In this document: in pieces, positions 1-50,042 of the stretch
How the letters are laid out: each line of letters begins with the position of its first letter
Position numbering within the stretch: the first letter of the stretch is position 1
Source of the DNA: a virus
Length of the DNA: 50,042 nt
Direction: 5' to 3' (one strand)
IMG/VR virus record: IMGVR_UViG_3300032087_003940
Coordinates: 1 to 50,042 of that record
The notes under the pieces: generated by a model
What the model saw: only the letters and a program-made list of their open reading frames with translations
The model's database searches: none
What the model was told of the DNA's origin: nothing
Translations under genes and position numbers: made by a program

Positions 1-116
1 CTGACAGGTATAATCAAAGCATACAAGCTTTTGGTCTACAGCAAATGGGTAGACGAAGAAGAGGAGAATACGACAGTGGAGTTCCTCGAATAAAAATACC
101 TTCACCGTCACCATAA
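1..116 (+). CDS. C-terminal end of a truncated virion/tail gene
   Basis: The window opens inside a gene. Reading from base 3 gives 37 open codons ending at TAA 114-116, with an Arg-rich stretch (QMGRRRRGEYDSGVPR) and a Pro/Ser tail (PSPSP). Tails of this kind are familiar from marine phage tail proteins (from memory). A second frame from base 1 is also open to TAA at 91-93 but gives a featureless acidic end, so frame 3 is preferred. The next gene starts 15 bases later behind an AAGGAG ribosome site, which fits a shared transcript. The function is unknown because the N-terminus lies outside the window. Confidence 0.5.
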   Translation, partial: DRYNQSIQAFGLQQMGRRRRGEYDSGVPRIKIPSPSP

Positions 117-131
117 ATTTAAGGAGAAAAC

Positions 132-572
132 ATGGCTATAACAACTAATGCTATCTGTAATACTTTTAAAAAAGAATTATTAGAAGCAACACACAATTTT
201 AGTAACCCAGGTGGTAACACATTCAAGTTATCAATGTATACTAACTCGGCTACTTTAGGAAAATCGACAACATCATTTACAACTGGAAACGAAGTATCTT
301 CACCATCAGGTGGTTACTCTTCTGGTGGTAAAGCACTTGTAAACACAGGAACATCTTTAGCTACGAACACAGCTATTACAGATTTTTCTGACTTATCTTT
401 TACTGGTGTAACAATCACAGCAAGAGGTGCTTTGATTTACAACGATACTGCAACTGGAGATCCAGCTGTAGCAGTATTAGATTTTGGCGGTGATAAAACT
501 GCAACTGCAGGAACTTTCACTATTCAGTTCCCAGCATTTACAACGAGTGCAGCAATATTAAGAATCGCATAA
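132..572 (+). CDS. Small virion structural protein, probably tail
   Basis: The protein has 146 residues, is rich in Thr, Ser, Gly and Ala, and has almost no Lys/Arg after the first 40 residues. It looks like an all-beta secreted or virion protein. There is no signal peptide or membrane segment. AAGGAG sits about 6 bases before the ATG. It lies in a run of tail and fibre genes, so a minor tail or fibre-accessory role is inferred from position and composition. I do not recognise a named domain. Confidence 0.65.
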   Translation: MAITTNAICNTFKKELLEATHNFSNPGGNTFKLSMYTNSATLGKSTTSFTTGNEVSSPSGGYSSGGKALVNTGTSLATNTAITDFSDLSFTGVTITARGALIYNDTATGDPAVAVLDFGGDKTATAGTFTIQFPAFTTSAAILRIA

Positions 573-591
573 CTTAAAGGAGGAGCCTGCT

Positions 592-654
592 ATGGCGAAC
601 ATTACTAATTTGTTTTCTGTAGCGGGACTTCCGTTAGGAGTTCTTCGTGGCTAA
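592..654 (+). CDS. 20-residue leader peptide before the WG-repeat gene
   Basis: ATG at 592 is preceded by a very strong ribosome site (AAAGGAGGAG at about 577-586) and opens a 20-codon frame ending in TAA at 652-654. The peptide is hydrophobic with Pro and Gly. It overlaps the GTG start of the next gene (647) by 8 bases in another frame, and both products begin Met-Ala-Asn. It may be a translational-coupling leader, or the remnant of a larger gene. The strong ribosome site and the overlap are seen directly; the role is inferred. Confidence 0.45.
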   Translation: MANITNLFSVAGLPLGVLRG

Positions 655-1537
655 TACATGGGGAGCACAAAACTGGGGCACAGGTACTTGGAGTGATCAA
701 GACTCTACAGCTGTTGAACTTTCAGGTATCTCACTTTCATCATCAATTGGAACATTAGAATTTGCAGGTTCTGTAAATGGATGGGGTAGAGCTGAGTGGG
801 GTTCTGGTGCTTGGGGTATTACTGGATCTGTTTTAGCTACAAGTCAATCGCTATCTGCAACTTTAGGTACAATTACAGTTGATGCTAAAGTAGAACAAGG
901 ATGGGGCCGAGGAGGCTGGGGTAACAGAGCTTGGGGTGAAACATTCTCAGTTCAATTAACTGGTCAACAAGCAACAGTTACAGTAGGTACAGCGATTGGA
1001 AAAGCTGATGTTGATGTATCAATTACAGGTTTAGATTTATTAACGATTACTCAAGGTTTAAATTCAATACAAATTGATAATGATGTATTTGTATTTGCGT
1101 CTGAAAATCAAATAGATACAGCGATAGGAACGGTTCCATCAGTTACAGGGACAGCTTTAGTTGAACCAACTGGTCAATCATTAAGTACATCACTTGGTAC
1201 GTTTTTAGTTGAGCCTAAAATACCTGTAGATGTTACAGGAGTATCAGCTTCATTATCCCTAGGTAGTATTACATTAATTCAGTCAACTAATGAGTCCGTA
1301 ACAACAGCTGGATTATTAACAGGTTCGGTAGGTTCTATTATACCAGTTTCTATTTATGATGTTACAGGAGAATCTATAGCTAGCTCCATAGGCTCAGTAA
1401 CAGCAATTGGAGAAGCAAATACTAACGTTACTGGTATAGGGTTGACGGCAAATATCGGTTCGGTTAATATTACGGCATGGAGTGAAATTAATCCTGGAGT
1501 AAATAATACATGGACCCCAGTTGATAGGGCTGCATAA
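647..1537 (+). CDS. WG-repeat virion protein, tail/fibre-like
   Basis: The protein has 296 residues and starts at GTG 647, with TAGGAG 6 bases upstream inside the leader peptide gene. It has three Trp/Gly-rich modules: NTWGAQNWGTGTW near residue 3, then GWGRAEWGSGAWG near 46 and GWGRGGWGNRAWG near 85. The rest is built from imperfect beta-type repeats of the form TGxSLSTSLGTxxV. There is no enzyme motif. The composition and its place between other tail genes point to a repetitive structural protein, perhaps a fibre or an adhesion protein. No exact family is recognised. Confidence 0.6.
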   Translation: MANTWGAQNWGTGTWSDQDSTAVELSGISLSSSIGTLEFAGSVNGWGRAEWGSGAWGITGSVLATSQSLSATLGTITVDAKVEQGWGRGGWGNRAWGETFSVQLTGQQATVTVGTAIGKADVDVSITGLDLLTITQGLNSIQIDNDVFVFASENQIDTAIGTVPSVTGTALVEPTGQSLSTSLGTFLVEPKIPVDVTGVSASLSLGSITLIQSTNESVTTAGLLTGSVGSIIPVSIYDVTGESIASSIGSVTAIGEANTNVTGIGLTANIGSVNITAWSEINPGVNNTWTPVDRAA

Positions 1538-1558
1538 TTTTGTTAAAATAGGAGACAT

Positions 1559-2965
1559 ATGGCATCAAGTTATTCAACAGATTTAAAACTAGAATTAATG
1601 GTAACTGGCGAAAACGCTGGTACATGGGGTGATAAAACTAATACAAATTTAAACTTAGTTCAACAAGCTATCGCAGGTGTAGAATCAATTACACTTACTG
1701 ATGGTGGAACAAAAGCATTAGCAATGTCTGATGCTGCATTATCAGATGCAAGAAACATGGTTTTAAAACTTGCAACAATTACTTTATCTGGTGCAAGTAA
1801 CTTAACGATACCTGATGGTATTGAAAAATTTTATATTCTTGATGCAACAGCAGTAACTAATCCTACAAACTTAACTTTTAAAACAGCATCAGGAACAGGA
1901 TTTACTTTAGATGCTGCAAAAATTTACGCAGCATATTCTAATGGTACAAATATTATTGAAGTATCTTTAGATTCTTTAGGTGGTACTATTGGAACTGCTC
2001 AAGTTGCAGACAACACAATTACAGCAGCTAAAATTTCAAACAACGCAGTTACAACTGACAAAATTTTACAATCAAATGTTACGACAGCAAAACTTGCTCA
2101 AAACTCTGTAACAGCAAATCAAATTACACAATCAACAATTACACAAGCTAAATTAGCTGCAAACTCTGTTGGACCGAATCAACTACAATCAACAGCAGTA
2201 ACAGCTGGTTCATACACTTTAGCTTCTATCACAGTAGATGAGGATGGAAGATTAACCGCAGCATCAACTGGAACTGCAGGCGGTGGTAATATGTACAAAA
2301 CCACTAGAATTGATGCAACAAATTTAGCTACTGCGCCACTACTAATTGATGCAACAAACGGAGGTTCTGGTAATTTTACAGCAAACCCGGCTACTTCAAA
2401 AATTCATGTTTATATAAGAGGAAGTGGTGGAGCAAATGGTCCAATACAATCTCCCCCTTGGCCAAGCAACACTTATGGAGGACATGCTGGATTTGCTATG
2501 TATAAAATTCCAGTAACTCAACCGTACACTGTTCCATGGAGTGTTGGTGCACGGGCTACGAGAAACGACCCTACTCAACCTGGTACTGATGGTAATCCAT
2601 CAGTTTGGGATACCAACATAGTAGTAAATGGTGGACAAGCAGGCGGAAATCCAAATCCTATACCAGCACAACCAAATAACAGACAAGGTGAACCAGGTAA
2701 TGTTGGTGGTAATGTTACGGCAACTTTAGACTTTTCAGCTTTAGCAAGAGCAAATACTCCTGCACCAACACCTGCAGCTCAAGCAAATCCAGTGTTCAAT
2801 TCTAGTCTGGGTGGTTTTTTTGTTGATAATCCAATGGCAGATGAAGCAAATTTATATGGTCCAACAAATGCTCCAGTTGTAAATAGAGAAATAGGTTCAG
2901 GTCCAAGAGGCAGTCAACCGTTTGGAAATGTAGGTGGAATTCACATATTTGAGGACATAGGTTAA
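1559..2965 (+). CDS. Tail fibre-like protein
   Basis: The protein has 468 residues. The N-terminus (YSTDLKLELMVTGENAGTWG) is of a kind common in marine phage fibres. Residues about 150-220 hold short repeats of the type NxVTTxKIxxxxVTxAKLAxNS, typical of trimeric shaft segments. The C-terminal third is Gly/Pro/Asn-rich and likely to be the host-contact tip. AGGAGAC precedes the ATG. Its stop codon overlaps the next gene's start (TAATG at 2963-2967). The host-recognition role is inferred from the architecture. Confidence 0.75.
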   Translation: MASSYSTDLKLELMVTGENAGTWGDKTNTNLNLVQQAIAGVESITLTDGGTKALAMSDAALSDARNMVLKLATITLSGASNLTIPDGIEKFYILDATAVTNPTNLTFKTASGTGFTLDAAKIYAAYSNGTNIIEVSLDSLGGTIGTAQVADNTITAAKISNNAVTTDKILQSNVTTAKLAQNSVTANQITQSTITQAKLAANSVGPNQLQSTAVTAGSYTLASITVDEDGRLTAASTGTAGGGNMYKTTRIDATNLATAPLLIDATNGGSGNFTANPATSKIHVYIRGSGGANGPIQSPPWPSNTYGGHAGFAMYKIPVTQPYTVPWSVGARATRNDPTQPGTDGNPSVWDTNIVVNGGQAGGNPNPIPAQPNNRQGEPGNVGGNVTATLDFSALARANTPAPTPAAQANPVFNSSLGGFFVDNPMADEANLYGPTNAPVVNREIGSGPRGSQPFGNVGGIHIFEDIG

Positions 2966-3396
2966 TGGCAAAGCTTTGGTTTAACGAAAATAAAAATACT
3001 GATCGTTTTGTTGTGGCTACAAAGACAACAACAGATGAAAGTTACGTTAATGGAAAGAATTCTTTATATTCGGTTGATATTTCTGATGCTGAATTTGATA
3101 GTTTATCTAATGGTTCAAAAACTTTTACATGTGTAGATGGCACAGTAACTTGGTCAGACTTTACTCCTAGTTCAGATACAATGGATAGAGAAAATTATGA
3201 AAGATCTTTAAATGTTTTTAAAGAACAAGTAGATGGCAAAATTACTTTTAAGACAGCACATTCTAAAATTACTGAATTTACTGCATTAAAAACATATCTT
3301 GATGCAATCGATTTAGACTCTAAAACCTATCCTGTGACAAATCTTGTAAAAGAATTAATTGATAATAATAAATTTGTTGATTTAAGAACTTTTTAG
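2965..3396 (+). CDS. Conserved-looking hypothetical protein after the fibre gene
   Basis: The protein has 143 residues, is soluble and mixed in charge, and has no clear catalytic motif. It starts at the ATG overlapping the fibre stop codon, so translation is coupled to the fibre. A Trp/Phe-containing N-terminal half is followed by a helical C-terminal half (about residues 70-140). A fibre chaperone or attachment protein is possible because such genes often follow fibres, but only the position supports this. Confidence 0.6.
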   Translation: MAKLWFNENKNTDRFVVATKTTTDESYVNGKNSLYSVDISDAEFDSLSNGSKTFTCVDGTVTWSDFTPSSDTMDRENYERSLNVFKEQVDGKITFKTAHSKITEFTALKTYLDAIDLDSKTYPVTNLVKELIDNNKFVDLRTF

Positions 3397-3412
3397 TTGT
3401 ATTCAAATCTGA

Positions 3413-4171
3413 ATGTTTTTCAGAAAAAAAATTAAATTTCATTTTCCGAAAGGAACTAAAGAATCTTTTAAAGATATATTTCCATCACCAACGACAACTA
3501 ATATTCCTGATTGGTTTAAAAAATTAGAACATAAAATAGGTAAGTTAACAATTAAAGGGTGTATGCCTTTTTTAGATTCTTTAACAGCAGGCTATATACT
3601 TAAATTTCCACAGGATTTTGAAGTTGCGCATAATGTAAAAAAAACTGAAGATGGTCAACTAGATAGTTTTTTTAACACGTCTCTAAAAAGTTCAACAACA
3701 AAAGGATTAGGTTTAAATATAAATACTGAAATACCTGATGTTCATGCAATACAACAACTTGGCGAATGTCCTTTTGTAAAAACAAATAAAAATTTGCCAT
3801 TTTATAAAATTTTACTGCCTTTCACTATTCAAACACCACCAGGATATTCAACTTTGTTTACACCTATTCTTAATAATCAAGATGATAGATTTTTTCCAAT
3901 AGCTGCTATAGTAGATACAGATAAATATAAATCTTATATAAATATTCCTATAGTTATTAATGGAGACAAATATAAAACCTTAAATACTTTATTTGAAAAG
4001 GGTACTCCCTTATGTCAAATTATTCCCTTCAAAAGAGATAATTGGCAAAGTGAAATACTTGAAAATAAAGAAGATGGTTGGTATAAGCTTATGTTGGCAA
4101 AATTAAAAGTCCATACAAAAATGATTAACAATTATAAAAAATATATTTGGGTAAAGAAAAGATGGAAATAA
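3413..4171 (+). CDS. DUF6065-like protein
   Basis: The protein has 252 residues. It carries a combination that I associate with the DUF6065 family: IPDWFKKL near 36, a GCMPFLDSLTAGY block near 54, PFTIQTPPGYSTLF near 142, VDTDKY near 172, and KGTPLCQIIPFKR near 211. The biochemical role of this family is unknown. The gene sits directly before two oxygenase-like genes and overlaps the first by 10 bases, suggesting a joint role in modifying a protein or glycan. No ribosome site is visible before the ATG. Confidence 0.65.
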   Translation: MFFRKKIKFHFPKGTKESFKDIFPSPTTTNIPDWFKKLEHKIGKLTIKGCMPFLDSLTAGYILKFPQDFEVAHNVKKTEDGQLDSFFNTSLKSSTTKGLGLNINTEIPDVHAIQQLGECPFVKTNKNLPFYKILLPFTIQTPPGYSTLFTPILNNQDDRFFPIAAIVDTDKYKSYINIPIVINGDKYKTLNTLFEKGTPLCQIIPFKRDNWQSEILENKEDGWYKLMLAKLKVHTKMINNYKKYIWVKKRWK

Positions 4172-4743
4172 AAGATTTTATAAAGATAGAAGACAAAACT
4201 TTACCTCCTGAAGTTTTAGCAAGTTGTATAAAGTATTTAAATAAAGTCCAGTTTCATGCAGCAGGTGTTGTTGGTACTTTTGAAAACCCTAGTGTTGTAG
4301 ATAAAAAAACAAGAGATGTTGATACATGGTGTTTTGGTAATGTTAAAACAATGTCTGATATTCATTGGACATCTTTGTTTATAGCCATGATTAAAAAAAT
4401 CGCTTTGAAATATGACAAAGATTTAAATTTAAGAAATGGTGCATGTGTTCAAAAAATATTAAATGTTGATGCTCTAAGATATAAAGTTGGAGGACACTAT
4501 ATTCCTCATGTAGATCATGGAGCACTCACTCCTAGGACATTAAGTGTAATTTATTTTTTAAACAATGATTATGAAGGTGGTAAATTAAATTTTGTTGATC
4601 CTCAAGATCACAAAAAAATAGTTCATACAGTTGATCCTGAACCAGGAAGATTAATTATGTGGCCATCAAATTTTATTTACCCTCACGGTGTAACACCAGT
4701 AACAAAAGGAGAAAGGTTTGTAATTGTATCATGGTTGCTTTAA
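4162..4743 (+). CDS. 2-oxoglutarate/Fe(II) dioxygenase, prolyl-hydroxylase type
   Basis: The protein has 193 residues from ATG 4162; a TTG 15 bases upstream is a weaker start. The double-stranded beta-helix signature is complete. It has HVD with His116 and Asp118 as iron ligands, then a beta strand and EGGKLNF. The distal ligand is His175 in YPHGV, and Arg185 in GERFVIVSW would bind 2-oxoglutarate. Family members hydroxylate protein side chains or other substrates using O2 and 2-oxoglutarate. The substrate here is unknown. The gene overlaps its neighbours on both sides, so it belongs to one translation unit. Confidence 0.85.
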   Translation: MEIKDFIKIEDKTLPPEVLASCIKYLNKVQFHAAGVVGTFENPSVVDKKTRDVDTWCFGNVKTMSDIHWTSLFIAMIKKIALKYDKDLNLRNGACVQKILNVDALRYKVGGHYIPHVDHGALTPRTLSVIYFLNNDYEGGKLNFVDPQDHKKIVHTVDPEPGRLIMWPSNFIYPHGVTPVTKGERFVIVSWLL

Positions 4744-5279
4744 CTAAATTAACTTATAAGAGAATAAATAATTTACTTACTAAAGAAGAAATAGCTTTAT
4801 TAAGTGACTATTGTAAATCAAAACATATGGATAATAATTCGAGTTTTGATTTTCAACAAAATAATAATGGTGATACTTTTTTCTACAAAGATTTTGTTAT
4901 GCAAGCTTTATTGAAAAGTAAAAAAGAAATATTTGAAAAGGCTACAGATTTAAAACTTTTAGAGGCATATACTTTTTGGAGATGTTATACTTATAATGCT
5001 ATTTTAAAAAGACACAGAGATAGACCTTCTTGTGAAATAAGCGCAACGATATGTATTGATTCAGACGGAACAAAATGGCCAATATATATGGGTGGGACAC
5101 CAATGGAATTAAATCCTGGTGATGCTGTAATTTATAATGGTTGTCATATTGAACACTGGAGAGAAGCTTTTACGGGTGATTATCAAATGCAAGTTTTTTT
5201 ACACTACGTTGATGCTAACGGACCATATAAAGAATTTGCTAACGATAATGAAGAAGCAAGAAAGAAATACGGTATATAA
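4731..5279 (+). CDS. Second 2OG/Fe(II) oxygenase-like protein
   Basis: The protein has 182 residues from ATG 4731. An in-frame ATG at 4659 exists but lies deep inside the previous gene. The fold is suggested by HRDRP (His95, Asp97), a jelly-roll-like middle, NPGDAVIYNG, and EHWREAF with His142 as the probable distal ligand. The usual C-terminal Arg is less obvious than in the preceding protein. It is a different subfamily from its neighbour. Two adjacent oxygenases suggest two sites or two steps on related substrates. Confidence 0.7.
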   Translation: MVALTKLTYKRINNLLTKEEIALLSDYCKSKHMDNNSSFDFQQNNNGDTFFYKDFVMQALLKSKKEIFEKATDLKLLEAYTFWRCYTYNAILKRHRDRPSCEISATICIDSDGTKWPIYMGGTPMELNPGDAVIYNGCHIEHWREAFTGDYQMQVFLHYVDANGPYKEFANDNEEARKKYGI

Positions 5280-5482
5280 TGCACATAAAACAATATGATG
5301 ATGGTACAGGTGAAATTTGTTTTTCTTGGAAAGAAATTTGGACATTAATTAAAAAGAAAAAACTTGTCTTTGATGCTGAGCACATGAAATCTCTTGCTAC
5401 TATGTTTGTTCACATTGGTATAACAATGTCTGAAAAATTACCTGAAGAAAAGCAAGATATTAGAGATAAAATAGAAGCTTAA
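5279..5482 (+). CDS. Small hypothetical protein
   Basis: The protein has 67 residues, with Lys-rich (KKKK near 27-30) and Glu-rich helical segments and no membrane segment. The ATG overlaps the TAA of the oxygenase gene (TAATG), so it is translationally coupled. No family is recognised. It is the last gene before a likely promoter at 5491-5519. Confidence 0.55.
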   Translation: MHIKQYDDGTGEICFSWKEIWTLIKKKKLVFDAEHMKSLATMFVHIGITMSEKLPEEKQDIRDKIEA

Positions 5483-5490
5483 TACCTACA

Positions 5491-5519
5491 TTTAAAGATA
5501 TTATTTGTTGTGTTATAAT
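5491..5519 (+). promoter_or_regulatory. Sigma70-like promoter with extended -10, possibly leaderless
   Basis: TTTAAA at 5491-5496, a 17-base spacer and TATAAT at 5514-5519, which is preceded by TG to form an extended -10. Transcription would begin at about 5526, next to the ATG at 5525, and no ribosome site precedes that ATG. Confidence 0.55.
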
Positions 5520-5524
5520 TCAGC

Positions 5525-7702
5525 ATGCCATTAGCAAAGATAAATATAGCACCAGGATTTGATAAGCAATCTACTCCAGCAGACGCTGAAGGACGTTGGG
5601 TAGATGGTGATAATGTAAGATTTAGATATGGAGAACCTGAAAAAATTGGTGGATGGTCAGCTTTAGTTAATAAACAAATAGTTGGAGCTGCGAGAGCTCA
5701 ACATGTTTGGGCTAATACCGATGGTAAAAAATATGCTGCTATTGGCACAGACAAAGTTTTAGTTATTTATTTTGATGGTGCCTTTTACGATATAACACCT
5801 TTAGATACAGACAATTATTCAACAGGCGCAGACATAACAACAACCAACGGATCAACTACAGTAACAATTACTACTACTGGAGTACACAATCTTGCTGTAG
5901 GAGATATTATAACCTTTGCAAACGCTGGATCTTTTGGTGGTGATACTAATTACACAGCAGCAGATTTTGATGACAAACTTTTTGAAGTACAGACTGTTCC
6001 TACAACAACCACTTTTACGATTACAATGCCTACAGCTGAAACAGGATCAGGAGAAACTAATGATGGTACTTTAGATGTTAGACCCTATGTTCCTGTTGGC
6101 CCTTTAAATCAAACAGCTGGCTATGGCTGGGGAACATATTTTTTTGGTGGAAGACCAGTAGCTGAAACGACAACTACAATGAATAATGCTGGTAACATGT
6201 TAGTTGGAGATACCTCAGTTATTTTAACAGACTCTTCTGTTTTTCCCGCATCAGGTAAAATAAGAATTGGATCTGAAGATATGGAATACACAACCAACAC
6301 CACTGGCACAAACACAATTAGCGGAATTACAAGAGGAATAAATGGGACCTCTGCAGCTGAACACACTGATGGATCTACTGTCACTGACATTACAGAATAT
6401 ACTGGTTGGGGTGATGCTTCTTCAACTAGCTCAGTAATAATTGATCCAGGTAATTGGTCATTAGATAATTTTGGTAATATTTTAATTGCTACAGTTCACA
6501 ATGGTAAAACTTTTACTTGGGATGCAGGTGCTGCCAATCCTTTACAAACGAGAGCTGCTATTGGATCGGGAATGCCTACAAAATCTGTAATGACAATAGT
6601 TTCAGATAGAGATAGACATTTATTTCATTTAGGTACAGAAACAACAATTGGTTCTTCATCTACACAAGATAAAATGTTCATTAGATTTTCAGATCAAGAG
6701 AGCACAAGTGTGTACGAACCAACATCAACGAATACTGCAGGAACATTTAGATTAGATGATGGAACTCGAATTATGGGAGCATTTAAAGGTAAAGATTATA
6801 TTTTAGTTTTAACAGACACAGCTGCATATGAAATGCAGTTCGTGGGACCACCTTTTACATTTTCAATAAGAAAAGTTGGATCTAACAATGGTTTGCTTGG
6901 ACAACATGCTGGTATTTTTGCAAATGGAGCAGTTTTTTGGATGGGTAAAACAGGAGGGTTTTATGTTTACGACGGTACAGTTAAATCGATTCCTTGTTTA
7001 GTCGAAGATTTTGTATTTACAACAGATGGAAATAATCCAGGAATAAATTATAATTCAGGTCAAATAGTTTATGGCGGAATAAATGAATTATATTCTGAAA
7101 TAAATTGGTTTTATCCAACAGCTAATTCAGATCAAATAAATAGAGTAGTAACATATAATTATGACGAAAATGTTTGGACAACAGGAACATTAGATAGAAC
7201 TACATGGGTTGGATCGACAGTTTATGAACAACCTTACGCAACTGATTTTAATGCATCTAACACTCCTACATTTCCTGTGGTTAGTGGTGTATCAAATGGA
7301 GCAACAATTTATTATGAGCATGAATCAGGAGTTAATCAATCAAATGGTGATGGAACTGAAACAGCCATAACTTCATTTATAAAATCAGGAGAGTTTGATT
7401 TAAATGGAAGACAAGGCGTTCCTGGAGACGGTGAATTTTTAATGAGTATAAAAAGATTTTTACCTGATTTTAAACGTATTAGTGGTAACGCAAAAGTAAC
7501 TATATTTTTAAATCAATTTCCACAAGGAACTACGGCTTCATCAAGTCCATTAGGTCCTTTTACTCTCAATTCAACTACATCAAAAGTAGATACTAGAGCA
7601 AGAGCTAGATTGGTGGCTGTTCAAGTTGAAAACGAAGGATTAAATCAAAGTTGGAGATACGGTTCTTTTAGATTTGATATAAGACCTGATGGAAGAAGAT
7701 AA
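5525..7702 (+). CDS. Tail/packaged-DNA stabilization protein, P22 gp10-like
   Basis: The protein has 725 residues. The N-terminus GFDKQSTPADAEGRWVDGDN followed by VRFRYGEPEKIGGW is the hallmark of the phage stabilization family related to P22 gp10, a tail-hub protein that plugs the portal after packaging. Beyond about residue 100 it is a long, Thr/Gly-rich beta protein. It begins a new unit behind the promoter at 5491-5519 and ends in a TAATG overlap with the next gene. Together with the P22-like portal it supports short-tailed morphology. The exact family assignment is from memory of the motif. Confidence 0.75.
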   Translation: MPLAKINIAPGFDKQSTPADAEGRWVDGDNVRFRYGEPEKIGGWSALVNKQIVGAARAQHVWANTDGKKYAAIGTDKVLVIYFDGAFYDITPLDTDNYSTGADITTTNGSTTVTITTTGVHNLAVGDIITFANAGSFGGDTNYTAADFDDKLFEVQTVPTTTTFTITMPTAETGSGETNDGTLDVRPYVPVGPLNQTAGYGWGTYFFGGRPVAETTTTMNNAGNMLVGDTSVILTDSSVFPASGKIRIGSEDMEYTTNTTGTNTISGITRGINGTSAAEHTDGSTVTDITEYTGWGDASSTSSVIIDPGNWSLDNFGNILIATVHNGKTFTWDAGAANPLQTRAAIGSGMPTKSVMTIVSDRDRHLFHLGTETTIGSSSTQDKMFIRFSDQESTSVYEPTSTNTAGTFRLDDGTRIMGAFKGKDYILVLTDTAAYEMQFVGPPFTFSIRKVGSNNGLLGQHAGIFANGAVFWMGKTGGFYVYDGTVKSIPCLVEDFVFTTDGNNPGINYNSGQIVYGGINELYSEINWFYPTANSDQINRVVTYNYDENVWTTGTLDRTTWVGSTVYEQPYATDFNASNTPTFPVVSGVSNGATIYYEHESGVNQSNGDGTETAITSFIKSGEFDLNGRQGVPGDGEFLMSIKRFLPDFKRISGNAKVTIFLNQFPQGTTASSSPLGPFTLNSTTSKVDTRARARLVAVQVENEGLNQSWRYGSFRFDIRPDGRR

Positions 7703-7866
7703 TGGCAAAAATAACTATACAAATACCTGAACCAAAACCTGAGTATTCTCAGGAAGATCAAAGACAAATACTTCAAGCCTTTAGAACTCTTCAGTCTCAG
7801 TTGAACTTCTCATACGAGAATGATATAAAAAACAAACAAGATGCATTTACTTATTTTTTATCATGA
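7702..7866 (+). CDS. 54-residue hypothetical protein
   Basis: A short frame opens at the ATG overlapping the stop of the stabilization gene and ends in TGA at 7864-7866, which overlaps the next ATG. The product is Gln- and Glu-rich and helical, with Pro residues near the N-terminus. The two-sided coupling in a tight tail operon is the best evidence that it is real. The function is unknown. Confidence 0.6.
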   Translation: MAKITIQIPEPKPEYSQEDQRQILQAFRTLQSQLNFSYENDIKNKQDAFTYFLS

Positions 7867-8198
7867 CAATACAATATAAAAGTACAACCTATAATCTTAC
7901 AACAACCAACTTAACAACTGTGTTGACTATATCAACTTCATCTTCAGCAATATGTAAAATGGTTCAAGGATCTCATGCAACTGCAAGTAATGTTGATGTT
8001 GATCTTTATTTAAAAAAATCAGGAGGATCAGATGTTGAGATAGGTCATGTGACTTTAAATAAGTCATCTGAAAACCTTATAAAAGATACTTTAAATTTAG
8101 AAGGTGGCGACATATTAAAAATTCAAGCAGGTACAGCTAATGAAATTACAGGTGTTGTAAGCTACGCACAAATAGATAGATCTCAAGAAAATGGCTAA
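7863..8198 (+). CDS. Small beta-rich virion protein
   Basis: The protein has 111 residues with a Thr/Ser-rich N-terminal half and VDVDLYLKKSGG near 48-59, resembling small head or tail decoration folds. It has no signal or membrane segment. It starts in an ATGA overlap with the previous gene and overlaps the next by 8 bases. A minor structural role is inferred from context. Confidence 0.6.
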   Translation: MTIQYKSTTYNLTTTNLTTVLTISTSSSAICKMVQGSHATASNVDVDLYLKKSGGSDVEIGHVTLNKSSENLIKDTLNLEGGDILKIQAGTANEITGVVSYAQIDRSQENG

Positions 8199-8325
8199 AA
8201 AGAAAGCACTCTTTGGAGTTAGCAATTACCATAAAAGAACACCTAAAAAACGTCCTGGAAGAATAAGAAAGAAGCACGGACCACGTGCCTGCAAAAGAAA
8301 AAAAAGTCGTGGACAAGGAAGATAA
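8191..8325 (+). CDS. 44-residue very basic protein
   Basis: Nearly half the residues are Lys or Arg. The frame starts at ATG 8191 inside the preceding gene and ends at 8325. The pattern ALFGVSNYHKR near the start with GRIRKKHGPRACKRKK later matches a small, highly basic protein type that I have seen repeatedly after tail genes of marine phages. The charge suggests nucleic-acid binding or a ride in the virion. It closes the tail operon. Confidence 0.65.
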   Translation: MAKKKALFGVSNYHKRTPKKRPGRIRKKHGPRACKRKKSRGQGR

Positions 8326-8344
8326 TTTTTAATAAAACGTTTAC

Positions 8345-9274
8345 ATGAATATTCTTGGAGTAAATATCTCTCATGATCCTGCTATTTGTTTTTATAAAAA
8401 TGGAAGAGTGTATGAATTTTACAATGAAGACCGTTTTATAAACGTAAAAAATGATGAGTTTCATGCTGATCTACAAATAATGCAATCAATACAACAAAAG
8501 GTAAAATCAAAACCAGATTTTGTTTGCTATGCTTCATATGGAAGAAACCAAGCTTATACTAGAATTAATGATTATCAAATTATAAATAAGATTCAACATC
8601 AGTTAGGCCATCCCAAATATTATTTTACTGAAAGAGAACATCATCTTTATCACGCTTGTTCAGCATTTTATTTTTCAGGTTTCGACGAAGCAGCAGCTAT
8701 TGTTGTTGATGGTGGAGGAGCTGCATGTCATGAAGTAAGTTATTCTGAAATGGAATCAATTTATTTTATGAATAAAAAAACAGTATATCCAATTTATAAA
8801 CATTCAAGCAATAGAAGAATCGATATGATTATGAATAGGGAAAATCAGTTAACTGAACTTTTTAAATACCAGGGAGGGTATTTAAATTATTTTTCAAATC
8901 GTGCTATTGGTGGACATACCTTTTCTATGGCAGCACAAAAGATTGGTTATAAATCTGGACATGACTCAGGTAAAGTTATGGGTCTTTCGTCTTATGCTTA
9001 TGCTAAAGAAAGATATGAAAATTTAAATTATGACAAAGTAAAAATAGCTCAAGAGGCACAAGAAGTTACATTCAAAGAAACATGTGAATTGATTGATAAT
9101 GCAAAAAATTTAAGCCGTAATATTGTATTATCAGGTGGTTACTTTTTAAATTGTTCTAATAATTTCAAATACGTAAAAAAGTACCCTGAAGTAAATTTTT
9201 TTGTTGACCCGATTCCTCATGATGCTGGGACTGCTGTAGGAGTAGCTGTTTATTATGATAACTATAAAAACTAA
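8345..9274 (+). CDS. Carbamoyltransferase, N-terminal (NodU/CmcH/TobZ-like) domain
   Basis: The protein has 309 residues. It opens with MNILGVNISHDPAICF, typical of this family, followed by the metal-site His cluster EHHLYHACSAFYFS near 99-112 and the nucleotide-site motif VVDGGG near 121-126, and ends at DPIPHDAGTAVGVAVYY. This is the Kae1-like half, which transfers a carbamoyl group to a sugar or base hydroxyl. It ends in TAA at 9272-9274, 20 bases into the next frame, which encodes the missing C-terminal half. The family is normally one protein of about 500-580 residues. Confidence 0.85.
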   Translation: MNILGVNISHDPAICFYKNGRVYEFYNEDRFINVKNDEFHADLQIMQSIQQKVKSKPDFVCYASYGRNQAYTRINDYQIINKIQHQLGHPKYYFTEREHHLYHACSAFYFSGFDEAAAIVVDGGGAACHEVSYSEMESIYFMNKKTVYPIYKHSSNRRIDMIMNRENQLTELFKYQGGYLNYFSNRAIGGHTFSMAAQKIGYKSGHDSGKVMGLSSYAYAKERYENLNYDKVKIAQEAQEVTFKETCELIDNAKNLSRNIVLSGGYFLNCSNNFKYVKKYPEVNFFVDPIPHDAGTAVGVAVYYDNYKN

Positions 9275-9785
9275 AGAAGAAGCTGTAGAGGTTTTACTAA
9301 AACAAATTCCATTAGTCATTTTTAATGGACCTAGTGAATGGGGGCCTAGAGCTTTAGGTAATAGATCAATACTTTTTGATGCTAGAAACAAAGATGCAAA
9401 AAATATTGTTAATAAATTTAAAAAGAGAGAATGGTGGAGACCTTTAGCTGGCACTATACTATTAGAACATGCTCATGAATATTTTGATTTAGGCACTTTA
9501 GAAGAAAGTCCATTTATGAGTTTTGCTGTTGATGCAAAAGAAAAAGCGTTAGAAAATGTTCCTTCTATTGTTCATGTTGATGGTACTTGTAGAATACAAA
9601 CACTCAAGAGAACTCAAAATATTCCTTATTATGACTTAATAAATCATTTTTACAAAAAAACAGGTGTGCCTATGGTGCTTAACACTTCTTTCAATTTAGC
9701 AGGTTTACCAATTGTTGAAGATTATAGATTTCTTTTAAACACTGTAAATAATTCTGAATTTAAACATGTTTACATTCCTTATTAA
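9255..9785 (+). CDS. Carbamoyltransferase, C-terminal (YrdC-like) domain
   Basis: The protein has 176 residues with the family motif SEWGPRALGNRSIL near 28-41 and the later block GVPMVLNTSFNLAG near 140-153. In family members this YrdC-like half makes carbamoyl-adenylate for the Kae1-like half. It starts at ATG 9255 in the +1 frame relative to its partner, with a possible ribosome site TAGGAG 12 bases upstream. The split could be natural, or a one-base frameshift in a single gene. Both halves keep their conserved motifs, so neither looks decayed. Confidence 0.8.
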   Translation: MITIKTKEEAVEVLLKQIPLVIFNGPSEWGPRALGNRSILFDARNKDAKNIVNKFKKREWWRPLAGTILLEHAHEYFDLGTLEESPFMSFAVDAKEKALENVPSIVHVDGTCRIQTLKRTQNIPYYDLINHFYKKTGVPMVLNTSFNLAGLPIVEDYRFLLNTVNNSEFKHVYIPY

Positions 9786-9803
9786 TATAACTATAAGAGT
9801 TAC

Positions 9804-9980
9804 ATGACTATTTATCACAAAATAAAATGCGAAACTAAAACTATTTACAGAAGTAAAAAAACTGGTGAAAGGTATGAAACTGAAGAAGCATTTTTAGCTC
9901 AACATCCAAAAGAAGATTTAGCTACTGATGTTGAAGTAATGGTTCCTGACCTTCCACTTTTTAGTAAAACAAAAAAATGA
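9804..9980 (+). CDS. 58-residue hypothetical protein
   Basis: A small soluble protein, basic at the N-terminus (YHKIKCETKTIYRSKK) and acidic in the middle. It ends in ATGA overlap with the oxygenase-like gene at 9977, so it belongs to the modification cassette. No family is recognised. Confidence 0.55.
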   Translation: MTIYHKIKCETKTIYRSKKTGERYETEEAFLAQHPKEDLATDVEVMVPDLPLFSKTKK

Positions 9981-10474
9981 TCTCTAAACAAATAGACAAT
10001 TTTTTTGAGTTGCCAAATTTAATTTATCATGAATGTAAAAAAGTAGAATTATTTTCTATGAAAGATCATCCCGATGCATCTGCAACAACAAAATGGCCAG
10101 GGTATAGAAGTCTAGAATTAGGAGCAAGTCAGCCTTTATTAAAATATTTTTGTATGAAATATCTTGATCTTAATAATATAAAAGCAAAAATAGATCTTAC
10201 TCCTATGTATATACATTCACGACCTTATGATGAAAACGATAAAGATTTTATACATGTCGATGCATCAGATTATTCTTTTTTAATATATGTAAGCAAAACT
10301 AATTTAAATAGTGGAACAACTTTATATAATGATAAAGATGAAATAATAAATGATTTTAAATTTGTGCAAAATAGACTTGTTTTTTTTGATAGTAAGTATA
10401 GACATATGGCTTATGGTCACCATGGTGAAAATATTAATGACTCAAGATTAACTATAAATGGTTTTATAAAATGA
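9977..10474 (+). CDS. Third 2OG/Fe(II) oxygenase-like protein
   Basis: The protein has 165 residues. The visible ligand set is IHVDAS (His93, Asp95), then YRHMAYGHHG with His143 as the distal ligand, and SRLTINGF with Arg157 as the 2-oxoglutarate contact. The spacing suits a compact jelly-roll oxygenase. It overlaps both neighbours by ATGA junctions and sits between the carbamoyltransferase and two glycosyltransferases, so a sugar, a modified base or a virion protein is a plausible substrate. No sequence shows which. Confidence 0.7.
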   Translation: MISKQIDNFFELPNLIYHECKKVELFSMKDHPDASATTKWPGYRSLELGASQPLLKYFCMKYLDLNNIKAKIDLTPMYIHSRPYDENDKDFIHVDASDYSFLIYVSKTNLNSGTTLYNDKDEIINDFKFVQNRLVFFDSKYRHMAYGHHGENINDSRLTINGFIK

Positions 10475-11403
10475 ATCCATTAGGCGGAACTGAATTACAA
10501 TATAAGTTTTTACAAGATAATGTAGAAAAATCTTTATTAGATCAATTTCAAATATGTCTTTCTGTGCCAGGAAGAGTTCCAATAGCTGCAAATAAAATAA
10601 ATATTCTTTGGCAAAAGATGGCTCCGGATCAACCACACTTTCAAGAATTTTTTAAAGATAAAAAACAAATAGCACAATATGATTTTTTTGTATTTAACAG
10701 TCACTGGAATTATGAGCAATTTAGAAAAACATTTTCTATACCACACGAAAAATGCACAGTAATTAAAAACGGTATACCTGATATAAAGTTAAGAAATGTT
10801 TCTGAAAAAAAAGATAAAATAAAATTAATTTATCATCCGACTCCTTGGAGAGGATTGTCTGTTCTACTTGGAGCCATGCAATTAGTAAAAAATCCTAATA
10901 TCGAATTAGATGTTTTTAGTAGCACAAAAGTCTACGGTACAGATTTTGAAAAACAAAATGATAATCAATACAAAGCTTTATATGATCAAGCTAAAATTTT
11001 ACCAAATGTAAATTACATTGGATACAAATCAAATGAATACATATTAGATAACCTTCATACTTATGATGCTTTTGTTTATCCTAACATATGGGAAGAGACA
11101 TTTTGTATATCAGCACTTGAAGCTTTAGCATGTGGTTTAGCTGTAGTAACAACGGACAACGGAGCACTTTATGAAACTTGTTCTGAATTTCCTGTATATA
11201 TACCAATGGATAATAACTACAATAATCTAGCTATACAATTTGCTGCTGTAATTGATGGCTTACCTGAGCAATTAAACACACAAGGATTTCAATACCACTT
11301 AAAGTTTCAACAAAAGTTTTACAATCATTTTTACAATTGGAAAAATATTGCCGGACAATGGACAAATTTTTTAAAAGGGGCTGTAAATGCAAGATCCAAG
11401 TAA
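10471..11403 (+). CDS. Glycosyltransferase, GT-B/GT4 type
   Basis: The protein has 310 residues. It begins MNPLGGTELQ, the GGTE donor-side loop seen in GT4 enzymes, then has KNGIPD near 103, HPTPWRGL near 126 and the C-terminal signature EETFCISALEALACGLAVVTT, in which the two acidic residues bind the nucleotide sugar. It is slightly shorter than usual (350-400). It is coupled by ATGA overlap to the oxygenase-like gene upstream and overlaps the next transferase by 17 bases. The acceptor is unknown. Confidence 0.85.
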   Translation: MNPLGGTELQYKFLQDNVEKSLLDQFQICLSVPGRVPIAANKINILWQKMAPDQPHFQEFFKDKKQIAQYDFFVFNSHWNYEQFRKTFSIPHEKCTVIKNGIPDIKLRNVSEKKDKIKLIYHPTPWRGLSVLLGAMQLVKNPNIELDVFSSTKVYGTDFEKQNDNQYKALYDQAKILPNVNYIGYKSNEYILDNLHTYDAFVYPNIWEETFCISALEALACGLAVVTTDNGALYETCSEFPVYIPMDNNYNNLAIQFAAVIDGLPEQLNTQGFQYHLKFQQKFYNHFYNWKNIAGQWTNFLKGAVNARSK

Positions 11404-12211
11404 GCCTTTATGGTTTAATAAAACAATTGAACCAAAGACCGAAACAAAACCTGCAAAAAAGTTTTCTATCTTTGTAGCCACTCCTGTACATAGCGAGGTA
11501 TCTATTCACTATTTTCAAGCTTGTTTAGAATTTCAAAAACATTGTTTAAAGAATGATGTGCTTGCTTCGTTTCAAGTTATGAAATCATCATTAGTTACTC
11601 AAGGAAGAAATCTTTGTGTTTCAAGTTTTATGGAAAGTAAACACACCCACTTGTTATTTGTTGATTCGGATATAGACTTTCAAACACAATCAGTATTTAA
11701 AATGGTGGCTGCAGATAAAGATGTAATATCTGTGCCATATCCATTAAAACAATTAATGTGGGATAAGGCTTATGAAAGAATATCTAAGGGAAATATTAAA
11801 AATGCAAAAGATTTAAAATATAAAGGTCTTTACACATATCCAATGAAAGTACAAGATGAGAAGAATATAAAGATTAAAGACGGTGTAATAGAAGTTACTC
11901 ACTCACCAACAGGATGTATGTTAATTAAAAGAGAAGTAATAGAGAAAATGATTAAAGCTTATCCTGAAAAAGAGATAATACAAAAAACAGTTATAAATGG
12001 AGAATTAATAAATAGACCTTATTTTTACAATCTTTTCGATACTGAATTTGATCCAGTCAATAAATCTTATCTTGGAGAAGACTTTGCTTTTTGTAAAAGA
12101 TGGAAAGATTTAGGTGGTAAATGTTATGCACTTATTACTGATAGAATCACTCATGTAGGAGAACATCAATACAGAGGCTGTTTTGCTGATGAGTTGATCA
12201 AAACTGAGTAA
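11387..12211 (+). CDS. Glycosyltransferase, GT-A/GT2-like
   Basis: The protein has 274 residues. FVATPVHSEVSIHYFQACL near 29 is the nucleotide-binding strand and helix. HLLFVDSDIDF near 86-96 supplies the DxD metal site, and GEDFAFCKRWKDLGG near 225-239 resembles the catalytic acidic helix of GT2-type enzymes. It is the last gene of the cassette, and a short hairpin-bearing gap follows. Possible targets are fibre or capsid protein, the host envelope, or hydroxymethylated DNA. Confidence 0.8.
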   Translation: MQDPSKPLWFNKTIEPKTETKPAKKFSIFVATPVHSEVSIHYFQACLEFQKHCLKNDVLASFQVMKSSLVTQGRNLCVSSFMESKHTHLLFVDSDIDFQTQSVFKMVAADKDVISVPYPLKQLMWDKAYERISKGNIKNAKDLKYKGLYTYPMKVQDEKNIKIKDGVIEVTHSPTGCMLIKREVIEKMIKAYPEKEIIQKTVINGELINRPYFYNLFDTEFDPVNKSYLGEDFAFCKRWKDLGGKCYALITDRITHVGEHQYRGCFADELIKTE

Positions 12212-12216
12212 AATGG

Positions 12217-12248
12217 TAATATTACGGAATAACGTTAAAGTAATATTA
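12217..12248 (+). repeat. Inverted repeat ending on the start codon of the 12248 gene
   Basis: TAATATTAC (12217-12225) and its exact reverse complement GTAATATTA (12240-12248) are separated by 14 bases. The second arm ends on the A of the ATG. No ribosome site precedes that ATG, so a hairpin could hide or present the start codon. Confidence 0.5.
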
Positions 12249-13129
12249 TGGATCCATTTACAATAGCTTTAGCCACATTTGGCGTACAAAAACTTCGAGG
12301 AAAATCTACAAGAACTGCACTCAAAGATGCAGCATTAGTAGGTGGTGCTTCTTATGGTTTAGGTAAAGCAGGAATAGGAGCATTTCAAGGAGCTCCACTT
12401 TCAAGTTTAGGTGTAGGCACAGGATCAGCAGTAGGTAGAGATTTAGCTGTACAACAGTCTGGTCAAGCAGCAGGAGGAGCGCAAAAAAACTTTTTACAAA
12501 GATTATTAGGTGAGAGAGCAACTAAAGATGCTGCAGGTAATATTATAAAAGAAGGTACAGGTTTTAGAGGATTAGGAACAGGAGAAAAATTATTTTTAGG
12601 TACAACAGCTTTAAGTTTATTTCCAGAAGATGAAGTACCGTTTGAACCTCCTTTCTCAGAAGAAGATTATAAAAAAGCAAAAGAAAGAGAAGCTGCAAAA
12701 TTAGCGGGTGGTTTCGAACCAGCATCACCTTACACTGGGGGAATACAATCTTTTGCACCAGCATCAATATATGCTGCTAAAGGTGGCTTAGCTGAAATTA
12801 AAAAATTTAATGAAGGTGGTATAAATTATTTACCATCGAAATCTACTCATGATGAAAATGACGTACACAATTATGTAAGAGCACAAGGATATGTTGAAGA
12901 TGGTGCAGGTAATGGTGACAAAGACGAAGATACTATGTTAGCTCAATTAGCTGACGGTGAATTCGTATCAAGAGCAGATGCAGTATTAGGAGCAGGAATT
13001 TTATCTGGCGCATCACCTAAAGACAGAAAAGAAATGAGATCAAAAGGTGCAAACTTTTTTTATGATCAACAAAAAAAATTAAAAAGAATTTTTGATTTAG
13101 TCGATGCAAAAAGAGAAAGAACAAATTAA
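12248..13129 (+). CDS. Internal virion/ejection-type structural protein
   Basis: The protein has 293 residues. The N-terminal half is Ala/Gly-rich with hydrophobic helical stretches (ALKDAALVGGASYGLGKAG near 24-42). Mid-protein has KGGLAEIKKFNEGGINYLPS, followed by an acidic segment and ADGEFVSRADAVLGAG near 235-250, a motif common in marine phage structural proteins. It opens the block of large Ala/Gly-rich proteins. The ejection or internal-core role is inferred from order and composition. The start has no ribosome site and carries an inverted repeat. Confidence 0.65.
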   Translation: MDPFTIALATFGVQKLRGKSTRTALKDAALVGGASYGLGKAGIGAFQGAPLSSLGVGTGSAVGRDLAVQQSGQAAGGAQKNFLQRLLGERATKDAAGNIIKEGTGFRGLGTGEKLFLGTTALSLFPEDEVPFEPPFSEEDYKKAKEREAAKLAGGFEPASPYTGGIQSFAPASIYAAKGGLAEIKKFNEGGINYLPSKSTHDENDVHNYVRAQGYVEDGAGNGDKDEDTMLAQLADGEFVSRADAVLGAGILSGASPKDRKEMRSKGANFFYDQQKKLKRIFDLVDAKRERTN

Positions 13130-13565
13130 AAAACAAGTTTCGGTTCTTGCAATAGAACCAAAAGAGATTGAGAAATATTGGAACCTTGTTGAGTTTTTTA
13201 TTAGACAAGGGATCAAGTATGAAGACAACTGGATATCAGTGCCTCTTTTTAAAAAGTATTTAAAAGAGAATTCGTATCAGTTATTTATTATGTTTGGATC
13301 TGATGATGGAGAAAAGCATAAAGTGTTTGGTACTTTTGTAACAAGGATTACAGCTTTACCAAACTTTAAACAAGTAGAAGTTGTTTTGCTTGCAGGAGAA
13401 AAAAGGGAACTGTGGCAAGACGAAGTTTCTGAGATGCTTGAACATATTGCTGTTCAATACAATTGTAAAAGAATAGCAGTATTTGCAAGAAAAGGTTGGG
13501 AAAGATTTCTTAACTCAATCGGCTGGGAAACTAAAAGGTATTTATTTACGAAGGAGATAAAATGA
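13104..13565 (+). CDS. T7 gp13-like internal virion protein, GNAT-like fold
   Basis: The protein has 153 residues. SYQLFIMFGSDDGEKHKVFG near 56-75, the WQDEVSEMLEH helix and IAVFARKGWERFLNSIGW near 130-147 match the T7 gp13/DUF2833 pattern, a GNAT-shaped protein needed for virion assembly in T7. It overlaps the previous gene by 26 bases and the next by an ATGA junction, and lies among ejection-type proteins, as gp13 does in T7-like phages. Acetyltransferase activity is not implied. Confidence 0.7.
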   Translation: MQKEKEQIKKQVSVLAIEPKEIEKYWNLVEFFIRQGIKYEDNWISVPLFKKYLKENSYQLFIMFGSDDGEKHKVFGTFVTRITALPNFKQVEVVLLAGEKRELWQDEVSEMLEHIAVQYNCKRIAVFARKGWERFLNSIGWETKRYLFTKEIK

Positions 13566-14407
13566 GTTTTATATTTGGAGGAGGCGGATCAGCACCAGCA
13601 CCAACACAAAGTGGGTCATCTGTCGTAACTCAAAGAGAAGCACCAGAAGTAGAAGCACGAAAACTCGCGCTTTATGATGAAGCTGCTAGATTAGCTGCTC
13701 AACCTGTTTCTCTTCCTGGTATACAAGCTGCACCGGCAACGGCTGCAGAACAAGCTGCGTTTCAAACAGCAGGCCAAACAGGAACGGGTCAAGCTGCTTT
13801 AACATCAGGTATTGCTGCAATTCAAGGTGCACAAGCAGGTCCACAGATATCTCAATTTTTTAATCCGTATCAACAATATGTTACTCAAGAAATAAACAGA
13901 CAAGCTGCACAAGGCCAACAAAGACTTGCTGCACAAGCAATTGGCGCAGGAGCATTTGGTGGTGGAAGAGAAGGTGTTGCTCAAGCAGAATTAGAAAGAG
14001 CAAGATTAAGCCAAGTAGGTTTAGCTCAACAAGCAGGATTTCAACAAGCTTTAGGTGCTGCACAAAGAGAGCAACAATTAGGATTACAAGCTGGTCAATT
14101 ATTAGGAGCACTTGGTGGCCAACAACAAGCTTTAAGATTACAAGACATACAGGCTGGTTTAACAGCTGGTGGAGCACAAAGAGGAATAGCTCAAGCTGGT
14201 TTAGAAGCTGCAAGACAAACTCAATTACAACAATCTTATGAGCCTTTCCAAAGAATAGAATTCTTAAAAGGTATCTTAACTAATTTACCAACAACACAAA
14301 GTAGTATTACAGCAACCACGGCTCCCGGATCTAATCCACTTGCTCAAGCTTTGGGAACTGGTTTAGGTGCATACTCAGCTTACCAGTTTACTAGACCAGG
14401 AGGATAA
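13562..14407 (+). CDS. Ala/Gln-rich internal virion protein
   Basis: The protein has 281 residues. The N-terminal SFIFGGGGSAPAP is followed by a long Ala/Gln/Gly region of coiled-coil character, with repeats such as LQAGQLLGALGGQQQALRL near 174-192. A hydrophobic Gly-rich end (ALGTGLGAYSAYQF) closes it. This composition is typical of proteins ejected with DNA through short tails. It is followed directly, without a gap, by the next gene. No enzyme motif is visible. Confidence 0.65.
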   Translation: MSFIFGGGGSAPAPTQSGSSVVTQREAPEVEARKLALYDEAARLAAQPVSLPGIQAAPATAAEQAAFQTAGQTGTGQAALTSGIAAIQGAQAGPQISQFFNPYQQYVTQEINRQAAQGQQRLAAQAIGAGAFGGGREGVAQAELERARLSQVGLAQQAGFQQALGAAQREQQLGLQAGQLLGALGGQQQALRLQDIQAGLTAGGAQRGIAQAGLEAARQTQLQQSYEPFQRIEFLKGILTNLPTTQSSITATTAPGSNPLAQALGTGLGAYSAYQFTRPGG

Positions 14408-15325
14408 ATGGACAAAGTTTTAACTAGAAAACTTTTTAGAAAAAAATACTTTGAAAAACATCAGCCAAAAACTTTAAATAAAGGAGGTTTAGCTGGTATA
14501 CAAAAATTTCAAAAAGGTGGTCTTACTTCTACTGAAAAAGGAGTTTATGCAGCAGCATTAGCTGGTCCTCTTTTAGCTGCAACACAAAGACCTGGAGAAT
14601 CACAATTTTCATCATTAGCTAGAGCATTTGGCGCCGGTGTATCAACAATACCTGAATTAGCTATAAAGTTTTCTGAAGCAAAAAAGAAAGCTGCACCTAC
14701 AACAATTAGACAAGCAACAGACGCAGAGAAAAGAATGTTAGGTAGAAACCCAGGTGATAGATTAGTTGTAAAAGTAAAGAATGGGGTAATCGATAGTATA
14801 GTGGATAAACCCACAGCTTCTGAAATTGAAAAAAGAGGAAAACGTGAAGCAGCAGGAGAATCAGCAGCAAGAATATTTTCACAACTAGGTCCTGATCCTA
14901 GTACATATCCTACGGGTCCATTAGAGGGACGAATAGGAAGAATGACTGCGTTTCTAGGTTTAAATCCAAGAGTTGCAAGATTAGATGCTGAGTTAGAAAG
15001 TTTTAGAAAAGATGCTATTCAAGCCATGAGGGGTGCACAAGTAGGTCCAGCTGAGGAGGCAAGCTTTAATAAAATTCTTCCATCAATTACAGATAGTCCA
15101 ACAGTATTGAAAGCAAAAATGGAAACAGCTATCGCTAAATTAAAAGCATTAGAAAATAGAATTTCTGCTGACGGTGTCGTTGGAAAAAAATACACAGCTG
15201 AAGATATAGTAAGAGAGTATGGTCAAGACTTGAGTAAATTTGGTGTAGATGTAGATGAGATTGTTTATGATGAATCTTTAAGAACATTTGAAATTAAAGA
15301 TGGTATTGCAGTTGAGGTTAAATAA
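14408..15325 (+). CDS. Virion-associated protein with KGG motifs
   Basis: The protein has 305 residues with a very basic N-terminus, then NKGGLAGIQKFQKGGLTS near 25-42, a hydrophobic segment (AAALAGPLLAA) and a Lys/Glu-rich C-terminal two thirds of helical character. The KGGL-type motif recurs in other structural proteins here. The stop overlaps the next start (TAATG). A structural or ejection-associated role is inferred from its place. Confidence 0.6.
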   Translation: MDKVLTRKLFRKKYFEKHQPKTLNKGGLAGIQKFQKGGLTSTEKGVYAAALAGPLLAATQRPGESQFSSLARAFGAGVSTIPELAIKFSEAKKKAAPTTIRQATDAEKRMLGRNPGDRLVVKVKNGVIDSIVDKPTASEIEKRGKREAAGESAARIFSQLGPDPSTYPTGPLEGRIGRMTAFLGLNPRVARLDAELESFRKDAIQAMRGAQVGPAEEASFNKILPSITDSPTVLKAKMETAIAKLKALENRISADGVVGKKYTAEDIVREYGQDLSKFGVDVDEIVYDESLRTFEIKDGIAVEVK

Positions 15326-17592
15326 TGGGACAAATTAATGTAAAAGGTTTAGGCATTGTTAATATTGCGGGTGATGAACCTACACCAAACGAAATAGAGG
15401 CAATTCAAGATAAGTTAAAAGAAATACAATTAAATAGTATTGTTGATAAACCGGCTGAAGAAGCTACTGATGGATTTTTAAATGATTTTAGTTGGGGGAG
15501 ATTAGTTGCTGAAGCAGGTTTAGCAGTAGCCGGTTCAGTTGCTACAGGTGGTCTAGCATTACCTGGTATAGCTGCAAGAGCAGGTTTTTTAGCAAAACCT
15601 TTTTTAAAACAATTAGCAAAAGCATCAGCTGGATCAGGTATTGGTGCTGGTACTGGAGCTGCAGTTGCTCAAACATTTGATCCTAGGGATGATGTTGTTC
15701 AAGAAATAACGAGAGCTGCAACGGAAGGTGCTTTAGCTGAAGCTGTAGGTGCTCCTTTATTTATTAAAGGTAGCCAAGTAATGAGTAAGTTTTTGTCTAA
15801 AAATCCACAAACATTTAAAGCTTATTTAGATGGAGCAAAAGAAGCAGAAGATTCATTAAAGTTAACAGCTGATAAAATTTTAGCTGATCCAAAAGGTTTT
15901 TCAAAACAGCTTGGAATACCAGAGGAAAAACTAGAGGATTTGGTTCAGTCCGCTAAAATTTTTAAAGAAAAAGGATTAACACCAGGAGTTAAAACTACAA
16001 ATAGAACTGTAGAGATACTACAAAATATTGGAGAAAAATCTTTAGTAGGAGGTGGGGAGTTAACTCGAATTACGCAAGCAGGAAAAAATATAGGAGAAAT
16101 AGCTGCTAAAGATTTATTAGCAGAATTTAGAAAAGTTGCAGACAAAGAAGAATTAGGTTTATTATTTTTAGACTCTATAAGAAAAGGTGGTCAAGCTTTT
16201 AGAACAGAGGGAGATAGATTATATGGATTAGTAGATGAAACTTTAGGTGCTAGAAAATTTGATAGAATTATACCTGTAAAAACATTAGATGATAAGTTAA
16301 AACAAATTATTGATAATGTAGAGCTTAAAGCAGATAGTCCAGTTATAGGCACTTTCTCTAACATTAGAAAACAAATTACCGATAGAGAAGGGCTTTACTC
16401 ATTTAAACAATTGAATAATTTAAGAGGTGAACTTTCTGAAAGATTAAGAGGTTTAGGATATGGGGCAGGCAAATCGCAAAGCCAATTAGCACAAGCAATG
16501 GATGAAATAGATAATATTTTGAAACCTGAGTTTCTTACAAAGAATGTGCCAAACTTTCCAACGGAGGCTCTAACTAATTTAAGAGCTGCAAATAAATTTT
16601 ATTTTGACGGAGCAGAACTTTTTCAAAGAGGTATCTTACAAGGTATTCTAAAAAATGCTGAAACAAACCCAGCAGTTATCGATAACGTTTTTTCTAAAAT
16701 CGTAAGAACTGGAGATAAATCTGCTACTGTAGGAAAAATATTAGACGAAATAGATGCCATGGCAAAACTTCCAGTTGGTAAAGAAACAGCCATTACAGCT
16801 GCACAAGCAGCTACGTTAAAGGGTAGTTTGAAAGGACAATTTTTAAGTGACATAATTGATAAAGCTACAAAAGGCACAGAGCAGTTTGGATCATTTGTAG
16901 ACGCTAAACTTTTTGATGATGCTTTAAGAAAAAGAACTCTTACTTTAAATAAATTATTTACACCACAAGAAGTTAAACAAATAAGACAATTGGAAAGTAA
17001 TTTAGCTTTTGCACAAGGTCAATTGACAAGATCACCAGGTTTACCAGGTGGTGTATTTATTCAACTTAAACAAGCTGGTGCTGCTGGTAAAATTATAGGG
17101 GTTGGTCAGACATTAGCCATTGGTGGTGCCGGTGCTATTGGAGGATTATTACCTGCAGTTGGAATTTTAGCAGCTCCGGTAGCTTTTAACAAAATGCTTT
17201 TAAGTAAATGGTTTCAAAATAAATTATTTAGTGAACCGGCAAAACTTGCAGCTGAAGGTAAGTTAACTCCATCTAGAGCTGCAGTGTTATATAGACAAAT
17301 TGTTGGAAGAATGTTTACTGAGGGTTATATACCTGAAGGAGAAAGAGACAGACAGTTTAGTGAGATAGATGCTTATGAAAGAGGTATAAGAGAAGGAGAA
17401 AGCCAAACTCTACCTCAAAGATCATCACTAAATTTACCAGAAATAACTCCATCACCTATTGGCTCAGCGCCATTAAATCCTAGAACTAGAGCAGCACTTG
17501 CAGGTAACGATCCTATATTACAAGGTATAGCAGCTCAACAACCTACTCAGTTAAATAGAGGAGGAATTGTAAGTGCCAAGAAAAACAACTAA
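15325..17592 (+). CDS. Large internal virion/DNA-ejection candidate
   Basis: The protein has 755 residues, the largest of this block. Gly/Ala hydrophobic stretches occur near 65-115 and 590-625, the second long enough to act as a membrane-penetrating segment (GAGAIGGLLPAVGILAAPVAF). Long helical, charged regions lie between. It ends in QLNRGGIVSAKKNN, another RGGI motif. Size, composition and position after the gp13-like gene resemble the large ejection proteins of podoviruses. No transglycosylase motif could be found by eye. Confidence 0.6.
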   Translation: MGQINVKGLGIVNIAGDEPTPNEIEAIQDKLKEIQLNSIVDKPAEEATDGFLNDFSWGRLVAEAGLAVAGSVATGGLALPGIAARAGFLAKPFLKQLAKASAGSGIGAGTGAAVAQTFDPRDDVVQEITRAATEGALAEAVGAPLFIKGSQVMSKFLSKNPQTFKAYLDGAKEAEDSLKLTADKILADPKGFSKQLGIPEEKLEDLVQSAKIFKEKGLTPGVKTTNRTVEILQNIGEKSLVGGGELTRITQAGKNIGEIAAKDLLAEFRKVADKEELGLLFLDSIRKGGQAFRTEGDRLYGLVDETLGARKFDRIIPVKTLDDKLKQIIDNVELKADSPVIGTFSNIRKQITDREGLYSFKQLNNLRGELSERLRGLGYGAGKSQSQLAQAMDEIDNILKPEFLTKNVPNFPTEALTNLRAANKFYFDGAELFQRGILQGILKNAETNPAVIDNVFSKIVRTGDKSATVGKILDEIDAMAKLPVGKETAITAAQAATLKGSLKGQFLSDIIDKATKGTEQFGSFVDAKLFDDALRKRTLTLNKLFTPQEVKQIRQLESNLAFAQGQLTRSPGLPGGVFIQLKQAGAAGKIIGVGQTLAIGGAGAIGGLLPAVGILAAPVAFNKMLLSKWFQNKLFSEPAKLAAEGKLTPSRAAVLYRQIVGRMFTEGYIPEGERDRQFSEIDAYERGIREGESQTLPQRSSLNLPEITPSPIGSAPLNPRTRAALAGNDPILQGIAAQQPTQLNRGGIVSAKKNN

Positions 17593-17788
17593 TAAAGATC
17601 AATTAGCTCATCAAAGAATCTCAGATCATGAGAAGCTTTGTCGTATCATGCAGGAAGAAACAAATAAAAAAATAAAAGACTTACATAACGATATACACAG
17701 AATAGAAAAGATATTAGTAGCCAGCACAGGCTTTTTAATGACATCTATGGTTGGTTTAATTATTGCAATGATAATTAAAATATTCTAA
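17573..17788 (+). CDS. Coiled-coil plus one membrane helix, XhlA/holin-like
   Basis: The protein has 71 residues from GTG 17573, behind a GAGGAGG ribosome site about 10 bases upstream. Residues 10-45 are charged and helical; residues about 48-70 form one hydrophobic segment (ILVASTGFLMTSMVGLIIAM). This matches the layout of XhlA-type lysis accessory proteins and small marine phage membrane proteins. It overlaps the previous gene by 20 bases. A lysis role is inferred only from the layout. Confidence 0.6.
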   Translation: MPRKTTNKDQLAHQRISDHEKLCRIMQEETNKKIKDLHNDIHRIEKILVASTGFLMTSMVGLIIAMIIKIF

Positions 17789-17796
17789 AAGGTTTT

Positions 17797-18519
17797 GTGC
17801 AACTCCATAAAACAAAAACTAAATTTTTTATCACTGATTTAAAAAGAGAGAATAAATACGATTATAAATCTTATACACGTAACGACAATGACGGGCCACG
17901 AACCTACAATGTCGGAGATAAAAAAATACCATCAGTAACTACAATACTTTCAGCCACACAATCAAAAGAAAAAAGAGAAGCTCTAGATAGATGGAGAGAA
18001 AGAGAAGGCTATCAGAATGCTGCAAGGATAACTCAACAAGCTGCTAAGAGAGGAACTGAAATGCATTATGTATTAGAGCAATACATCAATGGCGTTGGTT
18101 ATTTAAATTTATCTGATGAAGGTGCCCAAGCTAGAATGATGGCGCATGAAATTATTTTAAATCTAGAACCACTCAAAGTAGTTTATGGATCAGAGGTTAG
18201 TTTAGCTTATGAAGATCAATGGGCCGGCTCAACAGATCTGGTTTGTCTTTACGATGGTAAACCAACTATCTTAGACTTTAAACAATCTAACAAACCTAAA
18301 AGAGAAGAATGGATTGAAGATTATTATTATCAAATTGCTGCATACTCATTAGCACACAAAAAAAATTATGGACCAATAACTCAAGGAATGATTTCGATTT
18401 GCACTAAAGATAAATTGTATCAAGGTTTTAAGATGAATGAAGACAAATTAAAACAGTATGAAGACAAATGGTTTAAGCGTGTAGAAGAATATAATAAAAT
18501 TAATCGAAATAACGCTTAA
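17797..18519 (+). CDS. PD-(D/E)XK exonuclease
   Basis: The protein has 240 residues from GTG 17797, with AAAAGG 5 bases upstream. Nuclease residues are in order: RGTEMH with His90, Asp147 in GSTDLVCLY, Asp160-Phe-Lys162 in ILDFKQ, and Gln179 with Tyr183 in YYQIAAY. This is the RecB/Cas4-like nuclease layout used for DNA-end processing, recombination or host DNA breakdown. It is the first gene of the DNA metabolism block, and its 3' end overlaps the leftward helicase gene by 20 bases. Confidence 0.8.
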   Translation: MQLHKTKTKFFITDLKRENKYDYKSYTRNDNDGPRTYNVGDKKIPSVTTILSATQSKEKREALDRWREREGYQNAARITQQAAKRGTEMHYVLEQYINGVGYLNLSDEGAQARMMAHEIILNLEPLKVVYGSEVSLAYEDQWAGSTDLVCLYDGKPTILDFKQSNKPKREEWIEDYYYQIAAYSLAHKKNYGPITQGMISICTKDKLYQGFKMNEDKLKQYEDKWFKRVEEYNKINRNNA

Positions 18520-19918
18520 TATTATCACCCATTATCTCTTTACTTAAATCTCTTTTACCATCTAAAGAATTTAAAATTAATTCATCAATAGTATTAGGTG
18601 CTACAAGGTCTATGTAGGAAACTTTAAAAGTTTGACCAATTCTGTGAGCACGGTCCTCGCTTTGATCACGATGTTCAAGATTGTAAGAGTTACTGAAATA
18701 AATAACATTCCTAGCAGCAGTAAGGGTAAGACCAAAACCGCCAACACTAGGATTACCGACAAGGAAACGACATCCAGAATTATTCTGAAAGTTTTCAACA
18801 GCACGTTTACGATTATCGACACTAACCGCTCCGTATATGGAAACCAAACTTTCTTTGCCATAGTTCTTCTCCAACATTTTTTCGATCTGTTTAATATTAA
18901 AAATATAATTAGCCCATATTATACTCTTGCCAGTGGTCTCCTCCAATATGCTCTCAAGCTCTTTGAGTTTAGGATTTGTTTTAAATTGAACAATATCCTC
19001 AGTATCTGTTTTAGTAAAACCACAAGTAACCTGATGTAATTTAATAATTTCAGTCAGCTTGTTGGTGTAAGAAACTTCTTTATCATAGATGATTGCCCTA
19101 GCCTCTCTCTTCAATCTAGTATAAATTTTTTTCTGTTCTTCTGATAATTCTATATTTCTAATAAAATGTTGTTTAGGCGGAAGATCAAGACAATCCTCTT
19201 TTGTACATCTAAAAGAAAACAATTTTAATTTTTGTTCTAGCTCTTCTGTATTAATAAATTTTACAGGTATTTTTGTTGAATGTGTGCCTAGGTTTATCTC
19301 TTTCAAAATAGCATATCTGTTTCTAAATGCATAATAAGATTTAAAACCTAATAGATCTTTACTCAAAAATTCACATTGTGTATAAAGGTCTAATGGATTT
19401 TTTGTTACTGGGGAGCCTGTCAATATACGTCTGTACTTGGCGAGATAACCAATTTTACACAATTCTTGCGTTCTCTTCGCACGTTTATTTTTTATTGTGG
19501 TACTTTCATCTACTATAAGAAGAGTTTTGTCACCCCTTTTTAATAATTGATGTTTTAAAAACTTCACACCTTTGTTTCTAGATAGTGATTCAATATTCAT
19601 TAATAAAAAAAAGAATTTATTGTATTTATATTTATCTAATTTTTTAAGGTTGTGTGTTTTCCAAATAAAAATATCAGGTTGTAGTTTAGAATGATTCTTA
19701 ATTTCTTTAACCCAGTTGGTATAGACTGAGTTAGGTGCTAATACAATTACATCGTTTATTTCTTTACGTTCGTATAAAAAGTTAGCATTATCAATGGCCA
19801 CTTTAGTTTTACCTGTGCCCATCTCCATAAAATAGCCGTACGCTTTTTGTTCATGTCCTAAGTCAAATGCTTTAGCTTGATGTTTGAATGGCTTAGTTTT
19901 CCACACACTTGCTTCCAT
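18500..19918 (-). CDS. SNF2-family DEAD/H helicase/translocase
   Basis: The protein has 472 residues from the ATG read leftward at 19918; a longer frame to 20056 would cross the divergent upstream region. Motifs in order are FKHQAKAF near 11, Walker A MEMGTGKT near 31-38, APNSVYTNW, the Walker B equivalent VDEST, LTGSPV, GFGLTLTAARNVIYFS and RAHRIGQT. SNF2-like proteins are double-stranded DNA translocases common in phage replication modules. It is the only leftward gene among rightward neighbours and converges on the exonuclease gene, so it must have its own promoter. Confidence 0.85.
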   Translation of the reverse strand: MEASVWKTKPFKHQAKAFDLGHEQKAYGYFMEMGTGKTKVAIDNANFLYERKEINDVIVLAPNSVYTNWVKEIKNHSKLQPDIFIWKTHNLKKLDKYKYNKFFFLLMNIESLSRNKGVKFLKHQLLKRGDKTLLIVDESTTIKNKRAKRTQELCKIGYLAKYRRILTGSPVTKNPLDLYTQCEFLSKDLLGFKSYYAFRNRYAILKEINLGTHSTKIPVKFINTEELEQKLKLFSFRCTKEDCLDLPPKQHFIRNIELSEEQKKIYTRLKREARAIIYDKEVSYTNKLTEIIKLHQVTCGFTKTDTEDIVQFKTNPKLKELESILEETTGKSIIWANYIFNIKQIEKMLEKNYGKESLVSIYGAVSVDNRKRAVENFQNNSGCRFLVGNPSVGGFGLTLTAARNVIYFSNSYNLEHRDQSEDRAHRIGQTFKVSYIDLVAPNTIDELILNSLDGKRDLSKEIMGDNIKRYFD

Positions 19919-19985
19919 GCATTCTTTTAAACTTTTTCCTTTACAAATACAAATAAAAATATATAAGCACTTCAAAGGAGGTTCT
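19919..19985. promoter_or_regulatory. Divergent intergenic region between helicase and 19986 gene
   Basis: Sixty-seven AT-rich bases separate two divergent start codons. AAATATATAAG at about 19956-19966 could serve as a -10 region for the rightward gene, and AAGGAGG lies just before its ATG. No good -35 box is visible, so promoter placement is tentative. Confidence 0.35.
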
Positions 19986-20528
19986 ATGGATTTAGAACAA
20001 GAGTCGACCATTGCGGTCGATACCGGGATGTCAAAGGACATCGCCGATTCTTGCAATAAGTTAATAGATACTCAGAAACAGTTAAAAGCGATAGACGATA
20101 AACGAAAAAAGTTAGAAGAAGTTGAACGCACTCTTTCTGAGCAAACTATTCCAAACTTAATGCAACAGGCAGGTATTTCAATGCTTAAATTAGCAGATGG
20201 TTCATCTGTTGAGATAAGTAAAAAATATGCTGCTAGAATTCCTGCAGCTAAAAGTAATGAAGCTCTATCTTGGTTAAGAGAAAATGGTTTTGAAGATCTA
20301 ATCAAAAATGATCTCTCAATGTCGTTTGGTATGAAACAAGATAATGAAGCAAAAGCTTTAGCAGCGGAACTCATCGAAAAAGGTTTTAACGTCAAACAGA
20401 AAACCCATGTTCATCATAGTACACTTGCTGGATTTGTAAGAGAACAAGTCGAGTCTGGTAAAGACGTACCCCATGATTTATTTGGTGTTTATGTTGCCGA
20501 TAGAACTAAAATATTAACAAAGGAATAA
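19986..20528 (+). CDS. Hypothetical replication-module protein with N-terminal coiled coil
   Basis: The protein has 180 residues from ATG 19986, preceded by AAAGGAGG. Residues about 20-60 are a Lys/Glu/Leu coiled coil. The middle (KLADGSSVEISKKYAAR near 70-86) looks like a small beta domain, and the C-terminus is mixed helix and strand. It is followed two bases later by the SSB candidate gene. A recombination or DNA-binding helper role is plausible from context, but no family is recognised. Confidence 0.6.
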   Translation: MDLEQESTIAVDTGMSKDIADSCNKLIDTQKQLKAIDDKRKKLEEVERTLSEQTIPNLMQQAGISMLKLADGSSVEISKKYAARIPAAKSNEALSWLRENGFEDLIKNDLSMSFGMKQDNEAKALAAELIEKGFNVKQKTHVHHSTLAGFVREQVESGKDVPHDLFGVYVADRTKILTKE

Positions 20529-20529
20529 T

Positions 20530-21348
20530 ATGCCAAAAACAGAACAAGCTCAGTCTCAAGAGCTTACCAAAAAAACTGAGGCAAAACTTCCTGCAAAAAT
20601 TGATTTAGAATCATATGCAGGACAAGGTTCGGAATTTGTAAGTGCAAACGATCAAAAATTACCGATCCTTAAAATTCTTTATGCTAACTCACCAGTGCTT
20701 GATGAAAGTGATGGTAAGTACATAGAGACAGCAAAACCAGGTGACATCTATTCAGAAACTTCTGGAACTTTATGGAAAGGCAAAGACGGAATATTAGTTG
20801 TTCCATGTCTTTACATAAATACTTATAATGAGTGGAAAGATAGAGGTGATTCACCAGGAAGACCAGTAGGTATACATACAGATCCTGCTATTATGGCTAA
20901 AACAAATAGAGGGGATGATAACAAAGATAGACTTGAAAACGGTAACTATGTAGAAGATACAGGAAACCATTTCGTTTATATCTTAGATAAAAATTATCAA
21001 CCTGTAGAGCAAGCGTTGATAACTATGAAATCTACTCAAAAGAAAAAATCTAAAACTTGGAATACTATGATTGGTACAAGAAGAAAACAAGGAAAGAAAT
21101 CCATGTTCAATCCACCAAGATGGTCTACAGTTTATAGATTAAAAACTACTAAAGAATCTAATTCACAAAACTCTTGGTATGGTTGGGTTGTTGAGTTTGA
21201 TAAATTTTTAGATGAAGTTAAGGACACTAAACTTTTACAAACAACACATTCATTTTATGAGTCAGCAATGAAGAGTGATATCTTTGGTAAAGTAGATTTT
21301 GTTGAAGAAAAACAACAAATGAAAAAAGCTGATGGTGTTCCATTTTAA
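20530..21348 (+). CDS. Single-stranded DNA-binding protein candidate
   Basis: The protein has 272 residues. The central part is beta-rich with aromatic and basic residues (WKGKDGILVVPCLYINTYNEW near 77-97; a KKKSKTWNTMIGTRRKQGKK patch near 171-190) and could bind DNA. The last residues are DGVPF, resembling the acidic-Pro-Phe tip (DDIPF type) by which SSB proteins recruit partners. It lies just before the primase and helicase genes. The assignment rests on the tail, composition and place; no family name is certain. Confidence 0.55.
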   Translation: MPKTEQAQSQELTKKTEAKLPAKIDLESYAGQGSEFVSANDQKLPILKILYANSPVLDESDGKYIETAKPGDIYSETSGTLWKGKDGILVVPCLYINTYNEWKDRGDSPGRPVGIHTDPAIMAKTNRGDDNKDRLENGNYVEDTGNHFVYILDKNYQPVEQALITMKSTQKKKSKTWNTMIGTRRKQGKKSMFNPPRWSTVYRLKTTKESNSQNSWYGWVVEFDKFLDEVKDTKLLQTTHSFYESAMKSDIFGKVDFVEEKQQMKKADGVPF

Positions 21349-22907
21349 TGATCAAGGATCTCTTAAAGTTATTTCAAGGTGATCCTAGTCAGTATCTCAC
21401 TACCGTTCTTACAGGGACGGTAGATGAGAGGGGCAAGCATGAAGCTGAATGTAGCACGGTTCACGAACCTGTCACTGAAGAAATTTGGAAGAAACATATA
21501 TCAGGTGAGTTACGAATAGGTATTAGACCTGAGAAAGATGACGTTGTTAAATGGGGGTGTATAGATATAGATCCCCGTAGTTATAAAGATTACGCATCAA
21601 AAAAATATTTAGACATTATTAGAAACAATAATTTACCTTTGGTCCCAACAAGATCTAAATCAGGAGGCCTTCATTTATTTTTATTTTTAGATGATTGGTA
21701 TAAGATTGTAGATGTTAAGAAAGTTTTAAACGCTTGGAATGATAAATACTTTCTGAGTGATGAAGTATTTCCAATGAACAAAGCAATGAATATGCCTTAC
21801 TTCAAAGCAGATGCAACCACGGAACACGGCTATGATGATAGCGGAAATCCAATTTTAGTTGGTAGATTTATTGAGATAGCAAAAACAAAAGTTTCAAGTT
21901 TAAAAGAATTACAAGATTTAAAAACAGAGGATTACGAACCTGAGTTTGACTATAGCAAGTTTCCTCCTTGCATACAGAATTTGTTAAGAGAAAAATGGGC
22001 AGGCAATCATAGAAATGATATTTTATTTAATGCTGGTGTATTAGCAAATAAACAAAGTGATACTGCATTGAGTAAAGAAGAAATGTTTGATGTATTGAAA
22101 GAACGAAACCAACAATTTTTTGTAAGGCCTTTAAGTGAAAGTGAAATAAGAAGTTCAATATTAAAATCTATTGGAGTAAAAAATTATAGTTACAAGTGTC
22201 CTCCTAAGTATGGTGCACTTAGCCCAATATGTAATAAAGAAGTTTGTAAGACTAGAGCTCTAGGCATTGGTTTTGAACCACCTAATATTATAAATGATTT
22301 TACTGACATTACTTACACAAGGTACATGAAAACAATAGAATATAGTTTTAAATATCAAGATGAAGAAATTACAGTTAAACCCGAAGATATGGTTGACGAA
22401 AAAGCTTGGCGAAAAAAATTATTAGGATTTAGAATTTATTGGAAAACATTAGAGCGTCCTAAAAAAGCACCACCACCTTTTGAATTACTCATGCATCATA
22501 TTGTATCTAATGCAACTGAAGATACAGAGTCTAAGTGGTTAGATGTATTGAATGAAGAGCAATATGATATTCTTAAAAAGTTTTTTGAAGATCATTTAGA
22601 AGTAGATGACTACAAAAAAATTAAAGATGGTTTTGTTGTAGTAGATTCTAAAACACAGATTTGTTATTTCAAACAGAATACTTTAAAACGATTTATATCA
22701 GGTAAGAAATATTTTAATACTACCAAGGAAGCAATGAAGTTATTAGATTGTCAGCATTTAGATTATCATGAGGGTGAAAAAAATGTATGGTCTGTTAAGA
22801 TGCCTGAGTTTGTGGTTTATAAAGAAGTTAAAAAGAAAACACCACAAAAGAAAAATCAAATATCAGAATTAGATGATGAATACCATACAGGAAAATTCAG
22901 AACTTAA
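21348..22907 (+). CDS. Archaeo-eukaryotic-type DNA primase
   Basis: The protein has 519 residues. The AEP fold is indicated by WGCIDIDP (Asp73, Asp75 as catalytic metal ligands), RSKSGGLHLFLFLDD near 102-116 with the nucleotide-binding His109, and VFPMNKAMNMPYF near 140-152, a block characteristic of TOTE-type primases. A Cys cluster CPPKYGALSPICNKEVC near 284-300 may bind zinc. The C-terminal half has no assigned domain. It starts in an ATGA-type overlap with the SSB candidate and overlaps the helicase gene by 35 bases, suggesting a primosome-like unit. Confidence 0.75.
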   Translation: MIKDLLKLFQGDPSQYLTTVLTGTVDERGKHEAECSTVHEPVTEEIWKKHISGELRIGIRPEKDDVVKWGCIDIDPRSYKDYASKKYLDIIRNNNLPLVPTRSKSGGLHLFLFLDDWYKIVDVKKVLNAWNDKYFLSDEVFPMNKAMNMPYFKADATTEHGYDDSGNPILVGRFIEIAKTKVSSLKELQDLKTEDYEPEFDYSKFPPCIQNLLREKWAGNHRNDILFNAGVLANKQSDTALSKEEMFDVLKERNQQFFVRPLSESEIRSSILKSIGVKNYSYKCPPKYGALSPICNKEVCKTRALGIGFEPPNIINDFTDITYTRYMKTIEYSFKYQDEEITVKPEDMVDEKAWRKKLLGFRIYWKTLERPKKAPPPFELLMHHIVSNATEDTESKWLDVLNEEQYDILKKFFEDHLEVDDYKKIKDGFVVVDSKTQICYFKQNTLKRFISGKKYFNTTKEAMKLLDCQHLDYHEGEKNVWSVKMPEFVVYKEVKKKTPQKKNQISELDDEYHTGKFRT

Positions 22908-24516
22908 ACTTCTTAAAGAGTTTAGAAAAAAGACGGTGAAAATATTTGGACCACCAGGTACAGGTAAAACATATACACTTATTGAAAGAGTTTTAAAAAG
23001 ACATTTAAAAAAAGGTGCTAGACCACAACAGATAGCTTTTCTATCTTTTACAAATAAAGCTGTTAATACTGCAAAGGAAAGAGCTCTTGAAGCTTTCCCA
23101 CAATATGAAGCAGATGACTTCAACAAGTTTAATACATTACATAAATATTGCAGAAAGTTTTTTGAAGAAGAAGTATTCGATCCTAAAGATTGTATGATTG
23201 ATTATGCATTACAAAATCATATTGTTAAAAGAACTGATTCAAGATTATCTGAAGATGACTTTACTTACAAAGATTGGTCTTTACAAATTTATAGTAAAGC
23301 AAGAAATTTAAGACTTAGTCCAACTACAGTTTATAAACAAGAAGCATACAAAAGAGATAGTCTAGATGTTTTTGTTAGAAAGATAAGAACATACGAACAT
23401 TACAAAACTTCAGGTGGTGAAAGATCTTTTATAGATTTTGATGACATGATTGAAAGAGCTATATATGAAGTTAATTTTACACCATTAGATATTTTAATTT
23501 TAGATGAAGCTCAAGATTGTACACCACTACAATGGGATGTAATTTATAAGATGGCTAAAAATGTTAATCGTATTTATTTAGCTGGTGATGATGATCAAGG
23601 TATATACAAATGGAATGGTGCAGATCCTTCGTATTTTACAGATTACTTTCCAGGAAGAAAAGTTAGATTAAGAAAGACAAGAAGATTTGGTGAAGCTATT
23701 CATCACTTCTCACAAATAATTCGTAGAGGTATACAAGGTAGTATTGAAAAAGAATATCTACCATCAGACAAAGATGGATATGTCAAAAGCTATTTTGATT
23801 TTAGTGAGATACCTATAAAAAAAGAAAAAGGAACTTGGTTTATATTAGGCCGTATCAATAGCACTGTTAACGAATTAAGAATGATAGCAAAAGATGCAGG
23901 ACTATATTTTAAAGATAATCATGAGAATAAATGTTTTGATCAAAGACAATGGCAAGCAATTAAGTCATGGACAAGATTAAGTAATGGTAAAAAAATAAAT
24001 AAACATGATGCTCAAAATTTATACAGATATATTAGAGAACTAACACAAACCAGTTTTAGAGGAGACAAATTTTGGATAGGAGAACCAGACTTTAGAGATT
24101 ACAGTTTTGAGGAATTAAAAGATTGGTGTGGTCTAGCAATACCTGATAAATCAAAAAAGAAACCGTGGTACTGGATATTGAGACGTAACTTCAAACCAAA
24201 ACAAACAAGACATTTTATTAGATTACTTAGAAACTATGGACAAGAAGAGTTAGATCAAGATCCAAAAATAATTATAGATACAATACACTCTGTTAAAGGT
24301 GATGAAGCAGATCATGTAGTTATGTACAGCAAAGGTAATTATGCATCAGACTTTGGTCACAAAAAAAGAGATGACAAAACCGATGAACGTAAAGTGTGGT
24401 ACACAGGAGTTACTAGAGCAAAAAGAACTTTACATTTACTTCGAACAGACTATAAGTATAACTATCCAATTGGAGCAGATTATTTAATCTATATTAAGGA
24501 GAAAATGAATGACTGA
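22873..24516 (+). CDS. UvrD/Rep-like superfamily 1 helicase
   Basis: The protein has 547 residues from ATG 22873 (a second ATG follows at once). Helicase motifs are complete: GPPGTGKT near 26-33, LSFTNKAV, LILDEAQD, LAGDDDQGIYKWNGAD, LRKTRRFG, DTIHSVKGDEAD and YTGVTRAKR. This is an ATP-driven 3'-to-5' SF1A helicase type. It probably unwinds DNA at the fork for PolA, since the window has no DnaB-like helicase. It overlaps the primase gene by 35 bases and the next gene by 8. Confidence 0.85.
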   Translation: MMNTIQENSELKLLKEFRKKTVKIFGPPGTGKTYTLIERVLKRHLKKGARPQQIAFLSFTNKAVNTAKERALEAFPQYEADDFNKFNTLHKYCRKFFEEEVFDPKDCMIDYALQNHIVKRTDSRLSEDDFTYKDWSLQIYSKARNLRLSPTTVYKQEAYKRDSLDVFVRKIRTYEHYKTSGGERSFIDFDDMIERAIYEVNFTPLDILILDEAQDCTPLQWDVIYKMAKNVNRIYLAGDDDQGIYKWNGADPSYFTDYFPGRKVRLRKTRRFGEAIHHFSQIIRRGIQGSIEKEYLPSDKDGYVKSYFDFSEIPIKKEKGTWFILGRINSTVNELRMIAKDAGLYFKDNHENKCFDQRQWQAIKSWTRLSNGKKINKHDAQNLYRYIRELTQTSFRGDKFWIGEPDFRDYSFEELKDWCGLAIPDKSKKKPWYWILRRNFKPKQTRHFIRLLRNYGQEELDQDPKIIIDTIHSVKGDEADHVVMYSKGNYASDFGHKKRDDKTDERKVWYTGVTRAKRTLHLLRTDYKYNYPIGADYLIYIKEKMND

Positions 24517-24787
24517 TATAAATATGTTTGACGATTTTGAAAAAAGTACAAAAGATCGTCAGGTAGGAGGCCGACACTATAAAGGCTATGCCATTCAGCC
24601 ATATGATTTTATTTCAAGTAATCAATTAAATTTTTTTCAAGGAGTATGTATAAAATATATTATTAGGTATTTGAAAAAGAGCGGTGAGGAAGATTTGGAG
24701 AAAGTAAAACATTACTGTGATTTAGAAATAGCTAGATTAAGAAAACAAAAGAGGTTGAGTGATAAAGGAAAAATGCGAAAAGTGTGA
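24509..24787 (+). CDS. DUF3310 protein
   Basis: The protein has 92 residues. The DUF3310 pattern is clear: QVGGRHYKGYAIQPYDFI near 18-35, then CIKYIIRYLKKSGEEDLEKV near 47-66. The family is widespread in phages and sometimes labelled a nucleotide-kinase-related protein, but its function is not established. It lies between helicase and polymerase genes and overlaps both neighbours. Confidence 0.8.
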   Translation: MTDINMFDDFEKSTKDRQVGGRHYKGYAIQPYDFISSNQLNFFQGVCIKYIIRYLKKSGEEDLEKVKHYCDLEIARLRKQKRLSDKGKMRKV

Positions 24788-24911
24788 ATCACTTGCCGTA
24801 CTAATTTTTAACGATAAAAACTATTGTGTTGAATGTTACGCAGATATAAAAAAAATACCAATAAAAGAATTAATGGAGAAAAATGAGTCTACAACTAACG
24901 ATGAATTTTAA
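24759..24911 (+). CDS. 50-residue zinc-ribbon-like protein
   Basis: The frame starts at GTG 24759 with AGAGG close upstream and ends at 24911, overlapping both the DUF3310 gene and the polA start. It carries two CxxC pairs (CEKC at 6-9 and CVEC at 23-26), the spacing of a small treble-clef or zinc ribbon. A DNA- or protein-binding adaptor is plausible. The Cys pairs and the overlap style make it likely real despite its length. Confidence 0.55.
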   Translation: MIKEKCEKCESLAVLIFNDKNYCVECYADIKKIPIKELMEKNESTTNDEF

Positions 24912-26751
24912 AAAACATATTTGGTCATGTCCGTCTGAATACAAAGATTTAAGTGGTGCAAAAGAAATAGCTATCGACTTAGAAACAAAAGACGATGGCA
25001 TATCAAGTAGATTAGGTGCAGGTTGGGCATTAGGTAAAGGTAATATTATTGGTTTTGCTGTAGCTGTAGAAGGATGGCAAGGTTATTTTCCCTTTGGTCA
25101 TTTCGGTGGTGGTAACATGATACCTGAGCAAGTAAAAAATTATATGAAGCAAGTGTGTGCTTTACCATGTAGAAAAATTTTTCATAACGCACAATATGAT
25201 GTGGGTTGGTTAGAAGCAGAAGGAATAAAAGTAAATGGTGAAATAGTTGATACCATGGTTGCTGCAGCCATTATAGATGAGAATAGATTTTCTTATTCAT
25301 TGAATGCATTATCTGTAGACTATCTTGGTGAGATTAAAGCAGAGACTGATTTAAAAGAAGCTGCTGCTGCCCATGGTGTAGATCCTAAAGCAGAAATGTG
25401 GAAGTTACCAGCAGAGCATGTAGGGTTCTACGCTGAACAAGATGCACGCCTCACGCTCCTATTATGGCAGAGATTTAAACAAGAGATTGCTCAACAAAGT
25501 TTAACAACAGTTTGGGAACTTGAATCAAAACTATTACCTATACTAATTAAAATGCGTCAACGAGGAGTACGAGTAGAGGTAGAACGTGCTGAATCATTAA
25601 GAAAAGAAATGCTATCCCAAGAAAAGAAAGTATTGCAAGAAATAAAAAAAGTTTCAGGACAAGAGGTCGATATTTGGAATGCCAGAAAAATAGGATCAGC
25701 CTTTGACAAATTGAAAATAGATTATCCAAGAACTGCAAAAACTGGTGAACCTTCATTTACTCATAATTGGTTAGTTAACTCTAGTCATAAACTAGCTAAG
25801 TTAATTTTACAAGGTAGAGAATTAAATAAATTTCATGGAACTTTTTTAACATCTATTATGAAGTACCAAGTTAAAGGTAGAATACATGGTGAGATCATGC
25901 AACTTAAATCTGAACATGGTGGTACAGTGTCCGGTAGATTAAGTATGTCGAATCCTAATTTACAACAGGTGCCTGCTAGAAATAAAGATTTTGGTCCAAA
26001 GATTAGATCTCTATTTTTACCGGAGGAAGATCATCAGTGGGGTAGTTTTGATTACTCGCAACAAGAACCACGAATGACGGTTCATTATGCTGCATCAATC
26101 GGTGAGGGTTATGAAGGCTCACAAGAATTAATTGAATCATATAAAAATGCTCAAGCAGATTTCCACCAAACAGTTGCAGATCTTGTAGGTATAGAAAGAA
26201 CACAAGCTAAAACAATTGGATTAGGTTTAATGTATGGTATGGGTAAAAATAAATTAGCTGTAAGTTTAGGTGTAACAAAAGAAGAAGCAGATGTATTAAT
26301 TTCAAAATATAATCGTAAGGTTCCGTTCGTAAAACAACTTTCTGATAAGTGTATGTATACAGCACAAGAGAGAGGAGTAATAAGAACAAAGAAAGGAAGA
26401 AAATGTAGATTTGATATGTGGGAAACAAAAGACTTTGGTTTACATGTTGCAGAGAAAGAAGAGAATGCAATTGCTAAATATGGAAAAGAAAATATTAAAA
26501 GAGCTTATACATACAAAGCACTTAATAGATTAATTCAAGGATCTTCAGCAGATCAAACTAAACAAGCGATGTTAGATTGTTATGAAGCAGGTTATTTGCC
26601 TATGTTGCAAATACATGATGAGCTTTGTTTCAATGTTAAAGATGAAAAACAAGCAAAAGAAATAAAAAAAATTATGGAGCAAACGATAGAATTTAAAGTT
26701 CCGTTTATAGTAGATTATGGTTTGGGCAGGTCGTGGGGTCAGGCTAAGTAA
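24883..26751 (+). CDS. polA: Family A DNA polymerase with 3'-5' exonuclease domain
   Basis: The protein has 622 residues, similar to T7-like polymerases. Exonuclease motifs: DLET (Asp32, Glu34), FHNAQYD (Asp106) and YAEQD (Tyr183, Asp187). Polymerase motif A is FDYSQQEPR (Asp390; most relatives have QIELR), motif B RTQAKTIGLGLMYG (Arg439, Lys443, Tyr451) and motif C QIHDE (Asp579, Glu580). The residue matching E. coli Phe762 is Leu447. No N-terminal 5' nuclease domain is present. AUG is preceded by GGAG. It is the core replicase of the phage. Confidence 0.9.
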   Translation: MSLQLTMNFKKHIWSCPSEYKDLSGAKEIAIDLETKDDGISSRLGAGWALGKGNIIGFAVAVEGWQGYFPFGHFGGGNMIPEQVKNYMKQVCALPCRKIFHNAQYDVGWLEAEGIKVNGEIVDTMVAAAIIDENRFSYSLNALSVDYLGEIKAETDLKEAAAAHGVDPKAEMWKLPAEHVGFYAEQDARLTLLLWQRFKQEIAQQSLTTVWELESKLLPILIKMRQRGVRVEVERAESLRKEMLSQEKKVLQEIKKVSGQEVDIWNARKIGSAFDKLKIDYPRTAKTGEPSFTHNWLVNSSHKLAKLILQGRELNKFHGTFLTSIMKYQVKGRIHGEIMQLKSEHGGTVSGRLSMSNPNLQQVPARNKDFGPKIRSLFLPEEDHQWGSFDYSQQEPRMTVHYAASIGEGYEGSQELIESYKNAQADFHQTVADLVGIERTQAKTIGLGLMYGMGKNKLAVSLGVTKEEADVLISKYNRKVPFVKQLSDKCMYTAQERGVIRTKKGRKCRFDMWETKDFGLHVAEKEENAIAKYGKENIKRAYTYKALNRLIQGSSADQTKQAMLDCYEAGYLPMLQIHDELCFNVKDEKQAKEIKKIMEQTIEFKVPFIVDYGLGRSWGQAK

Positions 26752-27136
26752 AGAAGACATAGCATATTGTGCTGGTCTTTTTGATGGTGAAGGATGTGTT
26801 CAATATAAACAATATCCTAGATCAAGAAACGAAGGCAAGACTTCTCATTTAGTTTGGAAAATTACATTAGAAATTAATATGATTGAGATTGATCCTCTTC
26901 ATTACTTTTATAATGTATTTAAAGTTGGGACAATTACTCATAAAGCAAACTTAGGATTTAGTAGGAAAGATCAATGGCGTTGGAGATGTTCTAACAGACA
27001 AGCATTTGATGTAGCTAAAAAAATTTATCCATTTAGTATTGTAAAGAGACCTAAGCTATTAATGGTGATAAATCATTATGAGTTTAAAAAGCCGATAGGT
27101 GTCCTGCAAAAAAAGTATGATTTTTCTAAATTTTAA
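26717..27136 (+). CDS. LAGLIDADG homing endonuclease, single motif
   Basis: The protein has 139 residues with one motif, AGLFDGEGCV near 19-28 (acid Glu25), the size of a homodimeric LAGLIDADG enzyme. The middle holds basic and aromatic strands (KDQWRWRCSNRQAF). It starts 35 bases inside the 3' end of polA in another frame, and no ribosome site is visible, so its translation may depend on polA. Homing enzymes often lie beside conserved replication genes that they target. It could also be a WYL-free intron-type enzyme without an intron here. Confidence 0.75.
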   Translation: MVWAGRGVRLSKEDIAYCAGLFDGEGCVQYKQYPRSRNEGKTSHLVWKITLEINMIEIDPLHYFYNVFKVGTITHKANLGFSRKDQWRWRCSNRQAFDVAKKIYPFSIVKRPKLLMVINHYEFKKPIGVLQKKYDFSKF

Positions 27137-27144
27137 AATTTAAC

Positions 27145-27330
27145 CTAAGCTTGCGCTAACGCTAAATTTTCTTGTATGTCCTGATACTTAATCGTATTTC
27201 TAGTCGATTTAATATCAGTTTCTGTTTTGTGCATTTCAACAGTAACTCGGCCATTTAAGATTAAATCTGATGACCACTGGTTCTCAAGTTTCTGGAGCTT
27301 CACTAACAGTTTTCTTTTCTCCGGACTCAT
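27145..27330 (-). CDS. Small leftward hypothetical protein
   Basis: The protein has 61 residues from the internal ATG at 27330, which has GAGG upstream; an ATG at 27342 gives four more residues. It is helical and highly charged with a Lys-rich N-terminus. It overlaps the upstream leftward gene by 47 bases and ends 8 bases from the rightward endonuclease gene. No family is recognised. Confidence 0.45.
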   Translation of the reverse strand: MSPEKRKLLVKLQKLENQWSSDLILNGRVTVEMHKTETDIKSTRNTIKYQDIQENLALAQA

Positions 27331-27511
27331 CAAGTTCCTCATAAGTTATGACGGTTTTTTTATGATTATAAAAGTCTTCATCTAAGGCTGTTATAATCCC
27401 GTCTTTTACTCTTTGTGAAAACTTATTTAAAGCCTCTATGGCCGTATCAGCTTTGATAATATCCCTTAGATATTTACCACATGCTCTAGCTTGGATACGA
27501 TAAGCTTTCAT
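27284..27511 (-). CDS. Small leftward hypothetical protein
   Basis: The protein has 75 residues, starting MKAYRIQARACGKYLRDI, with a compact mixed fold and an acidic tail ending in EAPET. The beginning resembles short alpha/beta phage proteins that modify host functions, but I cannot name a family. It is the middle gene of a three-gene leftward cluster. Confidence 0.5.
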   Translation of the reverse strand: MKAYRIQARACGKYLRDIIKADTAIEALNKFSQRVKDGIITALDEDFYNHKKTVITYEELDESGEKKTVSEAPET

Positions 27512-27522
27512 AGGATATAATA

Positions 27523-27765
27523 TTAAAATTTATGCACCATGTCAACATCAGGGTCACTAGACAGGCAATATACCTCTTTATGGGTCATAGATAGCCCTTT
27601 TTTTGCGATTTCCTCTTTATAGCGGTGTAGGTAGCTATAAAACTTTACTGAGCAGTCAGCACGGCTTATTACCCCAGGAATGTATACCTGGGTACATTGA
27701 TTGTCCATATTGGGGTGATCATTACATACATACCCAAATATGATCATTGCATAAACAAGTTTCAT
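27523..27765 (-). CDS. Small cysteine-containing, possibly exported protein
   Basis: The protein has 80 residues from ATG 27765; a start at 27780 adds five. The N-terminus MKLVYAMIIFGYVC is a hydrophobic export-like segment, and Cys14, Cys24, Cys38 and Cys67 could make two disulfides outside the cytoplasm. Cys14 is not in a canonical lipobox. It is first in the leftward cluster and reads away from the divergent promoter region at 27781-27842. A superinfection-exclusion-type role would fit but is unproven. Confidence 0.5.
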   Translation of the reverse strand: MKLVYAMIIFGYVCNDHPNMDNQCTQVYIPGVISRADCSVKFYSYLHRYKEEIAKKGLSMTHKEVYCLSSDPDVDMVHKF

Positions 27766-27805
27766 AAGTATACATACCATTTTTAAAAATACTGTAAAGA
27801 TCTTC

Positions 27806-27834
27806 TTGACTTGTTATAATATCTTATCTATATA
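27806..27834 (+). promoter_or_regulatory. Early-type sigma70 promoter(s)
   Basis: Two overlapping readings are possible. TTGACT (27806-27811) with a 17-base spacer to TATATA (27829-27834), or an extended -10 TGTTATAAT (27812-27820) with a weak -35 at 27792-27797. Either would start rightward transcription just before the ATG at 27843. Confidence 0.6.
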
Positions 27835-27842
27835 AGTTACCG

Positions 27843-28109
27843 ATGACGAAAATGACTGAAGAAGAATTTGCTGATTGGATAGCGCAGAAACAAGACTCAG
27901 GCGATTATTCAAGAGATCCATATAAAAAAAATTCATGGCAAGATAAAAGAATAGCTGCAATGAACAGAGCTTCAAAGCGTATAGGTTATTCTTTTAACGA
28001 AATGAATCCTTGGTTCGATCAGTGGTTAGCAATTTTGGAATCGAAAGCGAAAACATTAGAAGAGTTTAAACAGGAGGAATGGTATGTTCGATCAAGAAAA
28101 CAATCTTAG
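27843..28109 (+). CDS. Hypothetical protein, first of the early-type block
   Basis: The protein has 88 residues, acidic at the N-terminus, with a Trp-rich C-terminal half (MNPWFDQWLAILESKAK) and helical throughout. There is no ribosome site before the ATG, which may be almost leaderless relative to the promoter. It overlaps the HTH gene by 26 bases. No family is recognised. Confidence 0.55.
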   Translation: MTKMTEEEFADWIAQKQDSGDYSRDPYKKNSWQDKRIAAMNRASKRIGYSFNEMNPWFDQWLAILESKAKTLEEFKQEEWYVRSRKQS

Positions 28110-28320
28110 TTTTACAATAGGAAGTTGGTTAAGACATCATAGAAAATCAAATGGTCTTTTACAATCTGATATTGCTAAAATTTTAAATGTGTCACATCAA
28201 AGCGTTAATAAATATGAACACAGTATTTGTAGAATGTCAGGTGATTCATTATTAAAATTAACCAATCATTATGGTTGGAGTTTGAAAGGTTTAGTAAAAA
28301 AAGAAAATGCAAATACCTAG
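28084..28320 (+). CDS. XRE/Cro-like helix-turn-helix regulator
   Basis: The protein has 78 residues. The HTH_XRE region spans about 12-65: IGSWLRHHRKSNGLLQSDIA, then the recognition helix VSHQSVNKYEHS and the closing LLKLTNHYGW. CAGGAGG lies 6 bases before the ATG. It directly precedes another HTH gene with a 14-base overlap. Cro-like size suggests it controls the divergent promoter region just upstream. Confidence 0.8.
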   Translation: MFDQENNLSFTIGSWLRHHRKSNGLLQSDIAKILNVSHQSVNKYEHSICRMSGDSLLKLTNHYGWSLKGLVKKENANT

Positions 28321-28594
28321 TCGTATCATAGCACAAAAAAATTTAATTAAACTAAAAGAAGCTTACGGTTTAAGCTATACAACTATTTCAAAACAATCTG
28401 GTATGGACTTAGGTTACATACAAAGATTGTTTAGTGGTAACAGATCTTTAGGTTTTAAAAATTTAGATAGATTTGCTAGATTTTTTTCTATTGCAAGCCA
28501 CGAGTTATTAAACCCTAACTTTAATGTGATTTGTAATAAACAAATTTACATAAATGGAAAAGATAAAACAGTTCATAGATTAACAAAGGAGTAA
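28307..28594 (+). CDS. Second helix-turn-helix regulator
   Basis: The protein has 95 residues. The HTH core is LKEAYGLSYTTISKQSGMDL near 17-36 followed by GYIQRLFSGNRSLGF, an XRE-type fold with a longer C-terminal tail. It overlaps the Cro-like gene by 14 bases, so both regulators are made together. The tandem arrangement is reminiscent of paired phage switch proteins, but no integrase is present here. Targets are unknown. Confidence 0.7.
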   Translation: MQIPSRIIAQKNLIKLKEAYGLSYTTISKQSGMDLGYIQRLFSGNRSLGFKNLDRFARFFSIASHELLNPNFNVICNKQIYINGKDKTVHRLTKE

Positions 28595-28595
28595 A

Positions 28596-28790
28596 ATGTC
28601 TATAGGAGCAAAAATAAAAACTGTATTAGCAATAGCTTTTATTGCTTCAGTTCTTACAGCATGTTCAACAAAATATACTGTTAAGTTTGGAAAGAAATGT
28701 ACACCTGATCATAAAGAGTGGTCATATGTATGGTTTGTAGAAAAAGAAGGTAACAATGTTGCAAAGGCAAATTGTAAGAAAGGAAAGTAA
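28596..28790 (+). CDS. Small lipoprotein
   Basis: The protein has 64 residues. A signal peptide with a hydrophobic core ends in the lipobox LTAC (Cys23), leaving a basic 42-residue mature part with Cys35 and Cys60. AAAGGAG precedes the ATG. Small phage lipoproteins often block superinfection or lie in the outer membrane; which applies here cannot be seen. Confidence 0.75.
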   Translation: MSIGAKIKTVLAIAFIASVLTACSTKYTVKFGKKCTPDHKEWSYVWFVEKEGNNVAKANCKKGK

Positions 28791-28993
28791 TGGACATAAC
28801 TAAATGGAAAAGTATGGCGATCAGAAAAGATGACCACACTTTATTGAAAGGTCTTTGTGCAGATAAGTACAGAGCACCAGCTGCAATGTTTCAAAAGATA
28901 TTGCATGACTACATTGGATTCCAAGCAAAGAAAAAAGGAGTTGATGTAGATAAATATAAAACTCAGCTAAGTAAGAAAGGTAATGGCAAATGA
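28790..28993 (+). CDS. Small RHH-like DNA-binding candidate
   Basis: The protein has 67 residues. The N-terminal part KWKSMAIRKDDHTLLKGLC is of the type beta strand then helix, and a second helix (AAMFQKILHDYIGF) follows, resembling a ribbon-helix-helix fold. The TAATG overlap couples it to the lipoprotein gene. The fold assignment is tentative. Confidence 0.45.
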   Translation: MDITKWKSMAIRKDDHTLLKGLCADKYRAPAAMFQKILHDYIGFQAKKKGVDVDKYKTQLSKKGNGK

Positions 28994-29211
28994 CCATAAC
29001 CGCTGTAGATATAAAAAGAGTTTTTTTCGATACTAAAGGCAAAGAGAGTTTTACAGTTACATATAACCAAATCACTGATGAAATTACTTTAACTGTCGAT
29101 GGTATCGAAAGAAACAAATTTAAATCTAAAGATACAGAAAAAAAGTATGAGGATTTATTGAACTATATAAAAAACGAGTTTATAAAATTTAGAGATGTGG
29201 TTAAAAACTAG
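28990..29211 (+). CDS. Small hypothetical protein
   Basis: The protein has 73 residues with alternating strands and helices and a Lys-rich C-terminal helix. It starts in an ATGA overlap with the previous gene and overlaps the next by 17 bases. No family is recognised. Confidence 0.5.
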   Translation: MTITAVDIKRVFFDTKGKESFTVTYNQITDEITLTVDGIERNKFKSKDTEKKYEDLLNYIKNEFIKFRDVVKN

Positions 29212-29323
29212 AAAATTAATTGTAAGATTTAGAATGTGGTATGCCGATATCAGGGGCCATCATGGTAAACGTTGGAACTATGAACCCGGTGATTGGTATA
29301 TGGGAAGACATAGAAAAAAATGA
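29195..29323 (+). CDS. 42-residue Arg/Trp-rich protein
   Basis: A short frame from ATG 29195 gives a strongly basic, Trp/Tyr-rich product (RFRMWYADIRGHHGKRW in its middle). It overlaps the genes on both sides, with an ATGA junction downstream. The chain of couplings supports expression. The role is unknown; RNA or membrane contact is possible from composition. Confidence 0.45.
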   Translation: MWLKTRKLIVRFRMWYADIRGHHGKRWNYEPGDWYMGRHRKK

Positions 29324-29445
29324 TAGGTTTGTTTTTTGTAGGAATGGGAGCAATATTAATCGCAGCATTAGTTGGTTGGTATATTATCAATAATTACATT
29401 TTAAAAAATAAAAAAGATTCACCAAACTTTGACGATTTAGATTAA
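29320..29445 (+). CDS. 41-residue single-span membrane microprotein
   Basis: Residues 2-24 are hydrophobic (FFVGMGAILIAALVGWYII), followed by a short basic then acidic tail (ending DDLD). It starts in an ATGA overlap and its stop overlaps the next ATG (TAATG). The N-terminal anchor with a cytoplasmic tail resembles small inner-membrane phage regulators. Confidence 0.55.
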   Translation: MIGLFFVGMGAILIAALVGWYIINNYILKNKKDSPNFDDLD

Positions 29446-29576
29446 TGCTTATTGAAATACTAAAAGGTTTTGGATTAGTTTTAATGATTAATCCTATATT
29501 CACTTATTTTTTGATTTTAGTAATTATTGGATTTATCTGGAGTAAAATAGAAAGGATGTATGGCAAAAAAGACTAG
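29445..29576 (+). CDS. 43-residue membrane microprotein
   Basis: The product is hydrophobic over residues about 8-32 (LVLMINPIFTYFLILVIIGF) with a positively charged end (SKIERMYGKKD). It is coupled to the previous membrane microprotein by TAATG and overlaps the next gene by 17 bases. The two may act as a pair, for example at the host membrane; this is inference. Confidence 0.55.
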   Translation: MLIEILKGFGLVLMINPIFTYFLILVIIGFIWSKIERMYGKKD

Positions 29577-29742
29577 AAACGGCGAGACTTTTATAACGAT
29601 TGAAGGATATCAAAAGTATTGGTTATACGATAGAGATTACGGTCACGATATTGTAATCGCTTGCGATAAAGGTAAAACGACGATAAGATGTAAATGGCCC
29701 GATAGAAAACGAGTCGTATCAGGTCGAGTCGTAAATAAATAG
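29560..29742 (+). CDS. Small basic hypothetical protein
   Basis: The protein has 60 residues, is Lys/Arg-rich, and has strands typical of a tiny beta barrel (ETFITIEGYQKYWLY; KTTIRCKWPDRKRVVSGRVV). Nucleic-acid binding is a reasonable guess. GAAAGGA lies 4 bases before its ATG. Confidence 0.5.
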   Translation: MAKKTRNGETFITIEGYQKYWLYDRDYGHDIVIACDKGKTTIRCKWPDRKRVVSGRVVNK

Positions 29743-29765
29743 TAAAGGTTGCAATAAATCTAAAA

Positions 29766-29975
29766 ATGAGTATAGCTAATATTAAATCTCTACCGATTTG
29801 CAAAGAATGCAAAGGAAATGGGTTTATCAGGGGTTCAGAGAACACTGGAACATGTATCTTTTGCTTCGGATCAGGACATAGTAATCACGCATCACGGGTC
29901 ACGTATGACGATGTTTTAAGCGTATTCGATATGTGTGAAAATTATGTCAAAACTAAAAAAATCAGCACCCAGTGA
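29766..29975 (+). CDS. DnaJ-type zinc-ribbon small protein
   Basis: The protein has 69 residues with CKECKGNGF (12-20) and CIFCFGSGH (30-38): two CxxCxGxG repeats as in the central zinc domain of DnaJ. Only one pair is present instead of four repeats, and there is no J domain. The C-terminal half is a short helical tail. Such isolated motifs occur in phage proteins that bind zinc and partner proteins. It overlaps the next gene by 32 bases. Confidence 0.65.
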   Translation: MSIANIKSLPICKECKGNGFIRGSENTGTCIFCFGSGHSNHASRVTYDDVLSVFDMCENYVKTKKISTQ

Positions 29976-30216
29976 ATTAACAAAACTTCTTGTTTTGTTA
30001 AGTAAGAAATTGTCCAGAAGACAATACGATAAAGTTATTAATGTAACTTCATCTTTGTTAGCTGGCGTTAATTATGGTTATGACGCTGAAGGTATTGATT
30101 TTAGATTTCACCACGATGCGTTAGATATATTTTTAATTCATAGTAATGATAAGGAACCCGAGACAAATGTGCTTCCATTTAAGGTTATCAAGGGTGGAAA
30201 GAAAAGTGATGTATAA
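29944..30216 (+). CDS. Small hypothetical protein
   Basis: The protein has 90 residues from ATG 29944; a GTG at 29935 would add three. The N-terminal half is basic and helical, the C-terminal half acidic then basic (VIKGGKKSDV). No ribosome site is obvious. No family is recognised. Confidence 0.45.
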   Translation: MSKLKKSAPSELTKLLVLLSKKLSRRQYDKVINVTSSLLAGVNYGYDAEGIDFRFHHDALDIFLIHSNDKEPETNVLPFKVIKGGKKSDV

Positions 30217-30415
30217 TACTATCATGAAAAAAGTAGATACAGAATTTCAAACCCTTCAAGCTTTTGTAGTGGACTATAAATTAACCGGCGCTGAGAAAAC
30301 CACATTGTTATCGGATCTCCATATAAATTACGAGGTCGCCTCTCATAGAAAATCAAAGCAGGAGAAGTACCATCGTGATTTACTCACCAGAGCTGTTAAA
30401 ACTTATGGGCACTAA
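30209..30415 (+). CDS. Small hypothetical protein
   Basis: The protein has 68 residues from ATG 30209, which follows GGAAAG and overlaps the previous stop; the frame opens earlier, at 30146, but deep within the preceding gene. It is helical and basic at the C-terminus. It overlaps the next gene by 41 bases. No family is recognised. Confidence 0.45.
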   Translation: MYNTIMKKVDTEFQTLQAFVVDYKLTGAEKTTLLSDLHINYEVASHRKSKQEKYHRDLLTRAVKTYGH

Positions 30416-30845
30416 TATTGCAAGTGATCTCATAAAAGATAATCACCAATTACCTGAGCAGAAGCTTTGGAGATATGTTATCTTGAATGCTGTAGAAGAT
30501 GCAAGGGCCACGGCAGCAGATCGTAAGACAAGTGTATATAAATTTGATGCGCATAACTGGATATTAAGTGGAGATGATGATTTTAGTCAGATCTGTTGGT
30601 GGGCAGCTTGGGACCCAGATGAAGTAAGAGCTCAATATAAAAAAGCGCTCAATAATAAATCAATCGTATTTTTAGAGAAGCATTTACGATGGAATGACTA
30701 TACCAAGATGTTTCAAAAATTAAAATCAGCCAAGGATAAAGAGTCTAGAAAATATCTTAGAAGTAAAGTTGAAGAAGCCAGAAAAAAAGTTATGGAAGCA
30801 AGAATGGTAGTTGTAACAACTTTATTTATTTCAATTACAGTTTAA
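30375..30845 (+). CDS. Hypothetical helical protein
   Basis: The protein has 156 residues from GTG 30375 with AGGAG 10 bases upstream. It has a Trp-rich middle (ICWWAAWDPDEVR near 73-85) and a basic helical C-terminal half. The last dozen residues turn hydrophobic (VVVTTLFISITV), unlike the rest, and an open frame without a start continues downstream in +1, so the true C-terminus may be shifted. It is the last gene before the bidirectional terminator. Confidence 0.55.
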   Translation: MIYSPELLKLMGTNIASDLIKDNHQLPEQKLWRYVILNAVEDARATAADRKTSVYKFDAHNWILSGDDDFSQICWWAAWDPDEVRAQYKKALNNKSIVFLEKHLRWNDYTKMFQKLKSAKDKESRKYLRSKVEEARKKVMEARMVVVTTLFISITV

Positions 30846-30983
30846 AAAACTAACGAGAGAGATTAGTCAAGGTGGAATCTTTCTAGGATTAAATGAAAAA
30901 TTAGCGTGGGATGAAGATGACAAACCCACGCTAATACTAAACAACGAAGATGTCTCTATTAAAGACATGAGTAAATCTTACTA
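30817..30983 (+). other. Start-less open frame after the 30375 gene
   Basis: An open frame of 55 codons in the +1 frame relative to the upstream gene has protein-like content (GGIFLGLNEKLAWDEDDKP) but no ATG, GTG or TTG start. It may be the tail of the upstream gene after a frameshift, or a decayed gene. Confidence 0.3.
30900..30935. repeat. Perfect 11-bp inverted repeat
   Basis: ATTAGCGTGGG (30900-30910) and CCCACGCTAAT (30925-30935) are exact reverse complements around a 14-base loop. No T-run follows, so it is not a simple terminator. It lies inside the start-less frame. Confidence 0.65.
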
Positions 30984-31006
30984 AATAAATAGGAATTAAT
31001 CAAATA

Positions 31007-31041
31007 AAAAAAGCCTGGATTATGATAACCCAGGCTTTTTT
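31007..31041. terminator. Bidirectional rho-independent terminator
   Basis: A 12-bp perfect stem (AAAAAAGCCTGG at 31007-31018; CCAGGCTTTTTT at 31030-31041) encloses an 11-base loop. The flanking A- and T-runs let it stop both the rightward early block and the leftward gene at 31130. Confidence 0.85.
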
Positions 31042-31059
31042 AGAAAGGAACGAAAACAA

Positions 31060-31107
31060 ATGTGCATATATTATAACGATTCTAAACTAGAGGTTCAATA
31101 CCCCTAA
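31060..31107 (+). CDS. Possible 15-residue peptide
   Basis: ATG 31060 follows AAAGGA by 11 bases and gives 15 codons, MCIYYNDSKLEVQYP, between the terminator and the leftward regulator gene. It could be expressed, but the only support is the ribosome site. Confidence 0.25.
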   Translation: MCIYYNDSKLEVQYP

Positions 31108-31129
31108 ATCGTGTATAATAAGTACATTT

Positions 31130-31477
31130 TTAGTCTATATCTTGTTTGATACAAGTAACGCTGTATGAATATAAACCCTCATTTTTAGCTAGATAACCTA
31201 ATCTAACTAATTCGTTCATGTTCTTTTTAACGGAAGGGAATTTATCTTTTAACCCTTTGTTACGCATCGTTCTATAGATCCTTGACGCGCTAAACTCTGA
31301 AACTAAGTGTTGTCCATTTTCAAAGCTTTCCGGTATCGCTAGTATTACAGCCATATGTCCTGCTGTAAGATGGTGAGTTCTGTTACCATCGATTTTAGCT
31401 CTATATGAGAATAGCAAGAAGAAATTAAGTATTTCGTTTGCTGTTTCTATAGTTGTTGATTTTTGATTTAAGTACAT
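31130..31477 (-). CDS. Leftward winged-helix-like regulator
   Basis: The protein has 115 residues. The region SASRIYRTMRNKGLKDKFPSVKKNMNELVRLGYL followed by a short beta wing (YSYSV) resembles a winged-helix DNA-binding domain. It reads leftward with AAAGGA before the ATG, out of the non-coding region at 31478-31913, and stops near the bidirectional terminator. A regulator acting on the upstream repeats is possible. The name is from fold resemblance only. Confidence 0.55.
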   Translation of the reverse strand: MYLNQKSTTIETANEILNFFLLFSYRAKIDGNRTHHLTAGHMAVILAIPESFENGQHLVSEFSASRIYRTMRNKGLKDKFPSVKKNMNELVRLGYLAKNEGLYSYSVTCIKQDID

Positions 31478-31913
31478 TGTTTTTCCTTTGTTATAGTTAA
31501 TATACCACCTACGATTGTAAGTGAGGCTTTATCTAGCCATAGGTGGCACTTAATTGATGAGCTAGAATTCATCTATAGTGTCCTTTTAAAAAGGCCCGAG
31601 AACCGAGGTCAGGCAGTAGGTATTTTAGGACCACGGGTCACGGTTCTGCCACAATTCAGCGTTTCCTATATACCCACTCTATAGAAAAAAAATTTTAAAA
31701 AAAAATCTCTATAGGGCCAAAAAACTAGGAAACTAGGAAAAACTCAATAAAATCAACACTTCTAGGTCAAAAACAACTAGGAAAAAACTAGGAAAATTCC
31801 CAGAAAACTAGGAAAAATCTTGATCCTCACACTAAATTTTTTATTTTTTGAAATTTTTTTCCTACTTTTGGGGTATATAGGGAAATGGAATTCTGTGTTA
31901 TAAATAGGTCAAG
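31478..31913. promoter_or_regulatory. 436-base non-coding control region, origin candidate
   Basis: No gene is seen. The region holds CCACCTA/TAGGTGG arms (31503-31509, 31540-31546), CTCTATAG twice exactly 30 bases apart (31677-31684 and 31707-31714), five ACTAGGAAA boxes (31724-31815), and long AT-rich runs (31685-31706 and 31830-31860). The array is enclosed by near-perfect inverted arms TTTCCTATATACCC (31662-31675) and GGGTATATAGGGAAA (31871-31885). It lies between a leftward regulator gene and the small terminase gene. Such a set resembles a replication origin or a complex regulatory region. Confidence 0.55.
31724..31815 (+). repeat. Iteron-like ACTAGGAAA cluster
   Basis: Exact copies of ACTAGGAAA begin at 31724, 31732, 31776, 31787 and 31807, and a variant TCTAGGTCA at 31761. 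The first two overlap by one base; other intervals are 11, 20 and 44 bases. All lie in one orientation. Confidence 0.75.
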
Positions 31914-32426
31914 ATGCCTAAAAAGAGAAATGAATTAAAATCCTGGACTGAATTAACTAAAAAGCAAAAAGCTTTTGTAGATATACTGGTAGAGAATTGG
32001 GGCCAGATATCTAAGGTTGAAGCTGCTAAACAAGCTGGTTATGAATCTAAAAAGGAATATGGTCCAATGGAGATTGCCTCCAGATTAACAAATCCTGATT
32101 TGAATCCTCATGTATGTAGATACCTGGAAAGAAGGCTGCAAAAAGAATTACAGATTTACGAAAAAGATAAATTAAGGAAATACAAAAGATTTGATGACTT
32201 ATCTAAAAAAGCAGAAAACAAAGGACAGCTTGGTGTTGCTGTAAATGCTGAATTTAGATCTGGTCAAATGGCAGAAATGTTTGTAAATAAATCAGAAGTA
32301 AAACATGTAGGATTGGAGGGTATGTCTCGTGAACAGCTTGAGAAACGTTTATCCGAGCTCGAACAGAAAATTGGTGAAGCGAAAAATATCGTTGACGTTA
32401 CGCCAGAAAAAACTGCTTCGGACTAA
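31914..32426 (+). CDS. terS: Terminase small subunit candidate
   Basis: The protein has 170 residues. The N-terminus has ELTKKQKAFVDILVENWG followed by AAKQAGYESK, the helix-turn-helix arrangement of small terminase subunits, which bind the packaging site on DNA. The rest is helical and charged with a coiled-coil end (MSREQLEKRLSELEQKIGEAK). It is placed 5.2 kb before the large subunit, further than usual. No ribosome site is clear before the ATG. Confidence 0.65.
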   Translation: MPKKRNELKSWTELTKKQKAFVDILVENWGQISKVEAAKQAGYESKKEYGPMEIASRLTNPDLNPHVCRYLERRLQKELQIYEKDKLRKYKRFDDLSKKAENKGQLGVAVNAEFRSGQMAEMFVNKSEVKHVGLEGMSREQLEKRLSELEQKIGEAKNIVDVTPEKTASD

Positions 32427-32510
32427 GTCTTGGTCTAACTTTATGACAGTATTTCATGAAGTGCACAACCCAGGAATAAATACAAGTGTCGGATTTGTAA
32501 AAGTAAAAGT

Positions 32511-32650
32511 AGATTTGTAAAACTTTACTATGAAAAAATGAAATCAAATGACTAAACGATTATTATGTAAATATGAAATCAGATTTGTAAAACTTTACTA
32601 TGTAAATATGAAATCAGATTTGTAAAACTTTACTATGTAAATATGAAACG
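32511..32650 (+). repeat. Four 35-bp tandem repeats with start-stop micro-ORFs
   Basis: Units lie at 32511, 32546, 32581 and 32616, each 35 bases. Units 3 and 4 are nearly identical, unit 1 differs at a few sites and unit 2 only in its first half. The core is TAAAACTTTACTATG. Units carry ATG TAA and ATG AAA TCA GAT TTG TAA frames; the last unit supplies the ATG of the next gene at 32643. Confidence 0.85.
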
Positions 32651-32939
32651 AAAGATAAAAATAAATAAGAAGAAAAAAATAGATATTGAAAAATATCCAA
32701 TGGTGGAGTGTCGTTGGAATGATATTGTAAGCGACCCAAGTTGGATTAGTTTAGATGATCTAAAAAATGCAAAGTTAGCTGTCTGTATTACTAAGGGACA
32801 TTTATTATCTCAAAGTGGTGGAATAACAAGAATATTTGGTGATTATGCTATTAATGAAAAAGACCCTAAAAAAATTGATGAAGTTGGAAACTCAACAATA
32901 ATTCCTAACTCTAATATAATTAAAATAAAAAAAATCTAG
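32643..32939 (+). CDS. Hypothetical protein starting inside the tandem repeat
   Basis: The protein has 98 residues with a Lys/Ile-rich N-terminus (KRKIKINKKKKIDIEKY), then a mixed domain around VECRWNDIVSDPSWISL near 21-37. The start codon lies in the last 35-bp repeat unit, without a ribosome site. A truncated or duplicated 5' end may have produced the repeats. No family is recognised. Confidence 0.55.
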   Translation: MKRKIKINKKKKIDIEKYPMVECRWNDIVSDPSWISLDDLKNAKLAVCITKGHLLSQSGGITRIFGDYAINEKDPKKIDEVGNSTIIPNSNIIKIKKI

Positions 32940-32951
32940 TTGTTTTGTACA

Positions 32952-33109
32952 TTAAACCCACTATATATAGGTTATGAATTTTTTAAAACTACTTTATGTA
33001 ATTTTCGACGATTTATTATTAGTTTTATTCTTTTTTTTAATTTATTTTTTATTTCAAATATTTTAATTTGACATATCTTATCATATCCCATATATAGTTT
33101 TTGGGTTAA
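32952..33109. repeat. Inverted repeat pair around the 33068 promoter
   Basis: TTAAACCCACTATATATAGG (32952-32971) matches, in reverse complement and with a few gaps, the segment 33087-33109 ending TTGGGTTAA. The arms are about 115 bases apart and the second overlaps the promoter -10 region. The 246-base gap between genes is otherwise T-rich without an open frame. Confidence 0.5.
33068..33096 (+). promoter_or_regulatory. Strong sigma70-like promoter
   Basis: Consensus TTGACA (33068-33073), a 17-base spacer and TATATA (33091-33096). The likely start at about 33103 leaves an 80-base leader before the gene at 33186. Confidence 0.7.
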
Positions 33110-33185
33110 ATTATTAGTGAACTAAGCACGTGTTGTTAGTTTGTGAAGAGTTTGACCCCTTAAACTAAACAATGAAAGGTAAAAA

Positions 33186-33809
33186 ATGACACAAAAACAA
33201 ATAAGCAAAGACAATCGGATTTATTGGAATAATAAGATTGAAAATAAATTTGATGAAAAAAAACAAAGCATTGAAAGTATGTTTATCAATGAGATAGATG
33301 AGAAAACAGAAAAACAATATCCAAAGTTTTTAAAAATTTTAGGTATTGAAAAAAATCTTAAAAATCTCGTTCAGGCACAGAAACTTTATAATGACTTTAT
33401 TCTTTCAAGAGATAAAAAGAAAAATCAATTGTGGCAAGAGGTTTCTAATGCTTTTGAAATAATACAGAAAAAGTTTGAACGTTGGGAAAAAACTAGAAAA
33501 TGGAATAAAGGTTGTCCTCATTTAGAGTGTTCAGACATTGACGGCAGTTGTGATGTTAATGAAAAAATACAAAGAAGACTTAAAGAAAACTGTCATCAAG
33601 AAGTAGAAAAAGCGTTTTATGCTTCACCTAAAGCCAAAGATTTACAAAATATTGAACAATGGCGAGAGCAAGCAAAAGATGTTTTACATAGTGATATGAT
33701 AGGAAGTGAAGTTTTAAGAACTTTGCAGAATATTTGTAAGCAATCAAATATTGCTATTTCTATACCTACTGAAAAAAACACTCTTAAAATTACAAACGGG
33801 GGTGAATAA
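33186..33809 (+). CDS. Hypothetical helical protein
   Basis: The protein has 207 residues, is rich in Lys, Glu and Gln, and is mostly helical with a likely coiled coil over 15-110. Four cysteines lie at 110-137 (KGCPHLECSDIDGSC and later C). AAAGG precedes the ATG, and a five-codon frame (ATG 33172, MKGKK) ends in TGA overlapping this start. It is followed at once by the next gene (TAATG). No family is recognised. Confidence 0.55.
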   Translation: MTQKQISKDNRIYWNNKIENKFDEKKQSIESMFINEIDEKTEKQYPKFLKILGIEKNLKNLVQAQKLYNDFILSRDKKKNQLWQEVSNAFEIIQKKFERWEKTRKWNKGCPHLECSDIDGSCDVNEKIQRRLKENCHQEVEKAFYASPKAKDLQNIEQWREQAKDVLHSDMIGSEVLRTLQNICKQSNIAISIPTEKNTLKITNGGE

Positions 33810-34204
33810 TGGGTTTAGATCAATACGCACATGTAAGAAAACAAAAAATAAACTTTGATAAAGTTTATTCTGATGATTATAAACCACAGCGAGACGGGTT
33901 TGTTTGGCGAAAACACTCTAGACTTCAAACGTTTATGCAAGGTAAATTCTTTGAACAAAACCCAAATGCTGAAGATTTTAACGGTAATGACGAATTAATA
34001 ATTGATAAAAAAATTATTGAAGAATTACGCCAAGAAATCAAATCACGTTATCACTCTTCTTTTTGTGAGGGTGGTTTTTTTTGGGGTCATCAATTCCAAG
34101 AAGAAAGTGCAAAACATTATCAAAAGCAAGATTTAGAATTTTGCGATTGGGTACTCACAGAATTAGACAAAGGTAATAAAGTTGTCTACTCTTGTTCTTG
34201 GTAA
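33809..34204 (+). CDS. MGLDQYA-family phage protein
   Basis: The protein has 131 residues. MGLDQYAHV, VWRKHSRLQTFMQ near 30-42, GGFFWGHQ near 88-95 and VVYSCSW at the end form a pattern I recognise from many phage genomes (MGLDxYA...WRKH...GFFFG...YYSSWW), sometimes wrongly named a kinase. The function is unknown. It is coupled to the preceding gene and followed by a 154-base gap with a promoter. Confidence 0.65.
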   Translation: MGLDQYAHVRKQKINFDKVYSDDYKPQRDGFVWRKHSRLQTFMQGKFFEQNPNAEDFNGNDELIIDKKIIEELRQEIKSRYHSSFCEGGFFWGHQFQEESAKHYQKQDLEFCDWVLTELDKGNKVVYSCSW

Positions 34205-34283
34205 GTTCTAACTATGTTCTAAAAAGTGTTCATTATGGGTTTTATACAGACCCATTTTGAACGCTTTAATAATAAAATAATTC

Positions 34284-34313
34284 TTTACATTTCCCATTTA
34301 GATAAGATATAAG
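34284..34313 (+). promoter_or_regulatory. Sigma70-like promoter candidate
   Basis: TTTACA (34284-34289) followed after 17-18 bases by ATATAAG (34307-34313). The gene at 34359 follows, with AAAGGAG before its ATG. Confidence 0.5.
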
Positions 34314-34358
34314 TAAGTATGTTCAAAACTATAATTAAATCTAACAAAGGAGTAGTCA

Positions 34359-34676
34359 ATGAATAGTATGGAACAAAAACAAATAGAACAATTTAAAGCT
34401 AAAACTTTAGCGCAAATTGTATTAGAACACTCTAAAGATGATGAGATATTAAAGCAAATCTCAAAGGTGCATAAACTAAGAAAAGCATTTATTTTAGAGA
34501 AGATGAAAACAGATAAAAAACTTTTCACTCATAGAAAATCTAAAGTTATGGTTGAAGTTCAAAAGACTTTAAGAAGTATCTTTGATAGTAAAAGGTTTAA
34601 GTCTGAAAATTCTGATTTATACGAACAATACAAAACAGAAACAACAGCAACAACTTTGAAAACAACAAGAGTATGA
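34359..34676 (+). CDS. Helical hypothetical protein
   Basis: The protein has 105 residues, is highly charged, and is helical to near the C-terminus, which turns Thr-rich. AAAGGAG stands 8 bases before the ATG. Overlap (ATGA type) with the next gene indicates one transcript through 35187. No family is recognised. Confidence 0.55.
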   Translation: MNSMEQKQIEQFKAKTLAQIVLEHSKDDEILKQISKVHKLRKAFILEKMKTDKKLFTHRKSKVMVEVQKTLRSIFDSKRFKSENSDLYEQYKTETTATTLKTTRV

Positions 34677-34825
34677 TTTTCAAACTTTTAGCAAAACTCA
34701 AGCCCATTAAAAGTAATGATGGGCTTGTTGGAATTAAACCAAAACCACTTTCAAAAGTGCATTTACAAGGTCAGCACGTTGAAAAGTTTATCAAACAAAG
34801 GAAGTTAAAAAATGGCAAATTATAG
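34673..34825 (+). CDS. 50-residue basic hypothetical protein
   Basis: A basic, Pro-containing product (KLKPIKSNDGLVGIKPKPL near 8-26) that starts in an ATGA overlap with the previous gene and ends inside the next. The chain of overlaps and the ribosome coupling are the evidence for it. The function is unknown. Confidence 0.45.
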   Translation: MIFKLLAKLKPIKSNDGLVGIKPKPLSKVHLQGQHVEKFIKQRKLKNGKL

Positions 34826-34991
34826 TTCGCATATTGCTGAAATTATGAAAGATTACAAACTGATGAGTAGGGCTTCATTTTTAAGAGTTCATAGTGAGCA
34901 AGACTACCAAGACGCAAAAAGAGAAGTTGAAAAACAACAACATGAAGAAAGGATTGACGGGTTAAGATATGGCAAATACCGATTTAGATAA
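34812..34991 (+). CDS. 59-residue hypothetical protein
   Basis: The frame begins at ATG 34812, 14 bases before the end of the previous gene, and ends 23 bases into the next. The product is helical and charged, with a basic C-terminus (LRYGKYRFR). AGGAAG lies about 8 bases upstream. The function is unknown. Confidence 0.45.
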   Translation: MANYSSHIAEIMKDYKLMSRASFLRVHSEQDYQDAKREVEKQQHEERIDGLRYGKYRFR

Positions 34992-35187
34992 GGTATTAGA
35001 ATACGTTAATAATTCAGCAAATAAAGCTAGGGATTTGATGTTTCATGAAAATACAGATAATACTAGACATATAACTACTATAATTGTTTGTGAACAAATA
35101 GGAAAATTTGTTATAAAACTACAAAAAGAAAACAAAGAAAAAGCTGTAAATACTGATTTTTATGGAAATAGTGAACGACCCCAATAA
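34969..35187 (+). CDS. Small helical hypothetical protein
   Basis: The protein has 72 residues with amphipathic helices (LDKVLEYVNNSANKARDLMF) and no membrane segment. GGGTTAAGAT upstream gives a weak ribosome site. It is the end of the small operon; an AT-rich 90-base gap follows. Confidence 0.5.
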   Translation: MANTDLDKVLEYVNNSANKARDLMFHENTDNTRHITTIIVCEQIGKFVIKLQKENKEKAVNTDFYGNSERPQ

Positions 35188-35247
35188 CACAATATATTAT
35201 ATTTTGTTATTTTGTACGATTATTTGGTTATACTTTTTTTACTTGCG

Positions 35248-35268
35248 TTAAGTCATTTCTTGACTTAA
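35248..35268. promoter_or_regulatory. Palindromic operator candidate
   Basis: TTAAGTCA (35248-35255) and TGACTTAA (35261-35268) are exact reverse complements with a 5-base spacer, ending 9 bases before the nuclease start codon. It could be a regulator site. Confidence 0.45.
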
Positions 35269-35277
35269 TTAAAAGCT

Positions 35278-35661
35278 ATGAAAAAACGTGAAAGTTTATT
35301 GTGGCAACGTATAAAAAAATTAAAGTTAAAAGGTCAAATTTTTCGCATAGAAAGTAATACTATCAACGGAATTCCTGACGTTTATTGGTTGTTAAATGGT
35401 CAATCAATTTGGATTGAATTAAAATCTAATAATATCAAGAATTGTGGTCTTTCTAAGTTCCAAATCAACTGGCATAACAATCATTATAAAAATGGTGGGC
35501 GTTCTTTTATCTTGCAAAGAGACGTCTCTTTGCGACGTCTCAAACTATTCGAGTTACGTGGGTCGAGGGTCGTGAAAATTTTAGCTGAGGGCATTGACGA
35601 CAACGGCACGCTGGACTTGCACTTTGATTGTATGCGTTACCACGTTGAAAAAATAAAATAA
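35278..35661 (+). CDS. VRR-NUC-like PD-(D/E)XK nuclease
   Basis: The protein has 127 residues. The core FRIESNTINGIPDVYWL (Glu25, Asp34) and IWIELKS (Glu47, Lys49), plus a later Gln, fit a PD-(D/E)XK nuclease of VRR-NUC or resolvase type, used for junction or flap cleavage during replication and packaging. It stands alone with its own palindrome-bearing upstream region. A hairpin and a very strong terminator follow. Confidence 0.7.
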   Translation: MKKRESLLWQRIKKLKLKGQIFRIESNTINGIPDVYWLLNGQSIWIELKSNNIKNCGLSKFQINWHNNHYKNGGRSFILQRDVSLRRLKLFELRGSRVVKILAEGIDDNGTLDLHFDCMRYHVEKIK

Positions 35662-35710
35662 TTTAAAAGACCGAGAAGCGTGAACCTCGCTTCACGGTGC
35701 TTGATTGATG

Positions 35711-35743
35711 AAACCCCCCGACGCCTTCGGCGTCGGGGGGTTT
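35711..35743 (+). terminator. GC-rich rho-independent terminator
   Basis: An 11-bp perfect GC-rich stem (35714-35724 with 35730-35740), extended by three A-T pairs, closes a CTTCG loop, followed by TTTT. The GC content is unlike the surrounding AT-rich DNA. It ends the nuclease transcript. Confidence 0.9.
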
Positions 35744-35930
35744 TGTGTTTCTAAAAAGTTGCTATGCAACTTTGAAACTGAACCTCTATAACTAAAACTT
35801 TGCTATGCGATTTTGGGTGCATGTGTCTATAACTAAAACTTTGCTATGTCCATATGAGCGCGCAGGTCTATAACTAAAACTTTGCCATGAACTTTTGAAA
35901 CGAAACTTCTATAACTTTTTTATAAAAAAT
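35744..35930 (+). repeat. Regularly spaced array: 23-bp repeats with 18-bp variable segments
   Basis: The exact period is 41 bases: repeats begin at 35744 (degenerate), 35785, 35826, 35867 and 35908 (degenerate end). The three central copies are identical over 23 bases except one base in the third, with core CTAAAACTTTGCTATG. The 18-base segments between them differ; the first and the last resemble each other. No Cas gene is present in the window. Confidence 0.85.
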
Positions 35931-36010
35931 AAAAAAAATTTAAATATAAATAAAAGAGTCTGGAGCCCTGCAGCTCCTGGGCCTGAATAAAAAAAAAAAT
36001 AAAAAATTAC

Positions 36011-36039
36011 TTGACAGTCATTAGCATCTTATGCTAATG
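36011..36039 (+). promoter_or_regulatory. Promoter/operator with 9-bp palindrome
   Basis: Consensus TTGACA at 36011-36016 is followed at once by CATTAGCAT (36019-36027), CTT, and its exact reverse complement ATGCTAATG (36031-36039). The -10 box is weak (around 36034-36040). A regulator on the palindrome would block RNA polymerase. Confidence 0.55.
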
Positions 36040-36047
36040 GGATAGAA

Positions 36048-36113
36048 GCCGCTACAGTTTCCGCTGGCATTGGCCACTGGATTCAGAATTCAAGCCGGGT
36101 TAGTTGTGGCGGC
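36048..36113 (+). ncRNA. Structured 5' leader candidate
   Basis: GCCGCTAC (36048-36055) can pair with GTGGCGGC (36106-36113) to close a roughly 50-base internal region containing further GC-rich helices. It lies between the promoter at 36011 and the gene at 36135. I could not match it to a named riboswitch class. Confidence 0.4.
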
Positions 36114-36134
36114 CTAAACAACGGAAGGAAAAAA

Positions 36135-36377
36135 ATGATAAAATATAAAGATCTAGTAAAGGGTGATAAGATTCTAACAAAGCAGCTGGGCCATCCAGTT
36201 TCTGGAATCTTAGAGGAATCACCAAAGCAAGGCCGGGGCTTAAAAAATATTATTTTGATATTTACTAAAGCTTCAGAAATTGGCCTGTTCGATGAATCAG
36301 GCAGCGTTTACGCCAGGGATATCCTGAAGGTAAAAAGAGATAATAACTGGCAGGAGGTAACAGATGCCCCTGCTTAA
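36135..36377 (+). CDS. Small hypothetical protein of the GC-richer island
   Basis: The protein has 80 residues with beta-strand character (VKGDKILTKQLGHPVSGILEES near 8-29) and Cys-free. GGAAGG precedes the ATG. It overlaps the gp88-like gene by 14 bases. Codons such as CTG, CAG and GGC are more frequent than in neighbours. No family is recognised. Confidence 0.6.
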   Translation: MIKYKDLVKGDKILTKQLGHPVSGILEESPKQGRGLKNIILIFTKASEIGLFDESGSVYARDILKVKRDNNWQEVTDAPA

Positions 36378-37035
36378 TTATTATTCTCAAACTAAAATGG
36401 CTAAGGGTGAAAAATTCGGATATAAAACCGCAATTTTACATTTAGCGCCGTATAAATTATCTGGTAAAAATGTGTGTCCAAAAGCCAGCAAAGAATGCAT
36501 AGCCTTCTGCCTGAATACATCGGGCCGTGGACAGATGAACAGCGTGCAAAAATTTAGAGTCAATAAAACTAAGCTTTTTTGGAAGGACCGGCAGAAGTTC
36601 TTAGAGCAGCTCAGCAAAGAAGTTGGGCAGCTAAAAAAGCGGGCAAGGAAGCAGGGATTTAAATTTGCCGTCCGACTGAATGGCACAAGTGACCTGGCAT
36701 GGCATCGCTTCAGCAGCCTGATGCAGGACCATCCAGATGTTATTTTTTATGATTATACTAAGGTATATAATCACCTTGATCATGATCTTAAAAATTATAA
36801 AATAACATTCTCAGCATCTGGATCCAATAACACTGAATGTGCAGCAGCTCTGAAGGCTGGCCATAACGTGGCTTATGTTTTCAAGAATAAGCTGCCAAAA
36901 AAGTTCCAGGGTAAAAGAGTGATTGATGGTGATAAACATGACTTGCGCTTTTTAGATCCGCGTGGCGTGGTTGTGGGTTTACTGGCTAAGGGCTCAGCTA
37001 AGAAGGCAGCCGCTGGAGGGTTCATAAATGGTTGA
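36364..37035 (+). CDS. Gp88-like phage protein
   Basis: The protein has 223 residues. NYYSQTKMAKGEKFGYKTAI, CPKASKECIAFCLNTSGRG near 39-57 (Cys pair with a third Cys), FAVRLNGTSDLAWHRFSS near 101-118, FYDYTKVY near 128-135, and DPRGVVVGLLAKG near 198-210 match a family annotated in phages as gene product 88 (from memory). The biochemical role is unknown. Base composition differs from its AT-rich neighbours, which suggests transfer. AGGAGG precedes the ATG. Confidence 0.7.
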   Translation: MPLLNYYSQTKMAKGEKFGYKTAILHLAPYKLSGKNVCPKASKECIAFCLNTSGRGQMNSVQKFRVNKTKLFWKDRQKFLEQLSKEVGQLKKRARKQGFKFAVRLNGTSDLAWHRFSSLMQDHPDVIFYDYTKVYNHLDHDLKNYKITFSASGSNNTECAAALKAGHNVAYVFKNKLPKKFQGKRVIDGDKHDLRFLDPRGVVVGLLAKGSAKKAAAGGFING

Positions 37036-37081
37036 TGCTCTTTTATTGATTGCGATTCTTTTTATCATTGCAATGATTTAG
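37028..37081 (+). CDS. 17-residue hydrophobic peptide
   Basis: ATG 37028 lies 8 bases before the end of the gp88-like gene and gives MVDALLLIAILFIIAMI, essentially one short membrane helix. A terminator follows 15 bases later. Coupling to the upstream gene would allow expression. It could be a membrane microprotein; nothing else supports it. Confidence 0.35.
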   Translation: MVDALLLIAILFIIAMI

Positions 37082-37095
37082 AATCATTCTAAACT

Positions 37096-37133
37096 AGGCC
37101 CAGAATGTTTGTGTCCATTCTGGGTCTTTTTTT
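37096..37133 (+). terminator. Rho-independent terminator
   Basis: CCCAGAATG (37099-37107) and CATTCTGGG (37116-37124) form a 9-bp stem with an 8-base loop, followed by TCTTTTTTT. It closes the gp88-like transcript. Confidence 0.85.
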
Positions 37134-37199
37134 CATTTAATGCTTTAACCTCCCATCAAAAAAAGATATAAGAATTTTATAAACAACGGAGAAAAAAAT

Positions 37200-37403
37200 A
37201 TGAAAATAGAAACAGAAAAAAGCATCCTAGAAAAAAGAGTTAAAGAGATGAACATGATTGATAATCTATTTAGAAAAATAGAAAGTAACGATAATAATTA
37301 TCAGGTTATGATCAGAGTGTTGGAGTGTTTAAGTGATAAACAATTACACCACATCAAAAAAATAATTAAGCTTTATATTAGAGCAGAGAAAAAAAATAAA
37401 TAA
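37200..37403 (+). CDS. Small helical hypothetical protein
   Basis: The protein has 67 residues, is strongly charged, and is helical with a Lys-rich end. CGGAG stands about 9 bases before the ATG. It lies alone between a terminator and the terL upstream region. No family is recognised. Confidence 0.5.
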   Translation: MKIETEKSILEKRVKEMNMIDNLFRKIESNDNNYQVMIRVLECLSDKQLHHIKKIIKLYIRAEKKNK

Positions 37404-37632
37404 TTTCTCCAACGTGGCCCGGGATTGCTGGGCCACAACCCCCCCCCCACCTGTTCACAATCAATAGAGGTACCAACCACTTTTTAAAACTAAAAAAATT
37501 TTATTAAATTTTTTTGGGGGAAAATATATATAATAATAACTTTTACACTATAACTTGCATGACAAATACATGTAGTATATGGTCAAACAATAAGGGGACC
37601 CATAAAAAAAGGGACCCAATGAGATTTGATTT
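37404..37632. promoter_or_regulatory. terL upstream region: hairpin, poly-C tract and GGGACCC repeats
   Basis: The gap holds a perfect 7-bp hairpin GTGGCCC/GGGCCAC (37414-37420, 37430-37436), a run of ten C (37439-37448), an AT-rich stretch (37482-37520) and GGGACCC twice (37595-37601 and 37611-37617) just before the TerL start. No open frame is seen. A packaging or regulatory site is possible. Confidence 0.5.
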
Positions 37633-39111
37633 ATGTCTAAGTCTACTGATTTATTATCTACAGATGACCTACGTTTGAGGCTCGAAAGAACCTGGATTCA
37701 ACATATTAAACTATGTCAGGACAATTTCTTATATTTTGTAAAAAATGTATGGCCTGAATTTATTTGTAAAACAGAAAAAAATAAAGATGATTGGGGGCAC
37801 CATCAGATTATTGCAAAAGAGTTTACTGATATAGCAAAAAATAAAAAAGGAAGGCTCATTGTAAATATGCCTCCTAGACATACAAAATCTGAATTTGCTT
37901 CTATTTATTTTCCTGCTTGGATGATTGGTAAATATCCCAAAATGAAATTAATGCAAGTGTCACACAACGCAGAACTATCAGCTAGGTTTGGTGCTAAGGT
38001 AAGAAATTTAATTGATAGTAAGGAGTATAAAGAAATCTTTGGAGATGTTAAACTACGAGAAGATTCAAAAGCAAAAGGACGTTGGGAGACTAATCACGGG
38101 GGAGAATATTATGCAGCGGGGGTCGGCGGTTCTATAACAGGACGAGGGGCGGATCTTTTGATTATTGATGATCCACACACTGAACAAGATTCATTATCTG
38201 ATTCAGCAATGGAAAGAACTTTCGATTGGTATTTATCAGGACCTAGACAACGTTTACAACCAGGTGGATCTATTGTTTTAGTTATGACCCGTTGGGCCGA
38301 GGACGATTTGACGGGAAGGCTTATTAAATCACAAACAGAACCTAAAGCTGATAAATGGAAACAAATTTCTTTTCCTGCAATCTTACCAAGTGGTAATCCA
38401 GTATGGCCTGAGTATTGGAACCTAGACGAATTGGAAAAGGTTAAAGCTTCGTTGTCCGTGAGAAATTGGTCGGCACAATACATGCAAGAACCAACTTCAG
38501 AAGAAGGAGCCATCTTGAAGCGTGACTGGTGGATCCCGTATCACGGACCTATGCCTCATCTACAACATGTTATTCAATCTTACGATACAGCATTCTCAGC
38601 AAAACAAACTGCCGACTATTCAGCAATTACAACTTGGGGCATCTTTCAAAGAAACGAAACCGGCGAAAATGCAATCATGCTTATCGATGCTGTAAGAGGT
38701 AAATTAGAATTTCCAGAATTAAAAGCTCTAGCATTAGAACAATATAAATATTGGGAACCGGAGACCGTGGTTATAGAAGCAAAGGCCTCGGGCCAGCCAC
38801 TTATTTATGAGCTTAGAAGAATGGGTATACCGGTTGTCGATTTCGTTCCATCAAAAGGCAAGGATAAACATACACGGGTCAACGCTTGTGCTCCTATATT
38901 TGAGAGCGGACAAGTTTATTATCCTCATGGCGAAAAATTTGCTGAAGAAGTCATTGAGGAATGTGCTGCGTTTCCGCATGGTGAAAACGACGATTATGTG
39001 GACAGTACAACTCAGGCTATGTTAAGATACCGTCAAGGTTACTTTGTTTCAACTTATTCTGACGAGGATGAGAAATCATTGTACAAAGATCGTAAATACG
39101 TATATTACTAA
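37633..39111 (+). CDS. terL: Terminase large subunit
   Basis: The protein has 492 residues. The packaging ATPase has a Walker A-like MPPRHTKS near 79-86, Walker B LLIIDD near 175-180 and a coupling motif MTRW near 218-221. The nuclease half has Asp318 in SYDTAFS, Glu382 in VIEAKASG and Asp454/Asp457 in DDYVDSTTQAM, the RNase H-like acidic set that cuts concatemeric DNA. The length is normal. The partner small subunit lies at 31914, with many accessory genes between. Confidence 0.9.
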   Translation: MSKSTDLLSTDDLRLRLERTWIQHIKLCQDNFLYFVKNVWPEFICKTEKNKDDWGHHQIIAKEFTDIAKNKKGRLIVNMPPRHTKSEFASIYFPAWMIGKYPKMKLMQVSHNAELSARFGAKVRNLIDSKEYKEIFGDVKLREDSKAKGRWETNHGGEYYAAGVGGSITGRGADLLIIDDPHTEQDSLSDSAMERTFDWYLSGPRQRLQPGGSIVLVMTRWAEDDLTGRLIKSQTEPKADKWKQISFPAILPSGNPVWPEYWNLDELEKVKASLSVRNWSAQYMQEPTSEEGAILKRDWWIPYHGPMPHLQHVIQSYDTAFSAKQTADYSAITTWGIFQRNETGENAIMLIDAVRGKLEFPELKALALEQYKYWEPETVVIEAKASGQPLIYELRRMGIPVVDFVPSKGKDKHTRVNACAPIFESGQVYYPHGEKFAEEVIEECAAFPHGENDDYVDSTTQAMLRYRQGYFVSTYSDEDEKSLYKDRKYVYY

Positions 39112-39124
39112 TTAGGAGATTGAC

Positions 39125-39475
39125 ATGTCAAAAACAAGAAAAAGAATAAAAGAAGCGTTAATGGCTGGAGCAGCTATGTATGGCGCAGCTAAATTGTTTG
39201 GCGGCAACAAAATGATTTCAGGAAAAGATTCTGAAGTAGGAGCTATTGCTGCGCAAAAAAATAAGCTTAGAGTACCAGCATCTATGAAAAATAGAAAAAA
39301 ATTTAAAGACGCTTTTATGCCAAAAGGAAATATTATGGGACAAGATTTCGGAATAGATCCATTTGGTCCAGGTATGGGTGCGAAAAAAGGAAAAATGATT
39401 AAGGCTATGGGCGGAACTATGGTAACAAGAGGCCAAGGCCAAGTCATGAGAACTAAAAAAACAAAAATTATCTAA
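39125..39475 (+). CDS. Small basic protein between terL and portal
   Basis: The protein has 116 residues, is basic, and is Gly/Met-rich (NIMGQDFGIDPFGPGMGAKKG near 70-90). AGGAGA precedes the ATG, and the TAATG overlaps the portal gene. A head or packaging accessory role follows from place only. Confidence 0.55.
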   Translation: MSKTRKRIKEALMAGAAMYGAAKLFGGNKMISGKDSEVGAIAAQKNKLRVPASMKNRKKFKDAFMPKGNIMGQDFGIDPFGPGMGAKKGKMIKAMGGTMVTRGQGQVMRTKKTKII

Positions 39476-41814
39476 TGGCTGAAATCGATAAAGCTTTAGA
39501 TACTGCGGATGAAATCGCAAAGGAAGAAGACGTAGACGTTGTACTTCCTGATGCTTTCGAAGGAGAGCAACAGGAAACGTCACCCCTGGCTGATGCGTTA
39601 AAAGCAGAGGATGAGTTTTACAAAAATATTGCAAACGATTTAAGTGATGAAGTTCTACAGAGAATATCTAAAGAGCTTGTAGATGAATACAAAAAAGATA
39701 AAATTTCAAGAACAGATTGGGAGACATCCTACACAAATGGTTTAGATCTTTTAGGATTTAAATACCAGGCTATGACAAGACCATTTAAAGGATCAGCTAG
39801 TGTTACGCATCCTTTACTTGGAGAAGCCGTTACACAATTTCAAGCACAAGCTTACAAAGAATTATTACCAAGCGATGGTCCAGTAAGAGCGAAAGTTGTT
39901 GGTAATGAAGATGATGCAAAAGCTAATCAAGCTCAGCGTGTGCAAGAGTTCATGAATTACATGATTACTGAAAAAATGGAAGAGTATACTCCAGACATGG
40001 ACCAGTTATTATTTTATTTACCTCTAGCAGGTTCAGCGTTTAAAAAAGTTTATTACGATGACATTATGCAAAGAGCTGTTGCAAAGTTTGTTCCAGCTGA
40101 AGATTTAGTTGTTCCTTACTATGCTACGGATTTAATGGATTGTGAGAGAATAACTCATGTTGTTAAAATGGGTGAGAACGATATTTTAAAACAACAAAAA
40201 GCAGGATTCTATAGAGATGTAGAATTAAAACCAGTTCAATACGAAAAATCACAAATTCAAAAAAAATATGAAGAGTTAGAAGGAGTAACACCTTCAGGAG
40301 ATCAGCCAACAAACTTTAATATTTTAGAAATGCATGTTGATTTAAATTTAGAAGAGTTTGAAATAGAAGATCCTGAGAAACAAGTGAAAATTCCTTACAT
40401 TGTTACTATTGATGAAGGTTCAGGAGAAGTTTTATCTATCTACAGAAATTATGATATTGATGATGAAAATAAAAAACGTAAAGAATATTTCGTTCATTAC
40501 AAATTTTTACCTGGTTTAGGTTTTTATGGCTTTGGATTAATCCATATGATCGGTGGATTATCCAGAACAGCTACACAAGCACTAAGACAATTACTTGATG
40601 CAGGTACATTATCCAACTTACCAGCAGGATTTAAGTCTAGAGGTATAAGAATCAGAGATGATGATCAGCCATTTCAGCCAGGTGAGTTTAGAGATGTTGA
40701 TGCACCAGGTGGAAATATTAGAGATCAGTTTCAAATTTTACCATTTAAAGAGCCATCACAAACTTTATACAGCTTATTAGGCTTTGTTGTACAAGCTGGA
40801 CAAAGATTTGCAGCTATAACAGAGATGGATGTAGGCAACGATGCACAAAATAGAGCAGTTGGAACTACAATTGCACTACTTGAAAGAGGTTCAAGAGTGA
40901 TGTCAGCCATACATAAGCGTTGTTACTACGCAATGAGAAAAGAATTTAGACTTTTATCTAAAATTTTTGCAGTTTATCTCCCACCAGTTTACCCATATTC
41001 AGTTTATGGTGCTGATAGATTGATAAAAATTCAAGATTTTGATGATAGAGTTGATGTAATTCCTGTTGCTGACCCAAATGTCTTCTCAATGTCGCAAAGA
41101 GTGACGTTAGCAAACGAAAATTTAAAGATTGCACTTTCAGCACCAGCATTACACAACGTTAGAGAAGCATATCGTAGAGTTTATGAAGCATTAGGTACGA
41201 AAGATATTGATAATGTCCTAAAACCTGAAGAGGTACCACAGCCAAAAGACCCAGCTGTTGAAAATATGGAAGCATTACAGATGAAAATACCTAAAGCATT
41301 CCCACAACAAGACCATGACGCACATATTAATGCTCATAGAGCTTTTATGGCTACAAGAATGGTTCAAATTAATCCAATGGTTTACGCATTATTGCAAGGA
41401 CACATCTCAGAACACGTAAGTTTAAAAGCACAAGGTGAAGTTGGTGCAATGATTGCGCAAGATACACTTTTACAAACTATGCTGAGAGATGATCCACAAG
41501 GAGCACAGATACAAATCGATGCAATGATAGCAAATAAAGTTTCTCAGCTTACACAAGAGCTTGCTGCTTCTGAAGGTGCTGCTAATCAAGATCCATTAGT
41601 TGCATTGAAACAAAGAGAATTAGATTTAAGAGCTTTGGATCTTCAAAGAAAAGCAACTGAAAATCAAATGAACTTTGAATTGAAAGAACAAGAAGTTGAA
41701 GAGAAACTTGATATCGAAAAAATGAAATTAGAAGACAACCAAGAGCAACATGATGAAAGAATTAAAGTTGCTAGAGAGAAATTAGATGTACAAAAGAAAA
41801 AAATTAAAAAATAA
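39475..41814 (+). CDS. Portal protein, P22-like
   Basis: The protein has 779 residues, the length of P22-type portals (about 725). A Gly/aromatic motif KFLPGLGFYGFGLIHMIGG near 343-361 and LRQLLDAGTLSNLPAGFKSRG near 369-389 are typical of this family. The last 100 residues form a long Gln/Glu/Lys coiled coil, as in the P22 portal barrel. Portals form the dodecameric DNA gate and bind terminase. The gene overlaps the next by 29 bases. Confidence 0.85.
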   Translation: MAEIDKALDTADEIAKEEDVDVVLPDAFEGEQQETSPLADALKAEDEFYKNIANDLSDEVLQRISKELVDEYKKDKISRTDWETSYTNGLDLLGFKYQAMTRPFKGSASVTHPLLGEAVTQFQAQAYKELLPSDGPVRAKVVGNEDDAKANQAQRVQEFMNYMITEKMEEYTPDMDQLLFYLPLAGSAFKKVYYDDIMQRAVAKFVPAEDLVVPYYATDLMDCERITHVVKMGENDILKQQKAGFYRDVELKPVQYEKSQIQKKYEELEGVTPSGDQPTNFNILEMHVDLNLEEFEIEDPEKQVKIPYIVTIDEGSGEVLSIYRNYDIDDENKKRKEYFVHYKFLPGLGFYGFGLIHMIGGLSRTATQALRQLLDAGTLSNLPAGFKSRGIRIRDDDQPFQPGEFRDVDAPGGNIRDQFQILPFKEPSQTLYSLLGFVVQAGQRFAAITEMDVGNDAQNRAVGTTIALLERGSRVMSAIHKRCYYAMRKEFRLLSKIFAVYLPPVYPYSVYGADRLIKIQDFDDRVDVIPVADPNVFSMSQRVTLANENLKIALSAPALHNVREAYRRVYEALGTKDIDNVLKPEEVPQPKDPAVENMEALQMKIPKAFPQQDHDAHINAHRAFMATRMVQINPMVYALLQGHISEHVSLKAQGEVGAMIAQDTLLQTMLRDDPQGAQIQIDAMIANKVSQLTQELAASEGAANQDPLVALKQRELDLRALDLQRKATENQMNFELKEQEVEEKLDIEKMKLEDNQEQHDERIKVAREKLDVQKKKIKK

Positions 41815-42457
41815 AATAAAAAAATTCTCTAAAGGAGGGTTTGATTATGAAGGAGAAGCATACGGAACTACTCCAGCAGCTGATTATGGTTTGGATTTAG
41901 GCGGTGACAATAATCCTACTACACAAGCTAAAAAAACTACAGGTGTAAGTTCTGATACTGCCACTTCATCAGCAATTGGAATAATCGGCAAAACTCTTTT
42001 CGATGTTAGTGGAGCGGGACTCGTGTACAGTGGTGCAAAAAAAGCTGGTGCAAAATTAAGACAAGCAGTTACACCTAAAGTTGCAAAAGATACTGCAAAA
42101 GCCAGATTAAGTGGATCTCCTATATATGATTATAAAAAACCCCCTGTTCCAACTAAAACTACAGATGGAAGTAACGGTGAAGATTTAACAAAAATTTTGA
42201 AAAAACCAATTCAATCTGATACAACTCAAGTCGCGTCTTTTAGGCCGAAAGATTTTTTCCCCTTTCAAGCCTACAAGAGTGGAGGGGTCTCTAGCGGGCC
42301 CCCTCCTCTAAGAGGTCCGAACCCACAAGTTCCACCAGTAAAATTTAGAAAAGGGAAAATGACAAAGACATATAAGTTTTCATGCCCATCTAGACCTGAT
42401 GGCATAAGAGGAATGGGAGCTGCAATCAAAGGTCATAAATTTACAGGAGTTAAATGA
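41786..42457 (+). CDS. Basic head-associated protein with CPSRPDGIRG-type tail
   Basis: The protein has 223 residues, starting inside the portal 3' end. The N-terminus is Lys-rich with a KGGF motif, the middle Thr/Pro-rich and disordered. The C-terminus CPSRPDGIRGMGAAIKGHKFTG closely resembles a short basic protein found alone in other marine phages (CPxRxxGIRGxGAAxRG), so this looks like a fusion of that module with a long N-terminal part. The role is unknown. Confidence 0.55.
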   Translation: MYKRKKLKNKIKKFSKGGFDYEGEAYGTTPAADYGLDLGGDNNPTTQAKKTTGVSSDTATSSAIGIIGKTLFDVSGAGLVYSGAKKAGAKLRQAVTPKVAKDTAKARLSGSPIYDYKKPPVPTKTTDGSNGEDLTKILKKPIQSDTTQVASFRPKDFFPFQAYKSGGVSSGPPPLRGPNPQVPPVKFRKGKMTKTYKFSCPSRPDGIRGMGAAIKGHKFTGVK

Positions 42458-42735
42458 GTAAGGATCCAAAAGTAGGAACAGGAAAAAAACCTAAAGGTTC
42501 TGACAGAAGATTATACACAGATGAAAATCCCAAAGACACTGTAAGTATAAAATTTGCTACTCCTAGTGACGCAAGAGCTACAGTAAACAAAGTAAAAAAT
42601 ATAAGTAAATCTTTCGCAAGAAAAATACAAATTTTAACAGTAGGAGAACAAAGAGCCAAAGTGATGGGTAAAACTGAAGTAGCTAATATTTTTAAAAAAG
42701 GAAAGCAAACAATTAGAAATATGAGAAAAGTATAA
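42454..42735 (+). CDS. Conserved marine-phage-type hypothetical protein
   Basis: The protein has 93 residues and is basic, with KKPKGSDRRLYTDENPKDTV near 11-30 and RKIQILTVGEQRAKVMGK near 56-73. I associate this combination with small head-module proteins of marine phages. It is coupled by ATGA to the preceding gene and by TAATG to the next. The function is unknown. Confidence 0.6.
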   Translation: MSKDPKVGTGKKPKGSDRRLYTDENPKDTVSIKFATPSDARATVNKVKNISKSFARKIQILTVGEQRAKVMGKTEVANIFKKGKQTIRNMRKV

Positions 42736-42896
42736 TGCCTTTTGTTAGTAAAGTCAGTATTGCTAATGCAAACAAAATTGAAACTATACATAACGAATGG
42801 TGTGTAAAAAATGGTTATCCTGTAAGATGGATAAATTCAAAAGCAGGTAGACCAAACAAAAAAGAGGTAAAAAATAATGTGGTTACAAGCAATTAA
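42735..42896 (+). CDS. 53-residue hypothetical protein
   Basis: A basic product with one Trp/Cys cluster (EWCVKNGYPVRW near 21-32). The ATG overlaps the previous stop, and its 3' end overlaps the holin-like gene by 20 bases, which supports translation. No family is recognised. Confidence 0.5.
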   Translation: MPFVSKVSIANANKIETIHNEWCVKNGYPVRWINSKAGRPNKKEVKNNVVTSN

Positions 42897-43260
42897 ATTA
42901 GCAGCACAAGCTGGATCTAAGATATACGCAAATAGACAAAAAGCAAAAATGGCTATGTCTGAAGCACAACTGTTACATGCAGAAAAACAAGCTCGAGGTG
43001 AGGAGGCTTATCAGGGCAAATTGTTAGAAGCTAGACAATCTGACTGGAAGGACGAAGCCGTCCTCATAATCTTATCAACTCCAGTGGCTGTGCTTGCTTG
43101 GGCAGTCGTATCAGACGACCCAACTGCAATGGACAAAGTAAAATTATTTTTTGAAATGTTTTCGCAACTTCCGAGCTGGTTCACAAACTTGTGGATTTTA
43201 GTGGTTGCGTCGATTTACGGAATAAAAGGTACTCAAATCTTCCGTAACGGTAAAAAATAA
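42877..43260 (+). CDS. Holin-like membrane protein (3TM/GTA-holin type)
   Basis: The protein has 127 residues. After a charged helical N-terminus, hydrophobic segments lie at about 62-78 (VLIILSTPVAVLAWAVV) and 96-118 (LPSWFTNLWILVVASIYGI), with a further amphipathic segment between. The arrangement DEAVLIILSTPV...LPSWF resembles GTA-type 3TM holins. No endolysin was recognised nearby, so the lysis role is inferred. Confidence 0.55.
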   Translation: MWLQAIKLAAQAGSKIYANRQKAKMAMSEAQLLHAEKQARGEEAYQGKLLEARQSDWKDEAVLIILSTPVAVLAWAVVSDDPTAMDKVKLFFEMFSQLPSWFTNLWILVVASIYGIKGTQIFRNGKK

Positions 43261-43296
43261 CCTTGCTTTCTATAAATAAAATGTTACATACCTCTA

Positions 43297-43881
43297 ATGA
43301 TTAGAGGGGATAGCGGTGACTACAATCTTTTAGATAAATGGTCTAAAGACTTTGACTGTGAAGGTCATTACTCTTGTGAGATAGGTGTGAGAGAAGGACA
43401 AGGTTCTAAAATAATTATGGATAATGTAATCAATAATTATTTTCACATTGGCGTAGATCCCTACGGTGATATTAAATACAAACATTTTGATAATGATGAA
43501 AAATTTTATTGGGAGGGAAGTCCTGATGGAAAACCACCAACTTACCCAAACTCTATGCGAGATCAAATGATTAAAGATTTTGAAGAATACACAAGAAGAG
43601 GAAAATATCATTTTGTAAATAAAACAGATATAGATTTTATGAACGATGATAATTACAAAAGAATGATTTTTTCTTTTGTTTTCTTTGATGGACCTCATAC
43701 AACTAAAGACGTTTTAAGGGAAGCAATATGGTTTGCTGATAGATCGGGTAAAAATACAAGATTTGTATTTGATGATTTTAAATATTACGGAATGGAAAAA
43801 ATAGCCCATGTATTAGAAAGTTGGGATTTTAAAACGATAGAAGTAGGTGACAATAAAGCTTTATTGGAGAAAAAATGCTAG
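43297..43881 (+). CDS. SAM-dependent methyltransferase
   Basis: The protein has 194 residues. CEIGVREGQGS near 27-37 is the SAM-binding motif I, GVDPYG at 52-57 has the acidic ribose contact Asp54, FFDGPH near 129-134 is motif IV, and FVFDDF near 156-161 follows. This is the Methyltransf_24/TylF-like type that usually acts on small molecules or sugars rather than DNA. It may join the oxygenase and transferase genes in modifying a glycan or virion target, although it lies in the head module. Confidence 0.75.
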   Translation: MIRGDSGDYNLLDKWSKDFDCEGHYSCEIGVREGQGSKIIMDNVINNYFHIGVDPYGDIKYKHFDNDEKFYWEGSPDGKPPTYPNSMRDQMIKDFEEYTRRGKYHFVNKTDIDFMNDDNYKRMIFSFVFFDGPHTTKDVLREAIWFADRSGKNTRFVFDDFKYYGMEKIAHVLESWDFKTIEVGDNKALLEKKC

Positions 43882-44072
43882 ATCCAACAACAGTTGATAT
43901 AATTAAAAATCACTTACACAAAGAGATTAAGAGTTCTAAAGATCACATTTGCTATAGTGTTGAATCGGTAGAACAATTAATGTATGCTAGAGGCAAAATC
44001 AATGCTTACGAGGCATTGCTTCAGGATATTAAAAACCTGCAAAAGGAGGATATAGATGGTACAATTGATTAA
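43875..44072 (+). CDS. Small helical protein
   Basis: The protein has 65 residues and is helical, with SVESVEQLMYARGKINAYEALLQDI near 28-52. It overlaps the methyltransferase by 7 bases and the GroES-like gene by 17. Small proteins of this pattern are common beside head genes of marine phages. The function is unknown. Confidence 0.5.
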   Translation: MLDPTTVDIIKNHLHKEIKSSKDHICYSVESVEQLMYARGKINAYEALLQDIKNLQKEDIDGTID

Positions 44073-44496
44073 ACCTAAAATACCAATTATCGAAAAAAAA
44101 GATAAAGGTAATGAGGAAGAATCACAAATTCCTAGAGATCCGAAAGAAGTTAAGAAATATCTTGAAATCATTCCTGAACCAGTTGGTTATAGAATGTTAG
44201 TACGTCCATGGTCAGGCAAGAAAAAAACCAAAGGTGGTTTACTTCTTGCTGATGAAACTCATGACAAAATTCAAATGACTACAGTCGTAGGACTTGTTGT
44301 AAAAATGGGTGATCTTTGTTTTAAAGACAAAGAAAAATTCCCTACAGGTGCTTGGTGTAAAGAAGGTGAATTTGTTATTTATGGAAGATACTCAGGTTCA
44401 AGATTTCAAACTAAATATGGTGAACACCGTATTCTTAATGACGACGAGGTAATAGGAAAAATAAAAGACCCAGAAAATATTCTCCATTTATTTTAA
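44056..44496 (+). CDS. GroES-like co-chaperonin
   Basis: The protein has 146 residues, longer than GroES (97) or T4 gp31 (111) because of a charged N-terminal extension of about 38. The cpn10 fold is seen in VGYRMLVRPW near 50-59, the mobile loop KKTKGGLLLADETHD near 64-78, VVGLVVKMGD near 84-93, and EFVIYGRYSG with HRILNDDEVIGKI near the end. Phage co-chaperonins help host GroEL fold the capsid protein. It sits right before the scaffold and capsid genes. Confidence 0.8.
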   Translation: MVQLIKPKIPIIEKKDKGNEEESQIPRDPKEVKKYLEIIPEPVGYRMLVRPWSGKKKTKGGLLLADETHDKIQMTTVVGLVVKMGDLCFKDKEKFPTGAWCKEGEFVIYGRYSGSRFQTKYGEHRILNDDEVIGKIKDPENILHLF

Positions 44497-44511
44497 TAAA
44501 GGAGGATATAT

Positions 44512-45588
44512 ATGGCAGAGGTAAAAGACTATAGTGCGGAAGCGCTATTGCGTAAAGAAAAAGAGGTAGACCTCGATACCGACGGCGTTAAAGAAGAAAA
44601 CGTTGAAGTCAAAGAGGAAATCAAGAAAGAGGAAAATGAAAAACCTAGTCTAAACGTAGGCGAGGTTGATTTAGGTTACACTGATCATAGTAAAGAACCT
44701 AAAGAAGAAAAAGAAAAAGTTGCTATCGAAGAAGCAGTTGAAGAACAACCAAAAGAGGAAAAAAAGGTTGAACCTAAAACTGAAGAAAAGAAAGACAACT
44801 TAAATCAATATACTGATTCTGTTCAGAAAAGAATTGATAAACTTGTTAGAAAAAGACATGAAGCAGAAAGAAGAGAAAAAGCTGCTCTGGATTATGCTAA
44901 AGGTTTACAGAAGAAGTATGACTCTACAATCAAGAAGTTTAATTCTACAGATGAATCATATCTAAAAGAATTAGATGCAAGAGTAGATGCTCAAAGAGAA
45001 CAAACTAAAAATGTTCTTAGAGATGCTATTGAAAAGAATGATGTAGATAAGATCATGGAAGCTAATGACACTTTAACTAAACTTGCTGTTGAAAAAGAAA
45101 AAGCAAGATTAGAGATTGCTCATAGAGCTGAAATGAAAAAAGAAGAAGAAGAGAAACAAAAACAACAACAACAAAACGTTGAAAGCAAACCTCAAGAAGG
45201 TGTTCTCTCTCAAGAACAACAACCAAATATTACACCAAAAGCTAAGAAATGGGCTGAGGAAAATAAATGGTTTGGAGAGGACGAAGTCATGACTAATGCT
45301 GCAATTACTATTCATAACAACTTGGCCAATGAAGGTCTTGAAGTCGATAGTGATGAGTATTATAATGAAGTCAATGCAAGATTAAGGAAGTATTTTCCTG
45401 CGTCTTTCGCATCTGATGACGCCGAGCAAAAAAAGGAGCAAAAGAAACCCGTCCAAACTGTTGCTTCAGCCGGTCGAAAACAACAAGGACGCCGAACTGT
45501 GAAACTCACCAAATCACAGGTAGCTATCGCTAAAAGATTAGGGGTGCCACTAGAGGAATACGCTAGATACGTGAAGGAGGATATATAA
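44512..45588 (+). CDS. Scaffolding protein candidate
   Basis: The protein has 358 residues, extremely rich in Glu and Lys, with coiled-coil regions over about 90-230 and a basic end (KQQGRRTVKLTKSQVAIAKR near 316-335). The order portal, scaffold, capsid, and the charge pattern with a basic capsid-binding tail, fit a scaffold. A strong ribosome site (AAAGGAGG) stands before the ATG. There is no protease domain to be seen. Confidence 0.65.
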   Translation: MAEVKDYSAEALLRKEKEVDLDTDGVKEENVEVKEEIKKEENEKPSLNVGEVDLGYTDHSKEPKEEKEKVAIEEAVEEQPKEEKKVEPKTEEKKDNLNQYTDSVQKRIDKLVRKRHEAERREKAALDYAKGLQKKYDSTIKKFNSTDESYLKELDARVDAQREQTKNVLRDAIEKNDVDKIMEANDTLTKLAVEKEKARLEIAHRAEMKKEEEEKQKQQQQNVESKPQEGVLSQEQQPNITPKAKKWAEENKWFGEDEVMTNAAITIHNNLANEGLEVDSDEYYNEVNARLRKYFPASFASDDAEQKKEQKKPVQTVASAGRKQQGRRTVKLTKSQVAIAKRLGVPLEEYARYVKEDI

Positions 45589-45592
45589 TAAT

Positions 45593-46063
45593 ATGACTGA
45601 AATAAAAAGAACTTCACGCGAGTCAGAAACTAGAAAAGCAAAAGATGCTCCAAAAGTTTGGACTCCACCATCCAGTTTGGATGCGCCACCTGCACCAAAA
45701 GGGTATGCCCACAGATGGATAAGAGTATCCGTTGCGGGTTTTGACGATACATCAAATGTATCGAAAAAATTGAGAGAAGGTTGGGACTTCGTTTCTGCAG
45801 AACAAGTGCAAAATGAAATGGGTGCCAATAAATATCCAGTTTTTACCGACGGTAAATATCAGGGGTTAATCGGGATTGGGGGCCTTGTGTTGGCAAGGAT
45901 ACCTGAAGAGATCTTGAAACAAAGGCAAGCCTACTTTAGTAGAATTACTCAAGATAGGATGGAAGCCGTGGATAGAGAACTCATGAAGGAACAACACCCA
46001 GACATGCCTATCAATATTGATAGACAGTCTAGAGTGACCTTTGGTGGTAGTCGCAAGAAATAA
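45593..46063 (+). CDS. Head-module hypothetical protein
   Basis: The protein has 156 residues with a disordered Pro/Lys-rich N-terminus (PKVWTPPSSLDAPPAPKGY near 20-38) and a globular rest (RWIRVSVAGFDDTSNVSKKLREGW near 41-64). AAGGAGG is 10 bases before the ATG. Its place between scaffold and the decoration/capsid genes suggests head assembly. I do not know a named family. Confidence 0.6.
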   Translation: MTEIKRTSRESETRKAKDAPKVWTPPSSLDAPPAPKGYAHRWIRVSVAGFDDTSNVSKKLREGWDFVSAEQVQNEMGANKYPVFTDGKYQGLIGIGGLVLARIPEEILKQRQAYFSRITQDRMEAVDRELMKEQHPDMPINIDRQSRVTFGGSRKK

Positions 46064-46121
46064 TATTTTTGCAATTGCTACAGGGTCTTAAACATAAACG
46101 TTAATAAGGAGAACTATAATT

Positions 46122-46712
46122 ATGGCAAACGTAAGTGAAAAGTTTGGTCTAAGACCTTACAGAAAACTTGACGGTACACCACTTGTAGGAGCCCAAAACA
46201 GATACACAGTTAAAAGCAACTATGCCACTGCGATTTTTCAAGGTGACTTAGTTGTAGCAGTATCAACTGGAAATATTGAAAAATATAATCCCGGTTCAGA
46301 TGCTGGTCTTTCAACTGCGGCTGTGGGCGTTTTTAACGGCGTGTTTTATACAGATCCAACTACTCAAAAGCCAACTTTCAAAAATTACTACCCAGGTAGT
46401 GTTGTTGCAAGTGATATAACAGCTTTTGTTGTGGATGACCCAGATGCGGTCTTCTTAGTAGATGCTGATGAAGCGTTTACAAGAGCGGACTTGTTTAGAA
46501 ACTATGCTGTTACGAACACTACAGGTGTTACTGAAACAGGTATATCAAAAGCACAATTAGATGTATCAAATTCAGGAACTACAGTATCTTTCGTATTACA
46601 AGCGATCGATATTTCACAAGATCCTGACAACTCAGATACAGCTACATCAAACGCTAATATCTTGGTGAGAATAAACCACCACCAATATAGAAGCAGAACA
46701 GGCGTTGCGTAA
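46122..46712 (+). CDS. Head decoration-like structural protein
   Basis: The protein has 196 residues and is Thr/Val/Ala-rich and beta-dominated, with NVSEKFGLRPYRKLDGTPLV near the N-terminus, a type seen before capsid genes in marine phages. There is no enzyme motif. A strong ribosome site (AAGGAG) precedes the ATG. A decoration or minor capsid role is inferred from position. Confidence 0.6.
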   Translation: MANVSEKFGLRPYRKLDGTPLVGAQNRYTVKSNYATAIFQGDLVVAVSTGNIEKYNPGSDAGLSTAAVGVFNGVFYTDPTTQKPTFKNYYPGSVVASDITAFVVDDPDAVFLVDADEAFTRADLFRNYAVTNTTGVTETGISKAQLDVSNSGTTVSFVLQAIDISQDPDNSDTATSNANILVRINHHQYRSRTGVA

Positions 46713-46728
46713 TAAAGGAGAATAAACT

Positions 46729-47646
46729 ATGGCAATATCAAGAGCACAACTAGTTAAAGAACTAGAGCCAGGTTTGAATGCTTTATTCGGCCTGGAATAC
46801 AATAGATACGAAAATCAGCATGCTGAAATTTACGTATCTGAAACATCTGACAGAGCTTTCGAAGAAGAAGTAATGTTAAGCGGTTTCGCTTCAGCACCAG
46901 TTAAACAAGAAGGTGCGGGAGTAGTGTTTGATCAAGCAGGTGAAACTTTCACAGCTAGATACACACACGACACAATCGCGTTAGCATTCTCAATCACTGA
47001 GGAAGCAATCGAAGATAACCTATATGACAGACTTGCTGCTAGATACACAAGAGCATTAGCAAGATCTATGTCAAATACGAAGCAAGTTAAAGCTGCAAAC
47101 GTATTGAACAATGCACAGAAAGCTGCTGTAACAGGTGGTGACGGAGTATCGTTAATTAACAACTCTCACCCACTTGCAACAGGCGGTATTTTCTCAAATG
47201 TATTGGCAGTTGCTGCAGATCTTAACGAAACTTCGTTAGAGCAATCATTGATCGACATCGCAGGATTCGTAGATGAAAGAGGCTTAAAAATCGCTGCTCA
47301 AGGTGTAAAAATGATTCTTCCAAAAGAATTACAATTTACAGCTGAGAGATTAATGAAGTCTCCTCAAAGAGTCGGAACTGCAGATAACGACATCAATGCT
47401 ATCGCTTCAATGGGAATGATTCCTCAAGGTTACAGAGTTAATAACTTTTTAACTGACACAGACTCATTCTTCATTTTGACTGACATCCCTAACGGATTTA
47501 AACACTTCGTTAGATCGCCAATCAAAACTGCGATAGAAGGTGACTTCGATACTGGTAACGTTAGATTCAAAGCTAGAGAAAGATACTCTTTTGGATTCTC
47601 TGATCCAAGATGTGTATTTGGTAACGGAAACTTACCAACTAGCTAA
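46729..47646 (+). CDS. Major capsid protein, HK97-fold type
   Basis: The protein has 305 residues. Acidic N-terminal arm, E-loop-like region and spine-like helices are suggested by LEPGLNALFGLEYNRYENQH near 12-31 and ILPKELQFTAERLMKSPQRVG near 202-222, and a P-domain-like C-terminus. There is no delta-domain protease gene. It follows the scaffold candidate and is preceded by AAAGGAG. The rho-independent terminator just after it allows high expression of this unit. Confidence 0.8.
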   Translation: MAISRAQLVKELEPGLNALFGLEYNRYENQHAEIYVSETSDRAFEEEVMLSGFASAPVKQEGAGVVFDQAGETFTARYTHDTIALAFSITEEAIEDNLYDRLAARYTRALARSMSNTKQVKAANVLNNAQKAAVTGGDGVSLINNSHPLATGGIFSNVLAVAADLNETSLEQSLIDIAGFVDERGLKIAAQGVKMILPKELQFTAERLMKSPQRVGTADNDINAIASMGMIPQGYRVNNFLTDTDSFFILTDIPNGFKHFVRSPIKTAIEGDFDTGNVRFKARERYSFGFSDPRCVFGNGNLPTS

Positions 47647-47673
47647 TACTAATTAACAGTATTACATATTAAA

Positions 47674-47703
47674 GGGCGGTGCGTTTGCATCGCCCTTTTT
47701 TTT
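47674..47703 (+). terminator. Terminator after the capsid gene
   Basis: GGGCGGTGC (47674-47682) and GCATCGCCC (47687-47695) form a 9-bp stem with one G-T pair and a 4-base loop, followed by eight T ending on the base before the next ATG (47704). Confidence 0.9.
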
Positions 47704-48183
47704 ATGGTAATTAAAAAAATGTTTATTTCTTCTTTTAAAATAAAAAAAGATTTTAATGACTCTATCAAAAAAGAAATATTATCTATTAAAGATAGTTGGA
47801 AGAAAGATTTAAATAATGTAAAAGCCTTAACTTCTGGATGGCAACCCGATTATTCTTTTTTTAAAACACTAAATGAACAGATGTGTCTTAAATTAAATGA
47901 AATTACCAAAATTAAACTTAAACCCGATAGTTGGTGGGCAAATTATTATAACAAAGGTCATTTTACAAAATTACATCATCATCAACCAGCACTTATTAGT
48001 AGTGTAGTTTTTATTAAAATAGATAATACAAATCCCTTATATTTCAATTTAAAACCAGGAATTTTGAACGTTAAAGAGGAGGAGGGTTTGGTCATAGTAT
48101 TTGATTCTAAATTAGAGCATGGTGTAAATTCCTGTAATGAAGAAAGAATTACACTAGCAGTGGATTTTATAAAGGACATCTAG
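47704..48183 (+). CDS. Fourth 2OG/Fe(II) oxygenase-like protein
   Basis: The protein has 159 residues. LHHHQPALISSVVFIK near 90-105 gives the iron-ligand region (His91 to His93), EHGVNSCNEERITLAVDF near 138-155 gives the distal His139 and Arg148. The pattern HxH instead of HxD is seen in TIGR02466-like proteins. It starts directly after the terminator T-run, without a ribosome site, so expression may depend on readthrough or be low. The substrate is unknown. Confidence 0.65.
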   Translation: MVIKKMFISSFKIKKDFNDSIKKEILSIKDSWKKDLNNVKALTSGWQPDYSFFKTLNEQMCLKLNEITKIKLKPDSWWANYYNKGHFTKLHHHQPALISSVVFIKIDNTNPLYFNLKPGILNVKEEEGLVIVFDSKLEHGVNSCNEERITLAVDFIKDI

Positions 48184-48273
48184 TATAATATAATTCCTAG
48201 TATAAATTATCTGCAGACTGGCTAGGCAGACGCTATAGAGACTGCAGGTGTAAAACTATAGGAGAAATAAATT
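48184..48273 (+). promoter_or_regulatory. Structured leader before the 48274 gene
   Basis: AT-rich start (TATAATATAATTCC at about 48186) looks like a promoter -10 region. CTGCAG occurs twice (48211-48216 and 48240-48245) and could pair with itself over a 23-base loop. GGAGAA precedes the ATG. Confidence 0.4.
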
Positions 48274-48819
48274 ATGGCAAACACAACATTTGACGGACCA
48301 GTCCGATCAAAAAATGGTTTTATTAACTTAGGACCAAGTGCAGTAAAAGCTGAAACTTTAGCTACAGACTTAACTGTTGCTGCACACGCAGGCAGACTAG
48401 TAACAATGGATCCTGCGGGAACACCTACTGCAATAACAATACCTGCAATCAATGCGACTGCAGACTCAGCTGTTGCTGGACCAGGTAGTGATCCAAATAA
48501 TCCAAATACTATTGGTACAACTTTTGAAATTCTTTTTATTGATGATTTCACAGGAACTATCAAGACTGCTAACACAGCTGACAAATTTGTTGGTGCTGCT
48601 ACAGTCGGTATTGATGCGTCAGTAGCTGGTAAACAATTTGTTGCAGCAACTGGTGATAATGAAGTTAATCTTAATGGTGAAGCTGGAGCGTCTGTTGCTA
48701 CAACAGGTGGTCTAAAAGGTTCAAGAATTAAATTTACTGCAATCGCAGCTAACTTATATGCTGTAGAGGGTCAGTTAGTTGGTTCAGGATCAATTGCAAC
48801 ACCTTTTGATGCTCAGTAA
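48274..48819 (+). CDS. Virion structural protein, beta-rich
   Basis: The protein has 181 residues, is Ala/Gly/Thr-rich and beta-dominated (ATDLTVAAHAGRLVTMD near 30-46), with no charge clusters. Similar proteins stand between capsid and tail genes of marine phages. A ribosome site GGAGAA precedes the ATG. Head fibre or decoration roles are possible. Confidence 0.6.
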   Translation: MANTTFDGPVRSKNGFINLGPSAVKAETLATDLTVAAHAGRLVTMDPAGTPTAITIPAINATADSAVAGPGSDPNNPNTIGTTFEILFIDDFTGTIKTANTADKFVGAATVGIDASVAGKQFVAATGDNEVNLNGEAGASVATTGGLKGSRIKFTAIAANLYAVEGQLVGSGSIATPFDAQ

Positions 48820-48829
48820 AAGTTAATTA

Positions 48830-48880
48830 TCTTGGTGGGAAACTTCAGGACATTTATATGATCTTGATACCCACCTAGAC
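48830..48880 (+). promoter_or_regulatory. Hairpin leader before the 48899 gene
   Basis: GGTGGG and CCCACC are exact reverse complements (about 48835 and 48870) enclosing a loop near 30 bases. It lies in the 79-base gap with TTATCTTGG upstream and AGGAGA before the ATG. Confidence 0.4.
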
Positions 48881-48898
48881 CAAATATTAGGAGAAAAT

Positions 48899-49513
48899 AT
48901 GTCAAGTACGAGTATACAGGCAAAAATGTTTAAAGCTGTTTCAGCTGATACAGCTGCCGTTGCTGCTTTACAAACAACTGGTGGTGCTGGCGATTTCACA
49001 TTAAAATCAAGTTCTGTAAGTGATGGATCAAACATGGCTACGACTGTAACTTTAACTTCTGCTGGAAATATTTCCGGAGTTAATTTTACAATAACTGGAA
49101 CTGATGAAAATGGAGACGCGGTAACTGAAACAAGAGTTGGACCTAATGCAGATACTGTAACTACTACTGAAGCCTTTTTAACAGTAACACAGGTCTCTGT
49201 AGATGCTGCTGTAGGAACTAACACATCCGTTGGTTTTTCTGCTACATCAACAACAAAAGGAATTGTTTTTGCTGGAGCTACAAGAGTAAGAGGTATGCAT
49301 GGAGTTTCAAACGCTTCAACAGCTGGCGCAATGATAATTAGAAACACTTCACACTCAGGTGCGAAGAGATTAGAAATTGATGCACCTGCTGCAGCCGCTA
49401 TGATTGATCCGTATATTCCAGATGAAGGTATAAGATACCCTAATGGAGCATACATTGATATCAGCGGTGGTTTCGACAGTGTAACGGTATTCTTTGATGG
49501 AAAGTCTCAATAG
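48899..49513 (+). CDS. Virion structural protein, beta-rich
   Basis: The protein has 204 residues, is Thr/Ser/Ala/Val-rich and beta-dominated: TSTSIQAKMFKAVSADTAAV at the start and ISGGFDSVTVFFDGKSQ at the end. Similar head or tail proteins are common in marine phages. It overlaps the basic gene by 17 bases. The function is inferred from order. Confidence 0.6.
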   Translation: MSSTSIQAKMFKAVSADTAAVAALQTTGGAGDFTLKSSSVSDGSNMATTVTLTSAGNISGVNFTITGTDENGDAVTETRVGPNADTVTTTEAFLTVTQVSVDAAVGTNTSVGFSATSTTKGIVFAGATRVRGMHGVSNASTAGAMIIRNTSHSGAKRLEIDAPAAAAMIDPYIPDEGIRYPNGAYIDISGGFDSVTVFFDGKSQ

Positions 49514-49820
49514 TTATACATTAGAGCTTTTAAATTTAAAACGTGGAGGCGATGTTCAGCCTCCGCGTACTAAAAAATACTATCGTTCTACAAAAAGTGG
49601 AGCGGGTATGACAGCAGCTGGAGTTGCGAAATACAGAAGAGATAATCCTGGATCAAAACTCAAAACAGCTGTAACAGGAAAAGTAAAACCTGGGTCTAAA
49701 GACGCAAAGAGACGTAAATCTTTTTGCGCTAGAAGTGCAGGGCAAATGAAAAAGTTTCCAAAGGCAGCTAAAGATCCTAATTCAAGATTAAGACAAGCAA
49801 GAAGGAGATGGAAATGTTAA
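49497..49820 (+). CDS. Highly basic protein with KPGSKDAKRRKSFCARS motif
   Basis: The protein has 107 residues from ATG 49497 (a TTG at 49494 is adjacent). SGAGMTAAGVAKYRRDNPGS near 31-50 and KPGSKDAKRRKSFCARSAG near 61-79 match a basic small-protein type present in many marine phages (T4-like and others). DNA or virion association is likely from charge. It overlaps the microprotein gene at 49814. Confidence 0.65.
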   Translation: MESLNSYTLELLNLKRGGDVQPPRTKKYYRSTKSGAGMTAAGVAKYRRDNPGSKLKTAVTGKVKPGSKDAKRRKSFCARSAGQMKKFPKAAKDPNSRLRQARRRWKC

Positions 49821-49882
49821 AAAAAATAAAAGACAAAATAAAGAAAATTTGGAATAATATCATTTCTAAATTTTGGGTGTAA
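49814..49882 (+). CDS. 22-residue cationic amphipathic peptide
   Basis: ATG 49814 follows AAGGAG by about 8 bases and gives 22 codons. Hydrophobic residues at 2, 5, 9, 12, 16 and 20 line one side of a helix, with Lys at 3, 4, 6, 8, 10, 11 on the other, and two Trp. It overlaps the previous gene by 7 bases. The pattern resembles membrane-active peptides. Confidence 0.5.
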   Translation: MLKKIKDKIKKIWNNIISKFWV

Positions 49883-49885
49883 TTT

Positions 49886-50042
49886 ATGGCGTTAAAGATC
49901 GGAGAAGACCAGGCAGTACAGATGCCTATGAAGACGGTTGCTAGCTTGATCGCGATCGTCGCTATCGGCGTGTGGGGTTATTTCGGAGTTATAGAACAAA
50001 TTAATAGACATGAAACAAGATTAGAACTTATGAGTTCTGATC
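49886..50042 (+). CDS. Truncated membrane-anchored phage protein
   Basis: From ATG 49886 the frame stays open to the window end (52 codons). MALKIGEDQAVQMPMKTVAS is followed by one membrane helix (LIAIVAIGVWGYFGVI near 21-36) and a charged start of a coiled coil. I recall similar proteins in uncultured marine phages. Only the N-terminus is seen. Confidence 0.6.
   Translation, partial: MALKIGEDQAVQMPMKTVASLIAIVAIGVWGYFGVIEQINRHETRLELMSSD

Follow-up and report, generated by a model that had tools for sequence, protein, structure and literature searches.

Two direct-repeat arrays in HTVC023P-type pelagiphages match each other in type and co-vary with a distant gene pair

What does a short repeat, recurring at fixed steps between two phage genes, do for the phage, and which protein might read it? 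We address this question for an intergenic array in the window (i.e. the whole stretch of 50,042 nucleotides analysed here), an IMG/VR virus record of an HTVC023P-type pelagiphage with a terminase large subunit (TerL) 81% identical to that of HTVC023P. Phages of this type are a very common marine group. As a separate observation on the same record, one carbamoyltransferase is spread over two overlapping ORFs (8345–9274 and 9255–9785) as its N- and C-terminal halves, possibly reflecting a frameshifted gene. The array, hereafter A2, lies among the following features:

35278–35661, + strand: nuclease-like gene (phrog_2165/93), the anchor for A2 in relatives
35711–35743, + strand: perfect, terminator-like hairpin with a 15-bp GC-rich stem, immediately 5' of A2
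35744–35930, + strand: array A2, with good copies at 35785–35807, 35826–35848 and 35867–35889 and a 41-bp period
37633–39111, + strand: TerL

The 23-base repeats at 41-base steps given in the preliminary description are real: TCTATAACTAAAACTTTGCTATG is found exactly at 35785 and 35826 and with one mismatch at 35867, and 0.00 matches at ≤3 mismatches are expected in shuffled sequence. Tandem Repeats Finder reports 35751–35916 with a period of 41 and a score of 121. Both ends are degenerate, as had been claimed; the left-end copy (35744–35766, CTAAAAAGTTGCTATG) has diverged and the right-end copy (35908–35930) is truncated to its first half. The proposed setting between a strong terminator and a new promoter stands on the terminator side, where the hairpin is perfect, whereas the promoter is a TTGACA-type site seen by eye near 36012, 3' of A2, which a consensus promoter scan left unscored while finding nothing convincing across the A2 region. 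A promoter-like TTGACA ... ATGGGATA also recurs, by eye, ahead of several genes in the window and in HTVC023P. Rfam and tRNA scans gave no matches.

A2 is half of a larger two-array system, whose other member, A1, was absent from the preliminary description and directly follows the terminase small subunit (TerS):

31914–32426, + strand: TerS, considered below as array reader and rejected
32511–32648, + strand: array A1, directly after TerS, with a 35-bp period
32643–32939, + strand: small conserved gene directly 3' of A1 (phrog_25889, function unknown), which does not track array type

The A1 core, TAAAACTTTACTATG, ends at 32532, 32602 and 32637, with one degenerate copy in between, and the final copy reaches the start of the next gene. 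The core TAAAACTTTRCTATG is common to both arrays of the window; A1 and A2 have this motif in common, but neither linker nor period. The window (WIN) and six near-complete or long relatives (W01, G002, G004, G005, G006 and G012) have exactly six motif sites each, half of them in A1 and half in A2, and none of these genomes carries the motif on the opposite strand (expected count 0.0). Two genomes with weak motifs (G003 and G007) show scattered low-scoring matches. On inspection the motifs look bipartite, e.g. CTTTGAAG-N3-ATGTGGG in class d. A small ORF (32329–32520) that stops at A1 overlaps the last part of TerS in a different frame; its product (..FHEVHNPGINTSVG..) is conserved in relatives.

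We then compared the two places among relatives. HTVC023P has arrays at both (following TerS and the nuclease gene, respectively), with a different motif (CTTGAGAATA...CCGAAA / CTTGAGAATAACAACGAAA). Two scans of viral contigs yielded 54 distinct genomes containing both places, and in each of them a joint motif search proposed three candidate sites per array. Because joint motif finding always yields sites, the match between A1 and A2 was put to a separate test, in which a motif trained on A1 only was scored on A2. It reached on average 37.5 bits on the A2 of its own genome and 18.3 bits on those of other genomes (permutation statistic 18.8, null sd 1.42). Against shuffled A2, the match exceeds z>4 in 40 of the 54 genomes and is weak in the other 14. 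The motif differs radically among phages yet matches across both arrays of one genome, which is statistically strong in 40 of 54.

A type switch separates the window from contig L019: the two are ~90% identical over 31.7–38.1 kb, but both A1 and A2 are unalignable. The near-complete genome G001 has the same array type as L019. HTVC027P and 023Pt_psg01 were left out of the comparison because their TerS is inverted and their repeats are of other kinds, i.e. GCTTG-type short repeats after a nuclease-like gene in place of the arrays (L163 7921–8057 and 8811–8868; L164 9291–9385). In the open-licence literature, represented mostly by titles and abstracts, we found no earlier description of these arrays.

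Which gene could supply the specificity? TerS of the window differs from that of L019 by one residue, and this difference accompanies unrelated arrays at both sites. Since TerS is near-constant while the arrays switch, the specificity factor must be encoded elsewhere. DNA binding by the SF6 TerS domain is not sequence-specific, so TerS is an unlikely driver of type switching. The gene after A1 (32643–32939) and the nuclease gene before A2 were also rejected as readers, both being near-identical across array types. The same holds for a LAGLIDADG-type protein (26717–27136), which hardly differs between L058 (class b) and L065 (class d). This protein is encoded directly after PolA and is present in every group genome checked, so that it has probably been domesticated instead of acting as a homing parasite. 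A ribbon-helix-helix-like protein (28790–28993) does not track the motif, and two HTH_3 proteins (28084–28320 and 28307–28594) are not common to the group. A further rejected candidate is a divergent winged-helix-like gene (31130–31477, − strand) upstream of TerS; it is replaced or missing in close relatives, an alternative 132-aa gene occupying its slot in classes a, b and e.

A gene pair some 15 kb from the arrays behaves differently. It was first spotted in a gene table of the window and its long relatives, and tested afterwards. The pair and its upstream neighbour are:

13562–14407, + strand: gene upstream of P305, weakly matching phrog_4287 ('DNA ejection protein') and not tracking array type
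14408–15325, + strand: P305 (305 aa), member of the HTVC023P gp82 family and first of the two co-varying genes
15325–17592, + strand: P755 (755 aa), second gene of the pair, adjacent to the first, HTVC023P gp83 family

The association test covered 28 genomes and ~35 gene families (in which the families of the 755-aa and 305-aa proteins are called P850 and P285, respectively), took motif similarity from hand-read A1 consensus sequences, and handled genome kinship by partial rank correlation, controlling for the rest of the genome, and by permutation. The partial rank correlation with motif similarity is 0.47 for the 755-aa family and 0.42 for the 305-aa family, followed by 0.18 for the next family. 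Motif similarity between nearest neighbours is 0.66 and 0.61, respectively, against a null of 0.20–0.21 ± 0.05, of which the highest of 5000 permutations reached 0.43; controls gave 0.18–0.40 (TerS, PolA, exonuclease and the upstream ejection-like gene 0.31–0.35). Only these two of the ~35 families, adjacent to each other, track the motif.

Individual comparisons show the same pattern from both directions. Genomes with near-identical backgrounds and unrelated motifs have P755-family identities of 22–37% (e.g. G023/G015, background 85% and P850 36%; G033/G008, background 82% and P850 23%), whereas most values lie at 38–79% where the motif is the same but the backgrounds are distant (e.g. G008/G034, background 63% and P850 70%). 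In all seven genomes fetched after the idea had formed, the best P755-family match falls in the genome's own motif class. A scan gene by gene, with seeds drawn from seven genomes, ranked the pair highest among the well-sampled genes; some genes represented in only 7–10 genomes had scores just as high, and the association was weak for several of the pair's own seeds. Class e (G003) has 78–84% of P850 in common with class d. The tracking block begins inside P305 and ends ahead of the last ~55 residues of P755, and the first ~43 residues of P305 follow lineage, being near-identical between the window and G001 while the remainder is not. This looks like cassette exchange within conserved ends. G027 (L230 796–6170) is discordant: its A1 is class-a-like, but its ejection slot encodes an unrelated pair of 767 and 1023 aa; the contigs that encode relatives of the 1023-aa protein seem to break off before reaching the arrays. 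With this exception, site sequence co-varies with P305/P755 as would be expected for a cognate protein paired with a repeated site. The expectation in the preliminary description of a DNA-acting, iteron-like element is supported: the repeats are asymmetric and direct, lie nearly always at two intergenic loci and co-vary with distant protein genes.

Both HTVC023P gp82 and gp83 are annotated as hypothetical, and the pair has no clear PHROG or PDB family match. It lies in the structural module beside ejection-type genes: besides the weak phrog_4287 neighbour, the phage DSL-LC04, which has a related TerL, has its 'DNA transfer protein' gene at the equivalent position, next to the PD-(D/E)XK nuclease. 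The structure models are weak (pLDDT 53 for P755 and 67 for P305), and that of P755 is predicted to be mostly helical. A Foldseek search with this low-confidence P755 model gave viral matches (E ~1e-5, TM ~0.3) that include an 'Injection protein' and LT_GEWL-domain proteins and should be read with caution; a structure search of the PDB with P755 returned nothing. No DNA-binding fold was identified in these models of P305 and P755. By position, synteny and weak fold matches, P305 and P755 are probably ejection (internal virion) proteins, an assignment that the ejection neighbour, the DSL-LC04 slot and the viral fold matches make well motivated.

Several other explanations for the arrays have to be weighed. 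The suggestion of a miniature CRISPR, i.e. a set of acquired 18-bp segments, drew on a regular repeat with variable 18-mers. However, the spacers are inherited: they are unchanged in L018 (99.9% identical to the window), persist with point substitutions in L004, and a whole A2 unit has been lost in L026. Spacing among relatives is mostly 41–66 bp in A2 and 30–35 bp in A1, and the repeat, not the spacer, is the part that varies between genomes, switches type and is under type-specific selection. No Cas family occurs among the ten neighbouring genes (Pfam/PHROGs), in agreement with the original view of an array without Cas genes; an exonuclease with a secondary 'CRISPR/Cas system associated' match is encoded 18 kb away. 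Because spacing drifts and spacers change by point mutation, the array is not CRISPR-like; as far as genome comparison allows, we regard this reading as refuted, with a negligible residual probability. The alternative of a diverged tandem repeat, also raised at the outset, agrees with the drifting spacing and with variable segments common to relatives: the array is of tandem type, though with a conserved partner array and a conserved role. Neutral tandem repeats homogenised through A1–A2 gene conversion would account for unit loss or gain (L026) and drifting periods; yet both loci are retained in the relatives examined, only the motif and neither linker nor period is common to A1 and A2, and a correlation with genes ~15 kb away would be unexpected. 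The A1-to-A2 match and the nearest-neighbour association already disfavour such neutrality, which we consider highly improbable.

Functional alternatives differ mainly in the protein that they invoke. Arrays between TerS and TerL, one of them directly after TerS, could form a pac or cos site at which TerS binds both to start packaging, as proposed for the pac of SPP1, which also contains sets of direct repeats (PMC4737164). This is quite unlikely given that a TerS with a single changed residue accompanies wholly different arrays, that its partial correlation with the motif is 0.18, and that separate conserved CTAGGAAAA repeats lie upstream of TerS:

31722–31815, + strand: CTAGGAAAA repeats, arranged alike in several array types

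Their density there is 3.8 copies per 400 bp against 0.16 genome-wide, and they are also found at L001 4255–4275. Constancy across array types is the pattern expected for a site with a conserved reader, and the CTAGGAAAA repeats are a better candidate terminase site than A1/A2. A pile-up of contig ends was discarded as packaging evidence because it is confounded by assembly. Early transcription, with the injected pair or a partner binding the arrays as first-wave operators or promoters, has a precedent in the ejected virion protein of N4, an RNA polymerase that reads specific early promoters (PMC12633501), and would suit the placement of A2, with a terminator before it and a promoter-like site after it, and of A1 against the next gene. 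It is nevertheless unlikely, as neither family nor fold searches matched the pair to an RNA polymerase and the promoter scan of the A2 region was unconvincing. Direct repeats could also be iterons for a phage initiator, with A2 adjoining an AT-rich unwinding region, and the 25–50 bp after A2 indeed average 83% AT (~67% genome-wide). But this stretch is short, A1 has only a general AT rise, and neither the primase, helicases and PolA nor the small DNA-binding genes follow the motif; GC skew is uninformative because it climbs steadily around the genome. An origin is thus very unlikely. Finally, arrays and ejection proteins might each adapt to the host lineage without interacting, host-specific types being plausible for proteins that meet the host envelope. 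The tail-fibre-region family (647–1537), however, does not track the motif, and a host factor with 20-bp DNA specificity this variable is implausible, which makes such a common cause a slender prospect.

The reading that we prefer is that P305/P755 is the cognate partner of the arrays and acts on genome handling. We give it a probability of about 0.6, which covers partnership and genome handling jointly; any single step is less probable. A1 and A2 would form a two-site recognition element, usually with three good copies each on one strand, whose long asymmetric motif is read by the protein pair (P305 and P755; gp82 and gp83 in HTVC023P). Occupying the DNA transfer/ejection slot, the pair would probably sit inside the virion and enter the cell with the DNA. 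We infer direct binding from co-variation, and likewise the virion location and the step served: by binding A1/A2 the pair may engage its own genome with the ejection or entry complex, possibly anchoring or ratcheting DNA at delivery, or loading or positioning it at assembly. Cassette and arrays would then be interchangeable types that must match, and a lineage gaining another cassette type would see both arrays switch to the matching motif.

These patterns suggest that ejection proteins may recognise their own genome through a matching DNA tag. That they act only, or better, on DNA with matching arrays is a tentative idea, possible but doubtful. If it were true, injected or assembled machinery would favour its own genome in mixed infections, and rare-type selection would maintain the diversity of the many array and cassette types. 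A sequence-typed tag paired with an ejection cassette would represent a novel form of genome recognition, and type swapping would offer a natural experiment in protein–DNA co-evolution.

Among known systems, CRISPR arrays have similarly regular repeats and variable segments, but here the spacers are inherited, Cas genes are absent nearby and the period varies. Iteron origins, lambda cosB and SPP1 pac likewise consist of short directly repeated sites that are bound by proteins and lie close to terminase or replication functions; here, by contrast, TerS and the tested replication proteins do not track the motif. Mycobacteriophage stoperators, too, are repeated asymmetric sites recognised by a phage protein. 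As described in PMC9283540 and PMC6550527, they are scattered genome-wide and serve lysogenic immunity, in contrast to two tight arrays with a virion-type pair; in most near-complete genomes scanned, the six array sites are the only ones. A lytic lifestyle is described for HTVC027P, a member of this group (PMC12753301). The pair resembles T7 gp14/gp15/gp16 in genomic slot, in having a large helical protein and in its glycine-rich hydrophobic stretches. According to PMC8954989, T7 gp15 (747 aa) and gp16-C bind DNA; gp16-C, the T7 ejection domain whose DNA binding is best described there, has no sequence preference and is thought to ratchet DNA in. By analogy, this sequence-independent binding counts against a sequence-specific ejection pair, and the passages of that review considered here describe no matching genomic array. 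Also comparable is the N4 virion RNA polymerase, a protein ejected with the genome that recognises specific sites on that same genome (PMC12633501); N4 uses hairpin promoters and a 3,500-residue RNA polymerase, whereas the pelagiphages have direct-repeat arrays and a pair that is not a recognisable polymerase.
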